Assembly (NCBI GenBank): GCA_011390365.1
Contig: JAABSM010000015.1
Span: 1-57,347 of the forward strand
Source: Gammaproteobacteria bacterium
GTDB lineage: Bacteria > Pseudomonadota > Gammaproteobacteria > Chromatiales > Chromatiaceae
Direction: 5' to 3'
DNA length: 57,347 nt
Shown here: piece after piece, positions 1-57,347 of the stretch
How positions within the stretch are numbered: position 1 is the first letter of the stretch
Layout of the letters: every line of letters starts with the position of its first letter
Program-made: the position numbers and the translations under genes
Notes under the pieces: model-generated
Told to the model about the DNA's origin: nothing
Database searches by the model: none
The model's input: the letters and a program-made list of their open reading frames with translations, nothing else

Positions 1-1
1 G

Positions 2-3000
2 TTCGATCAGTTCGAAGAGCTGTTTATCTATCACGACCTTGATACCCGTCGCCGCTTCGCTCGCCAGTTGCGCGCCCTGATCGACGAGCGCATCGACCTC
101 AAACTGCTGTTCGTCATTCGCCAGGAGTACCTCGCCCAGCTCACCGAGCTTGAAAACGAGGTTCCCTCCCTGTTCGAAAACCGCCTGTGGCTGCGGCGAA
201 TGTCGGGCGAGGACGGCGCGCGGGCGGTGGAGGCGGCCTGTGCGGTGTGCGGGGTGACGATCGAAGAAGGGCTGGCGGCGACGGTGGTCAAGCGCCTGAC
301 CGGCGAAGGGGGCGTCGAGCTGCCCTATCTCCAGGTGGTCATGGACCGTCTCTACCGCAAGGCGCTGGAGAGCGGCGCCGAGACGCCGCGCATCACCACC
401 GCGGCCTATGAGGGCGAGGGGCGCATCGAGGATATCCTGGCCCGTTTTCTGGAGGAGGAGGTGGCGCGTCTGCCAGATCCCGACCAGGGGCGGCAACTGC
501 TCAAGGCGCTGGTCACCGGCGAGGGGACCAAGAAGGTGGTTACCCGGGCCGATCTGGCACAGGACGCTCTCCATTACGGGGAAGCGATCGCCCCCCGCGA
601 GATGGAGGAGCTGTTGCGGCGTCTGATTGAGAGCCGGATCCTGCGCGAGGACCCGCAGCGCGAGACCCTGGAGCTGCGTCACGATACCCTCGCCGCCACC
701 GTTTTCGCCTGGATGAGCGGACTGGAGCGGGAATTGCTCGAATTGAGGCAATCGCTGCGCAATCGCCACAAGGAGTACATCGCCCGCAAGGAGTCTTCCG
801 ACGCCCTGCTCGACGAGGGCTTTCTGCTCTACCTGGAACCCTACCGCGGGCGGCTGCGTCCAGAGCCGGAGATCCGCGACTTCATCCATCGCAGCCGCCA
901 CGAGGTCCATCACCGCTCCCGTCGCAAACGCCGCGTCACCATCGGCCTGCTGGCGGCCTCCTTTGCGGTATTGCTCGGCTTCAGCCTGTGGAATCTGGCG
1001 GAGCGGGCCAAGGTGGCAATGCTCGCTGAGGGCTTGCAGATTCGCAAGCTGGAGCGTCAGGCGGATGAGGTGATGGCGGAGCGTCCGGTGCTCGCCTCGC
1101 TGCTCTCCCTGCACCTGCTGCGCATGACCGAAACGGGTGATCTCGCGGCGCGGGCACGGGCGGAGGGACGCCTGCGGGAACTGCTGGCGGGCCTGGACGG
1201 ACGCGGGATTGGCCGTCTGCCGGGCGGGGTAGGTGAGATTCGCGTGAGCGACGATGGCCGGCGGATCGCCGCCCTGGATCAGAAAAAAGGATTATGGCTG
1301 TGGACCCTGGACGCCCAGGGGATGTCCCAGGATGGGCCGCGCAAGCTGGAGCAGGGCGGCAAGGCCAGTGCCCTGGTGCACGACGGTAAGGTAACTGCCC
1401 TGGCGCTGGAGGGCGAGGGGCGGCGAATCGCCTTCGCGGACGGGAATCATCGCATCTGGCTTGGCGAGTTCGACGACACGGGGACGCCCTCCAGGGTGGC
1501 GCGGGTCGGGGGGCACTCCACCACCATTCACGATCTGCGTTTCTCCCCCGATGGCGAGTGGCTGGTCAGCGCGGGCGGCGACAAACGGGCGCGACTGTGG
1601 TCCCTCGCCAGTTCCGATGGGGATCAGGCGAATACCCCCGTGGATCTGCCCCTGGCCAACGCCATGGTCAGCCACCTCGCCTTCAGCGGCGATGGCCGAT
1701 GGCTGGCCAGCGGCGGCGTGGACGGCGCGGTGCGGGTGTGGTCCTGGCCTCGGGCGCTTGAGGGCGAAACGGCGGACGAGACCTGGTATTTCCCGGCAGG
1801 CATCACCCGTCTCCTATTCTCCGAGTCGGGCGACTCGCTGGCGGCGCTGGATGGTCGCGGCGATGTTCGCTGGTGGCGAGAGAAAGGCCAGCAGAGCTTC
1901 GGTAGCCCCAGGGTCGCGCCTGGCCATCTCCCCCTTCCTGCGGGAGAACGTCGCAAAAGCCCCTCTCCCCTTGGGGAGAGGGGTTGGGGTGAGGGGGAAA
2001 TGTCTGAAAGTGCCGAGAGGTTTAAATCATCCACTAGCCGGCTTCCAGCTATAGCGGCATCCTCCTCGGAGGGTGGCAGAGGGGAGGGGGCGCTTCATTC
2101 GAGTTGGGTAGAGGCGCGAAATATCTCTGTGCTGAGGGGTTTGCGCGATATCGCCCTGGACCCAGCTGGGCGCAGATTGGCAACGGTAAACAGCGAAGGG
2201 GCAATCGCCCTCCACGGGGCAAGCGATGATGGAGGAGCGGCGTCGTTTCGCCCCCTGGAATCGGACGCGCCCGTCACCCAAATACGCTTCGCCGGCGAGT
2301 GGCTGATCGGCGTCGATGAGGCGCGGCGGATTCAGGGCTGGTGGTTGGATGACGGCGGAAATTCGATCGAGGCGATCGAGCTGCGGGGACACGAGGCGGC
2401 CATTACCGCCCTGGCGATCGCGGCGCGACGACTGGTCAGCGGGGATGAGCAGGGCGTGCTGCGTCTCTCCGGCATCCAGGTACCGGACCCGTTCAAGGAC
2501 GGGAACCCGGATCTCGACTCGAACATGACGGGCGAGGGGATCACCGCGCTGGCGCTTGATGGCGATTCGCTCTACGCCGGGGGCGCGCGAGGCGCGATTG
2601 GGAGCTGGATCATGGACGCCAGTCATCAACCGACCCGCGGGGTCATCGGCAGCCAGAACCGGGCGGCGGAATTCCTGGCCGTCTCCCCCCACGGTCTGAT
2701 CAGCGCTGGCGGCGGGGAAGGGGCGCGGCTGTGGCCGCTGGCGGAGGGGCGCGCATTCGCGCGCACCCCTTCCGCGATTCCCCTGGAGACAAAAAAGGGT
2801 CAGCGCCTGCACCTTGGCCCGAGGGGCAAGTGGCTGGCGGGGATCGATGAGCTGGGTCGCATCCAGCTCTGGCGGGTGGCGGAAGCGGGCGCGGGTATCG
2901 AGCAGCGCACCCCGATCCTGGAGGATGTGCGGGTGCGCCATGCCCGCTTCAGCCCCGACGGCGGACGCCTGGCCCTGTTCGGCTGGGATCGGCGGATCCT

Positions 3001-4360
3001 GCTGCTGGATCTGGGGCGGCTCGACGGCGCGGTGGAAGGCCGAACCCTGGCGGGACATGCCAGCCTGGTCAACCGGGTCCGTTTCAGCCGCAACGGTCGC
3101 TGGCTGGCGGCGGCGGATCTGCACAACCGTTGGCGGCTGTGGGACCTGGAACCGGCGCGAGGCGGTATCGGCGAAGGGCGGGAGATCGAGCCGGACGACG
3201 CCCCTTTCGATATTACGCTGGACGGGGAGGTTGTGCCATCGGAAGGGGCGGGCCAAGAGGACGAAACCTTCGTCGCACCCGACGGCGATTGGCAGCTTCA
3301 ACGGGATGAAGAAGGCGCATTGCAGCTGGTCGATCTGCGTAATCAGAATGAGCCCGCCAATCGAAACCCGCACCGTCTACCCCCGGCGTGCAGCCGACAG
3401 CTACAGGGGGCCTTCGACGGCGAGGGCGGTCTGGTGACCCTGAGCGACGCCGCCATCCTGCGCCGCTGGGATCTGAATCAACCGCGACCCTGGGATATCC
3501 CCCGCGTGCTGCCTGGCATTCCACCGAACGGCGCGCTGGCCCATGACCCCAGAGGCTGGCTGCTGAGCGGCGAAGCAGGTCGGGTGCGTTCCATCCCCTT
3601 GCCTCAGGCGATCGAGGGTTGCCGCGTCGAGGATCACAAGCTGGAGTTCGTCAGTGACCATCCCCCGCTGCGGATCCAGCCCCTCGCCGACACCGGACGT
3701 TTCGTGTTGATCGGCGCGGACGGGCGCGGTCGTTTCATCCGTCTGAATGAAACGGGCGGATTGAAGACGGAAAAGACCTTCATGCTCGATCTGGAGGCGG
3801 GCAAGGCGGGGCATGGCGAAGATATCCCGCTCGCCCTCTCCGGCTTGATGGGCGGCATGGGCATGGCGCCGACCCGGGAGAGCCTGACCCAGGCCGCCTG
3901 GAGCGGCGACGGCGAGTGGGCGGTCACCCTGGCCGCGTCCCGGCGCGTCGCCCTGTGGCGGCACAGGGAGAAGGGCTTCGAGCGCACCCGCGAGCTGACC
4001 TGGCCCAAGGGGCTGGACGCCGCCGGCGTCGCCATCAGCCCCACCGGGCGCTGGCTGGCCCTTGGCTTCCGTCAAGGCCAGGTAGGGCTGTATGATCTGC
4101 ATGATCCGGGCGACCCGGTCATGACCCCCCTCGGCGCGCATCCATCATCGGTGCGCCAACTCCGCTTTGGTTTGGGCGAGGGCGACCTCTTCAGCGGCGA
4201 CGACCAGGGCGCGATCCGGCGCTGGCTGGTCGGGCGCGAGCGACTGGCGCGCCAGACCTGCGACCTGGCGGGCGGGCACGTCCAATCAATGGCGTTGGCG
4301 GAGATCCTTGGAGAGGAGCAGGCGTCGATCTGCGACCTTGCCGCGAGGACAGGGCAATGA
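2..4360 (+). CDS. STAND-type NTPase with transmembrane segment and WD40 repeats (5' partial)
   Basis: The frame is already open at base 2, so the true start lies left of the window. The first visible residues, FDQFEELF, match the Walker B region of novel STAND (nSTAND1) NTPases; the P-loop must lie upstream. A helical, winged-helix-like region follows, then a basic stretch and one hydrophobic segment (GLLAASFAVLLGFSLW, about bases 947-994). The rest, from about base 1200, is a WD40 propeller region with repeats such as GHSTTIHDLRFSPDGEWL and GHASLVNRVRFSRNGRWL. STAND proteins typically oligomerise on sensing a ligand; what this one senses is unknown. The stop overlaps the next start (ATGA), implying translational coupling. 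A low-complexity GC-rich repeat is inserted in frame at about 1921-2100, inside the propeller. No effector domain is visible; one could lie upstream. Confidence 0.85.
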   Translation, partial: FDQFEELFIYHDLDTRRRFARQLRALIDERIDLKLLFVIRQEYLAQLTELENEVPSLFENRLWLRRMSGEDGARAVEAACAVCGVTIEEGLAATVVKRLTGEGGVELPYLQVVMDRLYRKALESGAETPRITTAAYEGEGRIEDILARFLEEEVARLPDPDQGRQLLKALVTGEGTKKVVTRADLAQDALHYGEAIAPREMEELLRRLIESRILREDPQRETLELRHDTLAATVFAWMSGLERELLELRQSLRNRHKEYIARKESSDALLDEGFLLYLEPYRGRLRPEPEIRDFIHRSRHEVHHRSRRKRRVTIGLLAASFAVLLGFSLWNLAERAKVAMLAEGLQIRKLERQADEVMAERPVLASLLSLHLLRMTETGDLAARARAEGRLRELLAGLDGRGIGRLPGGVGEIRVSDDGRRIAALDQKKGLWLWTLDAQGMSQDGPRKLEQGGKASALVHDGKVTALALEGEGRRIAFADGNHRIWLGEFDDTGTPSRVARVGGHSTTIHDLRFSPDGEWLVSAGGDKRARLWSLASSDGDQANTPVDLPLANAMVSHLAFSGDGRWLASGGVDGAVRVWSWPRALEGETADETWYFPAGITRLLFSESGDSLAALDGRGDVRWWREKGQQSFGSPRVAPGHLPLPAGERRKSPSPLGERGWGEGEMSESAERFKSSTSRLPAIAASSSEGGRGEGALHSSWVEARNISVLRGLRDIALDPAGRRLATVNSEGAIALHGASDDGGAASFRPLESDAPVTQIRFAGEWLIGVDEARRIQGWWLDDGGNSIEAIELRGHEAAITALAIAARRLVSGDEQGVLRLSGIQVPDPFKDGNPDLDSNMTGEGITALALDGDSLYAGGARGAIGSWIMDASHQPTRGVIGSQNRAAEFLAVSPHGLISAGGGEGARLWPLAEGRAFARTPSAIPLETKKGQRLHLGPRGKWLAGIDELGRIQLWRVAEAGAGIEQRTPILEDVRVRHARFSPDGGRLALFGWDRRILLLDLGRLDGAVEGRTLAGHASLVNRVRFSRNGRWLAAADLHNRWRLWDLEPARGGIGEGREIEPDDAPFDITLDGEVVPSEGAGQEDETFVAPDGDWQLQRDEEGALQLVDLRNQNEPANRNPHRLPPACSRQLQGAFDGEGGLVTLSDAAILRRWDLNQPRPWDIPRVLPGIPPNGALAHDPRGWLLSGEAGRVRSIPLPQAIEGCRVEDHKLEFVSDHPPLRIQPLADTGRFVLIGADGRGRFIRLNETGGLKTEKTFMLDLEAGKAGHGEDIPLALSGLMGGMGMAPTRESLTQAAWSGDGEWAVTLAASRRVALWRHREKGFERTRELTWPKGLDAAGVAISPTGRWLALGFRQGQVGLYDLHDPGDPVMTPLGAHPSSVRQLRFGLGEGDLFSGDDQGAIRRWLVGRERLARQTCDLAGGHVQSMALAEILGEEQASICDLAARTGQ
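1921..2100 (+). repeat. GC-rich hairpin repeat inserted in frame in the WD40 gene
   Basis: Bases 1960-1970 (CCCCTCTCCCC) and 1973-1983 (GGGGAGAGGGG) form a perfect 11-bp inverted repeat with a 2-base loop, followed by TTGGGGTGAGGGGG. A second GC-rich hairpin-like stretch lies near 2060-2090. The segment translates as Pro/Arg/Gly/Ser-rich low-complexity sequence that does not fit the WD40 pattern around it, yet the frame stays open. The same hairpin-plus-TTGGG design recurs at 5938-6050, 53940-54055 and 54560-54600. Confidence 0.7.
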
Positions 4361-4887
4361 ACGGGCTGCGCAGCCGGCTGGCGCGGGAGGCGCTGCGCAT
4401 GACGCCCTATGTTCTTGTGCCGCTTTGTATCATCGCCGCTTTGTACTGGACCCTCGACCAACGTCGGCAAGGCGTCGAAGAGACCAGGGCCGGCCTGATC
4501 GAAAAGCTGCGCCGACAGGATCAACGCATCCACGAACTCCGCGGTCTGAAAGAGGCGCAAAGCCAACTGGCCCTGCGCGGCACCCTGATCCAGGCGCTGC
4601 GCAAGGATGGCGACGAGGCCAACACCCTGCTCCATCTGCTGGGAGAGATCGCAGCCGGGAATTTTCGGCTGGAACGGCTGGGCTACGGCCTCCTCGATCA
4701 CGTTCGCGAATGGCCGCGGGGCAGGGAGAGGCGCTTGATTCTGGAACTGGAGGAGACCGGCGAGCAAGGGATCGAAGTGCTCGATCAGGGGTTGCGAGAG
4801 CAGCTTGGGCTTGAACCGGGTTCCCGGCAACCGTTGGCGGCAGGCCAAGTGCACGTGATCTACCCGTTGCGCCGGGATTCCGAATGA
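4357..4887 (+). CDS. Small single-pass membrane protein, coiled-coil
   Basis: This 176-residue protein has a short cytoplasmic N-terminus, one membrane segment (residues about 17-31) and then a charged helical region likely to form a coiled coil. A globular C-terminal part follows. The layout is that of bitopic assembly proteins such as PilN, GspL or GspM, but no family signature is clear enough to name it. The start overlaps the stop of the STAND-WD40 gene by four bases (ATGA), with AGGACAGGG just upstream as ribosome binding site. It precedes a PilO-like protein of the same topology, so the two may form an inner-membrane heterodimer. That pairing is inferred. Confidence 0.7.
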   Translation: MNGLRSRLAREALRMTPYVLVPLCIIAALYWTLDQRRQGVEETRAGLIEKLRRQDQRIHELRGLKEAQSQLALRGTLIQALRKDGDEANTLLHLLGEIAAGNFRLERLGYGLLDHVREWPRGRERRLILELEETGEQGIEVLDQGLREQLGLEPGSRQPLAAGQVHVIYPLRRDSE

Positions 4888-4892
4888 CTATT

Positions 4893-4965
4893 CACCACAG
4901 AGAGCACAGAGAAGCTCGAACCATCATTCCCGGAAAACGCCGTGCCCTCTGTGTTCTCTGTGGTG
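4893..4965. repeat. CACAGAG palindromic repeat, copy 1
   Basis: Arms at 4893-4911 (CACCACAGAGAGCACAGAG) and 4947-4965 match as inverted repeats at 18 of 19 positions, with a 35-base loop. It fills the gap between the two small membrane-protein genes. Related palindromes occur at 9176, 10731, 49715 and 52216, a degenerate one near 18655, and a single arm at 53850. Confidence 0.8.
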
Positions 4966-4996
4966 TATTCTTGCGGGAAAGTCACAGGACCCCGAT

Positions 4997-5656
4997 ATGA
5001 GTGAAAACGAACCCGTAAAACCGGAAAAACCCAAGACATTCCTTGGTCGGTTGCTGCGCTGGCGTTATCCCCTGATCGCGTTATTGATCCTCGGTTTCGG
5101 CCTTTATTGGCTCACCAGCGACGTGAACCAGGCGCTGGAGCATCGCGAGCAGAACGTTGAACAACTCAAGATGGATTTGGCCAAAAAGCGCCAACTGGCG
5201 GAGACCTTGCCCGCCCAGCGCGAAGAATTCGCCAAGATCAAGGCCGAACTGGAACAACTCACCAACCAGTTACCCGAGGACCCGGATCTGGAGGCGATGA
5301 CCGAGACCCTGATCCAGGCGGCGGCGGAGACGGGCGTCGAACTGGTCAGCATCGCCCCGCAACCGCCGAGGTTCTTCGACTTCTACGAACAGCAATCGGT
5401 GCGTCTGGTGCTCAATGGCGGTTATGTGCAGTTGAAAGAGTTGGTGGAACGCATGGCCGATGACCCGCGCATCTATCGCTGGGAGAGCTTGGTCATGGAG
5501 CCCCTCGACGAGGCCGGACTCGCCAGGCCGGGGCCGGACAATGAAACCTTTATCCTGCTGCTTAGCGGAGAACTGGTCACCTACGGGATTCTCGACGAGC
5601 AAGAGCAGGCGGCGTTGGCGGACGGCGATCGACCCAGCAGGGAGTCGCGGAAATGA
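4997..5656 (+). CDS. PilO-like inner-membrane protein
   Basis: The protein has 219 residues: a cytoplasmic N-terminus of about 28 residues, one membrane segment (YPLIALLILGFGLYWL), a coiled coil (residues about 45-90) and a small alpha/beta domain. This is the architecture of PilO (type IV pilus alignment complex) and GspM. The stretch TETLIQAAAETGVELVSIAP followed by a YVQLKELVERMADDPR-like helix is typical of the PilO ferredoxin-like domain. No pilM, pilN, pilP or pilQ is nearby; the gene follows a STAND-WD40 protein and another bitopic protein. A role in a separate membrane complex is therefore as likely as pilus assembly. Family assignment is moderately sure, function is not. Confidence 0.65.
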   Translation: MSENEPVKPEKPKTFLGRLLRWRYPLIALLILGFGLYWLTSDVNQALEHREQNVEQLKMDLAKKRQLAETLPAQREEFAKIKAELEQLTNQLPEDPDLEAMTETLIQAAAETGVELVSIAPQPPRFFDFYEQQSVRLVLNGGYVQLKELVERMADDPRIYRWESLVMEPLDEAGLARPGPDNETFILLLSGELVTYGILDEQEQAALADGDRPSRESRK

Positions 5657-5671
5657 ACCTGTAAACACTGG

Positions 5672-5701
5672 ATGAACGCGTATTTGCGCGGATATGGGAA
5701 T
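5672..5701 (+). repeat. Short direct repeat, left copy flanking the cyclase gene
   Basis: The 19-mer TTTGCGCGGATATGGGAAT at 5683-5701 recurs exactly at 8380-8398, and flanking bases are also similar. The two copies bracket the cyclase gene in direct orientation. Confidence 0.6.
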
Positions 5702-5796
5702 ACCCGAAAAACTTGTGTTGGGATTTACTGGCGATGTTTCCTGTATGCAGGATGTTTAGCGTAATACCCCAATGTCTTGCCGATACCCCTGTGGAT

Positions 5797-5860
5797 CGCC
5801 GAGCTGCGCTCGGCCAAACCCGCTCAGGCGCTGTGTCGGAAAGCCGGGCGCAGCTCGGCG
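5797..5860. repeat. REP-like palindrome
   Basis: Arms CGCCGAGCTGCGCTCGGC (5797-5814) and 5843-5860 pair at 17 of 18 positions around a 28-base loop. A related half-site with the same GATCG..GAGCTG..TCGGCC core appears near 55467-55492. It lies in the roughly 600-base gene-free stretch 5657-6259, which otherwise holds only repeats. Confidence 0.6.
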
Positions 5861-5937
5861 CTCCAACAAGAGGCTCGGTGTTGCCTGCGCAAACCGGTAT
5901 TCTTCCCCAGACATTCAACAAAACCACCAAGACCACT

Positions 5938-6050
5938 CCCCCCTTTCGCAAAGGGGGGCTGGGGGGGATTTACTCTAAAAGATACGGCCAGTTGGGCTTT
6001 TGCGCCAACTTCGAAAAATCCCCCCTAACCCCCCTTTGCGAAAGGGGGGG
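5938..6050. repeat. Inverted pair of GC-rich hairpin repeats
   Basis: The first copy is a hairpin (CCCCCCTTT at 5938-5946, AAAGGGGGG at 5950-5958) followed by CTGGGGGGGATTT. The second, at 6016-6050, is the same unit in opposite orientation, so the whole is a large palindrome. It shares its plan (hairpin, then T(T/G)GGG(G) run) with the repeats at 1921-2100 and 53940-54055. Confidence 0.65.
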
Positions 6051-6259
6051 GCGGATTCGGGGCGCTTTCTTGCTTTTGGTGCGAAGCGTCCAACTGTTGC
6101 GCCCTTTGCCTACCTGTAGGGTCACCCTCGGAAATCGCGCGAACCCACCCGCCAGATTAAAGAATCCCAGCCCTGCGTCAACAGGCTGTCGGTTAGTCCG
6201 CGCGCTCACACCACCCCCCGCGCCAGACGCCAAAATCAGCCGCTAAGCCAATTCCCAGG

Positions 6260-8332
6260 ATGAAACAACGACTCACGCAACTCCTGAAAACAACCGGCCT
6301 GACGACCGCACAGGCCGACGAGCTAGCGCAATCCACCCTCTCTCCGCCCCCCGGAAGCTTCGACGTGTCGGAACTGGAGGGCGCGGATGACCCGCGCCTG
6401 GTGCTGCTGGCGGCCATTCGCGCGGTGGTCCGGTTGCGGGATCAACAGCAAATCCCGCGCCGGCTGCTGGCCTGGCTCGGCGAGCGGGAAGAGCAGCTTG
6501 CGCCCTATGACCGCGGACGCTACTGGCACCTGCGCGGCTATCTCGCCTGGCGCGGCGATGGCGAGGTGCACCGCGCCTATACCGCCCTCAATCGCGGCAT
6601 TCGCCTGCTGGAAGGCGAGGGAAGCGCGCAGGCGAAGGGCTATCTGGCCCGGGTGCTGGACACCTTCGGGCAGCTGCTCCATCATCAGGGCATCATCAGC
6701 GCGGCGCAGCGGGATTTTCGCAAATCCCTGGAGTTGCGCGAGGCGAGCGGCGATGAGGCGGGCGCCGGTATTACCCTGGGTAACCTCGCCCGTCTGTCGA
6801 TGGAGATCGGCGATTTCCGCTCAGCGGCGGATTACCTGCGCCGGGATCTGGCGATCGTCGAACGGCTCACGCCCCAATTGACCGGCCTGCGCAGCCAGCT
6901 CTCCTCCCACCTCGGCGTTTGCCTGCTGGAGGCCGGCGATCCCCAGGCAGCCCGCCGCGCCTTTGAATCCGCCGCATCCCTCGCCAGCAAAGACCCCGGC
7001 GCTCCCGGCGAGGCCTTCGCCCGCATCGGTCTCGCGCGAGCCGCGATGGCGGCGGACGACGCGGGGCTCGATGGCGCCGCCACGCACCTTGGTTGGCTGG
7101 AGGAGTACCTCGCATCGGCGCAAACCCCGCCAGGACTGCTCGCCGAACTTGAGGCCAATGTGCGGCTGCTGGCCGGTGATATCCACTGGGCGAGCGGCGA
7201 AACCGGGGCGGCGGCGGAGGCCTATCGCGGCGCCTTGGCGTGGTTCGACCGCTCCCATACCGCATCGCCCCTGGAGTACGCCCAACTGCTCAACAAACTG
7301 GCCCAGGTCGAGTTGCATGCCGGTCGTCGGCTGGAGGGCGCGCAACTGCTGCGGCAGGCCTTGCAGCGCCTCGACGCCACCGCCATGGACGCCTTGCGTA
7401 CCGAGGTGGAGGGGCAACTGAAGGAGGTCTCCAAGGAGCTGTGGCTGCTCCATTGCAGTGGTCGCTTTCTGGGCCAGGGGCAGCTGGAACTGCTGCTGGA
7501 GCTGGCGGGGCAACAGGGCTTTCGCGGCGACCTGGAGAATATGGTGATCCTCTTCTCCGACATCCGCCGCTTTACCGCCATCTCCGAGCACCTCACCCCG
7601 TCCAGCCTGATCGAGGTGCTCAACGACTATCTCAGCCACATGACCCGCTGCATCGAGCGCTTTGGCGGCATCGTCGACAAGTTCATCGGCGACGCGGTCA
7701 TGGCCCTGTTCCTGGAAAAAGAGAACGCGGAACCCGCCGCGGTGCGTGCAGCCCGTGCCGCGTTGATGATGCAGGACGAGCTGGAGCACTTCAATCGCTC
7801 CCTGCCCGAGGGACTGCCCCGTTTCCAGGTCGGCATCGGCCTGCACAGCGGTCAGGTCGTCGCCGGCATCATCGGCTCGCCCCAAAAACGCTCCTACACC
7901 GCCATCGGCGACTCGGTAAACACCGCCTCGCGTTTGGAGGGCATGACCAAGATACTGGGCGGCGGCATCCTGATCAGCCGGCAACTCGCCGATCAGATAC
8001 CCGGGCAGTCGTTCATCAAGCGCCCAGTGGGACGGTTTCGCCCCAAGGGACGGGATGAAGCGGTGGATGTCTTTGAACTGATGCTGGAACGGGATGGCAG
8101 CCTGGCGGAGGGCGAACTGGAAAGTGAGGCGCAAGGCTGCGCCAGGGTGACGGAGCTGGTAGCCGCGCGCGGATTAGCCGAGGTCCGGGGCCAGCTGGCG
8201 GCCCTCGCCAGCGGTTGCCAAGATGCCGCCCGGGCCGCGGGTTATCGGTTTCTGTCGCGGGAGGTGGAGGCGTTGGAGGCGGCGGGTCTGCCTGATGACT
8301 GGAGCGGTGAAATCATCCTGAAAGACAAGTAA
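6260..8332 (+). CDS. TPR-containing class III adenylate/guanylate cyclase
   Basis: The protein has 690 residues. Residues about 90-390 are helical TPR-like repeats, for example in AGITLGNLARLSMEIGDF. Residues about 427-610 are a class III nucleotide cyclase domain that makes cAMP or cGMP from ATP or GTP. The metal-binding aspartates are D434 (FSDIRRF) and D478 (KFIGDAV). The purine-contacting pair is K474 and T547 (SYTAIGDSVNTASRLE), a Lys/Thr set seen in many bacterial adenylate cyclases. N554 and R558 are the transition-state residues. All catalytic positions are present, so it should be active. A roughly 70-residue helical tail follows. No membrane segment is seen, so it is likely cytosolic, with TPRs as the probable sensing or docking surface. 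It lies 600 bases downstream of the STAND-WD40 gene group, flanked by short direct repeats. Confidence 0.88.
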   Translation: MKQRLTQLLKTTGLTTAQADELAQSTLSPPPGSFDVSELEGADDPRLVLLAAIRAVVRLRDQQQIPRRLLAWLGEREEQLAPYDRGRYWHLRGYLAWRGDGEVHRAYTALNRGIRLLEGEGSAQAKGYLARVLDTFGQLLHHQGIISAAQRDFRKSLELREASGDEAGAGITLGNLARLSMEIGDFRSAADYLRRDLAIVERLTPQLTGLRSQLSSHLGVCLLEAGDPQAARRAFESAASLASKDPGAPGEAFARIGLARAAMAADDAGLDGAATHLGWLEEYLASAQTPPGLLAELEANVRLLAGDIHWASGETGAAAEAYRGALAWFDRSHTASPLEYAQLLNKLAQVELHAGRRLEGAQLLRQALQRLDATAMDALRTEVEGQLKEVSKELWLLHCSGRFLGQGQLELLLELAGQQGFRGDLENMVILFSDIRRFTAISEHLTPSSLIEVLNDYLSHMTRCIERFGGIVDKFIGDAVMALFLEKENAEPAAVRAARAALMMQDELEHFNRSLPEGLPRFQVGIGLHSGQVVAGIIGSPQKRSYTAIGDSVNTASRLEGMTKILGGGILISRQLADQIPGQSFIKRPVGRFRPKGRDEAVDVFELMLERDGSLAEGELESEAQGCARVTELVAARGLAEVRGQLAALASGCQDAARAAGYRFLSREVEALEAAGLPDDWSGEIILKDK

Positions 8333-8368
8333 CCGCTTTTTTCGGTTAGATCATCCTCTAAACCGCGA

Positions 8369-8515
8369 AAGAACACGGGTTTGCGCGGATATGGGAATGT
8401 CAAACAGCCCGTCACCTGATTTCATTGATTCACCTCGTAGGCGAAATCAGCCATCGAGTCAACCAATTGAAAAATCCGTGTTAATTGGCGGTAATCCGCG
8501 GTTCAAATCACGAAC
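8369..8515. repeat. Degenerate inverted repeat containing the right direct-repeat copy
   Basis: The 19-mer shared with 5683-5701 is at 8380-8398. The sequence around 8361-8390 (AACCGCG...GCGGAT) is also a loose inverted repeat of 8472-8504 (ATCCG...CCGCGGTT). It is an intergenic repeat with no coding signal. Confidence 0.45.
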
Positions 8516-8570
8516 TCAGGATCATCGCGCCTTTCCGTCCGCCTGGTACCGCCGCAATGTCATTAACTTA

Positions 8571-8728
8571 CGCGCCATGCCAGGTTCCCGCCGTTGATGC
8601 GCCTTACTCCGGGGCAGCGCAAAGATCGTCGGACCGGCATCGGATGTGACGAATAAAAAGCCTTGTCGCTCGGTCGACGGCACATCCTTCTATGCAGAAC
8701 CAAAAACGGCCGGAGCGCCTACGAAATG
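8571..8728 (+). repeat. 158-bp dispersed repeat, copy 1
   Basis: This stretch is nearly identical to 44765-44917 in the same orientation, including a long identical core such as AATAAAAAGCCTTGTCGCTC and AACCAAAAACGGCCGGAGCG. Identity stops abruptly after CCTACGAAATG. It has no clear reading frame shared by both copies. Here it abuts a transposase remnant; the other copy has none. Confidence 0.75.
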
Positions 8729-8932
8729 TATAGTGGCGACCGCCCAGACAGGGTATCGAGCACCATGCCCAAGACGATAATCCCCGGCTCGACCTCCATT
8801 TCGACGGGTACCATCCGGTTGATGGTTTCGACCAGGCCCAAGCGCCTGGCGACATCGGCGACGATTGGCAGGTGGTTGACCTGCGCGACCGTGATCGGTT
8901 GCTTGTTTTTCTCACTTGCTGCTCCGAACGGA
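8719..8932 (-). pseudogene. Transposase remnant (IS1634/IS4-like N-terminus)
   Basis: On the minus strand the sequence reads ITVAQVNHLPIVADVARRLG, then LVETINRMVPVEMEVEPG, then IIVLGMVLDTLSGRSPLY and a stop. This resembles the N-terminal domain (DUF4277-type) of IS1634-like transposases. No start codon is evident and the rest of the transposase is missing. The frame ends at a TAG formed at the junction with the 158-bp dispersed repeat. The bases from here to 9175 hold no other recognisable feature. Confidence 0.5.
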
Positions 8933-9175
8933 TGGCTCAGCGGTGTTATAGCTTTAAACGATGGGTGTCTTGCCGGCCGGCCTGCTTCCCCATAGCGTAC
9001 CGAATTTTGTGTTTTGTGTTCCGCTTTTTATCGCAGGGTGCGCGGGGAAACGTTGGGGGAATTGTGTATTCACGATAACGTGCGACGATCGGAAGCAAAA
9101 AAATAGGCTTCTGTCGTTAGCGTGCTTGCGGAATGTCCGCTGGGAGCATCGTTCATCTGACAAAAATCTCTCGCA

Positions 9176-9223
9176 GAGGCACGGAGCACGCAGGGAATTC
9201 CTTCTCCGTAATCTCCGTGCCTC
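9176..9223. repeat. CACAGAG-family palindrome, copy 2
   Basis: GAGGCACGGAG (9176-9186) and CTCCGTGCCTC (9213-9223) are perfect 11-bp inverted arms. The flanks (AAAATCTCTC before, TGAAAACCT after) are shared with the degenerate copy near 18655-18740. Confidence 0.7.
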
Positions 9224-9260
9224 CGTGAAAGGTCTTTTGAAAACCTGTCGCAGTTGTGTA

Positions 9261-9365
9261 CTAATGCAGCACACGCTAAATAAGTAATAACTATATTTAT
9301 ATAAAAATCAATACTATATGTCACCATGCCCATTGTTCATGGTCACTTGGCGGGTGCTGCACTAG
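9261..9365 (+). mobile_element. MITE-like element, copy 1, at the 3' end of rnhB
   Basis: About 97 bases of AT-rich sequence are bounded by inverted ends TGCAGCACACGC and GCGGGTGCTGCA, flanked by CTAA and CTAG. The element at 24496-24595 is the same sequence inverted. It has no coding capacity. The right-hand CTAG supplies the stop codon of rnhB, read on the minus strand as TAG. The YTAR-type 4-base flanks are like the target duplications of IS5-group elements, which might have mobilised it. Confidence 0.75.
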
Positions 9366-9949
9366 CCCTCCAGCAACCGCCGCACCGGCGCGAAGCTGCG
9401 CCGGTGGATCGGGGTAACGCCCAGTTCCGCCAGGGCCTTCATGTGCGCCGCGGTGGGGTAGCCCTTATGCCTTTCCAGGCCGTAACCCGGATAGCGCTCG
9501 CCCCACTCCGCCATCTCCCGGTCCCGGGCCACCTTGGCGATGATCGAGGCGGCGCCGATCACCGCCACGCTGCCGTCGCCGCCGACGATCGCCTCCGCCG
9601 GACAGGCGATCCTGGGACGGAACTTGCCATCGACCAGCACCCGATCCGGGGCGATCGACAAGCCCTCCACCGCCCGCGCCATCGCCAGCAGCGAGGCTTG
9701 CAGGATATTGATTCGGTCGATCTCCTCCGGCTCGGCACGCCCCAGCGCCCAGCACAGCGCCTTCTCCCGAATCTCTTCCGCCAGCCGTTCACGCCGCCTT
9801 TCGGTAAGTTTCTTGGAGTCCGCCAGGCCATCGATGGGCCGCGCCGGATCGAGGATCACCGCCGCCGCGACCACCGGCCCCGCCAGCGGTCCCCGACCCA
9901 CCTCATCGACCCCCGCCAGCCGCTCCGAGTGCATTCCATTCGTCGTCAT
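9362..9949 (-). CDS. rnhB: Ribonuclease HII
   Basis: This 195-residue enzyme cuts RNA in RNA-DNA hybrids, including single ribonucleotides misincorporated in DNA. The family motif [17 protein letters not shown] at residues about 15-31 holds the catalytic Asp and Glu. The third acidic residue lies in the VLVDGKF region and the fourth in the [12 protein letters not shown] region. The length is normal. The last codons read LLEG and the stop TAG is the outer CTAG of the MITE-like element at 9261-9365, so the insertion defined the present C-terminus. The gene is divergent from adk, sharing a 109-base gap. Confidence 0.93.
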
Positions 9950-10013
9950 CGCCGCTCCCGCTAAATTTTATTTTATTGAAGATAACAATCGTTGATAACA
10001 CAAAACTCGATAG

Positions 10014-10712
<699 letters not shown>

Positions 10713-10730
10713 TTCTCGCCGTTGCTAAAA

Positions 10731-10800
10731 CCACGGAGGCACAGAGATCAGAGCGTTGTTACTCTGTTGCCTCCTAGCCCTCTGGGATTTTTCCGTGTTT
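10731..10800. repeat. Degenerate CACAGAG-family palindrome, copy 3
   Basis: CCACGGAGGCACAGAG at 10731-10746 is the typical left arm. The right arm (about 10781-10798, CTCTGGGATTTTTCCGTG) is decayed. It lies just after adk. Confidence 0.5.
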
Positions 10801-10901
10801 CCCCCGTTGTCGGGATAGAAATGCGACGTGCGCAACGTTAGGTTGTAGCTTGTCAGTTTCAGTGCTTCCACTTTTCGTGCCCATATATAGTCCTTATTTA
10901 T

Positions 10902-11560
10902 CAAAGCCAGACCTCCCAAAACTCGCCCCAAAAGGCCCGATTTTCTGGACGCCTAAAAAGTCGTCTATGGCAGAGATCCACTCGGTCATTCTCCTTCGGA
11001 TAGTATTCGCGCAGCGCATCGATCAGCCAGCGTCGCGCATTCCACACGGGCGCGGTGGCGAAGTCGAAGAGGTTCTTGCCTTCGTTGTCGATGGCCTGGG
11101 AGGAGCGGTAGTCGGCCAGGTGTTTGAAGGTATTCTCCGAGGCGTCCCAGCGGCTGAGGATGACGCGGGCGAAGGTTTCGAGATCGAACTCCTCCGGTGT
11201 CCAGCAAAGGCCGCTGGCGCGGTTGCTGGAGAGGTTCCACAGGACGATGCGCCTTAGCGTAAAACGATGGGTTGAGCCTGCCGAAGCCCGGTGAGGCAGC
11301 GCTTCATCCTGATTCTCTGGCTCCACTTCCATCATCTGCGCCCGCGATCAAAGACCTGGATCGGCGCGCGACCGAGGCGGGCTTTGCGGTGGGCGCCGAC
11401 GTCGACAATGGTTTGACGCAAATCCCCTTTGCCTTGCTGAATCTCGAAGTGCACGATGCGTCCCTGTTCATCGCTGGTGACTTGGTTGGTCTGGCCGGGC
11501 GCCGGCATGCGGCGCTGGGTATTATCGGCGGGTCCCGCGGTTGATGATTGCGTTGACGTG
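10902..11560 (-). pseudogene. Degraded DDE transposase remnant
   Basis: Two minus-strand frames read as parts of one transposase. The upstream frame (about 11560 down to 11332) contains RRMPAPGQTNQVTSDEQG, RIVHFEIQQGKGDLRQTIVD and PIQVFDRGRR and then stops. The downstream frame (about 11335 down to 10902) contains HRFTLRRIVLWN, ILSRWDASENTFKHLADY and DNEGKNLFDFATAPVWNAR. The order matches a family of bacterial DDE transposases from memory, with internal deletions after FDR and after KHLAD. The frame break is near 11333. It fills most of the gap between adk and pgi. Confidence 0.6.
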
Positions 11561-11729
11561 ACGGGATATCATGTCGCCGGCGAATCAACCATCATTCCCT
11601 GGATCATGGTATCCTGAGCGGAGAAGGCATGCCCGGTGCTCCCACGCGTCGATGGTCTCGTCCAACCGCGCGCAAGCTTTGCGGGTATGTCCAATTTTTT
11701 TGTTCAACCAGTTACATGGGTCGAGTTGT

Positions 11730-13376
11730 ATGAACCTGTTGAGTGAAATGCGGGAGTGGAAGGCGCTCGCGGATCATTGGAAGGCGTGTGGTGATCTGGA
11801 GATGCGGGAGATGTTCGAGCAGGACCCGGAACGGGCGCGGCGTTTCTCCCTGGATGCGGTGGGGATCCATCTGGACTACTCCAAGAATCGGATTAGCGAC
11901 GAGACGCTGACGAAGCTGTTCGCGCTGGCGCGGGGCGTCGGTCTGGAGCGCTGGATCGAGCGCATGTTCGTGGGGGAGAGGATCAACTTTACCGAGGGGC
12001 GGGCGGTGCTGCATATTGCCTTGCGCAACCGCTCGGGGCGGCCGATCCTGGTGGATGGCGCGGATGTGATGCCGGGGGTGGACCGGGTGCTGGCGAGGAT
12101 GACTTCGTTCAGTGAGGCGGTGCGCCGTGGAGAGTGGCGGGGGCATTCCGGAGAACGCATCAGTGATGTGGTCAATATCGGCATCGGCGGCTCCAATCTG
12201 GGCCCCAAGATGGTCTGCCAGGCCCTCGGCGCCTACGCCTCCTCCGGTCCGCGGGTCCACTTCGTCTCCAACGTGGATGGTACCCATCTGGTCGAGACCC
12301 TGAAAAACTGCCACCCGGAATCGACCCTCTTTATCGTCGCCTCCAAGACCTTTACCACCCAGGAGACCCTGAGTAACGCCCATGCGGCGCGGCGCTGGTG
12401 CGTCGAGGCGCTGGGCGACGAGGCGGCGGTGGCGCGGCACTTCGTCGCCGTCTCCACCAATGCCCGGGAGGTCTCCGCGTTCGGCATCGATACCGATAAC
12501 ATGTTCGAGTTCTGGGATTGGGTCGGGGGGCGCTATTCGCTGTGGTCGGCGATCGGGCTGCCGATCGCGGTGGCGGTGGGGATGGAGCGCTTCATCGAGC
12601 TGCTGGAGGGGGCGCACGAGATGGACGAACACTTTCGTTCCGCGCCGCTGGAGCAGAACCTGCCGACGCTGCTCGGGCTGCTGGGGATCTGGTACGCCAA
12701 TTTCGCCGGCGCCGCCAGCCACGCCATACTGCCCTATGACCAGTATCTGCGCAGTCTGCCCGCCTATCTGCAACAGGCGGACATGGAGAGCAACGGCAAG
12801 CGTATCGCCCGTGACGGCGAGCCGGTGGACTACACCACCGGCCCGATCATCTGGGGCGCGGCGGGCACGGATGGCCAGCACGCCTTCTATCAGTTGATCC
12901 ACCAAGGCACCCAATTGATTCCCGCCGATTTCATCCTGCCGGCCCAGAGCCATAATCCCGTGGGCGATCAGCACCACAAGCTCGCCGCTAACTGCTTCGC
13001 CCAGAGCGAGGCGTTGATGCGCGGCAAGAACGAGGCGGAGGCCCGCGCCGAGCTGGGACAGGCGGGCCTCGAAGGCGACGCCCTGGAGCGGCTGTTGCCC
13101 CACAAGGTCTTCCCCGGCAACCGGCCCACCAACACCCTATTAATCGACAAACTCACCCCGCGTAGACTGGGGGCGCTGATCGCCCTCTATGAACACAAGA
13201 TCTTCGTGCAGGGGGTGATCTGGAACATCAACTCCTTCGATCAGTGGGGGGTGGAGCTGGGCAAGCAGCTGGCGGGGGTGATTCTGCCGGAGTTGACGAA
13301 CCCGGAGGCGAAGGCGACTCATGACGCCTCTACCACGCGACTGATCGAGCAGTACCGGGATCTGTCGGCGGGTTGA
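11730..13376 (+). CDS. pgi: Glucose-6-phosphate isomerase
   Basis: The enzyme interconverts glucose-6-phosphate and fructose-6-phosphate. I chose the ATG at 11730, giving 548 residues, the usual length for the proteobacterial enzyme. An in-frame start at 11571 would add 53 residues unlike the family. Signature stretches are [43 protein letters not shown] and [12 protein letters not shown], with the catalytic Glu and His expected around ESNGKR and HQGTQLIP. It stands between a transposase remnant and the alpha-2-macroglobulin gene. Confidence 0.95.
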
Positions 13377-13406
13377 GAATTTAGACCGAATAATGCGAGG
13401 CTTGCG

Positions 13407-16400
13407 ATGATGAACATCCTTTTGCGCTATGGACTGGCCGTTGTTCTGCTGTTGCTGGCATCCGCGCCCTGGACGGCGGAGCTGGAGGAGCTGGCAGGGG
13501 ATGCCCAGGGGTTCGAGCGAGAACTGCTGAAAGAGACGGCGTCGGGACCGGTGGAGGCGCTGTTGCGTTCCGCCGAGGTGATGAGCGAGGCCAAGGATTG
13601 CGGTTCGGCGGTGAAGCTGCGCATGCAGGCGATGCGCATGGGCGGGGCCAGCGATGCCGCGGCCTGGCTGGGCCTCGCCGGCGATGCCGCCTGCGCCAAG
13701 GATTGGGAGACCGCCTCCCGCGCCGGCTGGCTGGCGTTGCGTTTCCCCATGGCGCAGAAGGAGCGCTTGCAGGTCTGGGCGAACCTGGGGCACGCCCTGG
13801 AGTCGCGCGGCAACTGGAACGAGGACTGGAAGCCGGCGGCGATGGAGGCCTTCGAGAAGATCCTGGCGGAGAAGGATGTGCCTTGGGTGCGCCAGCGTCT
13901 CGCCAAGCTGCGCGAGGCGGTGGACAGCGAGCGATTCCTGCGCGTGGAAGGGATCCGCATCGACGGCGAAGGGGCCTCGCCGGGGGTGTGCCTTCAGTTC
14001 AACGATCAGATGCCCGCCGCCGATGCCTTCCGTTATGCTGATTACATCCGTTTTCAGCCCGCCTTCGATGCGGTCTACAAGGTGGGCTGGAATGATGTCT
14101 GCGCCTATGGCGGGCAGTGGGACATGGAGTATCGGATCACCCTGCTGCAGGGGCTCAAGGGCGAGGGGCGGCAGCTGGAGCGGCACCTGGAGCGGGTCGC
14201 CGAGAGCGGCGCGCGCCCGCCGGCGCTGTGGTTCGACCGCAACGCCTATGTGCTGCAAAAGGATGGCGCCAGCGAGGCGCCCTTGCATGTCATCAATACC
14301 CCCAACGTCGAGTTGCGGCTGCTGCGCATCCACGAGCGCAATCTGCTCACCCCCTTCGTTCGCAACCACTTTCAACAACGCCTGACCCGCTACCAACTGG
14401 ACCAGATCGTCGACGGCATTGGCGAAGAGGTGTGGCGGGGGACGATGGAGGCCAGCGGCGAGCCCAATCAGGCCCATCGCGCCTGGATCGAACTACCGAA
14501 GTCGGTCGGCGCTCAGCCCGGCCTCTACCTGCTTGCCGCCCGGGATGCCGAAGATGACACCGGCTGGAAGGAGTTCGCCACCCAGTGGCTGGTGGTCAAC
14601 GATCTCGGCCTCACCGCCTATCACGGCGCGGAAGCACTGACCCTGTCGGTACGCCGGCTGAGCGACGCCGCCCCGGCGGCGGGGGTCGAGCTGGCGCTGA
14701 TGGCGCGCAACAACGAGCCGTTGGCGCGCAGCGTGACCGATGCCCAAGGGCGCGCCCGTTTCTCCGCCGGCCTGCTCAAGGGCGAGGCGGGACGCGCCGC
14801 GGTGCAGGTTACCGCCTTTGGCGACGGGTTGGGCTTCGGCTTTCTCTCCCTCGATAAACCCGCCTTCGATCTGAGCGACCGCGGCGTCGACGGGCGCGCC
14901 GCGCCTGGCCCGCTGGATGCCTGGTTGCAGACCGAGCGGGGCGTCTATCGCCCCGGCGAGACCGCCTACCTGACCGCGCTGCTGCGCAATCGTCAGGGGC
15001 GCGCCGTCAGTGGACTGCCGCTGACCCTCAAGCTGCTCGATCCCAGCGGGGATCCCGCCCTCGAACGGGTGTTACAGCCGGACGAGGCGGGCGGCTATGT
15101 CACCGCGGTGTATTTGAGCGATGGCGCCCGCACCGGGCGCTGGGCGCTGACCCTGCACGCCGATCCCGAAGGGGCGGCGATCGGACGCACCGATTTTCTG
15201 GTCGAGCAGATCGTGCCGCCGCGCATGGAGGTGGAGCTCGCCGCCGATGGCGTATTGCGTCCCGGCGAGGCGGGCGAGGCGCGCGTCAACGCCCAGTATC
15301 TCTTCGGCGCGCCGGCGGCGGAGCGACCGGTGCGCGCCGAGCTGTTTCTGGAGGCGGATCCCGATCCCTTTCCGGAATATTCCGGCTACCGTTTCGGCAT
15401 GGACGGCGAGCGTATCGACGCCGAGTGGCAGGAGCTGGCCAAGTCGCTAACGGATGGCCAGGGCAAGGCGCGACTGACGCCCAGGATCGCCGCGCCGCCT
15501 TCGCAGCGGGTGCCGTTACGGGCGCGGATTCGTGCCGAGGTGATGGACGTGGACGGTCGCGTAGTGGCCGCCGAGACGCGCATCCCGGTGCGTCATCTGC
15601 CCCTCTATATCGGTGTCAGGCCCGACTTTGACGGCGACCGCGCACCCGCCAGGCAACAGGTCGCGTTCGATGTGATCGGACTTGGCGAGGATGGCGCGGC
15701 ACGGGCGAGAGCGGGGCTCAGATGGCGACTGGTCGCCGAGGAGTGGGAGTATCAGTGGTTTCGCAAGGGCGGCAGCTGGGCCTATGAACGGGTGCCGCGG
15801 GAGCGTCCCGCTGGCGAGGGGCGGATCGATCTCGCGGGCGACGCGCCGGCGAAGATCCGCGCCCAGGTCGAGCGGGGCGGTTATCGCCTTGAGGTCAGCG
15901 ACGCCGCCAGCGATACCGCCGCGGTGATCCGCTTTCACGCCGGCCAGCAGATCGTCGCCGCCTACGATACCCCGGACGCGGTCAAGGTCACCCTGGATCG
16001 GGCCAGCTACCTGCCCGGCGATACCGCCAGATTGACCATCGAGGCCCCCTTCGACGGGCGCGCCGATCTGGTGCTGGCCGGCGAACGCATCCACTCGCTG
16101 GAGGCGGTCGCGCTGCCGGGCGGAAAGGGCGAGCTGGTGATCCCGGTGGGACATGACTGGGGGGCCGGGGCCTATGCCCTGATTACCGTCTATCGCCCCG
16201 GAGAAGGCGATCAGGAGGGGGCGGGGCGGGCCATCGGCGTCGCCTGGATCGGCGTCGAACCGCGCGCCCAGACCCTCTCTCTCGACTTCACCTTGCCGGA
16301 GTCGGTACGCCCGAGGCGTTCGGTGACCATTCCCGTTGCCGTTGCCGGCCTGGCCCCCGGCGAGTCGGCGCAGCTGACCCTGGCGGCGGTGGATGAAGGG

Positions 16401-18590
16401 GTGTTGCAACTGACTGACTTCGCATCCCCGGATCCGCTGGGATACTACTTCGGCAAGCGACGGTTAGGGGTCGATGTCCGGGACATCCATGGTCGCCTGA
16501 TCGAACGCAGGGATCAGCGTCCCGACCACCTGCGCCAGGGCGCGGACACCTCGGGGCGTCGCGGCATGCCGCCCTCCAACGTGGAGATCGTCTCGCTGTT
16601 CAGCGGGCCGCTGACGGTTGGGGCGGATGGCAATGCGGAGATTACCCTGGAGCTGCCGGACTACAACGGCCGCTTGCGGCTGATGGCGATCGCCTGGACC
16701 CGGGACAAGATCGGCGCCAGCGCCGCCCCCCTGACGGTGCGGGATCCGGTGGTGGTGATGCCGACCCTGCCCCGATTCATGGCCTTGGGTGATCAGAGTG
16801 AGCTGACCCTGTTGCTGAACAACATGAACGGTCCGGCGGGGGGCTATGGGGTGACGGTGACGGGAGATGAGATCGTCACCGCCCGGCGTGATGAGCCGCT
16901 TCGCTTCGACCTTGCCGCGGGCGCCCGCCATGTCGCGCGGATCCCGTTAATCGCCGAGGGATTGGGCCAGGGCAAGGTTAAGGTCACCCTCGACGGGCCG
17001 GAGGGGTACCGCTACGACAGGACCCTGTCGGTAGGCGTTAGGGGCCGCTTTTTCCCCATCCACCAACGACACTATGAGATGCTGGCGCCGGGGGAGCGCT
17101 TCGAGATCGGCGCGGAGACGGTAGCGGGTCTCCACCGCGAGACCGCCTCCGTCACCCTGACCCTTTCACCCCAGCCGGCGTTGGATGTGCGCGGCCTGCT
17201 CAAGGACCTTCGTCACTACCCCTACGGCTGCCTGGAGCAGACCACCAGCCGCGGTTTCGCCATGCTCTACGCCAATGAACTGGCCGAGCGCTGGGGCGGT
17301 GAAGCGGTTGGCGAGCGGGATCCGCAACTGGAGTCGTCGATACGCCGCATTCTCGATATGCAGCGGGGCGATGGCGCTTTCGGCCTGTGGTCGGCCCGGG
17401 AGGCGGGCGAGGAGTGGCTCAGCGCCTACGCCATGGAGTTTCTGACCCGGGCGCGACAACGGGACCTGGAGGTGACCGATTACTTCTACGAGCGGGGGCT
17501 GGAGTACCTCGCCGATCTGGTCGGCGACAGCTACCGGGAAGAGCCGGGTGATCTCGCCGCCAAGGCCTACGCCCACTATGTGCTGGCGTTGGCGGGCCGG
17601 GCGCGACCGGAGGAGGCCCGCTATCTGCTGGACATGCGCCTGGAGCGTCTCCCCACGGTGATGGCCAACGCCCAGCTCGGCGCGGCGATGGCGCTGATGG
17701 GGGATCGGCAGCGGGCGCGCAAGGCCTTTCAGCGCGCCGTGATCGGCTTCGAACGTCGCTCCCTGTGGCGCGATTACGGTACCCCGCTCAGGGATCTGGC
17801 GGCGGTGCTGGCGTTGCTCTCCGAGCACGGCCAGGGGGTGGTGGAGGGCGACTTCCTGTGGCGGGACCTCACCCTCAAGGTGGCCGATGAGTCGTGGATC
17901 TCCACCCAGGAGAAGGCGTGGCTGCTGCTGGCGGCGCGGGGGCTCTCGTCCGCTCGGGAGATGACGCTGGCGGTGGATGGCGGCGAGCCCGTCACCCAAG
18001 CCGTGGCGATGACGGTGCGTCTGCAGGGGGGTGAGATCGACGCGGGAAAAGGCATCCTCAATCGCGGCGAGGAGGCGATCTGGCTGGTCAATGCGGTGGA
18101 GGGGACGCCGCTAAGCGCGCCAGTCCAAGAGGATATGGGTTTCACCATTCAGCGGGAGTGGTTCGATCTCGCTGGCCAGAAGGTCTCGCCGACGGCGATC
18201 CCCCAGGGTGAGCTGCTGATGGCGGTGATCAGCGGGCGGGTCGAGAGTCGGCGCGAACATCGGGCGCTGGTGGTGGATCTGCTGCCGGCGGGATTCGAGA
18301 TCGAAAACCCGCGCCTTGCGGATGCCCTGGACCCGGCGGACTTCGGCTGGCTGCCGGAGCTGAGCGAGGCCCGCTATATCGATGCCCTGGACGATCGCTT
18401 CGTCGCCGCCCTGGATGTGCGTGATCCCAGCGACGCCAGCAAGCCGCGCCACTTCACCCTGGCCTATCTGCTGCGCGCGGTGACCCCGGGCGACTACTTC
18501 GCCTCGCCGGTGGAGATCGAGGATATGTATCTGCCAAGGTTTCGGGCCCGGGGGGAGGGACGTCCGCTGCGGGTCGTTGCGCCGCAATAG
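13407..18590 (+). CDS. Bacterial alpha-2-macroglobulin with thioester motif
   Basis: This 1727-residue protein is a periplasmic protease trap thought to shield the cell when the wall is breached. An N-terminal hydrophobic segment (LAVVLLLLASAPW) is a signal peptide; no lipobox Cys follows, unlike E. coli YfhM. A helical N-terminal region leads to macroglobulin domains, and the thioester CLEQ is at residues 1275-1278 within YPYGCLEQTTSRG. The (alpha/alpha) thioester domain follows (DGAFGLWSAREAGEEWLSAY), then C-terminal domains. The downstream neighbour is pbpC, the conserved partner of this A2M type. An ATG at 13410 is an equally good start. Confidence 0.9.
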   Translation: MMNILLRYGLAVVLLLLASAPWTAELEELAGDAQGFERELLKETASGPVEALLRSAEVMSEAKDCGSAVKLRMQAMRMGGASDAAAWLGLAGDAACAKDWETASRAGWLALRFPMAQKERLQVWANLGHALESRGNWNEDWKPAAMEAFEKILAEKDVPWVRQRLAKLREAVDSERFLRVEGIRIDGEGASPGVCLQFNDQMPAADAFRYADYIRFQPAFDAVYKVGWNDVCAYGGQWDMEYRITLLQGLKGEGRQLERHLERVAESGARPPALWFDRNAYVLQKDGASEAPLHVINTPNVELRLLRIHERNLLTPFVRNHFQQRLTRYQLDQIVDGIGEEVWRGTMEASGEPNQAHRAWIELPKSVGAQPGLYLLAARDAEDDTGWKEFATQWLVVNDLGLTAYHGAEALTLSVRRLSDAAPAAGVELALMARNNEPLARSVTDAQGRARFSAGLLKGEAGRAAVQVTAFGDGLGFGFLSLDKPAFDLSDRGVDGRAAPGPLDAWLQTERGVYRPGETAYLTALLRNRQGRAVSGLPLTLKLLDPSGDPALERVLQPDEAGGYVTAVYLSDGARTGRWALTLHADPEGAAIGRTDFLVEQIVPPRMEVELAADGVLRPGEAGEARVNAQYLFGAPAAERPVRAELFLEADPDPFPEYSGYRFGMDGERIDAEWQELAKSLTDGQGKARLTPRIAAPPSQRVPLRARIRAEVMDVDGRVVAAETRIPVRHLPLYIGVRPDFDGDRAPARQQVAFDVIGLGEDGAARARAGLRWRLVAEEWEYQWFRKGGSWAYERVPRERPAGEGRIDLAGDAPAKIRAQVERGGYRLEVSDAASDTAAVIRFHAGQQIVAAYDTPDAVKVTLDRASYLPGDTARLTIEAPFDGRADLVLAGERIHSLEAVALPGGKGELVIPVGHDWGAGAYALITVYRPGEGDQEGAGRAIGVAWIGVEPRAQTLSLDFTLPESVRPRRSVTIPVAVAGLAPGESAQLTLAAVDEGVLQLTDFASPDPLGYYFGKRRLGVDVRDIHGRLIERRDQRPDHLRQGADTSGRRGMPPSNVEIVSLFSGPLTVGADGNAEITLELPDYNGRLRLMAIAWTRDKIGASAAPLTVRDPVVVMPTLPRFMALGDQSELTLLLNNMNGPAGGYGVTVTGDEIVTARRDEPLRFDLAAGARHVARIPLIAEGLGQGKVKVTLDGPEGYRYDRTLSVGVRGRFFPIHQRHYEMLAPGERFEIGAETVAGLHRETASVTLTLSPQPALDVRGLLKDLRHYPYGCLEQTTSRGFAMLYANELAERWGGEAVGERDPQLESSIRRILDMQRGDGAFGLWSAREAGEEWLSAYAMEFLTRARQRDLEVTDYFYERGLEYLADLVGDSYREEPGDLAAKAYAHYVLALAGRARPEEARYLLDMRLERLPTVMANAQLGAAMALMGDRQRARKAFQRAVIGFERRSLWRDYGTPLRDLAAVLALLSEHGQGVVEGDFLWRDLTLKVADESWISTQEKAWLLLAARGLSSAREMTLAVDGGEPVTQAVAMTVRLQGGEIDAGKGILNRGEEAIWLVNAVEGTPLSAPVQEDMGFTIQREWFDLAGQKVSPTAIPQGELLMAVISGRVESRREHRALVVDLLPAGFEIENPRLADALDPADFGWLPELSEARYIDALDDRFVAALDVRDPSDASKPRHFTLAYLLRAVTPGDYFASPVEIEDMYLPRFRARGEGRPLRVVAPQ

Positions 18591-18654
18591 AACGGATCCT
18601 TGTGTTTGTGGGTCTGGCATATTCCCGGGTACGATTGATGGGTGTGTTCGCTCG

Positions 18655-18740
18655 CGAAAATCTCTCACTGGGCCACCCAGAATACCAGGAAATCCTTCTC
18701 CGTGATCTCCGTGTCCGCGGGAGAGATCCCATGAAAACCT
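18655..18740. repeat. Degenerate CACAGAG-family repeat, copy 4
   Basis: The stretch AAAATCTCTCAC...CCTTCTCCGTGATCTCCGTG...TGAAAACCT aligns with the copy at 9165-9240, including both flanks. The arms no longer pair well. It sits between the A2M gene and pbpC. Confidence 0.5.
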
Positions 18741-18758
18741 TGGCTCGGATGTAGTAGG

Positions 18759-20804
18759 ATGAGGGTCTTCGGGAGTCGCTGGCGTTGGTTCGCGGGGCTG
18801 AGCATCGCGATGCTGGCGGGCGTCGGCCTGGTGATCGCCCTCGCCGCGCTGGTCCCCGAGCTCGAACCCGCCTCCCCGGACTACTCAGTGGAGGTGCTGG
18901 ATCGGCAAGGGGAGCTGTTGCGGCTCTATACCAACGCCGAGGGTCGCTGGCGCCTGCCCGTCGACTCCGCGCGGGTCGATCCCCGCTTTATCGACGAACT
19001 GCTAAGCTACGAGGACAAGCGCTTCCATGCCCACCCCGGCGTCGATGCGCTGGCGTTAATCCGAGCGATGGGCCAGTGGCTGATGCATGGCGAGCCGGTT
19101 TCCGGCGCCTCTACCATCACCATGCAGGCGGTGCGGCTGGTACACCCTCGTCCCCGTACCCTGCGCAGCAAGTTCATCGAGATGGTGCAGGCGCTGCGCC
19201 TGGAGCGGCGTCTGTCGAAAAAGGCGATTCTCGATCTCTATCTGACCCTGGCCCCCTATGGCGGCAATCTGGTCGGGCTGCGCGCCGCCACCCGCTTCTA
19301 TTTCGACAAGGAGCCGGCGCGGCTCACCCCCTCGCAGCGCGCCTTGCTGATCGCGCTCCCCCAGTCGCCGGTGAAGCGGCGGCCGGATCTGTACCCCGAG
19401 GCGGCGCGACTGGCCCGGGATCATGTGCTGCGGCGGCTGCTGCGTCGCGGCAAGATCGCCGCCGAGGATGTGGCGCTGGCCAATCGCCAGCCCATCCCCG
19501 CGCGGCGCGGCGCGACGCCGCGTGTCGCCGCCCATCTCGCCGATCGCCTGCGCCGGAGTTGGCCCCATCGGCAGCGGATCGAGACCCTGATCGATGGCCC
19601 GCTGCAACGGGATCTGGAGCAGTTCGCTGGCCATTGGCAGGCCGCTCAGCCGGACGGGGTGACGCTGGCGGTGATGGTCGTCGATCATCGCTCCGGCGAG
19701 GTGGTGGGTTACCTGGGTTCCGGCGGCTTTCTTACCGCCGGCCAGCTCGATCTGGTCACCGCGGTACGCTCGCCGGGCTCCACCCTCAAACCCTTTGTCT
19801 ACGGCCTGGGGTTCGAGCGCAACCTGATCCATCCCGAGACCCGCCTGCTCGACCGCCCCCAGTGGCTGGGCGAGTACGGTCCGCGTAACTTCGACTCCCG
19901 CTATCGCGGCGAGGTCAGCATTCGCGAGGCGCTGCTGCGTTCCCTCAATACACCGGCGGTGCAGGTGCTGGCGAAAGTCGGGCCGTTGCGGCTGGAACGG
20001 CGTTTCGAGCAGGTGGGGGTGACGCTGCGTGCGCCGCGCCAGTCGGAACCGGGGCTGCCGGCGGCGCTGGGCGGTGTCGGCATCACCCTGGAGGAGTTGA
20101 TCCGGCTCTACGCCGCCCTCGGCCAGGGCGGACGGATGGCGCGGCTGCGTTTCGTCGCCGAGCAACCGGCGGCAACGCTGGGAAGGCTGCTGTCACCGAC
20201 CGCGGCCTGGTATCTGGACGATATCCTGGTCGCCGCCGAGCCGCCCGAGGGGTTCCTGCGCAGGCGACCGATTCGCTTCAAGACCGGGACCTCCCATGGC
20301 TTTCGTGACGCCTGGAGTATCGGTTACGATTCCGGTTACGCGGTTGGCGTCTGGGTGGGGCGGCCGGATGGCGGATATAGCGCCGGCCTGATAGGCATGG
20401 ATACGGCCGCGCCCATCCTGCATCGTCTGTTCCCGCTGTTGCCCGAGGTCCGTGGCGTGACGCCGCCGCCGGCGGATGCGTTGCTGGCGAGCCACGAGGA
20501 ATTGCCTCTGCATTTGAAGTGGTTCGGGGGTGAGGTTGAGGGGGTTCACGCCGATCGACCAGAAATTCGCTTTCCGGTGGATGGAAGTATTGCGAGATTG
20601 GCCGATTTGGGAGACGATGGGCGTTTCCCCCTGATGGTCGAAGGGGGAAAGCCGCCGTTCCAGTGGCTCGTCGATGGTGAGCCGGTCGCGGACGGGCGCC
20701 TGTGGCGGCATGCCCAGTGGCTTCCTGAGGGTCCGGGCCTGGCGCGGGTGACGGTGATCGATGGCGTCGGGCGGGCGGATCGGGCGGAGATATGGGTGGA
20801 GTGA
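18759..20804 (+). CDS. pbpC: Penicillin-binding protein 1C
   Basis: A 681-residue bifunctional murein enzyme. An N-terminal membrane anchor (residues about 10-31) precedes a glycosyltransferase domain with catalytic E85 in YEDKRFHAHPGV and the GASTITMQ motif. The transpeptidase domain has S341 in SPGSTLKPF (SxxK), SLNTPAVQVL, and K508 of KTGTS. The C-terminal 90 residues form the PBP1C-specific domain. It acts at the outer face of the inner membrane. Pairing with the alpha-2-macroglobulin gene upstream is conserved in many proteobacteria and suggests joint wall-damage protection. Confidence 0.93.
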   Translation: MRVFGSRWRWFAGLSIAMLAGVGLVIALAALVPELEPASPDYSVEVLDRQGELLRLYTNAEGRWRLPVDSARVDPRFIDELLSYEDKRFHAHPGVDALALIRAMGQWLMHGEPVSGASTITMQAVRLVHPRPRTLRSKFIEMVQALRLERRLSKKAILDLYLTLAPYGGNLVGLRAATRFYFDKEPARLTPSQRALLIALPQSPVKRRPDLYPEAARLARDHVLRRLLRRGKIAAEDVALANRQPIPARRGATPRVAAHLADRLRRSWPHRQRIETLIDGPLQRDLEQFAGHWQAAQPDGVTLAVMVVDHRSGEVVGYLGSGGFLTAGQLDLVTAVRSPGSTLKPFVYGLGFERNLIHPETRLLDRPQWLGEYGPRNFDSRYRGEVSIREALLRSLNTPAVQVLAKVGPLRLERRFEQVGVTLRAPRQSEPGLPAALGGVGITLEELIRLYAALGQGGRMARLRFVAEQPAATLGRLLSPTAAWYLDDILVAAEPPEGFLRRRPIRFKTGTSHGFRDAWSIGYDSGYAVGVWVGRPDGGYSAGLIGMDTAAPILHRLFPLLPEVRGVTPPPADALLASHEELPLHLKWFGGEVEGVHADRPEIRFPVDGSIARLADLGDDGRFPLMVEGGKPPFQWLVDGEPVADGRLWRHAQWLPEGPGLARVTVIDGVGRADRAEIWVE

Positions 20805-20928
20805 CGACGAAAAGCCGGAACTGTGATCCCATTAACGAGCGTTGGCAGATTTCTTTGACAAATAGTGGCGATTTTGTGAATATCGCCCGGTGAATAGCAT
20901 GATTAATCCACCGCTGCAGATGCAACGA

Positions 20929-20948
20929 GCCCCGCGCTTGAGCGGGGC
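20929..20948 (+). promoter_or_regulatory. Stem-loop in the leader of the yfiR-like gene
   Basis: GCCCCGC (20929-20935) and GCGGGGC (20942-20948) form a perfect 7-bp stem with a 6-base loop. The right arm could instead pair GGGG (20944-20947) with CCCC (about 20954-20957), so two exclusive folds exist 20-50 bases before the gene. There is no T-run, so it is not a standard terminator. The function is unknown. Confidence 0.35.
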
Positions 20949-20974
20949 GGCAACCCCGTGAGTTATGCAGGTAG

Positions 20975-21580
20975 ATGACTAGACAGAGCGACAAGGGGCG
21001 AATGCCAAAACATGGCGGGAGGTCGATACACGGCCCGGCTCTGTCATTGCGCCTGGTGATTCCGTTCGTCTTTCTCTCCTTCGCCTCGGTCAGTTACTCC
21101 GTCGCCGAGTCGCCGACTACGGAGTACAAGGTCAAGGCGGCCATGATCTACAAGATCCTCAAGTTCGTGCGCTGGCCGGACGAGACCATGAAAGCCTCCT
21201 CCGGCGAGCGGGAACTGAATATTTGCATCCTCGGCGAGGATCCGTTCGGGGATGCGATCGACGCGGTGGAGGGGAGAAGCGTCAGTGATTACAAGATCTC
21301 CATTACCCGGCTCGAACGCGTCGAGGAGATTGATGATCAGTGTCACGCCCTCTTCGTCAGTCCCTCCATGGAGCGCTGGGCGACGGCAATCCACGAGGCG
21401 ACCATGGGGTGGCCGGTGCTGACCATCGGCGACAGCGAGGAGTTCGCGGAGAGCGGTGGCCATATCGAGTTGGTCAAGGCCAGACAACGTATCGGCTTCG
21501 AGATCAACAAGACCCAGGCCGATAATTCCGGATTGCATATCTCGTCCCAGCTTTTGGCTATCGCCAAGGGCGTTTTCTGA
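20975..21580 (+). CDS. YfiR-family periplasmic protein
   Basis: The product is 201 residues from this ATG, or 192 from the ATG at 21002, which follows AAGGGGCGA and gives a more typical signal peptide. The hydrophobic core [20 protein letters not shown] is a signal sequence. The mature part starts with the family hallmark [19 protein letters not shown]. It also has [40 protein letters not shown] and a C-terminal [23 protein letters not shown]-like helix, split here by residue limits. YfiR proteins (DUF4154) are periplasmic regulators of membrane signalling partners such as diguanylate cyclases. Here the partner is the hybrid kinase 13 bases downstream. Confidence 0.85.
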
Positions 21581-21593
21581 TACGGGCGCGCCC

Positions 21594-24410
21594 ATGTTAC
21601 GAAAGTTTTGCGATCTGAGTCTTGCGGAAAAGGTTCGTACGGCGATTCTGGTTGCCAGCAGCGCCGTCCTTCTTGTCGCATCTCTAGCCTACATGGGGAT
21701 AGAGTGGGTCTCTTATCGGCAGTCCCTGGTCAGCCATATCTCGGTACTGGCAAAATTCATCGGCACCAACTCCACCGCGGCCATCGTTTTCGACGACAGC
21801 GAAACCGCCTCTCGTCTGCTCCTCTCCCTGCATTCGAAGGAAGACATACTCGAAGGGGAGCTGTTCGATCAGGACTGGGAGCCCCTCGCCAGCTATCGCC
21901 GGGATTCCGCGGAACCGCCGCACCGTGAATGGCCGCCTTCCTGGGTGACCGCCATCGGCGGCATCGCCGCCGAACAGTATCGGTTTTCCTCCTACGGGCT
22001 TGAACTGCTGGCGCCGGTGGTACTCGATCGGGAGGTGGTCGGGTATGTCTATATCCGCTCCACCCTGGACCCGTTGTTCGAACGGCTGGTGCAGTTCATC
22101 CAGTTCGTGGTGATCCTCTTCGCGCTGATCATGGGCGGCGTCTATCTCTACTCCAGGGTCATGCAGCGGCGTATCGCCGAGCCGATCGAGCGGCTGGAAA
22201 ACGCCATGAGCGAGGTCTCGGCCAATCAGGACTACTCGCTGCGCCTGCAATCCGCCGGCGATGACGAGATCGGACGCATCATCGCCGGTTTCAACGAGAT
22301 GCTGGGGCAGATCAAGCAGCGGGATGATCAGCTCGACCTCAATCGGCGGGAGTTGCAAAACAAGGTCGAAGAGCAGACCCACCACCTCAAGGAGGCGATG
22401 CTGGAGGCGGTGCGCAGCAAGGAGCAGGCGGAGGAGGCGAGTCGCGCCAAGAGCGAATTTCTCGCCACCATGAGCCATGAGATCCGCACCCCCATGAATG
22501 GCGTGCTCGGCATGGCCGAGCTGCTGATGAACACGCGACTCAGCGACAAACAGAAGAAGTTCGCCTTCAATATCTTTCAGTCGGGCAAGGTGCTGCTGGG
22601 GATTATCAATAACATCCTCGATTTTTCCCGTATCGAGGCGGGCAAGCTGGAGCTGGAGCAGATCGACTTCAACGTCGGCGAGGTCGTTCAGGAGGTGGTC
22701 GAGCTGCTGGCCGAGCCGGCCCACCGCAAGAAGCTGGAGCTGCTGGCGATCGTGCCGCCGGAATTCGTCTATGACGTCAAGGGGGATCCCGGGAGGCTGC
22801 GCCAGATCCTCATCAACCTGGTGGGTAACGCGATCAAGTTTACCAGCAAGGGCGAGGTGACGGTAAGGGTTTCCGAACCCTTGCGCCACGAGGGAGAGAT
22901 TCGCGTAGGCTTCGAGGTCAGGGATACCGGCATCGGTATCTCCCGGAATGCGCAACAGCGTATCTTCGATGCCTTTACCCAGGCCGACGGCTCGATGGCC
23001 CGCAAACATGGCGGCACCGGCCTCGGTCTCGCCATCTCCCGACAACTGGTCGAGCTGATGGGGGGCTCCATCGAACTCGAGAGCGAGGAGCGCAAGGGCA
23101 CCGTCTTTCGCTTTACCATCAATCTTCGCCAGGCGACCCAGGTGCGCAATGAACCGGCCAAGACCTGGCGGGGGTTGCAGGGGGTCAAGGCGCTGGTGCT
23201 GGACGACCAGCAGACGGGACGGGAGATGCTGCTCTCCTGCATGTCGGCCTGGGGCATGTCGGCGGTGGGCGCCCGGGACGGCCAGGAGGCGTTGCGGATC
23301 ATGGCGGATGCGGCGGTCAGCGGCGATCCTTTCCGCCTGGCGGTGATTGATCACGAGATGCCGGGCATGGATGGGGTGGAGTTCGCCAGGCGCCTGCGTG
23401 AGCTGGAGAGTGGCTTGGTGCCGATGGTGATGTTGAGCAGCAGCACCTCAGACGTAGGGTTGCCCGAGGAGCTGCCCATCAAGCGCCAGATTTCGCGCCC
23501 CATTCGTCAATCCACTCTCTATAACACCCTGCTGGACCTGCTGTCGGAAGAAGAGGGCGGAGTAAGCGCCAGGATGGAGCAAGGAGAGTTTGGCGATCAG
23601 CCTGAGGTTAAGCCCCTGGGCGTGAAGATCCTGTTGGCGGAGGACAATCCGGTCAATCAGGAGGTCGCTCTGAGCATGCTCGACCTGCTCGAATGCTCGG
23701 TGCGGGTCGCCGAGAATGGCGCGGAGGCGCTGCGGGCCCACGATGAGGAGGCCTTCGACGCCATCCTCATGGATTGTCAGATGCCCGACATCGACGGTTT
23801 CGAGGCCACCGCCAGGATACGCAAGCGGGAGCAGGGCTGTGACGCCCATGTTCCGATCATCGCCCTAACCGCCAATGCCATGAAGGGGGATCGCGAGCAC
23901 TGCATCTCGGTGGGCATGGACGACTATCTGAGCAAGCCGTTCGACCTCCGCCAGTTGCGGGAGGTGCTGGTACGCTGGGTCAGGGTTGCGGAGAGGAAAG
24001 CCGGGGATGGCGATGAGATCGCCAAGGTAGACACCGCTTGCGACTCCCGCGAAGAGACGCTCCTCAACGAAAAGATCCTCGGACAATTGGAGGCGTTGCG
24101 CAAGCCGGGACAGCCGAGCCTGTTGCAGCGGATGTGCGAGCTGTTCTTCGACACGACCCCCAAGCTGTTGGCGGATCTGCGAAAGAGCGGGGAGGACGGG
24201 GACGCCAAGGCGATGTCCGACGCCGCCCACGCCCTGAAATCGAGCAGCGCGAATCTGGGTGCGACGGCCTTTTCGGAGTTGGCCTCCGGTATCGAAAAAA
24301 AGGCCAGGACGGAAGGGGTCGCAGAGGATTGGGAGGGCCAGGTCGCGGGGATGGAGGCCTGTTTCGAAGCGACCGTCAAAGCCCTGCGGGTGAGATTGGA
24401 AGAGGGGTAG
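21594..24410 (+). CDS. Hybrid sensor histidine kinase (HAMP, HisKA, two receivers, Hpt)
   Basis: I use the ATG at 21594 (938 residues), which starts right before the first membrane helix; an earlier in-frame ATG at 21456 lies inside the yfiR-like gene. Two membrane segments (about residues 18-37 and 167-188) flank a periplasmic CHASE8-like sensor domain. Next come a HAMP linker, a coiled coil and HisKA with the phospho-acceptor H295 ([11 protein letters not shown]). The ATPase domain has [17 protein letters not shown] and [10 protein letters not shown]. Receiver 1 has D586 ([11 protein letters not shown]) but lacks part of the usual acidic set. Receiver 2 has D727 ([11 protein letters not shown]). 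The Hpt domain has H879 ([11 protein letters not shown]). This BarA-like phosphorelay is likely tuned by the periplasmic YfiR-like protein. Output is unknown, since no separate response regulator is nearby. Confidence 0.92.
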
Positions 24411-24478
24411 GGAAGAGGGGGTAGGGAAGAGGGGGTAGGGAAGAGGGGTAGGGAAGAGGGGTAGGGAAGAGGGGTAGG
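24397..24478 (+). repeat. 13-14-bp tandem repeat across the kinase stop codon
   Basis: Six head-to-tail units of GGGAAGAGGGGTA (13 or 14 bases, varying by one G) start inside the last codons of the kinase gene (LEEG-stop). The first unit supplies the stop. The array ends 18 bases before the MITE-like element at 24496. Confidence 0.85.
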
Positions 24479-24495
24479 GCGGACGCGCGGCGGCA

Positions 24496-24595
24496 CTAGT
24501 GCAGCACCCGCCAAGTGACTATGAATAATGCGGGGCATATAGTATTGATTTTTATATAAACAGTGTTATTGCTTATTTAGCGGGTGCTGCACTAG
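24496..24595 (-). mobile_element. MITE-like element, copy 2, at the 3' end of gluQ
   Basis: About 92 bases between perfect CTAG flanks (24496-24499, 24592-24595). The ends TGCAGCACCCGC and GCGGGTGCTGCA are inverted repeats, and the AT-rich interior includes TATAAAAATCAATACTATAT. It is the reverse complement of the element at 9261-9365. On the minus strand it encodes the last residues of gluQ (SAAPAK) and its TAA stop. Confidence 0.8.
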
Positions 24596-25460
24596 CGGCT
24601 ACCCGGGAAAGGTCCCATGCCTTGATCGCCCAGGCGAGAAACTCCTCGGTCGAGCCGGGCGGGGCCTCAGGGGGATGTTGGCCGAGAAACGCCCAGGCGG
24701 TGAGCAGCGAGGGGAGGGGGGCCTGGTCATCGAGGGGGCGCGCCTGATCGCTCTTGCTCAGTTTGCGCCCCTTCCGGTCGAGGGCAAGGGGCAGGTGGAC
24801 ATACGCCGGGCGGGGCAGGCCGAGCCGGTTCTGGAGCAGGATCTGGCGGGGGGTCGAGGAGAGCAAATCCGCCCCCCGCACCACCTGGTTGATCCCCTGA
24901 AAGGCGTCGTCGACCACCACCGCGAGTTGATAGGCGAACAGGCCGTCGGCGCGGCGGATGACGAAATCGCCGATTTCCACCGCCAGATTCTGTTGATACC
25001 ATCCGACCACTCGATCTTCGAAGCCGATCGCCTCATCCTCCACCCGCAAGCGAACCGCCGGCGGCTTGTCGGGATTGCCGATGCCGTTGCGACAGCGGCC
25101 CGCATAGATCGGCCCTTCCGCGCCGCGGCGGGCGCTTTGCGCGACCTCCTTGCGACTGCAAGCGCAGGGATAGGCCAGCCGTTTGTCGACGAGTTTTTCC
25201 AACGCCTCAAGATAGGCGGCCTGGCGTCGGCTCTGGTAGAGCACCGCACCGTCCCAGTGGAGCCCGGAGGCCTCCAGGGTGCGCAGGATCGCATCCGCCG
25301 CGCCCGGCTTTTCACGCGGCGGATCGATATCCTCGATTCTCAAAAGCCATTCGCCGCCGGCCTGGCGCGCCGTCAGCCAGCTCCCCAGCGCCGCGGTCAG
25401 GGAACCGAAGTGGAGCGGCCCGCTCGGCGACGGGGCGAAGCGTCCGCGAATCAGGGTCAT
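24573..25460 (-). CDS. gluQ: Glutamyl-Q tRNA(Asp) synthetase
   Basis: The enzyme activates glutamate and attaches it to queuosine in tRNA-Asp. The class I HIGH-like motif is in [15 protein letters not shown], and KLSKS is near residue 235. Zinc ligands are in [10 protein letters not shown] plus the YAGRC cysteine. The anticodon-binding domain of true GluRS is absent, as expected at 295 residues. The start overlaps the stop of nfo by four bases. The last six residues and stop are contributed by the MITE-like element, so the original C-terminus has been replaced. Confidence 0.93.
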
Positions 25461-26299
25461 TCCGACATCGCGCGCAGGGCGGCGATCTCCTGGTCCCAGA
25501 TGGTGTCGTCGATGGTCTCCAGGATCAGGGGGATGTCATTGAAGCGGTCATCGCTCATGATGTAGCGAAAGGCCTCCCAGCCGATCTCGCCCATTCCCAG
25601 CGAGTGATGGCGGTCGACCCGAGAGCCCAGCGGTTTCTTGGCGTCGTTGAGGTGAACGCCCATCAAATAGCCCATGCCGACCTTGTCATCGAACGCTCGA
25701 AAGGTGGCTTCGCAGGCCGACCTGGTGCGCAGATCATAACCGGCGGCGAAGGCGTGACAGGTGTCGAAACAGACCCCGACCCGAGACCTGTCCTCCACCC
25801 CTTCGATGATCGCCGCCAAGTGCTCGAAGCGCCAACCAAGGTTGGAGCCTTGCCCGGCGGTGTTTTCGATCACCGCGCTCACGCTGTCGCAGGCCGCCAG
25901 TGCGATGTCGATGGATGCGGCTATCATCGACAGCGCGGTCGCCTCATCGATGCGATTCAAATGGCTTCCCGGATGGAAGTTGAGCCTGTCGAGCCCGAGT
26001 TGTTGGCAGCGCTGGAACTCGTCGACGAAGGCATCCCGGGACTTGGCGAGCTTTTCCGCCTCCGGATGACAGAGGTTGATCAGGTAACTGTCGTGGGGCA
26101 GGACATGCCGCGGCGAGATGCCAGCGCGATCCAGGTTTTCGCGGAAGGCGGCAATCGAGGCCTCGGTCAGCGGCTTGGCCTGCCACTGGCGCTGGTTCTT
26201 GGTGAAGAGGGCGAAGGCATTCGCGCCGATGCGCCGGGCGTTGAGTGGCGCGTTTTCGACGCCGCCAGCCGCGCTTACGTGGGCGCCGACATGTTTCAT
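25457..26299 (-). CDS. nfo: Endonuclease IV (AP endonuclease)
   Basis: This 280-residue TIM-barrel enzyme incises DNA 5' to abasic sites in base excision repair. It opens with the family start [11 protein letters not shown]. The metal ligands are in [61 protein letters not shown] and PLILETI. Both its ends overlap neighbours by a few bases (TCAT junctions), so it is the middle gene of a coupled minus-strand operon with an unknown small protein and gluQ. Confidence 0.95.
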
Positions 26300-26583
26300 G
26301 ACGACACGGGTTCGAGGCCTTCCGTGGGGAGGGACGCCAGGATCTCCTCAATGCGGTCATGCAGTCGATCCGCCTGCTCATGATCGGCGGCGCGCACCGC
26401 CTGACGAAAGTCGTGCAGGGTGCTCGAAAGCTGCTGGTTCTTGAGCAGATGGCCAGCGGCGCTGTAGAGGCGTATCGAGGCGTCATCCAGGTCAAGGGCG
26501 ACCCGCAGTTGACGGGACTCCCGGTAGGCGTTGGCGAGCCGGCGAAAGTCTTCGATGATTTTTCGGGCGTCCAGGGTCAGCAT
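26296..26583 (-). CDS. Small helical protein, unknown function
   Basis: I use the ATG at 26583, preceded by GAGGAA at ideal spacing, giving 95 residues; an in-frame ATG at 26748 would add 55 residues without a comparable ribosome site. The protein is charged and almost wholly helical ([32 protein letters not shown]). No family is recognised. The stop overlaps the nfo start, so it is the first gene of the minus-strand repair and tRNA-modification operon. Confidence 0.65.
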
Positions 26584-27156
26584 TGGCGGTTCCTCGTTGT
26601 TCGTGATGGCATCCATATGGGCCAATTGGGAGCGATTTTCAATATTGTGAAGTCTGGCTGGAAATTTCTTCGCGAGCGGGCGAAAAAAGCTGGTTTTTTC
26701 GTCACGGTTGATCGATAATCCAACTACATGAAACGCCTGTTCAGGCAAGACATTCAGGGATGCTCAAGGCCCTGGATGCCGATCAGAGATATCGAAGACC
26801 AGAGATACTGAAGACCAGAGACACTGAAGAGAAGAATAGCGCTACACACGAAACGTCGGACCGGTCCGACATCCGACTCCTCCCGCGACCCCCGTCCTTG
26901 TCCGCTGCCCAAGCGATGATACTGACGAGGCCATTTGTCAGTTTGCTCGACAAGTTTGCAGGCACCCATGGATCTCGACCTCGATTGACCGCCCCTTCGC
27001 TGACGCCATCCTCTCTTTATCCGGATTCCCGAAGTCGACGTGCATCATTCAGCCGTCGGCCCCGGGATTGAGCCAAAGGTTGGCTCCAATCCATGGTCCG
27101 CTCGTGCCGGCGGATGATGGTACGTTTGACAAGGCACATGTTTTAGAGAGATTTGA
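26584..27156. other. Gene-poor interval with a short tandem repeat
   Basis: About 570 bases lie between the divergent small gene and the RRM gene. At 26782-26833 a 16-base unit (GAAGACCAGAGATACT and variants) is repeated about three times. A plus-strand frame of about 100 codons (26760-27071) looks non-coding: no ribosome site, biased composition. The last 100 bases form the leader of the RRM gene. Confidence 0.5.
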
Positions 27157-27420
27157 ATGATGAATATTTATGTGGGCAACCTCCCTTATACGATGACCGA
27201 TGACGAGCTGCGGGAGGTGTTCGCCGAGCACGGTTCCGTCGATCGGGCCACCGTGATCAAGGACAAGTTTTCCGGTCAGTCCAAGGGCTTTGGGTTTGTC
27301 GAGATGGGTGACAATGGTGAAGCCAATCGCGCCATTGACGCCACCAATGGCGCTAACATCGGCGGACGTCAGTTGCGCGTCAACGAAGCGCGTCCCCGTA
27401 CCGATCGTCCGCGTCGCTGA
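27157..27420 (+). CDS. RRM RNA-binding protein
   Basis: A single RNA-recognition motif protein of 87 residues. RNP2 is IYVGNL (residues 4-9) and RNP1 is KGFGFVEM (about 45-52), followed by a basic Arg/Pro-rich tail. Such small bacterial RRM proteins bind single-stranded RNA and are often cold-induced. ATGATG gives two possible starts one codon apart. A strong hairpin follows the gene, so it appears monocistronic. Confidence 0.92.
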   Translation: MMNIYVGNLPYTMTDDELREVFAEHGSVDRATVIKDKFSGQSKGFGFVEMGDNGEANRAIDATNGANIGGRQLRVNEARPRTDRPRR

Positions 27421-27444
27421 TACGCCAGGCGGGGGAACCTGAAA

Positions 27445-27488
27445 CGCCCCATGCCCCGGTTGCCCAGGCGCAACCGAGGCATGGGGCG
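27445..27488 (+). terminator. Strong hairpin after the RRM gene
   Basis: CGCCCCATGCC...GGTTGC (from 27445) pairs with GCAACC...GGCATGGGGCG (to 27488), nearly 19 base pairs with a 6-base loop. No long T-run follows, so it may act as an mRNA 3' stabiliser or weak terminator. Confidence 0.65.
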
Positions 27489-27607
27489 CCTTCGCTGGCA
27501 GGGCTTGGCGGCCCTTTTCAGACCGCCGGCCGACAAGCAAAATAGTCGTTGATTTCCGAGCCGTGTGTCGTTAATATACCGCGCTCTGTTGATCGCGGGA
27601 GATAAAC

Positions 27608-28360
27608 ATGCGCCAACCACTGGTTGCCGGAAACTGGAAAATGAATGGCTCCGTTGAGGAGATCAAGGCCCTTCTCGACGGGATTCTCGCCGGCATGGGC
27701 GACGTCAAGCGGGCGGAGGTGGCGGTTTGCCCGCCGGCCATCTACATACCCCAGGTGCAGTCGATATTGCAGGGCGGCGCGGTGGCATGGGGCGGCCAGG
27801 ATCTCTCGACGCATGAATCCGGCGCCTACACCGGCGAGATCGCTGGCCCGATGCTCAAGGAGTTCGGCTGCGCCTACGCCATCATCGGCCACTCGGAGCG
27901 TCGCAGCTATCACGCGGAAAGCGATGAGACGGTAGCGGATAAGTTCGAGGCGGCCCTCAAATACGGATTGAAGCCCATCTTCTGCATTGGTGAAACCCTG
28001 GAAGAGCGGGAGAGCGGCGTCACCGAACAGGTGGTGGCACGCCAGATCGACGCGGTGATCAACAAGCTTGGGGTCGACGCCTTGGCCAAGGGCGTCATCG
28101 CCTATGAACCAGTATGGGCGATCGGCACCGGCAAGACCGCCAGCCCTGAACAGGCGCAAGAGGTCCATGCCTTCATCCGCGGCCGTATCGCCAAGCAGAG
28201 TGGAGATGTCGCGCAAAAGGTGCGTATCCTCTACGGTGGCAGCATGAAGCCCGGCAACGCCGCGGAACTGCTCGCCAAAGAGGATATCGATGGCGGCCTG
28301 ATCGGCGGCGCCGCCCTCAAGGCGGAGGACTTTCTTGGAATCTGCCGGGCCGCCAACTGA
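27608..28360 (+). CDS. tpiA: Triose-phosphate isomerase
   Basis: The enzyme interconverts dihydroxyacetone phosphate and glyceraldehyde-3-phosphate. GNWKMNG carries the catalytic Lys, IIGHSERR the catalytic His and [14 protein letters not shown] the catalytic Glu and flexible loop. [10 protein letters not shown] and GGLIGGAAL form the phosphate-binding end. Length (250) is normal. It is followed by secG in the order common to gammaproteobacteria. Confidence 0.96.
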
Positions 28361-28406
28361 GCGACCTTCGCGGCGGCGACCCATCGAAACCCAAATTGAG
28401 TAGCGC

Positions 28407-29018
28407 ATGCATACCGTTCTGATTGTGATACACGTTTTTCTTGCCGTGGGACTGGTCGGGTTAATCCTGATTCAGCATGGCAAGGGGGCCGACGCCGGCG
28501 CCGCCTTTGGTAGCGGCGCCTCGGCGACGGTATTCGGCTCCCAGGGTTCGGCCAACTTTCTGAGCCGAACCACCGCGGTGTTCGCGGCGGCGTTTTTCCT
28601 GACCAGTCTGGCGCTGGGCTGGTATGCCATGCAGGCGACGGCCCCCAAGGCGGGCCTGATGGGTGATATGGATAATACCCAGGTGGTCCCCGCGCTACCC
28701 GAGATGGAACTGCCGCCAGCCCCTGAGGTGGAGGAGCGGTCTGGGCAGCGGGAGGTCTCCGCGGAAGTTCCTGATGTCCCGGCGGCTCCGGTTCAAGACG
28801 AGGCGGCGACCACGCCGTCGGTCGGTGAAGAGCCGGTGACGGCAACGGAAGCAAATGTTTCGGATACGGCGCAAACGGTCGCAGCGGACGCGGCGATGCA
28901 GGAAGGTGACACGAGCGGCGCCGCTGGAGCGGGCGAGGCGGTAACGCCTCGGGTCGAAGCCGGCGAGGTTACGGACGGCGCGTCGGAAGTGACCGACGAG
29001 ACGCAAAATTCGAACTGA
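28407..29018 (+). CDS. secG: Preprotein translocase subunit SecG with long acidic tail
   Basis: The first 78 residues are typical SecG: two membrane helices flanking the cytosolic loop GAAFGSGASATVFGSQGSAN. SecG aids SecYE-A protein export. From about residue 85 the protein continues for some 115 residues of low-complexity, acidic sequence rich in Ala, Pro, Val, Thr and Glu. SecG is usually around 110 residues, so this tail roughly doubles it. It is probably disordered and periplasmic if the N-out, C-out topology holds. The tRNA-Leu gene follows within 35 bases. Confidence 0.92.
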   Translation: MHTVLIVIHVFLAVGLVGLILIQHGKGADAGAAFGSGASATVFGSQGSANFLSRTTAVFAAAFFLTSLALGWYAMQATAPKAGLMGDMDNTQVVPALPEMELPPAPEVEERSGQREVSAEVPDVPAAPVQDEAATTPSVGEEPVTATEANVSDTAQTVAADAAMQEGDTSGAAGAGEAVTPRVEAGEVTDGASEVTDETQNSN

Positions 29019-29052
29019 GCCCGGGACGACAGGGTTAGGTAATACAAATCAT

Positions 29053-29137
29053 GCCGAAGTGGTGAAATTGGTAGACACGCTATCTTGAGGGGGTAGTGGC
29101 GCAAGCCGTGCCGGTTCGAGTCCGGCCTTCGGCACCA
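29053..29137 (+). tRNA. tRNA-Leu (anticodon GAG)
   Basis: The acceptor stem GCCGAAG pairs with CTTCGGC, and CCA is encoded. The anticodon loop TTGAGGG lies between CTATC and GGTAG, giving anticodon GAG. A variable arm (TGGCGCAAGCC) and T-loop GGTTCGAGTCC are present. As a class II tRNA of 85 bases it fits leucine. Confidence 0.95.
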
Positions 29138-29143
29138 TCTTGG

Positions 29144-29179
29144 AACGGCGCATCCGGTTATCGGGTGCGCCGTTTTTAT
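29144..29179 (+). terminator. Rho-independent terminator after tRNA-Leu
   Basis: AACGGCGCA and TGCGCCGTT form a 9-bp stem followed directly by TTTATTTGTTT. It separates the secG-tRNA unit from the nuo operon. Confidence 0.85.
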
Positions 29180-29238
29180 TTGTTTGGAGTGGTGTTCTAA
29201 CTTATTGATCGATAAATAATAATGAGTATTGAATGGGG

Positions 29239-29309
29239 TTGACACAAGGTTCCGGTTTGCACTATCCTTGCCCTACTAAATGAAGTTGTCAGGGATACTA
29301 CAGTCCCTG
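29239..29309 (+). promoter_or_regulatory. Candidate sigma-70 promoter and leader hairpin of the nuo operon
   Basis: TTGACA at 29239-29244 and TATCCT at 29263-29268 are spaced by 18 bases. Downstream, CAGGGA (29290-29295) and TCCCTG (29304-29309) form a small stem-loop immediately before the GGGAGGG ribosome site of nuoA, where it could affect initiation. Confidence 0.55.
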
Positions 29310-29328
29310 TCGGGAGGGCGACAAAAGA

Positions 29329-29685
29329 ATGCTTGAAAACTATCTGCCCGTCCTGGTGTTTATCGGCGTCTCGATGGTAATCGGCGCGGTCATGGTGGCA
29401 CTGGGGTTCGTGCTCGGCACGCAAAAGCCGGATGACGAGAAACTCTCCGCCTATGAATGCGGCTTCGAGGCCTTCGAGGACGCCCGCGGCAAGTTCGACG
29501 TGCGCTTCTATCTGGTCGCCATCCTGTTTATCATCTTCGATCTGGAGATCGCCTTCCTGTTTCCCTGGGCGGTGGTGCTCGAAGAGATCGGCATGGTCGG
29601 TTTCCTCGCCATGACCGTCTTTCTCGGTATCCTGGTGATCGGTTTCATCTATGAGTGGAAGAAAGGGGCCCTCGAATGGGAATAG
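29329..29685 (+). CDS. nuoA: NADH-quinone oxidoreductase subunit A
   Basis: A 118-residue membrane subunit of complex I with three membrane helices. The family sequence [20 protein letters not shown] lies in the first loop and [20 protein letters not shown] in the second helix, with the membrane Glu and Asp involved in the proton pathway. It is the first gene of the nuo operon, behind its own promoter, and overlaps nuoB by ten bases. Confidence 0.96.
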
Positions 29686-30158
29686 AAGGCAAATTCGAGC
29701 AGGGCTTCATCACCACCAACGCCGACAAGCTCATCAACTGGGCGCGCACCGGCTCGATGTGGCCGATGACCTTCGGTCTGGCCTGCTGCGCGGTGGAGAT
29801 GATGCAGGCCGGGGCATCCCGTTACGATCTGGACCGCTTTGGCATCATCTTTCGGCCCAGCCCCCGTCAGTCCGACGTGATGATTGTCGCCGGCACCCTT
29901 ACCAACAAGATGGCCCCGGCCCTGCGCAAGGTCTACGACCAGATGGCGGAGCCGCGTTGGGTAATCTCCATGGGATCCTGCGCCAATGGCGGAGGCTACT
30001 ACCACTACTCCTATTCGGTGGTGCGCGGTTGCGACCGCATCGTGCCGGTGGATGTCTACGTGCCCGGCTGTCCGCCCACGGCCGAGGCGTTGTTGTTCGG
30101 TATCCTCCAGTTGCAGGAGAAGATACGCCGAACCAGCACCATCGCCAGAACGTCCTGA
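29676..30158 (+). CDS. nuoB: NADH-quinone oxidoreductase subunit B
   Basis: This subunit carries iron-sulfur cluster N2, the last step before quinone. Ligands are the tandem CC of LACCAVEMM, the Cys of [11 protein letters not shown] and the Cys of [11 protein letters not shown]. The start at 29676 (MGIEGKFE) gives 160 residues, the usual length; an upstream in-frame ATG at 29655 lies deeper in nuoA. Confidence 0.96.
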
Positions 30159-30193
30159 ACCCATTTTTAGCAGTGTAAGAGAGCGATTCCGGA

Positions 30194-30877
30194 ATGACGC
30201 CGAATCAGCGACTGGAACAACTTGCCGCGCAATTGCGTGAACGCTTCGCCGCCGACGGCTGCGAGGTGGAAGAGGGCTATGCCGAGGTTACCCTGACCGC
30301 GCCCCGTGATGGCTGGAGCGAGATCGCGCCGGCGCTGCGGGACGAGGAGGCCTTCGCCTTCGATCAACTGGTCGATGTCTGCGGCGTCGATTACGCCGGA
30401 TTCGGCAAGGGCGAATGGGCTACCGCCGAGGCCTCCTCCGCTGGCTTCGGGCGCGGCCAGGAACGGGACGGGGAGTTGGACCTCGACAGCGACAAACGAT
30501 TCGCCGTTGTTTACCACTTCCTCTCCGTCGCCCACAACAATCGCTTGCGGGTCAGGGTCTACCTGGATCCCGAGCAGCCGATCGTCGACTCGGTGGTGTC
30601 ACTCTGGAATGGTTGCGACTGGTTCGAACGGGAGGCGTTCGACATGTACGGCATCATGTTCAGCGGCCATCCCGACCTGCGCCGGATCCTGACCGATTAT
30701 GGCTTTATCGGTCATCCGATGCGCAAGGATTTTCCGCTCTCTGGGCAGGTCGAGATGCGCTACGACGAAGCGACCCGTCGGGTCATCTACCAGCCGATCA
30801 CCATCGAACAGCGACCGCAGGTACCGAAGGTGGTGCGCAACGAAGAGGGGCCATCCCGGGAAGCAGCCGATGCCTGA
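30194..30877 (+). CDS. nuoC: NADH-quinone oxidoreductase subunit C
   Basis: A 227-residue peripheral-arm subunit, the 30-kDa homologue. Family signature: [20 protein letters not shown] and [14 protein letters not shown]. It is separate from nuoD here, unlike the fused nuoCD of E. coli. Its end overlaps the nuoD start by eight bases. Confidence 0.95.
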
Positions 30878-32123
30878 GATCCGTAACTATACCCTGAACT
30901 TCGGGCCGCAACATCCGGCCGCCCATGGCGTGCTGCGTCTGGTGCTGGAGATGGACGGCGAGACGGTGGAGCGCTCCGACCCCCACATCGGGCTGTTGCA
31001 CCGGGGCACTGAGAAGCTTGCCGAGTACAAGCCCTATAATCACAGTATCCCTTACATGGACCGGCTCGACTACGTCTCCATGATGTGCAACGAGCACGCC
31101 TATGTCAGGGCGATCGAAAAGCTGCTGGGTGTCGAAGCGCCGATTCGCGCCCAGTATATTCGTACCATGTTCGATGAGATCACCCGTATCCTCAACCACC
31201 TGATGTGGTTGGGCGCCCATGGTCTGGATATCGGCGCGATGACGGTCTTTCTCTACGCCTTTCGCGAGCGGGAGGACCTGATGGATTGCTACGAGGCGGT
31301 CTCCGGGGCGCGCATGCATGCGGCCTACTATCGGGTCGGCGGCGTCTATCGCGACCTTCCCGATCAGATGCCCCGTTTTGAGAACAACGGTTTTCGCGAC
31401 AAGGCGGATATCGATCGCCTCAATCGTAATCGCGAAGGCTCGCTGCTCGATTTCATCGAGGATTTCACCCAACGCTTTCCGGCGATGGTGGATGAATACG
31501 AGACCCTGCTCACCGACAACCGGATCTGGAAACAGCGTACCGTCGGTATCGGCGTGGTGTCGCCGGAGCGGGCGCTGCAACTGGGCTTCACCGGTCCGAT
31601 GATTCGCGGCTCCGGCTTCGCCTGGGATCTGCGCAGGAAGCAGCCCTACGCCGCCTATGATCAGTTGGATTTCGACATCCCGGTCGGCCAGAACGGCGAC
31701 TGCTACGACCGCTACCTGGTGCGGGTCGAAGAGATGCGTCAGTCCAATCGCATTATCAAGCAGTGCATCAAGTGGTTGCGGGAAAACGACGGTCCGGTGA
31801 TGGTGGATGACCACAAGGTCGCGCCGCCCAGTCGTCAGGAGATGAAGGAGGGGATGGAGCACCTGATCCATCACTTCAAGCTCTTTACCGAAGGCTATTG
31901 CACCCCGGTCGGCGAGGTCTATAGCGCGGTGGAGGCCCCCAAGGGCGAGTTCGGTATCTATATCGTCTCCGACGGCTCCAACAAGCCCTACCGCCTGAAG
32001 ATTCGCGCCCCTGGCTTCGCCCATCTCGCGGCCATGGACGAGATGGCCAAGGGGCACATGCTGGCCGACGTGGTGGCGATCATTGGCACCATGGATGTGG
32101 TATTCGGGGAGATCGATCGCTGA
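30870..32123 (+). CDS. nuoD: NADH-quinone oxidoreductase subunit D
   Basis: A 417-residue subunit that forms the quinone-binding site with NuoB; it is related to hydrogenase large subunits. [15 protein letters not shown] is the conserved start with the quinone-binding His, and [12 protein letters not shown] follows. I chose the ATG at 30870, which begins with the family's usual [10 protein letters not shown] and gives normal length. The stop overlaps the nuoE start (TGATG). Confidence 0.96.
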
Positions 32124-32653
32124 TGGGTTTCAAGAGCCAACCTATGACCAATGTCGTGGAGACTCCTGATAAAGGCAGCCTCTTCACGCCCGAGATTCGC
32201 GCCCGCATCGACAAGTGGATCGTCAAGTATCCCGAAGGCTGGCAACAATCCGCGGTAATGCCCGCGTTGCGCATCGTCCAGGAGGAGAATGGCGGCTGGT
32301 TGACCACCGAGTTGATGGATGACGTGGCGGCCTATCTCGACATGCCCGCCATCGCCGTCTACGAGGTCGCCACCTTCTACTCGATGTACGAACTCAAGCC
32401 GGTGGGGCGTCACAAGATCTGTGTCTGCACCAACGTCTCTTGCATGATCAATGGCTCCGACGGCATTCGCGGCCATCTGGAGAAGAAGCTCGGCATCACC
32501 TTTGGTCAGGTCACCGAGGATGGCAAGTTCTCCATGAAAGAGGTGGAGTGCCTGGGGGCCTGCGGCGGCGCGCCGATGATGCAGATCGGCAAGGAATATT
32601 ACGAGAACCTCACCCCGGATGAGGTCGATCGCATCCTGGACGGGTTGGAGTAG
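32123..32653 (+). CDS. nuoE: NADH-quinone oxidoreductase subunit E
   Basis: A 176-residue thioredoxin-fold subunit with a [2Fe-2S] cluster (N1a). The ligands are the two Cys of CTNVSCM and the two of ECLGACGGAPMM. It pairs with NuoF and NuoG in the NADH dehydrogenase module. The ATG at 32123 overlaps the nuoD stop; a second ATG lies at codon 8. Confidence 0.95.
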   Translation: MGFKSQPMTNVVETPDKGSLFTPEIRARIDKWIVKYPEGWQQSAVMPALRIVQEENGGWLTTELMDDVAAYLDMPAIAVYEVATFYSMYELKPVGRHKICVCTNVSCMINGSDGIRGHLEKKLGITFGQVTEDGKFSMKEVECLGACGGAPMMQIGKEYYENLTPDEVDRILDGLE

Positions 32654-32656
32654 GCC

Positions 32657-33922
32657 ATGGCGAACGAAGTCTGTCTGCGTTTCCTGGGCAAAGAGACCCC
32701 CTGGAAGCTGAAGAACTACCAGAGCTACGGCGGTTACGAGGTGCTCAAGAAAATCTTGAGCGAGAAGACCCCGCCGGCGCAAATCATCGAGGAGATGAAG
32801 ACCTCCAACCTGCGCGGTCGCGGCGGTGCGGGCTTCCCCACCGGGGTCAAGTGGGGTTTCATCAACCGGGACGCCCCGGGCAAGAAGTACCTGGTCTGCA
32901 ATTCGGACGAGGGCGAGCCAGGCACCTTCAAGGATCGGGACATCCTGCGCTACAACCCCCACCAACTGGTGGAGGGGATGATCATCGCCGCCTATGTCAT
33001 TGGCGCGAATCTCGGCTACAACTATATCCGAGGCGAGTTCTGGAACGAATATCGCCGCTTTCAGGATGCCATCGACGAGGCCCGCGAGGCGGGTCTGCTC
33101 GGCGAGAACATCCTGGGTTCCGGGTTCGATTTCGAACTCCACTGCCACCTCGGCGCGGGGGCCTACGTCTGCGGTGAAGAGACGGCGCTGCTGGAGTCCA
33201 TCGAGGGCAAGAAGGGCCAGCCCCGCTTCAAGCCGCCGTTTCCCGCCATGGTGGGTCTTTACGGCGAGCCGACGATTATCAATAACACAGAGTCCCTGGC
33301 CTCGGTGCCGGTGATCCTGGAGAAGGGCGGCGAGTGGTTCAAGAACCTGGGCGTCGAGAATAGCGGTGGTACCAAGCTCTTCTCTATCTCCGGCAACATT
33401 AATAACCCTGGCGTCTTCGAGGTCCCGATGGGGATCAAGTTCTCGGAACTGCTGGAGATGGCCGGCGGCATGAAGGATGGGCGTCCCTGCAAGGCGGTGA
33501 TCCCCGGCGGCTCTTCGGCCCCGGTGATCCCTGGCGCGCGGATGCTGGATCTCACCATGGATTACGACTGCATCCAGAAGGCGGGTTCCATGCTCGGTTC
33601 CGGAGCGGTGATCGTGATGGATGACCGCCAATGCATGGTCAAGGTGCTGGAGCGCATGTCCTACTTCTACTATGAAGAGTCCTGCGGCCAGTGTACCCCC
33701 TGTCGCGAGGGTACCGGCTGGCTCTATCGCGTGGTCAGTCGTATCGAGAATGGAGAAGGCCGCATGGAAGACCTGGACCTGCTCGATGACATTACGCCGA
33801 AGATCTCGGGCCGCACTATTTGCGCCCTCGGTGACGCGGCGGCGGGACCAGTGCAGGGCATGTTGCGGCACTTTCGCGACGAGTTCGAATACCACATCAC
33901 GCACAAGAAGTGCATGGTGTGA
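32657..33922 (+). CDS. nuoF: NADH-quinone oxidoreductase subunit F
   Basis: A 421-residue subunit that binds NADH and FMN and one [4Fe-4S] cluster. [13 protein letters not shown] and the [12 protein letters not shown]-like [13 protein letters not shown] stretch shape the FMN/NADH pocket. The cluster ligands are in [13 protein letters not shown] plus the downstream Cys of [11 protein letters not shown]. The hicB-like gene follows after two bases, within the transcript. Confidence 0.96.
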
Positions 33923-33923
33923 C

Positions 33924-34139
33924 GTGAGCCGTCAGTTTACCGCGATAATCGAGAGTGACGGTGAATGGTTTGTGGGCTATTGTCCCGAGATTCCTGGGGC
34001 GAATGGCCAGGGGCGGACCCAAGAGGAGTGCAAGGCCAGTCTGGCGGAGGCGGTTTCTCTGATCTTGCGGGATCGCTTGGAGGATGGGATGCGAGGTGTA
34101 CCGGCGGACGCGATTCGCGATACGGTGCAGGTTGCATGA
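33924..34139 (+). CDS. HicB-like antitoxin inside the nuo operon (pair 1)
   Basis: A 71-residue protein starting at GTG 33924, one base after the nuoF stop. The stretch FTAIIESDGEWFVGYCPEIP followed by GANGQGRTQEECKASLAEAV is the HicB partial RNase H fold that wraps the toxin. No C-terminal DNA-binding domain is present, so autoregulation may be lost or done elsewhere. The stop overlaps the downstream hicA-like frame. Its location puts it under the nuo promoter. Confidence 0.8.
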   Translation: MSRQFTAIIESDGEWFVGYCPEIPGANGQGRTQEECKASLAEAVSLILRDRLEDGMRGVPADAIRDTVQVA

Positions 34140-34335
34140 GCGGGGGATAGGGAAGCGATCCCAACTGTTGCGCCACCTGCGCAAACATGGCTGTGTGTTG
34201 AAACGAGAGGGTAGCAGTCACTCATTGTGGCTGAATCCGGCGAATGGCAGGATGAAAGCGGTTCCTGGACATAAGGAATTACCAAACGGGTTGGTCGGCA
34301 AGATATGCCGGGGACTCGGGATTCAAAAGATTTGA
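34132..34335 (+). CDS. HicA-like mRNA interferase toxin (pair 1)
   Basis: The frame encodes KRSQLLRHLRKHGC, then VLKREGSSHSLWLNPANGR and KAVPGHKELPNGLVGKICRG, the double-stranded RNA-binding-like fold of HicA. The putative catalytic His is in GSSHSLW. No ATG sits at the expected place: ATG 34136 is out of frame and meets a stop after GGGGG. In-frame choices are TTG 34132, used here, or ATG 34084 deep inside hicB. A one-base slip in the G-run is possible, so it may be weakly made or broken. Confidence 0.65.
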   Translation: MHERGIGKRSQLLRHLRKHGCVLKREGSSHSLWLNPANGRMKAVPGHKELPNGLVGKICRGLGIQKI

Positions 34336-34401
34336 TCGAATAGCGGCGAGACTTTCAGATACAGAGTCATCGACGTGTCATCAGGTAGAGACGAGTAGCA
34401 G

Positions 34402-36711
34402 ATGAGCGAACAACTGGTAACCATCGAGATCGACGGTCGCGAGGTCAAGGCCAAGGCCGGGGCCATGTTGATCGATGTGGCCGACGAGGCGGGCATCCAT
34501 ATCCCCCGTTTCTGCTACCACAAGAAACTCTCCGTCTCCGCCAACTGCCGCATGTGCCTGGTCGAGGTGGAGAAGGTGCCGCGCCCGTTGCCGGCCTGCG
34601 CCACCCCCGTCAATGACGGCATGAAGGTAAAGACCCAATCCCCGCTGGCGGTGACCGCGCAGCAGGGGACCATGGAGTTCCTGCTCATCAACCACCCCCT
34701 GGATTGCCCGATCTGCGATCAGGGCGGCGAGTGCGAGTTGCAGGATGTGGCCGTCGGCTATGGCTCCGATGTCTGCCGATACGTGGAAGGCAAACGGGTC
34801 GTCGCCGACAAGAATATCGGCCCGTTGGTGGCCACCGATCTGACCCGCTGTATTCAATGTACTCGTTGCGTGCGCTTCGGGGCGGAGATCGCCGGGGTGC
34901 GAGAGTTGGGCGCGACTGGACGCGGCGAGCATATGCAGATCGGTACCTATATCGAAAAGAGCGTGGATTCCGAGCTCTCCGGCAACATCATCGATGTCTG
35001 TCCGGTGGGTTCGCTCACCTCCAAGCCCTTTCGCTTCCGCGCCCGCGCCTGGGAGCTGGTGCAAAGGGACGCTGTCGCGCCCCACGACTCCATGGGCTCC
35101 AATGTCCATCTGCACCTGCGCAACGGCGAGATTATGCGGGTAGTTCCCAAGGAGAACGAGGCGGTCAACGAGTGCTGGCTCTCCGACCGGGATCGCTACA
35201 GTTATCAGGGCATATACAGTGAAGACCGTCTGACCAAGCCACTGGTCAAGAAGGACGGAGAGTGGCAAGAGGTCGATTGGAAGGAGGCCCTGGAGGCAGC
35301 CGCCAATGGTCTGAAGGCCGCCGCCGGCGGCGACGGCGATCAGCTCGCCGCGCTGGTCTCCCCCAATTCGACCCAGGAAGAGATCTGGCTGGCGAAGAAG
35401 CTCCTCCAGGGGATGGGCAGCGACAATATCGATTATCGCCTGCGTCAGGGCGACTTCCGTCCCGGTCAACCGGATCGTCCATGGCTGGGCATGGCCATCG
35501 CCGAGCTGGAAGAGCTGGATGCGGTGCTGATCATCGGCGCCAATCCCCGTCAGGATCAGCCACTGCTCGGTCACCGCCTGCGCAAGGCGGCGATGAAGGG
35601 CGCGACGATCACCTACATCAATCCGTTGCAGCTGGTTCTCAATTACCGATCCAGTCAGTGGGTGACCACGCCGGCCGGCATGCTGGAGGAGCTGGCGGCG
35701 GTGGGCAAGGGCCTCAATCTGCGCCGTGGCATCATCGCCCAGACCAAGGCGGAGGATCGCCACAAGGCGCTGGCCGCTTCCCTGAAGGAGGCTGGTAAGG
35801 CCGCCGTGCTGCTGGGTCCCATGGCGCTGGCCCATCCCGACGCCTCCATGATCTGGGGGCTGGCCGATGCGGTGGCCGAGTCCTCCGGCGCGACCCTGGG
35901 TCTGCTTCCGGAAGCGGCCAACAGCACTGGCGCGGGGATGATCTGCGAGGCCGAGAATAACGGCAAGGTTCGGGAGCTGCTGGAAAACCCGCGCAAGGGT
36001 TACCTGTTGTGCAACCTGGAGCCGAGCCTTGATCTTCACGATCCGGCCCTGGCGGGAAAGGCCTTCGACAAGGCGGAGTTCGTGGTCGCCCTGAGCGCCT
36101 TCCGCGGCGACTCCCTGGATGCCGCCGCCGATGTGCAATTGCCCTTGGCGACCTTTGGCGAGACCTCCGGTACCTTCGTCAATGCCGCCGGTGACTGGCA
36201 GAGCTTCGCCGGCGCGGCCAAACCGCTGGGCGAGGCGCGCCCGGGCTGGAAGATCCTGCGCGTGCTCGGCAATGTGCTGGAGATAAGCGGCTTCGACCAG
36301 GACGATTGCGGGCAGGTGCTAGCGGAGATCGAAGAGTCCCTCGCCGGGCGCAAGCCGGAGAACAAGGTCAAGGTGGACGTTAACGAAGAGCGATGGATGC
36401 CCGCCGAGGGCATGGCGCGGATCGGCGACGTGCCGATCTATGCCGCCGACCCACTGGTGCGGCGTGCCAGCGCCTTGCAGGAGACGGTACACCACGTCGA
36501 GGCCGCGGTGCGGATCAACGCCGAAACCGCCAAGGGCCTGGGACTGGAGGAGGGCGGACAGGCCTTGGTAAGCCAAGGCGATGGGCAAGCGACCCTGCCG
36601 GTAGTGATCGACGAAACGGTACCCGCCAATTGCGCACGCGTGCAATCGGCGCTTGCGGGTACCGAAAAACTGGGCGCGGCGTTTGGCGCCGTTACCCTCA
36701 CCAAGGCCTGA
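34402..36711 (+). CDS. nuoG: NADH-quinone oxidoreductase subunit G
   Basis: A 769-residue iron-sulfur subunit of the NADH dehydrogenase module. The [2Fe-2S] ligands are in CYHKKLSVSANCRMC plus the Cys of LPACATPV. HPLDCPICDQGGECELQD gives the His-Cys3 cluster, and CIQCTRCVRF with the later CPVG a [4Fe-4S] cluster. The C-terminal half is a molybdopterin-oxidoreductase-like domain without obvious cofactor role. It is separated from nuoF by the hicBA-like pair and a 66-base gap. Confidence 0.95.
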   Translation: MSEQLVTIEIDGREVKAKAGAMLIDVADEAGIHIPRFCYHKKLSVSANCRMCLVEVEKVPRPLPACATPVNDGMKVKTQSPLAVTAQQGTMEFLLINHPLDCPICDQGGECELQDVAVGYGSDVCRYVEGKRVVADKNIGPLVATDLTRCIQCTRCVRFGAEIAGVRELGATGRGEHMQIGTYIEKSVDSELSGNIIDVCPVGSLTSKPFRFRARAWELVQRDAVAPHDSMGSNVHLHLRNGEIMRVVPKENEAVNECWLSDRDRYSYQGIYSEDRLTKPLVKKDGEWQEVDWKEALEAAANGLKAAAGGDGDQLAALVSPNSTQEEIWLAKKLLQGMGSDNIDYRLRQGDFRPGQPDRPWLGMAIAELEELDAVLIIGANPRQDQPLLGHRLRKAAMKGATITYINPLQLVLNYRSSQWVTTPAGMLEELAAVGKGLNLRRGIIAQTKAEDRHKALAASLKEAGKAAVLLGPMALAHPDASMIWGLADAVAESSGATLGLLPEAANSTGAGMICEAENNGKVRELLENPRKGYLLCNLEPSLDLHDPALAGKAFDKAEFVVALSAFRGDSLDAAADVQLPLATFGETSGTFVNAAGDWQSFAGAAKPLGEARPGWKILRVLGNVLEISGFDQDDCGQVLAEIEESLAGRKPENKVKVDVNEERWMPAEGMARIGDVPIYAADPLVRRASALQETVHHVEAAVRINAETAKGLGLEEGGQALVSQGDGQATLPVVIDETVPANCARVQSALAGTEKLGAAFGAVTLTKA

Positions 36712-36759
36712 TGGGCCATACGATTAATGAACAAGGGCTGATCGGGACGAAGTGATCCG

Positions 36760-37827
36760 ATGGAAACTATCCTGAACTTCTGGAACTGGTTGGGCGAGAA
36801 TTTCATCCTCGCCCAGATCCTCATCAAGATCATGGCGATCACCCTGCCGTTGATGGGGCTCGTGGCCTATTTTACCTATGCCGAGCGCAAGATCATCGGT
36901 CACATGCAGGTGCGCATGGGGCCCAATCGGGTCGGTTTCTTCGGCTATCCGCTATGGGGGTTGGGCCAGCCCATCGCCGACGCGGTCAAGCTGATGTTCA
37001 AGGAGATCGTGATTCCGACCGGGGCGAACAAGTTTCTGTTTCTGCTGGCACCCATGCTCACCCTGGGGCCGGCGTTGGCGGCCTGGGCGGTCTTCCCTTT
37101 CGATGAAGGGCTGGTGCTGGCGGATATCAACGCCGGGCTTCTCTACATCATCGCCCTGACCTCGGTGGGCGTCTACGGCGTGATCATCGCCGGGTGGGCC
37201 TCCAACTCCAAGTACGCCTTCCTGGGGGCGATGCGCTCGGCGGCGCAGATCGTCTCTTACGAAATCGCCATGGGCTTCGCGCTGGTGGGGGTGCTGGTCG
37301 CCTCCGGCTCGCTGAATCTTGGCGATATCGTCATGGCCCAGCAAGGGGAGGGCGGCCTCTTCTCCTGGTTCTGGCTGCCGTTGCTGCCGCTATTCGTGAT
37401 CTACTTCATCTCCGGCGTGGCCGAGACCAATCGCGCCCCCTTCGATGTTGCGGAGGGCGAATCGGAGATCGTCGCTGGCTTCCATGTCGAATACTCGGGG
37501 ATGGCCTTCGCCGTCTTCTTCCTCGGCGAATACGCCAACATGATCCTGATCTCGGCCCTCACCGCCCTGATGTTCCTGGGCGGCTGGCTCTCCCCCTTCC
37601 CAGCGAGCTGGGTCGACGGGGTTTGGCTATTGGGCGACGGATTCCACTGGTTGGTTCTCAAGACCCTGATCTTCGGTTTCCTATATCTCTGGTTCCGCGC
37701 CACCTTTCCCCGCTATCGCTATGATCAGATCATGCGTCTGGGCTGGAAGGTCTTCATCCCGATTACCATCGTCTGGATCCTGGTGGTCGCCTTGATGGTG
37801 CTCGGCGATGTCCTGTGGTGGGCGTGA
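36760..37827 (+). CDS. nuoH: NADH-quinone oxidoreductase subunit H
   Basis: A 355-residue polytopic membrane subunit at the junction of the two arms, lining the quinone channel. The signatures are [20 protein letters not shown] and [19 protein letters not shown]. About eight membrane helices are visible. The stop lies 14 bases before the nuoI start. Confidence 0.96.
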
Positions 37828-37840
37828 GGAGGACGAAACG

Positions 37841-38329
37841 ATGCTGAAGACCATGCGTGACTACATCAAGAGCCTGTTTCTGCTTGAGCTTTTCAAGGGG
37901 ATGAAGCTCACTGGCTACTACCTCTTCACCAAGGAGTTTACGGTACAGTACCCGGAAGAGCGGGCGCCGATGTCGCCCCGTTTTCGTGGTCTGCACGCCC
38001 AGCGTCGCTACGAAAACGGCGAAGAGCGCTGTATTGCCTGTAAACTCTGCGAAGCGGTCTGCCCGGCCCAGGCGATTACGATAGAGGCTGAGCCCAGGGA
38101 AGACGGGTCGCGGCGGACCACCCGCTACGACATCGACCTGTTCAAGTGCATCTTCTGCGGCTACTGTCAGGAATCCTGCCCGGTCGACGCCATCGTCGAG
38201 ACCCGGGTCTACGAATATACCCGCGATCCTTCCAATCGCGTCATCGACAAGGAAGAGCTGCTTAAAATTGGCGACAAGTACGAGGCTCAGATCTCAGCGG
38301 ATATCGCGGCACAAGCCAAGCATCGATAA
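37841..38329 (+). CDS. nuoI: NADH-quinone oxidoreductase subunit I
   Basis: A 162-residue ferredoxin-like subunit carrying clusters N6a and N6b. The motifs are [16 protein letters not shown] and [16 protein letters not shown]. The ATG at 37841 follows GAGGAGGAC at good spacing; an earlier in-frame start at 37808 lies within nuoH. The second hicBA pair follows. Confidence 0.96.
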
Positions 38330-38355
38330 GAACATATTGATAGGAGCTAGCAGCC

Positions 38356-38553
38356 ATGCGTTACCGAGTGGTATTGCATCGATCGGAGGAGGGAGTGGCG
38401 GTGTCCGTACCCGGCTTGCCTGGTTGCTGGTCACAGGGGGACAATGACGACGAAGCCCTGGAGAATATTGCTATAGCCATTGAGGAATACATGGAGGCGG
38501 TGAACGAGTTGACGAAGGAAGGGGAAGTACGTTACGTCGAGGCCGCTTCCTGA
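38356..38553 (+). CDS. HicB-like antitoxin inside the nuo operon (pair 2)
   Basis: A 65-residue protein, MRYRVVLHRSEEGVAVSVPG, then LPGCWSQGDNDDEALENIAI. This is the short HicB type found in many TA pairs, without a DNA-binding tail. It starts 26 bases after nuoI and is followed after three bases by the hicA-like gene. It is not similar to pair 1 beyond the fold, so the two pairs arrived separately. Confidence 0.85.
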   Translation: MRYRVVLHRSEEGVAVSVPGLPGCWSQGDNDDEALENIAIAIEEYMEAVNELTKEGEVRYVEAAS

Positions 38554-38556
38554 ACC

Positions 38557-38769
38557 GTGCCGAAAATACCCGGAATAAACCATCAGGATGCGATTCGGGC
38601 ACTGGAAAAGACCGGATTTCGTGTGATTCGACAAGGTAAACACACGATCATGAGTAACGGTGAGAGAATATTGACGATTCCGCGACATAATCCGGTTAAC
38701 GCAATAACCCTGGGTGGTATTGTCCGAGACGCGGGATTAACCGTCGAAGAGTTCAAACAACTGCTGTAA
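38557..38769 (+). CDS. HicA-like mRNA interferase toxin (pair 2)
   Basis: A 70-residue protein starting at GTG 38557. The stretch HQDAIRALEKTGFRVIRQGK and HTIMSNGERILTIPRHNPVN match HicA, with the catalytic His in QGKHTIM. The frame is intact and complete. Stop and nuoJ start are 16 bases apart, so pair 2 sits in the nuo transcript between nuoI and nuoJ. Base composition is more AT-rich than the nuo genes around it, suggesting later arrival. Confidence 0.87.
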   Translation: MPKIPGINHQDAIRALEKTGFRVIRQGKHTIMSNGERILTIPRHNPVNAITLGGIVRDAGLTVEEFKQLL

Positions 38770-38785
38770 AGCGTGATATATCGAT

Positions 38786-39406
38786 ATGTCATTTGAAAAA
38801 TTTCTATTCTACGCCTTCTCGGCGGTGCTGATCTTCGCCGCGGTGATGGTCATCACCCGGCGCAACCCGGTGCATTCCGCGCTCTATCTGGTGCTCGCCT
38901 TTTTCGCCAGCGCCGGCGTCTGGCTGCTCGCCGAAGCGGAGTTCCTCGCCATCGTGCTGGTGCTGGTCTACGTCGGCGCGGTGATGGTGCTGTTCCTGTT
39001 CGTGGTGATGATGCTCGACGTCGATCAGGCGGCGATGCGCGCCGGCTTCATCAAGATGTTGCCGGTGGGTATCCTGATCGGATTGCTGATCGCCGGCGAG
39101 ATCTTCATGGTGGTCGGCCCCGGCACCTTTGGGCTGGATCAGGTCGCCGCCCCCGAGCGGCTGCCGGCGGACGCGCAGAACACCGCGGTCTTGGGCAGTC
39201 TCCTCTACACCGTCTACATGTATCCCTTCGAGGTGGCGGCGGTGTTGCTGCTGGTGGCGATCATCGCCGCTATCGGTCTGACCCATCGCCGCCGCGGCGA
39301 TGCCACCAAGTACATCGACGTCGCCAAGCAGGTGAGCGTGCGCAAGGGTGAAGATCGGGTCAAGCTGGTCGACGTGCCCTCGGAAGAGAAGATGGAGTTG
39401 AAATGA
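38786..39406 (+). CDS. nuoJ: NADH-quinone oxidoreductase subunit J
   Basis: A 206-residue membrane subunit with five helices. The conserved third helix is in [20 protein letters not shown], containing the pi-bulge region. The ATG overlaps nothing upstream (hicA ends at 38769); the stop overlaps nuoK by four bases (ATGA). Confidence 0.95.
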
Positions 39407-39708
39407 TTGCCCTGTCCGATTACCTGATCCTCGCCGCGATCCTCTTCTCCCTGAGCATCGTCGGGATCTTCATCAACCGCAAGAACGTCATCATCCTGCT
39501 GATGTGCATCGAACTGATGCTGCTGGCGGTCAACATCAACTTCATCGCCTTCTCCCACTTTCTGGGCGACGCGGTGGGGCAGGTGTTCGTGTTCTTCATT
39601 CTCACCGTGGCGGCGGCCGAAGCGGCCATCGGCCTGGCGATACTGGTGGTGCTGTTCCGCAACCGCCGTACCATCAACGTCGAAGAGCTGGACAGCCTGG
39701 CCGGCTGA
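39403..39708 (+). CDS. nuoK: NADH-quinone oxidoreductase subunit K
   Basis: A 101-residue subunit with three membrane helices. The membrane Glu residues needed for proton transfer are in [16 protein letters not shown] and [13 protein letters not shown]. It starts inside the end of nuoJ. Confidence 0.96.
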
Positions 39709-39735
39709 CGGACCGAAGTAGAAGCTGGAAAGCCT

Positions 39736-41718
39736 ATGAAGACCATCTACCTCTTGATTGCACTCATGCCCCTTGCCGGGGCGATCATTGCCGGGTTCTT
39801 CGGCGGTCGCATCGGTCGTGCCGGGGCGCACTGGGTCACCAGCGCCGGCGTCGGCATCTCCGCCGCGCTGTCGCTGTATGTGCTGGCCGGTTTCGTCGGC
39901 GGCAACATCGAGCCTTTCAATGGCAGCGTCTACACCTGGATGGTGAGCGATGGCCTGACCATGGAGATCGGCTTCCTGGTCGATGAGCTGACGGCGATGA
40001 TGATGGTGGTGGTCACCTTCGTCTCCTTCTGCGTGCATATCTACACCATCGGCTACATGGCCGACGACGCCCACAACTGGCCCAAGGAGAGCCTGGCCGG
40101 CAAGAATAGCTATCAGCGTTTCTTCAGCTACATCTCGCTGTTCACCTTCTCCATGCTGATGCTGGTGATGGCCAACAACTTCTTGCAGCTCTTCTTCGGC
40201 TGGGAGGCGGTGGGCCTCGTCTCTTATCTGCTGATCGGCTTCTGGTCGGTGCGTCCCACCGCCATCTTCGCCAACCTCAAGGCCTTTTTGGTCAACCGGG
40301 TGGGTGATTTCGGCTTTATCCTCGGCATCGCGGCGGTGGCGATGTACTTCAACAGCCTCGACTATGCCGAGGTCTTCGCCCAGGCCCCGGGTCTGGCCGA
40401 CAAGCAGATAACCCTCTGGGGCGATCACTCCTGGTCGCTGATGACGGTGATCGGCATCCTGCTTTTCATCGGCGCGATGGGCAAGTCGGCCCAGGTCCCG
40501 CTGCATGTCTGGCTGCCCGACTCCATGGAGGGCCCGACCCCCATCTCGGCCCTGATCCACGCCGCGACCATGGTGACCGCGGGTGTCTTCATGGTGGCGC
40601 GCATGTCGCCGATCTACGAATTCACCGAGACGGCGCTCACCTTTATCCTGGTGATTGGCGCCACCACCGCCTTCTTCACCGGCTTGATCGGTCTGGTGCA
40701 AAACGACATCAAGCGGGTGGTCGCCTACTCGACCCTCTCCCAGCTCGGCTACATGATGGTGGCGCTGGGCGTCTCCGCCTACGCCGCCGGCGTCTTCCAT
40801 CTGATGACCCACGCCTTCTTCAAGGCGCTGCTGTTCCTCGCCGCGGGCTCGGTGATCATCGGCATGCACCACGATCAGGATATCCGTAACATGGGCGGCA
40901 TCAAGAAATACATGCCCATCACCTGGATCACCGCGCTTCTTGGCTCGCTGGCGCTGATCGGCTTCCCCGGCTTTTCGGGCTTCTTCTCCAAGGATGCGAT
41001 CATCTCCGCGGTATCCCACTCGCAGATCGCCGGTTCCGGCTACGCCTATGTGCTGGTGGTGCTTGGGGTCTTCGTTACCGCCCTCTACAGCTTCCGGATG
41101 TACTTTCTGGTGTTCCATGGCGAGGGACCCCGCGACGAGCACGCCAAGGCGCATCTCCACGAGTCGCCCAAGGTGGTGACCATTCCGCTGATCCTGCTCG
41201 CCATCCCGTCGGTCTTCGTCGGTATGTTCACCGTCGGTCCCATGGTCTTCGGCGACTGGTTCAAGAATGCGATCTTCGTGTTGCCCGAGCATGATACCCT
41301 TGGCGCCATCGGCTATCAGGGGGTAGGCTGGTTCCTTGGTCACGGCTTCATGACCGCCCCCTTGTATCTTGCCCTGGGCGGACTTGGCGTTGCCTACTAT
41401 ATCTACATGAAGAAGCCGGAGATCGCCGACAAGGCCAAGGATATGGCCGGGCCGATCTACACTCTGCTCGACAAGAAGTACTGGGTGGACGAGATCTATC
41501 AGGCGGTCTTCGCCGGCGGTAGCCGCGGGCTCGGCAAGGTGTTCTGGTTCGTCGGCGATCGGGTGTTGATCGACGGCCTGGTGGTCAATGGCGCCGCCAA
41601 GTCCATCGGCTGGTTCGCCACCGTAGTCAGGCATCTCCAGTCCGGTCTCCTCTACCACTACGCCATCGCCATGTCGTTGGGGCTGCTGCTGCTCCTCACC
41701 TGGTTCGTGATTCTCTGA
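39736..41718 (+). CDS. nuoL: NADH-quinone oxidoreductase subunit L
   Basis: A 660-residue antiporter-like proton pump subunit with about 16 membrane helices. The key Glu is in FGWEAVGLVSYLLIG and the Lys in GAMGKSAQVPLHVWLPDSME. The C-terminal lateral helix and anchor end in LLLLLTWFVIL. It is the most distal pump in complex I. Confidence 0.96.
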   Translation: MKTIYLLIALMPLAGAIIAGFFGGRIGRAGAHWVTSAGVGISAALSLYVLAGFVGGNIEPFNGSVYTWMVSDGLTMEIGFLVDELTAMMMVVVTFVSFCVHIYTIGYMADDAHNWPKESLAGKNSYQRFFSYISLFTFSMLMLVMANNFLQLFFGWEAVGLVSYLLIGFWSVRPTAIFANLKAFLVNRVGDFGFILGIAAVAMYFNSLDYAEVFAQAPGLADKQITLWGDHSWSLMTVIGILLFIGAMGKSAQVPLHVWLPDSMEGPTPISALIHAATMVTAGVFMVARMSPIYEFTETALTFILVIGATTAFFTGLIGLVQNDIKRVVAYSTLSQLGYMMVALGVSAYAAGVFHLMTHAFFKALLFLAAGSVIIGMHHDQDIRNMGGIKKYMPITWITALLGSLALIGFPGFSGFFSKDAIISAVSHSQIAGSGYAYVLVVLGVFVTALYSFRMYFLVFHGEGPRDEHAKAHLHESPKVVTIPLILLAIPSVFVGMFTVGPMVFGDWFKNAIFVLPEHDTLGAIGYQGVGWFLGHGFMTAPLYLALGGLGVAYYIYMKKPEIADKAKDMAGPIYTLLDKKYWVDEIYQAVFAGGSRGLGKVFWFVGDRVLIDGLVVNGAAKSIGWFATVVRHLQSGLLYHYAIAMSLGLLLLLTWFVIL

Positions 41719-41734
41719 AGGTTAGGAATTATCC

Positions 41735-43249
41735 ATGTTTGAATGGCCCCTTCTCAGCTTCGTCATCTGGTTGCCCATCGTCGGCGGCTTCATGGTGCTG
41801 GCCTCCGGCGACAAGGCCGCCGACGCCAGTCGCTGGACCGCCCTTGGCGTAAGCATACTCACCTTTCTGATGAGCCTCCCGCTGTGGTTCGCCTACGACG
41901 CCTCCACCGCGGAGATGCAGTTCGTGGAGCGGGTGGCGTGGATCCCCGCCTTCAACATCGAGTACTACCTGGGCGTGGACGGCATCTCCATGCCGCTGAT
42001 CATCCTCACGACCTTCATCACCATCTTCGTGATCGTCGCCGGTTGGGAGGTCATTCAGCACAAGCCTTCCGTCTACATGGCCTCGTTCCTGATCATGGAA
42101 GGGATCATGGTGGGGGTCTTCTCGGCGCTGGACGCGATGCTCTTCTATGTCTTCTGGGAGGCGATGCTGATCCCGATGTTCCTTATCATCGGCATCTGGG
42201 GCGGACCGAATCGGGTCTACGCCACGATCAAGTTCTTCCTCTACACCTTCTTCGGTTCGGTGTTCATGCTGGTCGCGCTGGTCTACATGTTCCTCCAGAG
42301 CGGAAGTTTCGACATCCTCGGCTTCCACACCCTCAAGCTGGGGCTGACCGAGCAGATCCTGATCTTCCTCGCCTTTCTGCTCGCCTTCGCGGTCAAGGTG
42401 CCGATGTTCCCGGTCCACACTTGGCTGCCCGACGCCCACGTCGAGGCCCCCACCGGCGGCTCGGTGATCCTGGCGGCGATCATGCTCAAGATCGGCGGCT
42501 ATGGGTTCCTGCGCTTCTCCCTGCCGATTACGCCGGATGCCAGCGCCCACCTCGACTGGCTGATCATCCTGCTGTCCCTGATCGCGGTGGTCTATATCGG
42601 CTTCGTCGCCCTGATTCAGCAGGACATGAAGAAGCTGATCGCCTACTCGTCGATCGCCCACATGGGCTTCGTGACCCTCGGCTTCTTCATCGTATTCTTG
42701 ATCGCCAACAATCCCGACGCCAACGGCGGCGCGGCGCTGGGCGTGCAGGGGGGCATGGTGCAGATGATCTCCCACGGTTTCATTTCGGCCGCGATGTTCC
42801 TGTGTGTCGGCGTACTCTATGACCGGGTCCACAGCCGCGAGATCAGCGCCTACGGCGGCGTCATCAACACCATGCCGGTCTTCGGCGCCTTCATGGTCTT
42901 CTTCGCCATGGCCAACGCCGGCCTGCCCGGCACCTCCGGCTTCGTCGGCGAGTTCATGGTGATCCTGGCCAGCTTCCGCGCCGACTTCTGGTACGCCCTG
43001 CTGGCGGCGACCACCCTGATTATCGGCGCGGCCTACACCCTGTGGATGGTCAAGCGGGTGGTTTTTGGCCAGGTCGCCAACGACAACGTGGCGGCGCTCC
43101 AGGATATCAACAATCGCGAGCTGTTCATCCTCACCTCCCTCGCGTTGGCGGTATTGATCCTCGGTCTGTGGCCGGCGCCGCTGGTGGAGGTGATGGATGC
43201 ATCGGTCCACAACCTCCTGCAGCACATCGCCATCACCAAGATTCCCTGA
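41735..43249 (+). CDS. nuoM: NADH-quinone oxidoreductase subunit M
   Basis: A 504-residue antiporter-like subunit with about 14 helices. The conserved Glu is in YVFWEAMLIPMFLIIGIWGG and the Lys in AFAVKVPMFPVHTWLPDAH. A short gap separates it from nuoL and nuoN. Confidence 0.96.
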   Translation: MFEWPLLSFVIWLPIVGGFMVLASGDKAADASRWTALGVSILTFLMSLPLWFAYDASTAEMQFVERVAWIPAFNIEYYLGVDGISMPLIILTTFITIFVIVAGWEVIQHKPSVYMASFLIMEGIMVGVFSALDAMLFYVFWEAMLIPMFLIIGIWGGPNRVYATIKFFLYTFFGSVFMLVALVYMFLQSGSFDILGFHTLKLGLTEQILIFLAFLLAFAVKVPMFPVHTWLPDAHVEAPTGGSVILAAIMLKIGGYGFLRFSLPITPDASAHLDWLIILLSLIAVVYIGFVALIQQDMKKLIAYSSIAHMGFVTLGFFIVFLIANNPDANGGAALGVQGGMVQMISHGFISAAMFLCVGVLYDRVHSREISAYGGVINTMPVFGAFMVFFAMANAGLPGTSGFVGEFMVILASFRADFWYALLAATTLIIGAAYTLWMVKRVVFGQVANDNVAALQDINNRELFILTSLALAVLILGLWPAPLVEVMDASVHNLLQHIAITKIP

Positions 43250-43280
43250 GACACCAGGTAATTCATTCAGGTATTCATCC

Positions 43281-44717
43281 ATGACGTTCGATCCCATGCA
43301 CCTGATCCCGGTCGCGCCGGAACTCTTCCTCCTCACCGCGGCCTGCGCGATTCTGGTAATCGACCTGTTCCTCAAAGACGAACAGCGCGAGGCCACCTAC
43401 ATCCTCGCCCAGATCGCCCTCATCGGCACCGCCTCGCTGGCGCTGCTGGTCGGCGGCGGCGAGCGCCAGGTAGTATTCAGCGGCAGCGTCATTCGCGACG
43501 GCATGACCGATCTGCTCAAGGCCTCCATCTGCGTCATCGCCTTCGGCGCGTTCCTCTACGCCAAGGAGTATCTCAAGGATCGCAACCTCTTCAAGGGCGA
43601 GTTCTACACCCTCGGCATGTTCGCGGTGATCGGCATGCTGATCATGGTCAGCGCCGGCGACTTCCTCACCGTCTACCTCGGCCTGGAACTGCTCTCCCTC
43701 TCCCTCTACGCCCTGGTCGCCTTCGATCGTGAATCGGGGCGCGGCTCGGAAGCGGCGATGAAGTACTTCGTGCTCGGGGCCATCGCCTCCGGCATGCTGC
43801 TCTACGGCATCTCCATGATCTACGGCGCCACCGGTTCCATCTCCTTCGCCGGCATCGCCGAGGCGATCGCCAACGACGCGGTCAACAACACTATCATGGT
43901 CTTCGGTACCGTCTTCGTGGTGATTGGTCTTGCTTTCAAGTTCGGCGCGGTCCCCTTCCACATGTGGGCGCCGGATGTCTACGACGGCGCCCCTACCGCC
44001 GTCACCATGATCATCGCCTCCGCCCCCAAGATCGCCGCCGTCGCCATGGCCATCCGCATCCTCGGCGAGGGTCTCGGCGGCATCAACGCCGACTGGCAGG
44101 GCATGCTGGTGATCCTGGCGGTGCTCTCCATGGCGCTGGGCAACGTGGTCGCCATCGCCCAGAGCAACATCAAGCGCATGCTCGCCTACTCGACCATCTC
44201 CCACGTCGGCTTCATCTTCCTGGGTCTGCTTGCCGGCAGCCAGAGCGGCTACGCCTCGGCGATGTTCTACGCCATCACCTATGCCCTCACCGCCCTGGGC
44301 GCCTTCGGCATCATCATCCTGCTCAGCCGCAAGGGCTTTGAGGCGGATCGTCTTGATGACTTCCGCGGCCTCAATCAGCGCAGCCCCTGGTTCGCCGCCA
44401 TGATGCTGCTGCTGATGTTCTCCATGGCCGGCGTCCCCCCCACCGTCGGCTTTTTCGCCAAGCTCTTCGTCCTCGAAGCCGCCATCCGCGTCGACCTCAC
44501 CTGGCTGGCGATCGTAGCCGTGTTCTTCTCCGTCATCGGCGCCTTCTACTACCTGCGCATCGTCAAGCTGATGTACTTCGACAAGCCCGCCGACTCCGCC
44601 CCCCTGCAAGCAGGCATGGACACCCAGATCGCCCTCTCCGTCAATGGGCTCGCCATGCTTGCATTGGGGATCTATCCGGCGGGGCTGATGGCCTGGTGTG
44701 TCGCCGCGGTGGCGTGA
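43281..44717 (+). CDS. nuoN: NADH-quinone oxidoreductase subunit N
   Basis: A 478-residue antiporter-like subunit. The ATG at 43281 (MTFDPMHLIPVAPELFLL) fits the family; an in-frame ATG at 43197 lies inside nuoM. Conserved sites include LGLELLSLSLYALVAFDRES and FKFGAVPFHMWAPDVYDGAP. It is the last gene of the nuo operon; no clear terminator is seen after it. Confidence 0.96.
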   Translation: MTFDPMHLIPVAPELFLLTAACAILVIDLFLKDEQREATYILAQIALIGTASLALLVGGGERQVVFSGSVIRDGMTDLLKASICVIAFGAFLYAKEYLKDRNLFKGEFYTLGMFAVIGMLIMVSAGDFLTVYLGLELLSLSLYALVAFDRESGRGSEAAMKYFVLGAIASGMLLYGISMIYGATGSISFAGIAEAIANDAVNNTIMVFGTVFVVIGLAFKFGAVPFHMWAPDVYDGAPTAVTMIIASAPKIAAVAMAIRILGEGLGGINADWQGMLVILAVLSMALGNVVAIAQSNIKRMLAYSTISHVGFIFLGLLAGSQSGYASAMFYAITYALTALGAFGIIILLSRKGFEADRLDDFRGLNQRSPWFAAMMLLLMFSMAGVPPTVGFFAKLFVLEAAIRVDLTWLAIVAVFFSVIGAFYYLRIVKLMYFDKPADSAPLQAGMDTQIALSVNGLAMLALGIYPAGLMAWCVAAVA

Positions 44718-44764
44718 GCTGATATAACTGTGCCGGAATAGCGGAAACAATCTCATTGCGTTAG

Positions 44765-44917
44765 CGGCACGCCAGATTCCCGCCGTTGATGCGCCTGACT
44801 CCGGAGCAGGCCGGAAATCGTCGGACCGGCATGGGATGTGGCGAATAAAAAGCCTTGTCGCTCGGTCGACGGCACACCCTATGCAGAACCAAAAACGGCC
44901 GGAGCGCCTACGAAATG
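44765..44917 (+). repeat. 158-bp dispersed repeat, copy 2
   Basis: This is near-identical to 8571-8728 in the same orientation, with a few substitutions and small indels. Beyond it, CAATGTCGTTAACTTAAGC (minus strand, about 44951-44969) echoes CAATGTCATTAACTTACGC at 8555-8573 on the plus strand. The stretch 44718-45016 holds no gene. Confidence 0.75.
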
Positions 44918-45016
44918 AGGCGCATCATTCCCGGAAAATGCCACAATGGCTTAAGTTAACGACATTGGGTACAGCCGTGCCGGAACTCTCACAAGAGCTC
45001 TCACGGAGACATCCTT

Positions 45017-45670
45017 CTACCATTCAAAATCCGGCAGATCGGTGTTATCCACCAAATCCCTCACCTTGCCGCCGAGATCCTTGGCTTGTTGTTCAATAGC
45101 GCTGGAAAATACCCTATATTCGCTAGATAAAGGATCCATGGATCTCAAACTCATTGGCAGGCTCGCGAACCTTGACGCCGGATCGGTGATTGAAACGTAT
45201 TTCCTGATGACTTCGGTAAGGTAGAGTGTATGATAGCCGACAGGCAACTGTAAGGGCATGTTTAACCAATCGATGCACTCTCTTCCTATTGCGGGATCAA
45301 CCTCTACCAATGCCTTCTCCAGGCACGATTCTAGCCGGTACAAGTTTGCTTGTTGCTCTTTTGTTGTGGGCTGGTATGACGCCATACCTCTAAGCACACG
45401 TAACTGGAACAAGATTATTGGCCAAAAATGCCTTTCACCCTTATATAAAACGCTGTCGTACTCATCTTCACCAAAAGCCCTCTCCTCCCTCCTTCGTTCA
45501 TATGACTTGCGAATGTCGTAGGCCAGCGCAAGCAGCCCCTCGGCGGTTTCTTCATTATGGTTGCTATTTTCAACCAGATCATGGACTGTGCCGTACAGGC
45601 TCGTTAGGTCCCAATAATCTCCCCACAATGTGATTCCGCCATTATGTTCAGTTGTTGTTACTAATAACAT
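45017..45670 (-). CDS. Uncharacterised protein, possible orphan cassette
   Basis: A 217-residue protein from the ATG at 45670, preceded by CAGGAGAAA. An earlier in-frame ATG at 45718 lacks such a site. It opens LLVTTTEHNGGITLWGDYWD with a likely helical core (YDIRKSYERRREERAFGEDE). The opening resembles a family of uncharacterised proteins (DUF6904, from memory), so function is unknown. Its base composition is clearly more AT-rich than the nuo and hyb genes on either side and it runs against them, so it was probably acquired. An attC-like palindrome lies just upstream of its start. Confidence 0.75.
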   Translation of the reverse strand: MLLVTTTEHNGGITLWGDYWDLTSLYGTVHDLVENSNHNEETAEGLLALAYDIRKSYERRREERAFGEDEYDSVLYKGERHFWPIILFQLRVLRGMASYQPTTKEQQANLYRLESCLEKALVEVDPAIGRECIDWLNMPLQLPVGYHTLYLTEVIRKYVSITDPASRFASLPMSLRSMDPLSSEYRVFSSAIEQQAKDLGGKVRDLVDNTDLPDFEW

Positions 45671-45701
45671 CGATTTCTCCTGGTTTTCTGCTTGACGACT
45701 A

Positions 45702-45786
45702 TGCTCACCGCCCAACAAAGCGGCGGGGTTGGAGCATAGCGGAAACCGCGCCGCTTTTGTTGGGTCCGAGTGCAGCGGTTTGTTAT
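45702..45786 (-). repeat. attC-like imperfect palindrome
   Basis: Read on the minus strand, ATAACAAACCGCTGCACTCG begins the element, CCCAACAAAAGCGGCG pairs with CGCCGCTTTGTTGGG, and GGTT/AACC extend the stem. Beginning and stem resemble integron attC (VCR-like) sites, but the closing GTTRRRY core is not present. It precedes the AT-rich unknown gene. It may be a decayed cassette recombination site or another palindromic repeat. Confidence 0.35.
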
Positions 45787-45849
45787 CTTCTCGTTACCAA
45801 GCTGTGCATCCTCTATCTTCAGGTGAGATTTGCACTCTACCGCGATCGC

Positions 45850-46060
45850 GGTGCTGGCGTTCGATCACCCGCGGGTCGATCTCTTAGCTTGCGGTCCGTT
45901 CCCTTAGAACTGGCGATCCGTCTCCTGGAGCATGCGCCATGCATCCTCAAAGGTCGCGGCGCCTGGCATCGCTGGAACCTCCTCAGGGTCTGGCTATTCG
46001 GGTGGTTCAGTATAAACGATGAGGGTTTCGTCGTCATTGGATTTAACAATGCGCTTTATT
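45850..46060 (-). pseudogene. Fragments of small decayed genes
   Basis: On the minus strand a 22-codon frame starts at ATG 45969 behind a perfect GAGGAGG site and reads ATFEDAWRMLQETDRQF, then stop (45904-45906). The next frame continues KGTDRKLRD. That matches the ETDR-repeat coiled coil of DUF3782-like proteins, broken by a frameshift. Just upstream another fragment reads RIVKSNDDETLIVYTEPPE and stops at 45994-45996. Both look like remains of genes, not working ones. Confidence 0.4.
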
Positions 46061-46418
46061 GAAAATAACAATGATGCGCGGGTTTCCCCCTGAAATTGGC
46101 CGGGTGGCGGGAGGTTGCTGCTTCGGCCTAAGGGGGGCTTCATCTAACGTGATGAATTCTCGACAATATTATTTCTCATCACTCGAGGGTCTCTTCAGTG
46201 CGGTAGTTTGCTGCGTATATTTTCGGCCTGACAAACCTCGCTCGCGCCGATTCTTTCCGAGAAGTTTGCTTGGGTGAAAATTATTTCAGTTTGGTTTAAC
46301 TTGACCCGAACTGCATCGATAAATATTCTCAATAGTCATAAATATAAGAATATTTGCCGCTTCTGATATACGCGGTTCCATGCGCGAAACATTGTGAATG
46401 CCATAGCGGAGGATTCGG
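46061..46418 (+). promoter_or_regulatory. AT-rich upstream region of the hydrogenase operon
   Basis: No gene is seen here. AAATATTCT (46321-46329) and AGAATATTT (46347-46355) form a 9-bp inverted repeat with 17-base spacing, about 65 bases before hybO, a plausible operator for a dimeric regulator. I found no convincing -24/-12 or FNR site. Confidence 0.4.
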
Positions 46419-47543
46419 ATGAGCGGGCCAGATTTTTCCTATCTTGAAAAGCGCCTGGGGGTTTCCCGACGCACCTTTCTGAAATTCTGCACCGGCGTCG
46501 CCGCCACCATGGGGCTGCCGACCAGCGCGGCCTATGCCATGGCCGAGGCGGTGGCGACCAAGCGCAAGAAGCCGGTGGTGATCTGGCTGCACGGCCAGGA
46601 GTGCACCGGTCCCTCCGAATCGCTGCTGCGTTCCGAGCATCCCACCCTCGATCGACTGATCCTGGAGATGATCTCGCTGGAGTACCACCAGACCCTCGAC
46701 GCCGGGGCGGGGCACGACGTGGAGCATCACAAGGATGTGATGATCGAACAGAATAAGGGCGAGTACCTGCTGGTGGTGGAGGGCTCGGTGCCCGTGGCCC
46801 AGGACGGCATCTTCTGCAAGATCGGCAACAAGACCATGCTGGAGCACACCACCGCGGCGGCGGAGCATGCGGCGGCGATCATCGCCTTCGGCTCCTGCGC
46901 CTCCTGGGGCGGGGTGCAGTCCGCCGCGCCCAACCCCACCCAGGCGGTAGGAGCGCAGGCGGTGCTGCCGGGCAAGACGGTGGTGAATATCCCCGGTTGT
47001 CCGCCTAACCCCTACAACTTCCTGGCCACGGTGATGCACTTCCTCACCTTCGGCTCACTCCCCGCGCTGGATACCCAGAACCGCCCGAAGTTCGCCTACG
47101 GTCGCCTGATCCACGAGAATTGCGAGCGCCGCCCCCACTTCGACGCCGGCCGTTTCGCCGAGACCTTCGGCGACGAGGGCCACCGGCTGGGCTGGTGCCT
47201 CTACAAGCTCGGTTGCAAGGGGCCGGAGACCTATGCCAACTGTCCGGCGGTGGAGTTCAACGACATCGGCGGCGGCACCTGGCCCATCGGCGTCGGCCAT
47301 CCCTGCTTCGGCTGTGTCGAGCAGGGGGTGGGATTCACCAAGCCGCTGTTCAGCCTGGCGGAGGTGAAGACCCATACCCCGCCCAATGCCTTCCCTACCA
47401 TCGACCAGCGCGAAGAGTCGCCTACCGCCACCGCGGCTACCGCCGGGGTGATCGGCGCGGCGGTGGGCGCGGCGGTGGGGGCCACCGCGATGGCGGCCAG
47501 GAAGGTGCACGAAAACGACAACGCATCCGGTTCGAACCAGTAA
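46419..47543 (+). CDS. hybO: [NiFe]-hydrogenase small subunit, Hyb type
   Basis: A 374-residue iron-sulfur subunit that carries electrons from the NiFe site. The Tat signal SRRTFLKFC is at residues about 16-24, so it is exported folded with HybC. Canonical ligands present: C62 (ECTG), GSCASWGG, IPGCPPNP (proximal); HENCERRPHFD, GWCLYKLGCKG (distal); YANC, HPCFGC (medial). The motif reads ECTGPSES: residue 65 is Pro where group 1 enzymes have the second proximal Cys (ECTGCTES in E. coli HybO). Overall sequence otherwise follows HybO closely, including a C-terminal hydrophobic anchor rich in Gly, Ala and Val. GGAGG precedes the ATG. Confidence 0.94.
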   Translation: MSGPDFSYLEKRLGVSRRTFLKFCTGVAATMGLPTSAAYAMAEAVATKRKKPVVIWLHGQECTGPSESLLRSEHPTLDRLILEMISLEYHQTLDAGAGHDVEHHKDVMIEQNKGEYLLVVEGSVPVAQDGIFCKIGNKTMLEHTTAAAEHAAAIIAFGSCASWGGVQSAAPNPTQAVGAQAVLPGKTVVNIPGCPPNPYNFLATVMHFLTFGSLPALDTQNRPKFAYGRLIHENCERRPHFDAGRFAETFGDEGHRLGWCLYKLGCKGPETYANCPAVEFNDIGGGTWPIGVGHPCFGCVEQGVGFTKPLFSLAEVKTHTPPNAFPTIDQREESPTATAATAGVIGAAVGAAVGATAMAARKVHENDNASGSNQ

Positions 47544-47556
47544 GGGGGACGGGGCC

Positions 47557-48561
47557 ATGAATCGTCGCGATTTTCTCAAGGCCGCCGCCGGCGGGGCCGC
47601 CGTGGCGTGCAGCGGCGGCGCGCAGGCGCGGGACAACCTGGAGCCGGCCCCGGAGGCGGTGGGCATGCTGTTCGACTCCACCCTGTGCGTGGGCTGCAAG
47701 GCCTGTGTCAGCATGTGCAAGGAGGTCAACGGCATGCCGCCAACCCTCATCGAAGGCAAGGAGGCCTGGGACTGGGCTACCGATCTCTCGCCCCAGACCC
47801 TGAATGTGATCAAGTTGTACAAGGATGGCGAGGGCAACGTCAAGGACCAGGTGAAAGACGGCTTCGCCTTCGAAAAGCGCAGTTGCATGCACTGCGTTGA
47901 CCCCGGCTGCGTTTCGGTCTGCCCGGTGACGGCGCTGCGCCGCCACCCCGTCACCGGCATCGTCACCTTTCATGTGGACGCCTGCATCGGCTGCCGCACC
48001 TGCACCACCGGCTGTCCCTACAACGTCCCCCATTTCGATTACGACGACCCCTTCGGCCAGATCTATAAGTGCGAAATGTGCAATCAGGAGGGGGTGAGCC
48101 GTATCGATAACGGCCAGATCACCGGCTGCGCCGAGGCCTGCCCGACCGGCGCGACCCTGTTTGGCTCACGCGTGGCGCTGCTCGAAGAGGCCAAGCGGCG
48201 CATGGCGCTGAAACCCGGCGATACCTATAACTACCCGATGGGCGACGTGCGCAAGCCCGGCAGCTACCACGAAAAGGCCACACCCGTCTACGAAAAGCAC
48301 ATCTGGGGCGAGAAGGAGGCGGGCGGCACCAACGTCATGCACATCTCCGCGGTGCCCTTCGACAAGCTGGGCATGCCGCCGCTGCCGGAACGCTCCTACG
48401 CGTCGATTTCCGAGGGCGTGCAGCACACCCTCTACAGCTTCATGGCGCTACCGGCGGTGGCCCTGATAGGGCTGAGTTACGTGGTGCGCAAGAACCTGGA
48501 TGCGTCGGAGGGAGAGACGGACGTGAGCGACGACGAGGGTAAAGAGGAGGAGAAGTCATGA
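47557..48561 (+). CDS. hybA: Hydrogenase-linked ferredoxin-like protein HybA
   Basis: A 334-residue electron carrier with a Tat signal (RRDFLKAAAGGAAVA). Four clusters are implied by CVGCKACVSMC, CMHCVDPGCVSVCP, CIGCRTCTTGCP and the KCEMCN...CAEACP pair. A single C-terminal membrane helix (FMALPAVALIGLSYVV) anchors it. It would pass electrons from HybO to HybB and the quinone pool. The stop overlaps hybB by four bases. Confidence 0.93.
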   Translation: MNRRDFLKAAAGGAAVACSGGAQARDNLEPAPEAVGMLFDSTLCVGCKACVSMCKEVNGMPPTLIEGKEAWDWATDLSPQTLNVIKLYKDGEGNVKDQVKDGFAFEKRSCMHCVDPGCVSVCPVTALRRHPVTGIVTFHVDACIGCRTCTTGCPYNVPHFDYDDPFGQIYKCEMCNQEGVSRIDNGQITGCAEACPTGATLFGSRVALLEEAKRRMALKPGDTYNYPMGDVRKPGSYHEKATPVYEKHIWGEKEAGGTNVMHISAVPFDKLGMPPLPERSYASISEGVQHTLYSFMALPAVALIGLSYVVRKNLDASEGETDVSDDEGKEEEKS

Positions 48562-49697
48562 GCCACTACCAACCCGTCGAGCGCAAGGTCGTCACCGTCC
48601 CGTTCATGGTATTGGGGCTGATCGCCATGGTCGGCCTCTACTTTCTGGTGCAACGCTTTATCCTGGGCATGGGGCCGGTTACCAACCTTAATGGCGGCTA
48701 CGCCTGGGGTATCTGGGTGGTCTACGACATCGTCGTCGGCACCGCCCTGGCCTGCGGCGGTTACGCGCTGGCGATTACCGTCTATGTCCTTAACAAGGGC
48801 AAGTACCACCCGCTGATCCGCGCCGCCGTCACCGCCAGCCTGCTGGGCTACGCCCTCGGCGGCGTCGGGGCCTTCATCGACATGGGCCGCTGGTTCCAGT
48901 TCTACAACATCCTGCTGCCCTGGAACATGAACTTCAACTCGGTGATGCTGGAGGTGGGGCTGTGCGTGATGACCTACATCCTGGTCCTCTTCATCGAGTT
49001 CATGCCCACGGTGTTCGAGCGTTTCGGCATGAAGGATTGGGCCCAGCGACTCAACAAGGTGCTGTTCCTGTTCATCGCCTTGGGCATCCTGCTGCCCACC
49101 ATGCACCAGTCTTCGCTGGGTTCGATGCTGATCGCCATGGGCTACAAGGTGCATCCGCTGTGGCAGTCGCTGCACCTGCAACCGCTGCTGGCGTTGCTGA
49201 CGGCGCTGACCATGGGTTTCGCCATCGTCATCTTCGAGGCCTCCTTCTCCACCGTCGGCTTCGGGCGCAACTCCGAGACCAAGCTCCTCTCCGGCTTGGG
49301 CAAGGGGATCATCGGTCTGGTCAGCGCCTATCTGATCTTCCGCTTCGGCGAGATCCTGCTGCGCGGAAAGTTCGGGCTGATCTTCGCCGGCGACCTGGGA
49401 TCGCTGATGTTCATCATCGAGACGGCCATGTTCATCTTCCCGCTGGCGGTACTGCTCTCGCCGAAGATGCGCGAGGATGGCCGCATGCTGCTCTATGCCG
49501 GGGTATCGCTGCTCTTTGCCGGCGCCCTCTATCGTTTCAACGCCTACCTGATCACCATGGATCCGGGGCCTGGATACAGCTACTTCCCGTCCTTTCCGGA
49601 GTTGATGGTCACGGTGGGTCTGGTGGCCATTGAGATCATGGCCTATCTGGTGATCGTGAAGAAGTTTCCGGTGTTGCCCAAGCACGCCCACGCCTGA
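48558..49697 (+). CDS. hybB: NrfD-family membrane subunit HybB
   Basis: A 379-residue polytopic protein with about ten membrane helices. NrfD-family proteins contact quinone without haem. Features include AWGIWVVYDIVVGTALACGG and WFQFYNILLPWNMNFNSVML. Its use in place of a cytochrome b makes this a Hyd-2-like (group 1c) rather than Hyd-1-like enzyme. Confidence 0.93.
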   Translation: MSHYQPVERKVVTVPFMVLGLIAMVGLYFLVQRFILGMGPVTNLNGGYAWGIWVVYDIVVGTALACGGYALAITVYVLNKGKYHPLIRAAVTASLLGYALGGVGAFIDMGRWFQFYNILLPWNMNFNSVMLEVGLCVMTYILVLFIEFMPTVFERFGMKDWAQRLNKVLFLFIALGILLPTMHQSSLGSMLIAMGYKVHPLWQSLHLQPLLALLTALTMGFAIVIFEASFSTVGFGRNSETKLLSGLGKGIIGLVSAYLIFRFGEILLRGKFGLIFAGDLGSLMFIIETAMFIFPLAVLLSPKMREDGRMLLYAGVSLLFAGALYRFNAYLITMDPGPGYSYFPSFPELMVTVGLVAIEIMAYLVIVKKFPVLPKHAHA

Positions 49698-49714
49698 AGA
49701 ATTCAAGAATGTTT

Positions 49715-49836
49715 GCCACAGAGACACGGAGCGCACGGAGAATGTTTATGAAAGATCCAAATTCGTTGCGTGTCCGTGAGATCAATTTGAGCAGGGTGCG
49801 CAAGGCAACTCTCTGTGACCTCCGTGCCTCTGTGGC
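49715..49836. repeat. CACAGAG palindromic repeat, copy 5
   Basis: Arms GCCACAGAGACACGGAG (49715-49731) and CTCCGTGCCTCTGTGGC (49820-49836) match as inverted repeats at 16 of 17 positions. They enclose 88 bases. It sits inside the hydrogenase operon between hybB and hybC. Confidence 0.8.
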
Positions 49837-49860
49837 GAAACCGAACTAGGAGATTTCAAC

Positions 49861-51567
49861 GTGACGACACGCATTACTGTAGACCCGGTGACCCGCATCG
49901 AAGGGCATCTGCGCATCGATGTGGAGGTGGGCGACGAGGGCAAGGTCACCAAGGCCTGGTCCTCGGGCCAGATGTGGCGCGGCATCGAAAAGATCCTGGT
50001 GGGGCGCGACCCGCGCGAGGCCTGGCTCTTCACCCAGCGCTTCTGCGGCGTCTGCACCACGGTGCATGCCATCACCTCGGTGCGCGCGGTGGAGAACGCC
50101 CTGGGCATGGAGGTGCCGGTCAACGCCCAACTGGTGCGCAACATCATCCAGACCGCCCACGCCATTCAGGACCACATCGTCCACTTCTACCACCTCTCCG
50201 CGGTGGATTGGGTGGACGTGGTCTCGGCGCTAGACGCCGACCCCAAGAAGACGGCCCAGCTCGCCGAATCCCTCTCCGACTGGTCCCTCAACGGCCCCCA
50301 CGAGATGAAGGCGGTGCAGGACCGGCTCAAGGCCTTCGTCCAGGGCGGCCAGCTCGGCCCCTTCGCCACCGGCTACTGGGGCCACCCGGCCATGAAGCTG
50401 CCGCCGGAGGTCAACCTGCTCGGCGTGGCCCACTACCTCCAGGCGCTGGAGGTGCAGAACTACGCCAACAAGATCGTCGCCGCCCTCGGCGGCAAATCGC
50501 CGCATATCCAGAACCTGGCGGTGGGCGGCATCTCCAACTCCATCAACATGGACAGCCAATCGGTGCTCAACATGGAGCGGCTGATGCTGATCAAGGGCTG
50601 GATCGACAAGCTCGACCACTTCGTGAAATCGGCCTACATGACCGACGTGCCCGCCATCGGCGCCTTCTATCTGGATTGGGCCGGCTACGGCAAGGGGGTG
50701 AACAACTACCTCTCCGTGCCCGACTGTCCCCAGGACGCCGCGGGCACCCTCTTCGACCTGCCCGGCGGCTATATCGAGAACGGCGATCTCGCCACCTTCA
50801 AGCCGATCAAGACCCACGGCGACGCCTACTTCCGCGACGGCGTGGCCGAGTCCTCCAAACACGCCTGGTACCACGGCGAAGCGGCGCTCCACCCCTACCA
50901 GGGCGAGACCGAGCCCAACTACACCGACTTCCAGGACGAGGGCAAATACTCCTGGGTCAAGGCCCCCACCTTCTACGGCAAACGCGCCCAGGTCGGTCCG
51001 CTGGCCAACGTCTTCGTGATGGTCGCCTCCGGCCACGAAGGGGCCAAAAAGTATCTGGACGAGGCCATGGGCACCCTGCGCGGCGTCTCCGGCAACCCCG
51101 ACATCCCCATCGCCGCCCTGGAATCCACCATCGGCCGCCACGCCGCTCGCGCGGTGCGCTGCGCGGTGATGATGGACACCGTGAAAGAGCAGTGGCAGAA
51201 ACTGGTGGACAACATTGCGACAGGAGATACGGATACCTTCAACGCCCCGGTCTTCCCCAAGGGCGAGGTGCAGGGCTTCGGCTTTCACGAGGCCCCGCGC
51301 GGCGCGCTCTCCCATTGGGTGGTGATCGAAGACGCCAAGATCAAGAACTACCAGGCGGTGGTGCCCAGCACCTGGAACTCTGGCCCCCGGGATCAGAACG
51401 ACGAACTCGGCCCCTACGAGGCCTCCTTGATGGACAACCCCGTGGCCGATCCCAAAAAGCCGCTGGAGGTGCTGCGCACCGTCCACTCCTTCGACCCCTG
51501 CATCGCCTGCGCCATCCACATGGTGGATACGGAGCAGAAGGAGATCGTCAAGGTCAAGGCGCTGTAA
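49861..51567 (+). CDS. hybC: [NiFe]-hydrogenase large subunit, Hyb type
   Basis: A 568-residue subunit holding the NiFe(CN)2CO active site. The start is GTG 49861 behind AGGAGA. Ligand motif L1 is RFCGVCTTVHA and L2 is DPCIACAIH; all four Cys are present. After the final His a 15-residue tail (MVDTEQKEIVKVKAL) remains, the peptide removed by the HybD protease once nickel is loaded. RIEGHLRID is the N-terminal family motif. It is exported with HybO through the HybO Tat signal. Confidence 0.96.
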   Translation: MTTRITVDPVTRIEGHLRIDVEVGDEGKVTKAWSSGQMWRGIEKILVGRDPREAWLFTQRFCGVCTTVHAITSVRAVENALGMEVPVNAQLVRNIIQTAHAIQDHIVHFYHLSAVDWVDVVSALDADPKKTAQLAESLSDWSLNGPHEMKAVQDRLKAFVQGGQLGPFATGYWGHPAMKLPPEVNLLGVAHYLQALEVQNYANKIVAALGGKSPHIQNLAVGGISNSINMDSQSVLNMERLMLIKGWIDKLDHFVKSAYMTDVPAIGAFYLDWAGYGKGVNNYLSVPDCPQDAAGTLFDLPGGYIENGDLATFKPIKTHGDAYFRDGVAESSKHAWYHGEAALHPYQGETEPNYTDFQDEGKYSWVKAPTFYGKRAQVGPLANVFVMVASGHEGAKKYLDEAMGTLRGVSGNPDIPIAALESTIGRHAARAVRCAVMMDTVKEQWQKLVDNIATGDTDTFNAPVFPKGEVQGFGFHEAPRGALSHWVVIEDAKIKNYQAVVPSTWNSGPRDQNDELGPYEASLMDNPVADPKKPLEVLRTVHSFDPCIACAIHMVDTEQKEIVKVKAL

Positions 51568-51986
51568 CCGCGCGGGTGCGTTAGCCCCGCCGCTGCAAGG
51601 CGAGAACGGTCATTGAGTCCTCGCTCTCGGCGAGCGGTTCAAGGCCGATCAGGGTGGCGGGGCGTAACGCGCCAACTCCAGCAAGGCCGCGCAAGGGTGC
51701 GTTACGGCGCGCTTCTGGCCTGCTGCATGAGGGCCGAGACCTCGGAATTGCGCGCCTAACGGTCATGGAGTGATGCACCACCCCGGGAAATGAATCAGCC
51801 CAAGGAGTGGCAGTCCTTTGAGGACTGCCACTCCTCGGTAGATTCACAGTAACACACCTTACGTTGTACGGCGTCAAGGAAAAGGCATTCGTCGCTTGTG
51901 TTGAGGCGTTACCTTTGACTATCCTTTAACCGGGTAAGCCCCGCGATGCGGGGAGATGGCTTTCGAAACCGACTAAGGAACCGACT
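51568..51986. other. Gene-free interval with inverted repeats and a strong hairpin
   Basis: This holds several inverted GCGTTAC-type elements: GCGTTAGCCCCGCC (about 51581) against GGCGGGGCGTAACGC (about 51655), and CGTAACGC against GCGTTACG (about 51707). A perfect 15-bp hairpin follows (51803-51817 with 51821-51835, loop TTG), likely ending or protecting the hybC transcript. Another small hairpin (GCCCCGC...GCGGGG, about 51935-51950) precedes the next gene. Confidence 0.55.
51803..51835 (+). terminator. Perfect 15-bp hairpin after hybC
   Basis: AGGAGTGGCAGTCCT and its exact complement flank the loop TTG. No T-run follows, so it may stabilise mRNA as well as terminate. Confidence 0.6.
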
Positions 51987-52208
51987 ATGAACAAGAGCAG
52001 TTTCACCCTCGCCGCCGGTGCGGCGCTAATGACCCCCGTCACCGCCATGGCCCACGGCGGCATGCACGAATTCGCGCACATGCTCGAAGGGCTGCAACAC
52101 CTGCTGAACAGCCCGTACCACTTGGTCGGTATCGGCGCGGCTGGCGTCGCCGTTGCGCTGGTGGTGCTTCGTACTCGCAAGGCCAAGGCGCGTCAGCGTT
52201 CCGAGTGA
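51987..52208 (+). CDS. Small His-rich membrane protein, HupE-like
   Basis: A 73-residue protein with a signal peptide cleaved near A22, leaving an N-terminus HGGMHEFAHMLEGLQHLLN. His residues are at 23, 27, 31, 38 and 45. One membrane helix (about 46-62) and a basic cytosolic end follow. HupE/UreJ nickel transporters begin with a similar AH.G....H..GL.HLL pattern, but have six helices; this has one. In a hydrogenase cluster a role in metal handling is plausible, not shown. It could also be an unrelated small membrane protein. Confidence 0.7.
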   Translation: MNKSSFTLAAGAALMTPVTAMAHGGMHEFAHMLEGLQHLLNSPYHLVGIGAAGVAVALVVLRTRKAKARQRSE

Positions 52209-52215
52209 AAGACCA

Positions 52216-52354
52216 ACCACGGAGAACACAGAGCGCACAGAGAGAGTCGCGTGCATCAACCGTAAGCTGAGTGTTTTCGGGTGGTAGGTGCAGTCCACCG
52301 TGCGTTGGAGGAGAGATATCATCCTTCCTCCGTGATCTCTGTGTTCTCTGTGGT
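52216..52354. repeat. CACAGAG palindromic repeat, copy 6
   Basis: Arms ACCACGGAGAACACAGAG (52216-52233) and CTCTGTGTTCTCTGTGGT (52337-52354) match as inverted repeats at 17 of 18 positions, enclosing about 100 bases. It fills the gap before hybD. Confidence 0.8.
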
Positions 52355-52404
52355 GAATTCGTTATGGAATTTGCCCAAGAAGCGTTATTCTCCTGGAACC
52401 CCCG

Positions 52405-52959
52405 ATGATTGAACCCACAAGACCCCGCGTCCTCCTGATCGGCCTCGGCAATGTCCTGATGCAGGACGAAGGGGTAGGGGTGCGCGCGGTGGAGCGGCTG
52501 GAGAGTCGCTACCACCTGCCTCCCGAAGTGGAGGCGGTGGATGGCGGCACCTCGGGGACCGAGCTGCTGGCGCCGATGCGCGGCGTCGAGCGGCTGATCG
52601 TCGCCGATGCGGTCAACACCGGCGCGCCGCCCGGCACGCTGGTCAGACTGGCGGACGAAGAGGTCCCGGCCTTCTTTCAGACCAAGCTCTCCAACCACCA
52701 ACTGGGCCTGTCGGACCTGCTAGCGGTGTTGACCGTCACCCACCAGGCCCCCAGGCACATCGCCATCATCGGCATGGTCCCCCACCAGCTTGAAAATAAA
52801 CTCGGCCTCTGTGAAGAGACCGAGGCCCGGCTCGAAGAGATGGTGACGATGTTGCTGGACGAACTGGCGGCGATCGGCATCCACCCCGAGCCCCGCGACA
52901 AACCCCTGCCCGGTTTCTGGGCGACCCAAGCCGCGCTGGAGGCAAAGGCATGTGCATAG
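52405..52959 (+). CDS. hybD: Hydrogenase maturation protease
   Basis: A 184-residue endopeptidase of the HybD/HupD family that trims the C-terminal peptide of the HybC precursor after nickel insertion. LIGLGNVLMQDEGVGVRAVE holds the nickel-sensing Glu, VADAV the Asp and SNHQLGL the His. It overlaps hypC by ten bases. The substrate tail is present on the hybC product. Confidence 0.93.
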   Translation: MIEPTRPRVLLIGLGNVLMQDEGVGVRAVERLESRYHLPPEVEAVDGGTSGTELLAPMRGVERLIVADAVNTGAPPGTLVRLADEEVPAFFQTKLSNHQLGLSDLLAVLTVTHQAPRHIAIIGMVPHQLENKLGLCEETEARLEEMVTMLLDELAAIGIHPEPRDKPLPGFWATQAALEAKACA

Positions 52960-53237
52960 GCATCCCCATGCAGGTCATCGAAGATAACGGGTTTTCGGCC
53001 CTGTGTCGCGGCAACAACGGCGACCAGCGGGTCAACATGATGTTGATCGGCCCGCAACCCGTAGGGACCTGGATCATCAACTTCCTCGGCTCCGCCCGCG
53101 AGGTGGTGAGCGAGGAGGACGCCCGCAAGATCGATAGCGCCCTCGACGCCCTCTCGGCGGTAATGAGTGGCGAGGAGGAGATCGACGTCGCCCGCTACTT
53201 TCCCGATCTGGCGCCGGCCAGCGAGGGCGTGCGATAG
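52950..53237 (+). CDS. hybG: HypC/HybG-family hydrogenase chaperone
   Basis: A 95-residue protein starting MCIGIPMQV; Cys2 is the residue that carries the Fe(CN)2CO group from HypD to the large subunit. VGTWIINFLGSAREVVSEED is the family core. HybG (dedicated to Hyb) and HupF or HypC are not distinguishable with certainty from sequence alone; context favours the hyb enzyme. hybE follows directly. Confidence 0.88.
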   Translation: MCIGIPMQVIEDNGFSALCRGNNGDQRVNMMLIGPQPVGTWIINFLGSAREVVSEEDARKIDSALDALSAVMSGEEEIDVARYFPDLAPASEGVR

Positions 53238-53813
53238 ATGGCCGATCTGGAACACCTTTCGGCACGGGTAGAGGCCTGCTTTCAGCGCATCCTTGACGAA
53301 AAGATGGTCGGCATCCCCATCCTTAACCGCGAGTTGGGGGTCCAGGCCGAAGGCTTTCATCTCTGGGAAGGTCGCCCGCTGGGCATCATCATCACCCCTT
53401 GGCTGATGAGCCTGATGCTCTTCCCCGAGGACACCGACGAATGGGACCAGGGCCTATTGGGCAGTCGCCAATCCTTCTCGCTGCCGGCCCGGGATTACGC
53501 CTTCACCCTCAACGAGTTCGACGAACTGGGGCGTTGCTACACCCACTCCCTCTACTCGCCGATGTTCGATTTCACCGACCAGGGCTCCGCGCTGGCGATG
53601 GCGAAGGTGGTGTTGACCCAGATCCACCAACCGGTGGAGCTGTCCCAGCCCAGCGACGAAGAGCGCCGTATCGACGCCTACATGAGGCAGCAGGCGATGT
53701 TCGATCCCGAACCGGAACCGCCCCCCAAGCCCTCCAAACTCAGCGAAAACGAACGGCTCAGCCGGCGCGAACTGCTGTTTGGCGCGCTGCGTGCGGACGG
53801 GGATGGAAAATGA
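53238..53813 (+). CDS. hybE: [NiFe]-hydrogenase assembly chaperone HybE
   Basis: A 191-residue protein of the HybE/HupJ family. The central region EGFHLWEGRPLGIIITPWLM and the stretch LPARDYAFTLNEFDELGRCY match HybE. The family is linked to Tat-export quality control of small and large subunits. A Pro-rich segment (PEPEPPPKPSK) and a SRRELLFG end complete it; the latter looks like an HupJ-type tail. It directly follows hybG. Confidence 0.88.
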   Translation: MADLEHLSARVEACFQRILDEKMVGIPILNRELGVQAEGFHLWEGRPLGIIITPWLMSLMLFPEDTDEWDQGLLGSRQSFSLPARDYAFTLNEFDELGRCYTHSLYSPMFDFTDQGSALAMAKVVLTQIHQPVELSQPSDEERRIDAYMRQQAMFDPEPEPPPKPSKLSENERLSRRELLFGALRADGDGK

Positions 53814-53849
53814 GTGCTGGTTGGGCAGTGTCCACAAGGAAACGCTTCA

Positions 53850-54055
53850 ACCACGGAGCGCACGGAGAAGCGGGAGTCTAGCCATATGGCCAGGGGCAGG
53901 CTCGCTGGTGGAAGGTTTGCTTCCGGTATGGATCGAAGGGTTCCCTCCCGCCGGGGGAGGGTCAGGGAGGGGATGCGGGAGTTGGCGGGATGCTTTCAAT
54001 TCTCCTGCCTATGTCGAAGACCCTCCCCCAACCCCCTCCCGATGGGAGGGGGCCT
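53850..54055. repeat. Composite of a CACAGAG half-site and an inverted pair of GC-rich hairpins
   Basis: AACCACGGAGCGCACGGAGAAG at about 53849-53870 is a lone arm of the CACAGAG family. Then CCCTCCCGCCGGGGGAGGG (about 53945-53963) and its opposite-orientation partner (about 54021-54050) form an inverted pair of the hairpin family seen at 5938-6050. It fills the gap between hybE and hupK. Confidence 0.65.
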
Positions 54056-54091
54056 CTGCTCTGTGGTTTTATTCTCTGAATTGACTTGCGG

Positions 54092-55381
54092 ATGAGCATG
54101 AATCCCGAAGGCCAACTCACTATCACCCTGAAGCGAGGAGCCCACCAAGGCTGTTGGGCGGACATTCGCTCCTCCCGCCCCCTATCCCTGCCGCGCATCT
54201 TCCACGGCAAATCCGTCGACCACCTGCTGGCCACCCTCCCCATGCTCTACCGGGTCTGCGGCGCCGCCCAAGGGGTCGCGGCCGTATCCGCCTGCGAACA
54301 GGCGCTGAAGATCGAGCCCGACGCCGAGGTGTCGCGACGACGGGCCAAGCTGGTGTGGCTGGAGACCGCCAAGGAGCACCTGTGGCGTATCCTGACCGAC
54401 TGGGGGCCATTGATCGACTATCGACCGGAACCGGAGCTGGTCGGCCAGATCCGCCAGTTGCAGGAGCGAGGCCGACGTATCCTCTTTGGTATCGAAGACC
54501 CCTTTCGCATCCATGCGGCGGCGGATCGTCTGCCACTCCTCTCCGAGCCCCTCCCGCAACGCCCCTCTGCCCGCGGGAGAGGGATTGGGATGATGGCCGA
54601 AGGGGAGGGAAGGGCGACATTGCCCGGTTCATGCGCCGCCTATCCCCAGGCAGAGGAGTGGCGCGCCCTGATCCGGGATATCGAACTGCTGCTCGGTCGC
54701 CTGCTGTTTGGTGAAACCCCGCGAAGCTGGCTCGCGAGAGACAACCCGATCCAATTTCGCCAATGGCTCGAACAGGGTCGGGAACTCGCCTCCGGCGCCT
54801 TGCGCTGGGTGGAAGAGAGGGGCTGGGAACGACTGGGAGACGCCCCCGTCGCGTTGCTGGAAGAGGGGGCTTCTCTCGCTCTGGAACCCCTTTTGCACGG
54901 CGAAGGCGCGGCCCGGTTCATCGCCGCCCCGGTCTGGCAAGAGACCCCCAGAGAGACCGGCGTGCTCGCCAGAAATGACACCCATCCCATGGTCAGCATG
55001 GCGATCCGGACCTGGGGCAACGGCCTCATGACCCGCATGATCGCCAGGCTCACCGAGCTGGCCCGGCTGCCGGGTTTGCTGGAAGAGGAGGGCGGGCCTC
55101 CCTCCACCCGCGCCGCTCGCGGATCCCTTCCCGGAACCGGCATCGCCAGCGTGCAGGCCGCCCGCGGCCTGCTGGTTCACCGCGCCGTCATCGACGGCGA
55201 GCGGGTAGAGGGCTACGCCATCCTCGCCCCCACCGAATGGAATTTTCATCCCCAAGGGGTCGTTGCCGGCGCACTGGCCACACTCAACGGAGAAGATGAG
55301 GCTGTATTGCGCCAACAGGCCAGCCTGCTGATCGGCGCCATCGACCCCTGCGTGGGATATGCGCTCGTGATCAGGGGATAA
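54092..55381 (+). CDS. hupK: Hydrogenase accessory protein HupK
   Basis: A protein of about 429 residues, distantly related to the hydrogenase large subunit. It keeps degenerate versions of the ligand motifs: RVCGAAQG (L1-like) and DPCVGYAL near the C-terminus (L2-like, one Cys). HupK/HoxV proteins act as scaffolds for the Fe(CN)2CO part of the active site. Start codons TTG 54086, ATG 54092 and ATG 54098 are all possible. A GC-rich repeat segment (about residues 150-180, bases 54540-54625) is inserted in frame and reads as low complexity. Hyb-type operons of E. coli lack hupK, so this cluster is mixed. Confidence 0.85.
   Translation: MSMNPEGQLTITLKRGAHQGCWADIRSSRPLSLPRIFHGKSVDHLLATLPMLYRVCGAAQGVAAVSACEQALKIEPDAEVSRRRAKLVWLETAKEHLWRILTDWGPLIDYRPEPELVGQIRQLQERGRRILFGIEDPFRIHAAADRLPLLSEPLPQRPSARGRGIGMMAEGEGRATLPGSCAAYPQAEEWRALIRDIELLLGRLLFGETPRSWLARDNPIQFRQWLEQGRELASGALRWVEERGWERLGDAPVALLEEGASLALEPLLHGEGAARFIAAPVWQETPRETGVLARNDTHPMVSMAIRTWGNGLMTRMIARLTELARLPGLLEEEGGPPSTRAARGSLPGTGIASVQAARGLLVHRAVIDGERVEGYAILAPTEWNFHPQGVVAGALATLNGEDEAVLRQQASLLIGAIDPCVGYALVIRG
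54540..54625 (+). repeat. GC-rich hairpin repeat inserted in frame in hupK
   Basis: CCCTCTGCCC...GGGAGAGGG at 54563-54583 is a near-perfect palindrome, followed by ATTGGGATGATGG. It is the same layout as the element in the WD40 gene. The peptide encoded (PLPQRPSARGRGIGMMAEG) has no counterpart in the flanking hupK pattern. Confidence 0.65.
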
Positions 55382-55579
55382 TGCGCTGGCGAAAAGGGCA
55401 ACTCTCCGTTAGTATCTAACGGCTTTGAACCTGCGGGGAGCATTACCACCTTGTCCCGGGCATGCGGATCGTCGAGCTGTGTTCGGCCGAAGCCGCTTTG
55501 GCGAAGGAGCGGACAGCCAAGACAAACGGGCAAGCCTCCCAGCCTGCGTAACCACCTGGAACCCAACAAGGATCAGCCA

Positions 55580-56056
55580 ATGGACATCCTCGCCGCCATC
55601 GACTTCTCGAACGGGACCGACAAGCTCATATCCACCATATCCGCACTCTCCAAGGCCCACAAGGCGAAAGTGTGGTTGATCCATGTCGCCGATGTCGAGC
55701 CGCCCGGCGGGTTCGATGTCTATTCGACCACGCTGAGGGACGGCGTCGCCGAGGCCTATCACGAGCAGCATAAAACCCTCCAGGGCTACGCTCAGTCGCT
55801 GCGGGACAGCGGCATCGACGCCAACGCGCTACTCATCCAGGGGGCCGTGGCGGAAACGATCTTGCGCCAGGCGAAAAAGCTCGATGTCGGCGCGATCATC
55901 ATGGGGTCCCACGGCCATGGGGCCCTCTATCATCTGCTCCTGGGCAGCGCGAGCACGGAGGTGCTGGAGAAGAGTGATTGTTCGGTGGTGATCGTGCCGA
56001 CAAGGGAGGCCTGGCAGAGCCGTGCCCAGATATTGGAACCAACCTCTCAGCGCTGA
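55580..56056 (+). CDS. Universal stress protein, UspA family
   Basis: A 158-residue Rossmann-like protein. MDILAAIDFSNGTDK is the typical start and GSHGHGALYHLLLGSAS the ATP-binding G..G.........GS motif. VVIVP ends the fold. The ATG at 55580 follows AAGGA; earlier in-frame starts lack a site. It may link hydrogenase expression to stress, but the partner is unknown. Confidence 0.9.
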   Translation: MDILAAIDFSNGTDKLISTISALSKAHKAKVWLIHVADVEPPGGFDVYSTTLRDGVAEAYHEQHKTLQGYAQSLRDSGIDANALLIQGAVAETILRQAKKLDVGAIIMGSHGHGALYHLLLGSASTEVLEKSDCSVVIVPTREAWQSRAQILEPTSQR

Positions 56057-56139
56057 AGCCGAGCGAGAGAAGGTAGCTACCGCGGCTCCTGGTGGGTGTT
56101 TTACAATGACCGCCGCGCATTATCAAGGGAGACTGAAAC

Positions 56140-57132
56140 ATGGCCAAGCATCTGATCCTGATACACGGGCGCTCCACCAAGCCCGCCGAGGCGGACAAGC
56201 GCAAGATGGTCAAGCGCGCCCTGCTGCACGGACTCGACCGGGTCGACCTGGGGCGGGAGTGCGGCAAGGCGATCCAGAAGGGCGATGTAAAATACAGCTT
56301 TATCTATTACGGCGACATCTCCAACCAGCGCATGCTCGACAAGAATCCCCGCCTCGCCGAGCGCCTCACCGCCCGCGACCCGGACCACGACAACGCCCCC
56401 TGTGAACCGGCGGAACGCTATCTGCGCTGGCTCAACGAACTGCTCGACCACAACAAACACACCAGCAAGGCCTACAAGAACTTCCTCAAGCAGGTCCGTG
56501 ACAAGCGCTGGATGGACAATGCCGCGGTCGCCACGAGCTGGCTGGCGAGCCTGACCGGCCTCAGCGACAACCTGGTTCGCGCCACCACCGCCGACATGGG
56601 GGCCTACCTCATGGAGCGTCGTGTCGGCTCGGCGATCCGCCAACGCCTGCAAGCCCCCCTGGCCAAGGCGCTGCTCGACGGCGATGACATCTGCCTGGTC
56701 TCCCACAGCATGGGCTGCATGGTCTCCTACGACGTGCTGTGGAAGTTCTCCCAGATGAGCGAATACCGCCATATTCAGGACACCGGCAACCGGGTCAACC
56801 TGTGGCTCACCCTCGGCAACCCCCTCGGCGAGCCAGGCGTGCGCCACAACCTCTACGACTCGAACGAAAGGGACGACGGGCGCTTCCCCCGGCACATCAT
56901 CCGCCGCTGGATCAACGTAGCGGCGGCGGATGACTTCGTCTCCCACGACAATACCATCGAAGACGACTTTGCCGAGATGCGCCGGCTGGGCTACCTGGAA
57001 GAGTTACGCGACCACCACCAACGGGTGTACACCTTCTGGGCCAACAAAAAGGGCTCCAACCCGCATAAGCTATATGGCTACCTCGATAACCCAGAGGTCG
57101 CCCAATTGATCGCGGGCTGGATGAAAGGGTAG
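56140..57132 (+). CDS. Alpha/beta-hydrolase-like protein
   Basis: A 330-residue protein beginning MAKHLILIHGRST, the oxyanion-hole strand of alpha/beta hydrolases. The nucleophile elbow is SHSMG with S190; candidate acid and base residues are in NVAAADDFVSHDN. Between them is a large helical insert (residues about 45-170). No signal peptide is seen, so it is cytosolic. The substrate is unknown; it is likely an esterase, lipase or peptidase-like enzyme. AGGGAGA precedes the ATG. Confidence 0.75.
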   Translation: MAKHLILIHGRSTKPAEADKRKMVKRALLHGLDRVDLGRECGKAIQKGDVKYSFIYYGDISNQRMLDKNPRLAERLTARDPDHDNAPCEPAERYLRWLNELLDHNKHTSKAYKNFLKQVRDKRWMDNAAVATSWLASLTGLSDNLVRATTADMGAYLMERRVGSAIRQRLQAPLAKALLDGDDICLVSHSMGCMVSYDVLWKFSQMSEYRHIQDTGNRVNLWLTLGNPLGEPGVRHNLYDSNERDDGRFPRHIIRRWINVAAADDFVSHDNTIEDDFAEMRRLGYLEELRDHHQRVYTFWANKKGSNPHKLYGYLDNPEVAQLIAGWMKG

Positions 57133-57347
57133 TCGCCGAGGTGCAATGACATGACGCCGAGGGTTTTCGAGCCGGGGAACCCAAATAAGGCGACAACAAA
57201 GCCAAAAAAAGATCGAGGACACCCAAGTTCAGACCTCCCAAATAAATCCAGACCTCCCAAATAAATCCGAAAATGGCCAACATATTTGGACAGTAAGTTC
57301 CGGAACCATAAAGCGGGGTTGGGCGACCCCTTAAAATACATTGAAGT
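57133..57347. other. Non-coding right edge with a short direct repeat
   Basis: CAGACCTCCCAAATAAATC occurs twice in tandem (about 57230 and 57250). A similar CAGACCTCCCAAAA lies near 10910 at the end of the transposase remnant. No gene is seen before the window ends. Confidence 0.5.

Follow-up and report, generated by a model that had tools for sequence, protein, structure and literature searches.

Proline replaces a proximal-cluster cysteine in a widespread group of Hyd-2-like [NiFe]-hydrogenase small subunits

A Hyd-2-like operon with proline at the proximal-cluster site

The hydrogenase operon described here lies on the forward strand of a 57,347-nucleotide stretch of a Chromatiaceae genome (contig JAABSM010000015.1), which we refer to as the window. 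It opens with a hybO-like gene for a small subunit of 374 amino acids (46419..47543), identified from its open reading frame, its matches in the PDB, and the TIGR00391 (hydA) profile, on which the protein scores 475.3 bits against a cut-off of 179.5 and thereby joins the small-subunit family. The genes that follow encode HybA, a ferredoxin-like electron transfer subunit (47557..48561; NF008134), the membrane subunit HybB (48558..49697; NF008133), a HybC-like large subunit with a GTG start (49861..51567), a HybD-type maturation protease (52405..52959; TIGR00140), a HypC/HybG-type chaperone (52950..53237; TIGR00074), and a HybE-type assembly chaperone (53238..53813; TIGR03993), each above the cut-off of the profile named. 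The placement of hybA and hybB between the small- and large-subunit genes is that of Hyd-2 (Hyb-type) operons, and the order hybO-A-B-C-D is the same as in Escherichia coli. The Tat signal region of HybO is intact, and the large subunit has the CxxC and DPCxxC motifs that bind the NiFe site, in the form CGVC and DPCIAC. Since neither HybO nor HybC reaches its NCBIfam Hyd-2 equivalog cut-off (510.7 against 659 for NF007779 and 867.4 against 969 for NF007778, respectively), we call the enzyme Hyd-2-like.

The original prediction, made from the letters of the window, placed a motif ECTGPSES with C62 and P65 at the proximal-cluster site of this subunit, and the bases at 46599..46622 (gag tgc acc ggt ccc tcc gaa tcg) indeed encode E61 through S68 in this form. 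The best sequence matches in the PDB are Hyd-2/HybO chains (5xvb, 6gam, 6ehq, 6en9, and 6g7m; E 6e-132 to 4e-124), and in the three alignments shown, ECTGCTES faces ECTGPSES, so the cysteine that a CxxC motif leads one to expect at P65 is present in these relatives. P65, encoded by CCC at 46611..46613, therefore replaces the second proximal cysteine, and owing to it, the four-cysteine proximal cluster of Hyd-2 enzymes is not found in the window's HybO. The proximal ligands that remain are C62 (46602..46604), C160 (46896..46898), and C194 (46998..47000). The other clusters have H232, C235, C260, and C266 (distal) and C275, C296, and C299 (medial), an assignment of columns that we take from group 1 structures.

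The proline variant is widespread and maintained

We scanned 84,980 species, each represented by one genome, with a degenerate DNA pattern for Q-E-C-T-G-P-x-E. The scan returned 72 loci. At 64 of them the match falls within a gene for a HybO homolog that carries Pro as its second proximal residue, and the other eight showed no HybO homology. Pro-type loci occur in the Gamma-, Beta-, and Alphaproteobacteria, and among their sources are Candidatus Thiodiazotropha, Candidatus Sedimenticola, Thiothrix, clam gill symbionts, Magnetovibrio, and Terasakiella, as well as Rhodoferax, Rhodocyclaceae, Comamonadaceae, and Methylocystaceae; one isolate accounts for at least two of the 64 loci (L077 and L095). 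Among the first 31 loci read, Pro was present in four, namely the window's own (L001) and three from the same family (L003, L004, and L005), whose small subunits are 91, 72, and 71% identical to that of the window. HybO relatives as such were found in 68 of the 369 genomes of a class sample (E 1e-70 or better), 60 of the 196 of an order sample, and 12 of the 398 of a phylum sample (both E 1e-110 or better), with the motif read in part of these matches. One genome (G408) carries both types, L132 with Pro and L143 with Cys.

A lineage-wide variant and a sequencing error had both been offered as accounts of P65. The relatives bear out the former, in that Pro65 is common to them and the Pro sequences group together on a tree (see below). 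An error of sequencing or assembly at 46611-46613 can practically be dismissed: Pro recurs in many assemblies, at 64 of the 72 pattern loci and in a relative as close as L003, and it is encoded by four different codons (CCC 35, CCG 16, CCT 9, and CCA 8 in 68 unique Pro sequences). Moreover, TGC and CCC differ by two bases, so a single base error is no explanation. The gene had also been judged free of decay, and substitution rates agree. Between the window and L192, dN is 0.053 and dS 0.30; seven more close pairs gave dN of 0.001 to 0.06 against dS of 0.04 to 1.9, and dN was low against dS in every tested pair with an estimable dS. The Pro type is thus a maintained variant, the product of neither decay nor error.

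Ligand conservation and phylogeny

Hits of at least 44% identity were kept for comparison, giving 197 loci with a small subunit and 93 with a large subunit, and 191 of the 197 small subunits entered the alignment (length at least 300, coverage at least 270). We use 1c-like as a working label for sequences whose tblastn identity to the window's small subunit exceeds 54%. The 1c-like set has 156 rows, 99 of them unique (68 Pro and 31 Cys). Columns were counted over 132 unique rows of the 191 (67 Pro, 31 Cys 1c-like, 33 other Cys, and 1 Gly), the unique Pro rows numbering 67 rather than 68 because de-duplication used another stretch. For the large subunit, 70 of the 93 sequences were used (42 Pro, 27 Cys, and 1 unlabeled), of which 69 are unique (41, 27, and 1).

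That the other cluster ligands are intact, as the original prediction stated, holds across the whole Pro set. None of the 67 unique Pro rows departs from Cys at any remaining cluster Cys column, and all 106 Pro rows, duplicates counted, have His at H232. A threshold of 30% Cys or more among the 67 Pro rows yields columns 24, 62, 133, 160, 194, 235, 260, 266, 275, 296, and 299. Apart from column 24 (Cys in 22 of 31), each of these is likewise Cys throughout the 31 Cys 1c-like rows, and no substitute Cys elsewhere in the small subunit was seen among them. The NiFe-binding cysteines of the large subunit that were counted are kept as well, columns 62 and 65 being Cys in 41 of 41 unique Pro rows and column 550 in 40 of 41, with one gap.

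The small-subunit tree was built from 110 rows with columns 65, 91, 94, and 96 left out, by a quick search with midpoint rooting. On it, the 68 unique Pro rows require a single label change, and Pro and Cys are again separated by one change on the large-subunit tree. Sister to the Pro rows are the sequences of one genus within the window's family (L006, L168, L171, and L205), which carry Cys and are ≈70% identical. The branch uniting the Pro rows with one further sequence, L011, has an SH-aLRT support of 85, and that of the Pro rows minus L011 has a support of 0; counting the Gly of L011 as a third state raises the small-subunit tree to two changes. This sequence, which also appears as L203 (G001:C86:1-3394), belongs to the window's genus and is a divergent hybO-like gene with the motif HCGGGS, hence Gly at position 65. 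Its small subunit has EERR-type repeats at the C-terminus and a branch length of 3.24 on the tree, and a hybC-like gene with RVCGEC and DPCMVC follows directly after it.

Residues that track Pro65

Among the 329 columns from 12 to 340, only two are reciprocally fixed between the 68 Pro and 31 Cys rows, column 65 (Pro or Cys) and column 91 (Gln or Glu). In the set of 132 unique rows, P65, Q91 (46689..46691), and D94 (46698..46700) are the only residues that every Pro row has and no Cys 1c-like row shares. Column 91 is Glu in 31 of 31 Cys 1c-like rows and His, Asp, or Glu in more distant Cys rows. All 67 unique Pro rows have Asp94, whereas none of the 64 unique Cys rows does (0 of 31 1c-like and 0 of 33 other), column 94 being varied among the Cys 1c-like sequences. 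The changes to P65, Q91, and D94 all fall on one branch. The number of such columns is unremarkable by itself, since other groups on the tree have as many or more: of 106 splits (each side counted, repeats retained), 81 lack diagnostic columns altogether and 25 have at least one, with 6 for a 59-row Pro subset, 5 for a 6-row set, and 12 or 13 for small sets. Judged from the alignments and trees, the change from Cys to Pro is fixed in grouped sequences, is under constraint, leaves the other ligands intact, and is linked with Q91 and D94.

Another carboxylate, E121 (46779..46781), is invariant in the 67 unique Pro rows and common outside them (Glu in 20 and Asp in 11 of the 31 Cys 1c-like rows, and Glu in 15 of the 33 other Cys rows). 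Position 66 (46614..46616 in the window), whose serine had been put forward as a replacement ligand, is Thr in 42 and Ser in 25 of the 67 unique Pro rows and Thr or Ser in 31 of 31 Cys 1c-like rows. The hydroxyl therefore does not track the change from Cys to Pro, and the column counts lead us to reject Ser66 as a co-varying ligand. The proposal of a three-cysteine cluster or one with another ligand thus survives in part: one proximal Cys has become Pro, and Ser66 falls away as its substitute.

The large subunit shows its own differences. Phe61 (50041-50043), adjoining the NiFe-binding CGVC, is present in 41 of 41 Pro rows, in contrast to Ile in 27 of 27 Cys rows, and Glu53 and Gln103 (50167-50169) are each found in 40 of 41 Pro rows, with Asp and His, respectively, in 27 of 27 Cys rows. 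Gln103 stands at the first His of the His-rich motif. According to a Thiocapsa study, this motif faces away from the small subunit and only its second His significantly affects activity, so a part for Gln103 in the cluster story is unlikely. We likewise do not rely on Q91 as an element of a proton path, given the His, Asp, or Glu of distant Cys rows; a Glu46, of unstated subunit, does feature in a route proposed for Desulfovibrio.

Predicted structure around the site

An AlphaFold model of the window's HybO is of mediocre quality (mean pLDDT 62, pTM 0.66; 60 for residues 61-70 and 52 for residues 91-100). Foldseek placed Hyb-type chains first, with a TM-score of ≈0.46 by query length and 0.62 by target length, which confirms the fold only. 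The predicted strands end at residues 58, 90, 121, 157, and 191, and each of the three remaining proximal cysteines comes three or four residues after a strand (1, 4, and 5). D94 lies four residues past strand 2, and E121 is the end of strand 3. These positions, at low local confidence, would put D94 and E121 at the cluster edge of the sheet, and as invariant carboxylates there, either could serve as ligand to a fourth iron. In the Hyd-1-type row L013, the residue opposite E121 is the Glu of the LAVE motif, making E121 the equivalent of Glu76 of O2-tolerant enzymes. By the start of the alignment, C62 corresponds to Cys17, which would put P65 at the Cys20 position.

Comparison with known hydrogenases

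The nearest solved relatives by sequence and fold are the Hyd-2 enzymes (HybOABC) of E. coli and Citrobacter (6ehq and 5xvb). E. coli Hyd-2 (L209) has Cys65, Glu91, and Ser94 where the window has Pro65, Gln91, and Asp94, and its proximal cluster is described as a standard [Fe4S4] cluster (PMC5900901). The O2-tolerant group 1d enzymes (Hyd-1 and MBH) have the Glu76 equivalent in common with the window. Their two extra cysteines, in contrast, are absent, the window having G64 and G165 where L013 has Cys, and an O2-tolerant six-cysteine proximal cluster is accordingly rejected. The Hyb enzyme of Citrobacter S-77 reportedly undergoes a redox-dependent change of its proximal cluster.

A residue other than cysteine at the second proximal position does occur in more distant hydrogenases. 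HofK, an actinobacterial-type enzyme of Cupriavidus necator (5aa5), has CDGDS, its Asp being a ligand of the cluster; the window, with P65, lacks the Asp that marks this type. The group 2a enzyme Huc of Mycobacterium smegmatis (7uur) has CSGNT, with Asn rather than Pro. Huc is distant from the window's HybO (E 5e-23) and forms a different complex without HybA or HybB; the position without Cys is what the two have in common. For Huc, all three clusters are reported to be [3Fe-4S], a type said to work generally at potentials ≈250 mV higher (PMC10017518). In the F420-reducing hydrogenase subunit FrhG, of a different family, the proximal cluster is bound by three Cys together with Asp60, which takes one or other of the Cys positions (PMC3930138). 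A 2014 table of ligand replacements that occur in nature (PMC4070099, Yonemoto et al.) has Asp and Asn, and no Pro, as the second proximal residue, and the same work reports that engineered C81D and C81N enzymes retained activity.

The nature of the proximal cluster

Taken together, these comparisons suggest, with odds slightly on its side in our estimation, a widespread and undescribed Hyd-2-like clade with a three-cysteine proximal cluster. Either nothing would take the place of the missing thiolate, leaving a [3Fe-4S] cluster of high potential, or a carboxylate would do so, Asp94 and/or Glu121. Within this frame, our best explanation, to which we give just short of an even chance, is a working Hyd-2-like (HybOABC) membrane [NiFe]-hydrogenase whose proximal cluster would be held by C62, C160, and C194 and would most likely be [3Fe-4S]. 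Proline cannot bind iron, so the fourth iron would be absent. The logic would be the same as that of the Asn in Huc and of the Pro that takes the place of a medial Cys in ordinary group 1 enzymes, where it goes with a [3Fe-4S] cluster (PMC3701524). A proximal [4Fe-4S] cluster kept by way of a carboxylate from another loop is a less probable but real prospect. Asp94 is universal in Pro rows and absent from Cys rows, and Glu121 is invariant in Pro rows as well; in the predicted model, the one follows and the other ends a strand on the side of the cluster cysteines. FrhG offers a precedent for an Asp on a proximal cluster, and published work on Glu76 puts its side chain ≈4.5 Å from iron in homology models (PMC6981441) and 2.8 Å from the iron that has shifted to the Cys20 backbone in a C. 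necator MBH variant (PMC10583674). Against this, the Asp of HofK occupies the second proximal position itself (CDGD), where the window has Pro, and Glu121 is so frequent in Cys enzymes that it is not special to the Pro clade.

We consider it improbable that the fourth iron of a [4Fe-4S] cluster is instead held, in labile fashion, by Ser/Thr66, water, or hydroxide. Every unique Pro row does offer a hydroxyl at position 66; the Cys 1c-like rows all offer it too, however, so nothing was recruited, and serinyl ligation was unknown in nature as of 2014 (PMC4070099). A loss of normal electron transfer, with the protein decaying or turned to another role such as assembly or sensing, is very unlikely in our judgment. 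In its favor is L203, the divergent pair from the same genus, which has Gly65 and lies on a very long branch, but the Pro enzymes themselves have low dN against dS in all tested pairs with an estimable dS, and the Tat signal region, hybA, hybB, the maturation genes, and the NiFe cysteines of the large subunit are all in place.

Possible consequences of the proline site

The proximal cluster is the first electron stop after the NiFe site, and engineered changes to it shift catalytic bias and oxygen behavior. To our knowledge, natural changes of proximal ligands are few in group 1 enzymes. The window presents such a case: its operon is that of an ordinary Hyd-2-like enzyme except that one proximal ligand is gone, and the replacement probably changes how electrons exit the enzyme. 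If the proximal cluster is [3Fe-4S], as we prefer, the loss of a thiolate at position 65 and of a carboxylate at position 91, with one gained at position 94, would leave less negative charge around it. A higher proximal potential could then draw electrons from the NiFe site toward HybA/HybB and the quinone, favoring H2 uptake, disfavoring H2 evolution, and perhaps improving function at low O2. An uptake bias is thus expected of the Pro-type enzymes. Their O2 behavior could go either way, because the backbone-nitrogen bond at Cys20 that is described for the [4Fe-3S] cluster (PMC10583674) is closed to Pro and the extra cysteines are missing.

Among the matches listed from the open-licence PMC literature, we found no description of Pro at the second proximal position. 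Should the reading hold, the Cys4 [4Fe-4S] and Cys6 [4Fe-3S] clusters would be joined by another proximal-site design that nature uses in group 1, one tuned for H2 uptake in sulfur-oxidizing symbionts and in magnetotactic and other respiring proteobacteria. The behavior of E. coli Hyd-2 should not be assumed for Pro-type enzymes. With a Pro clade, a Cys-bearing sister genus, and a genome (G408) that has both types, the effect of a single ligand becomes testable across natural enzymes.

Neighboring DNA and other observations

The window's genome encodes a second hydrogenase small subunit (L002, G000:C90:1544-2434) with the ordinary ECTGCTES motif. Upstream of hybO, a 233-amino acid open reading frame with no assigned function (45017-45718, reverse strand) separates the operon from genes at 37808-44717, which on reading we take to be nuo-like. 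Downstream of hybE, an open reading frame at 54086-55381 (forward strand) has weak matches to hydrogenase large subunits, the best at 39 bits and far under the cut-off; HupK-like proteins are of this kind. Between hybC and hybD lies an inverted repeat (52216-52354) with 27-nucleotide arms that are 85% complementary and 85 nucleotides apart, and a 20-nucleotide stretch resembling it (CAACCACGGAG...) is found again at 53848.
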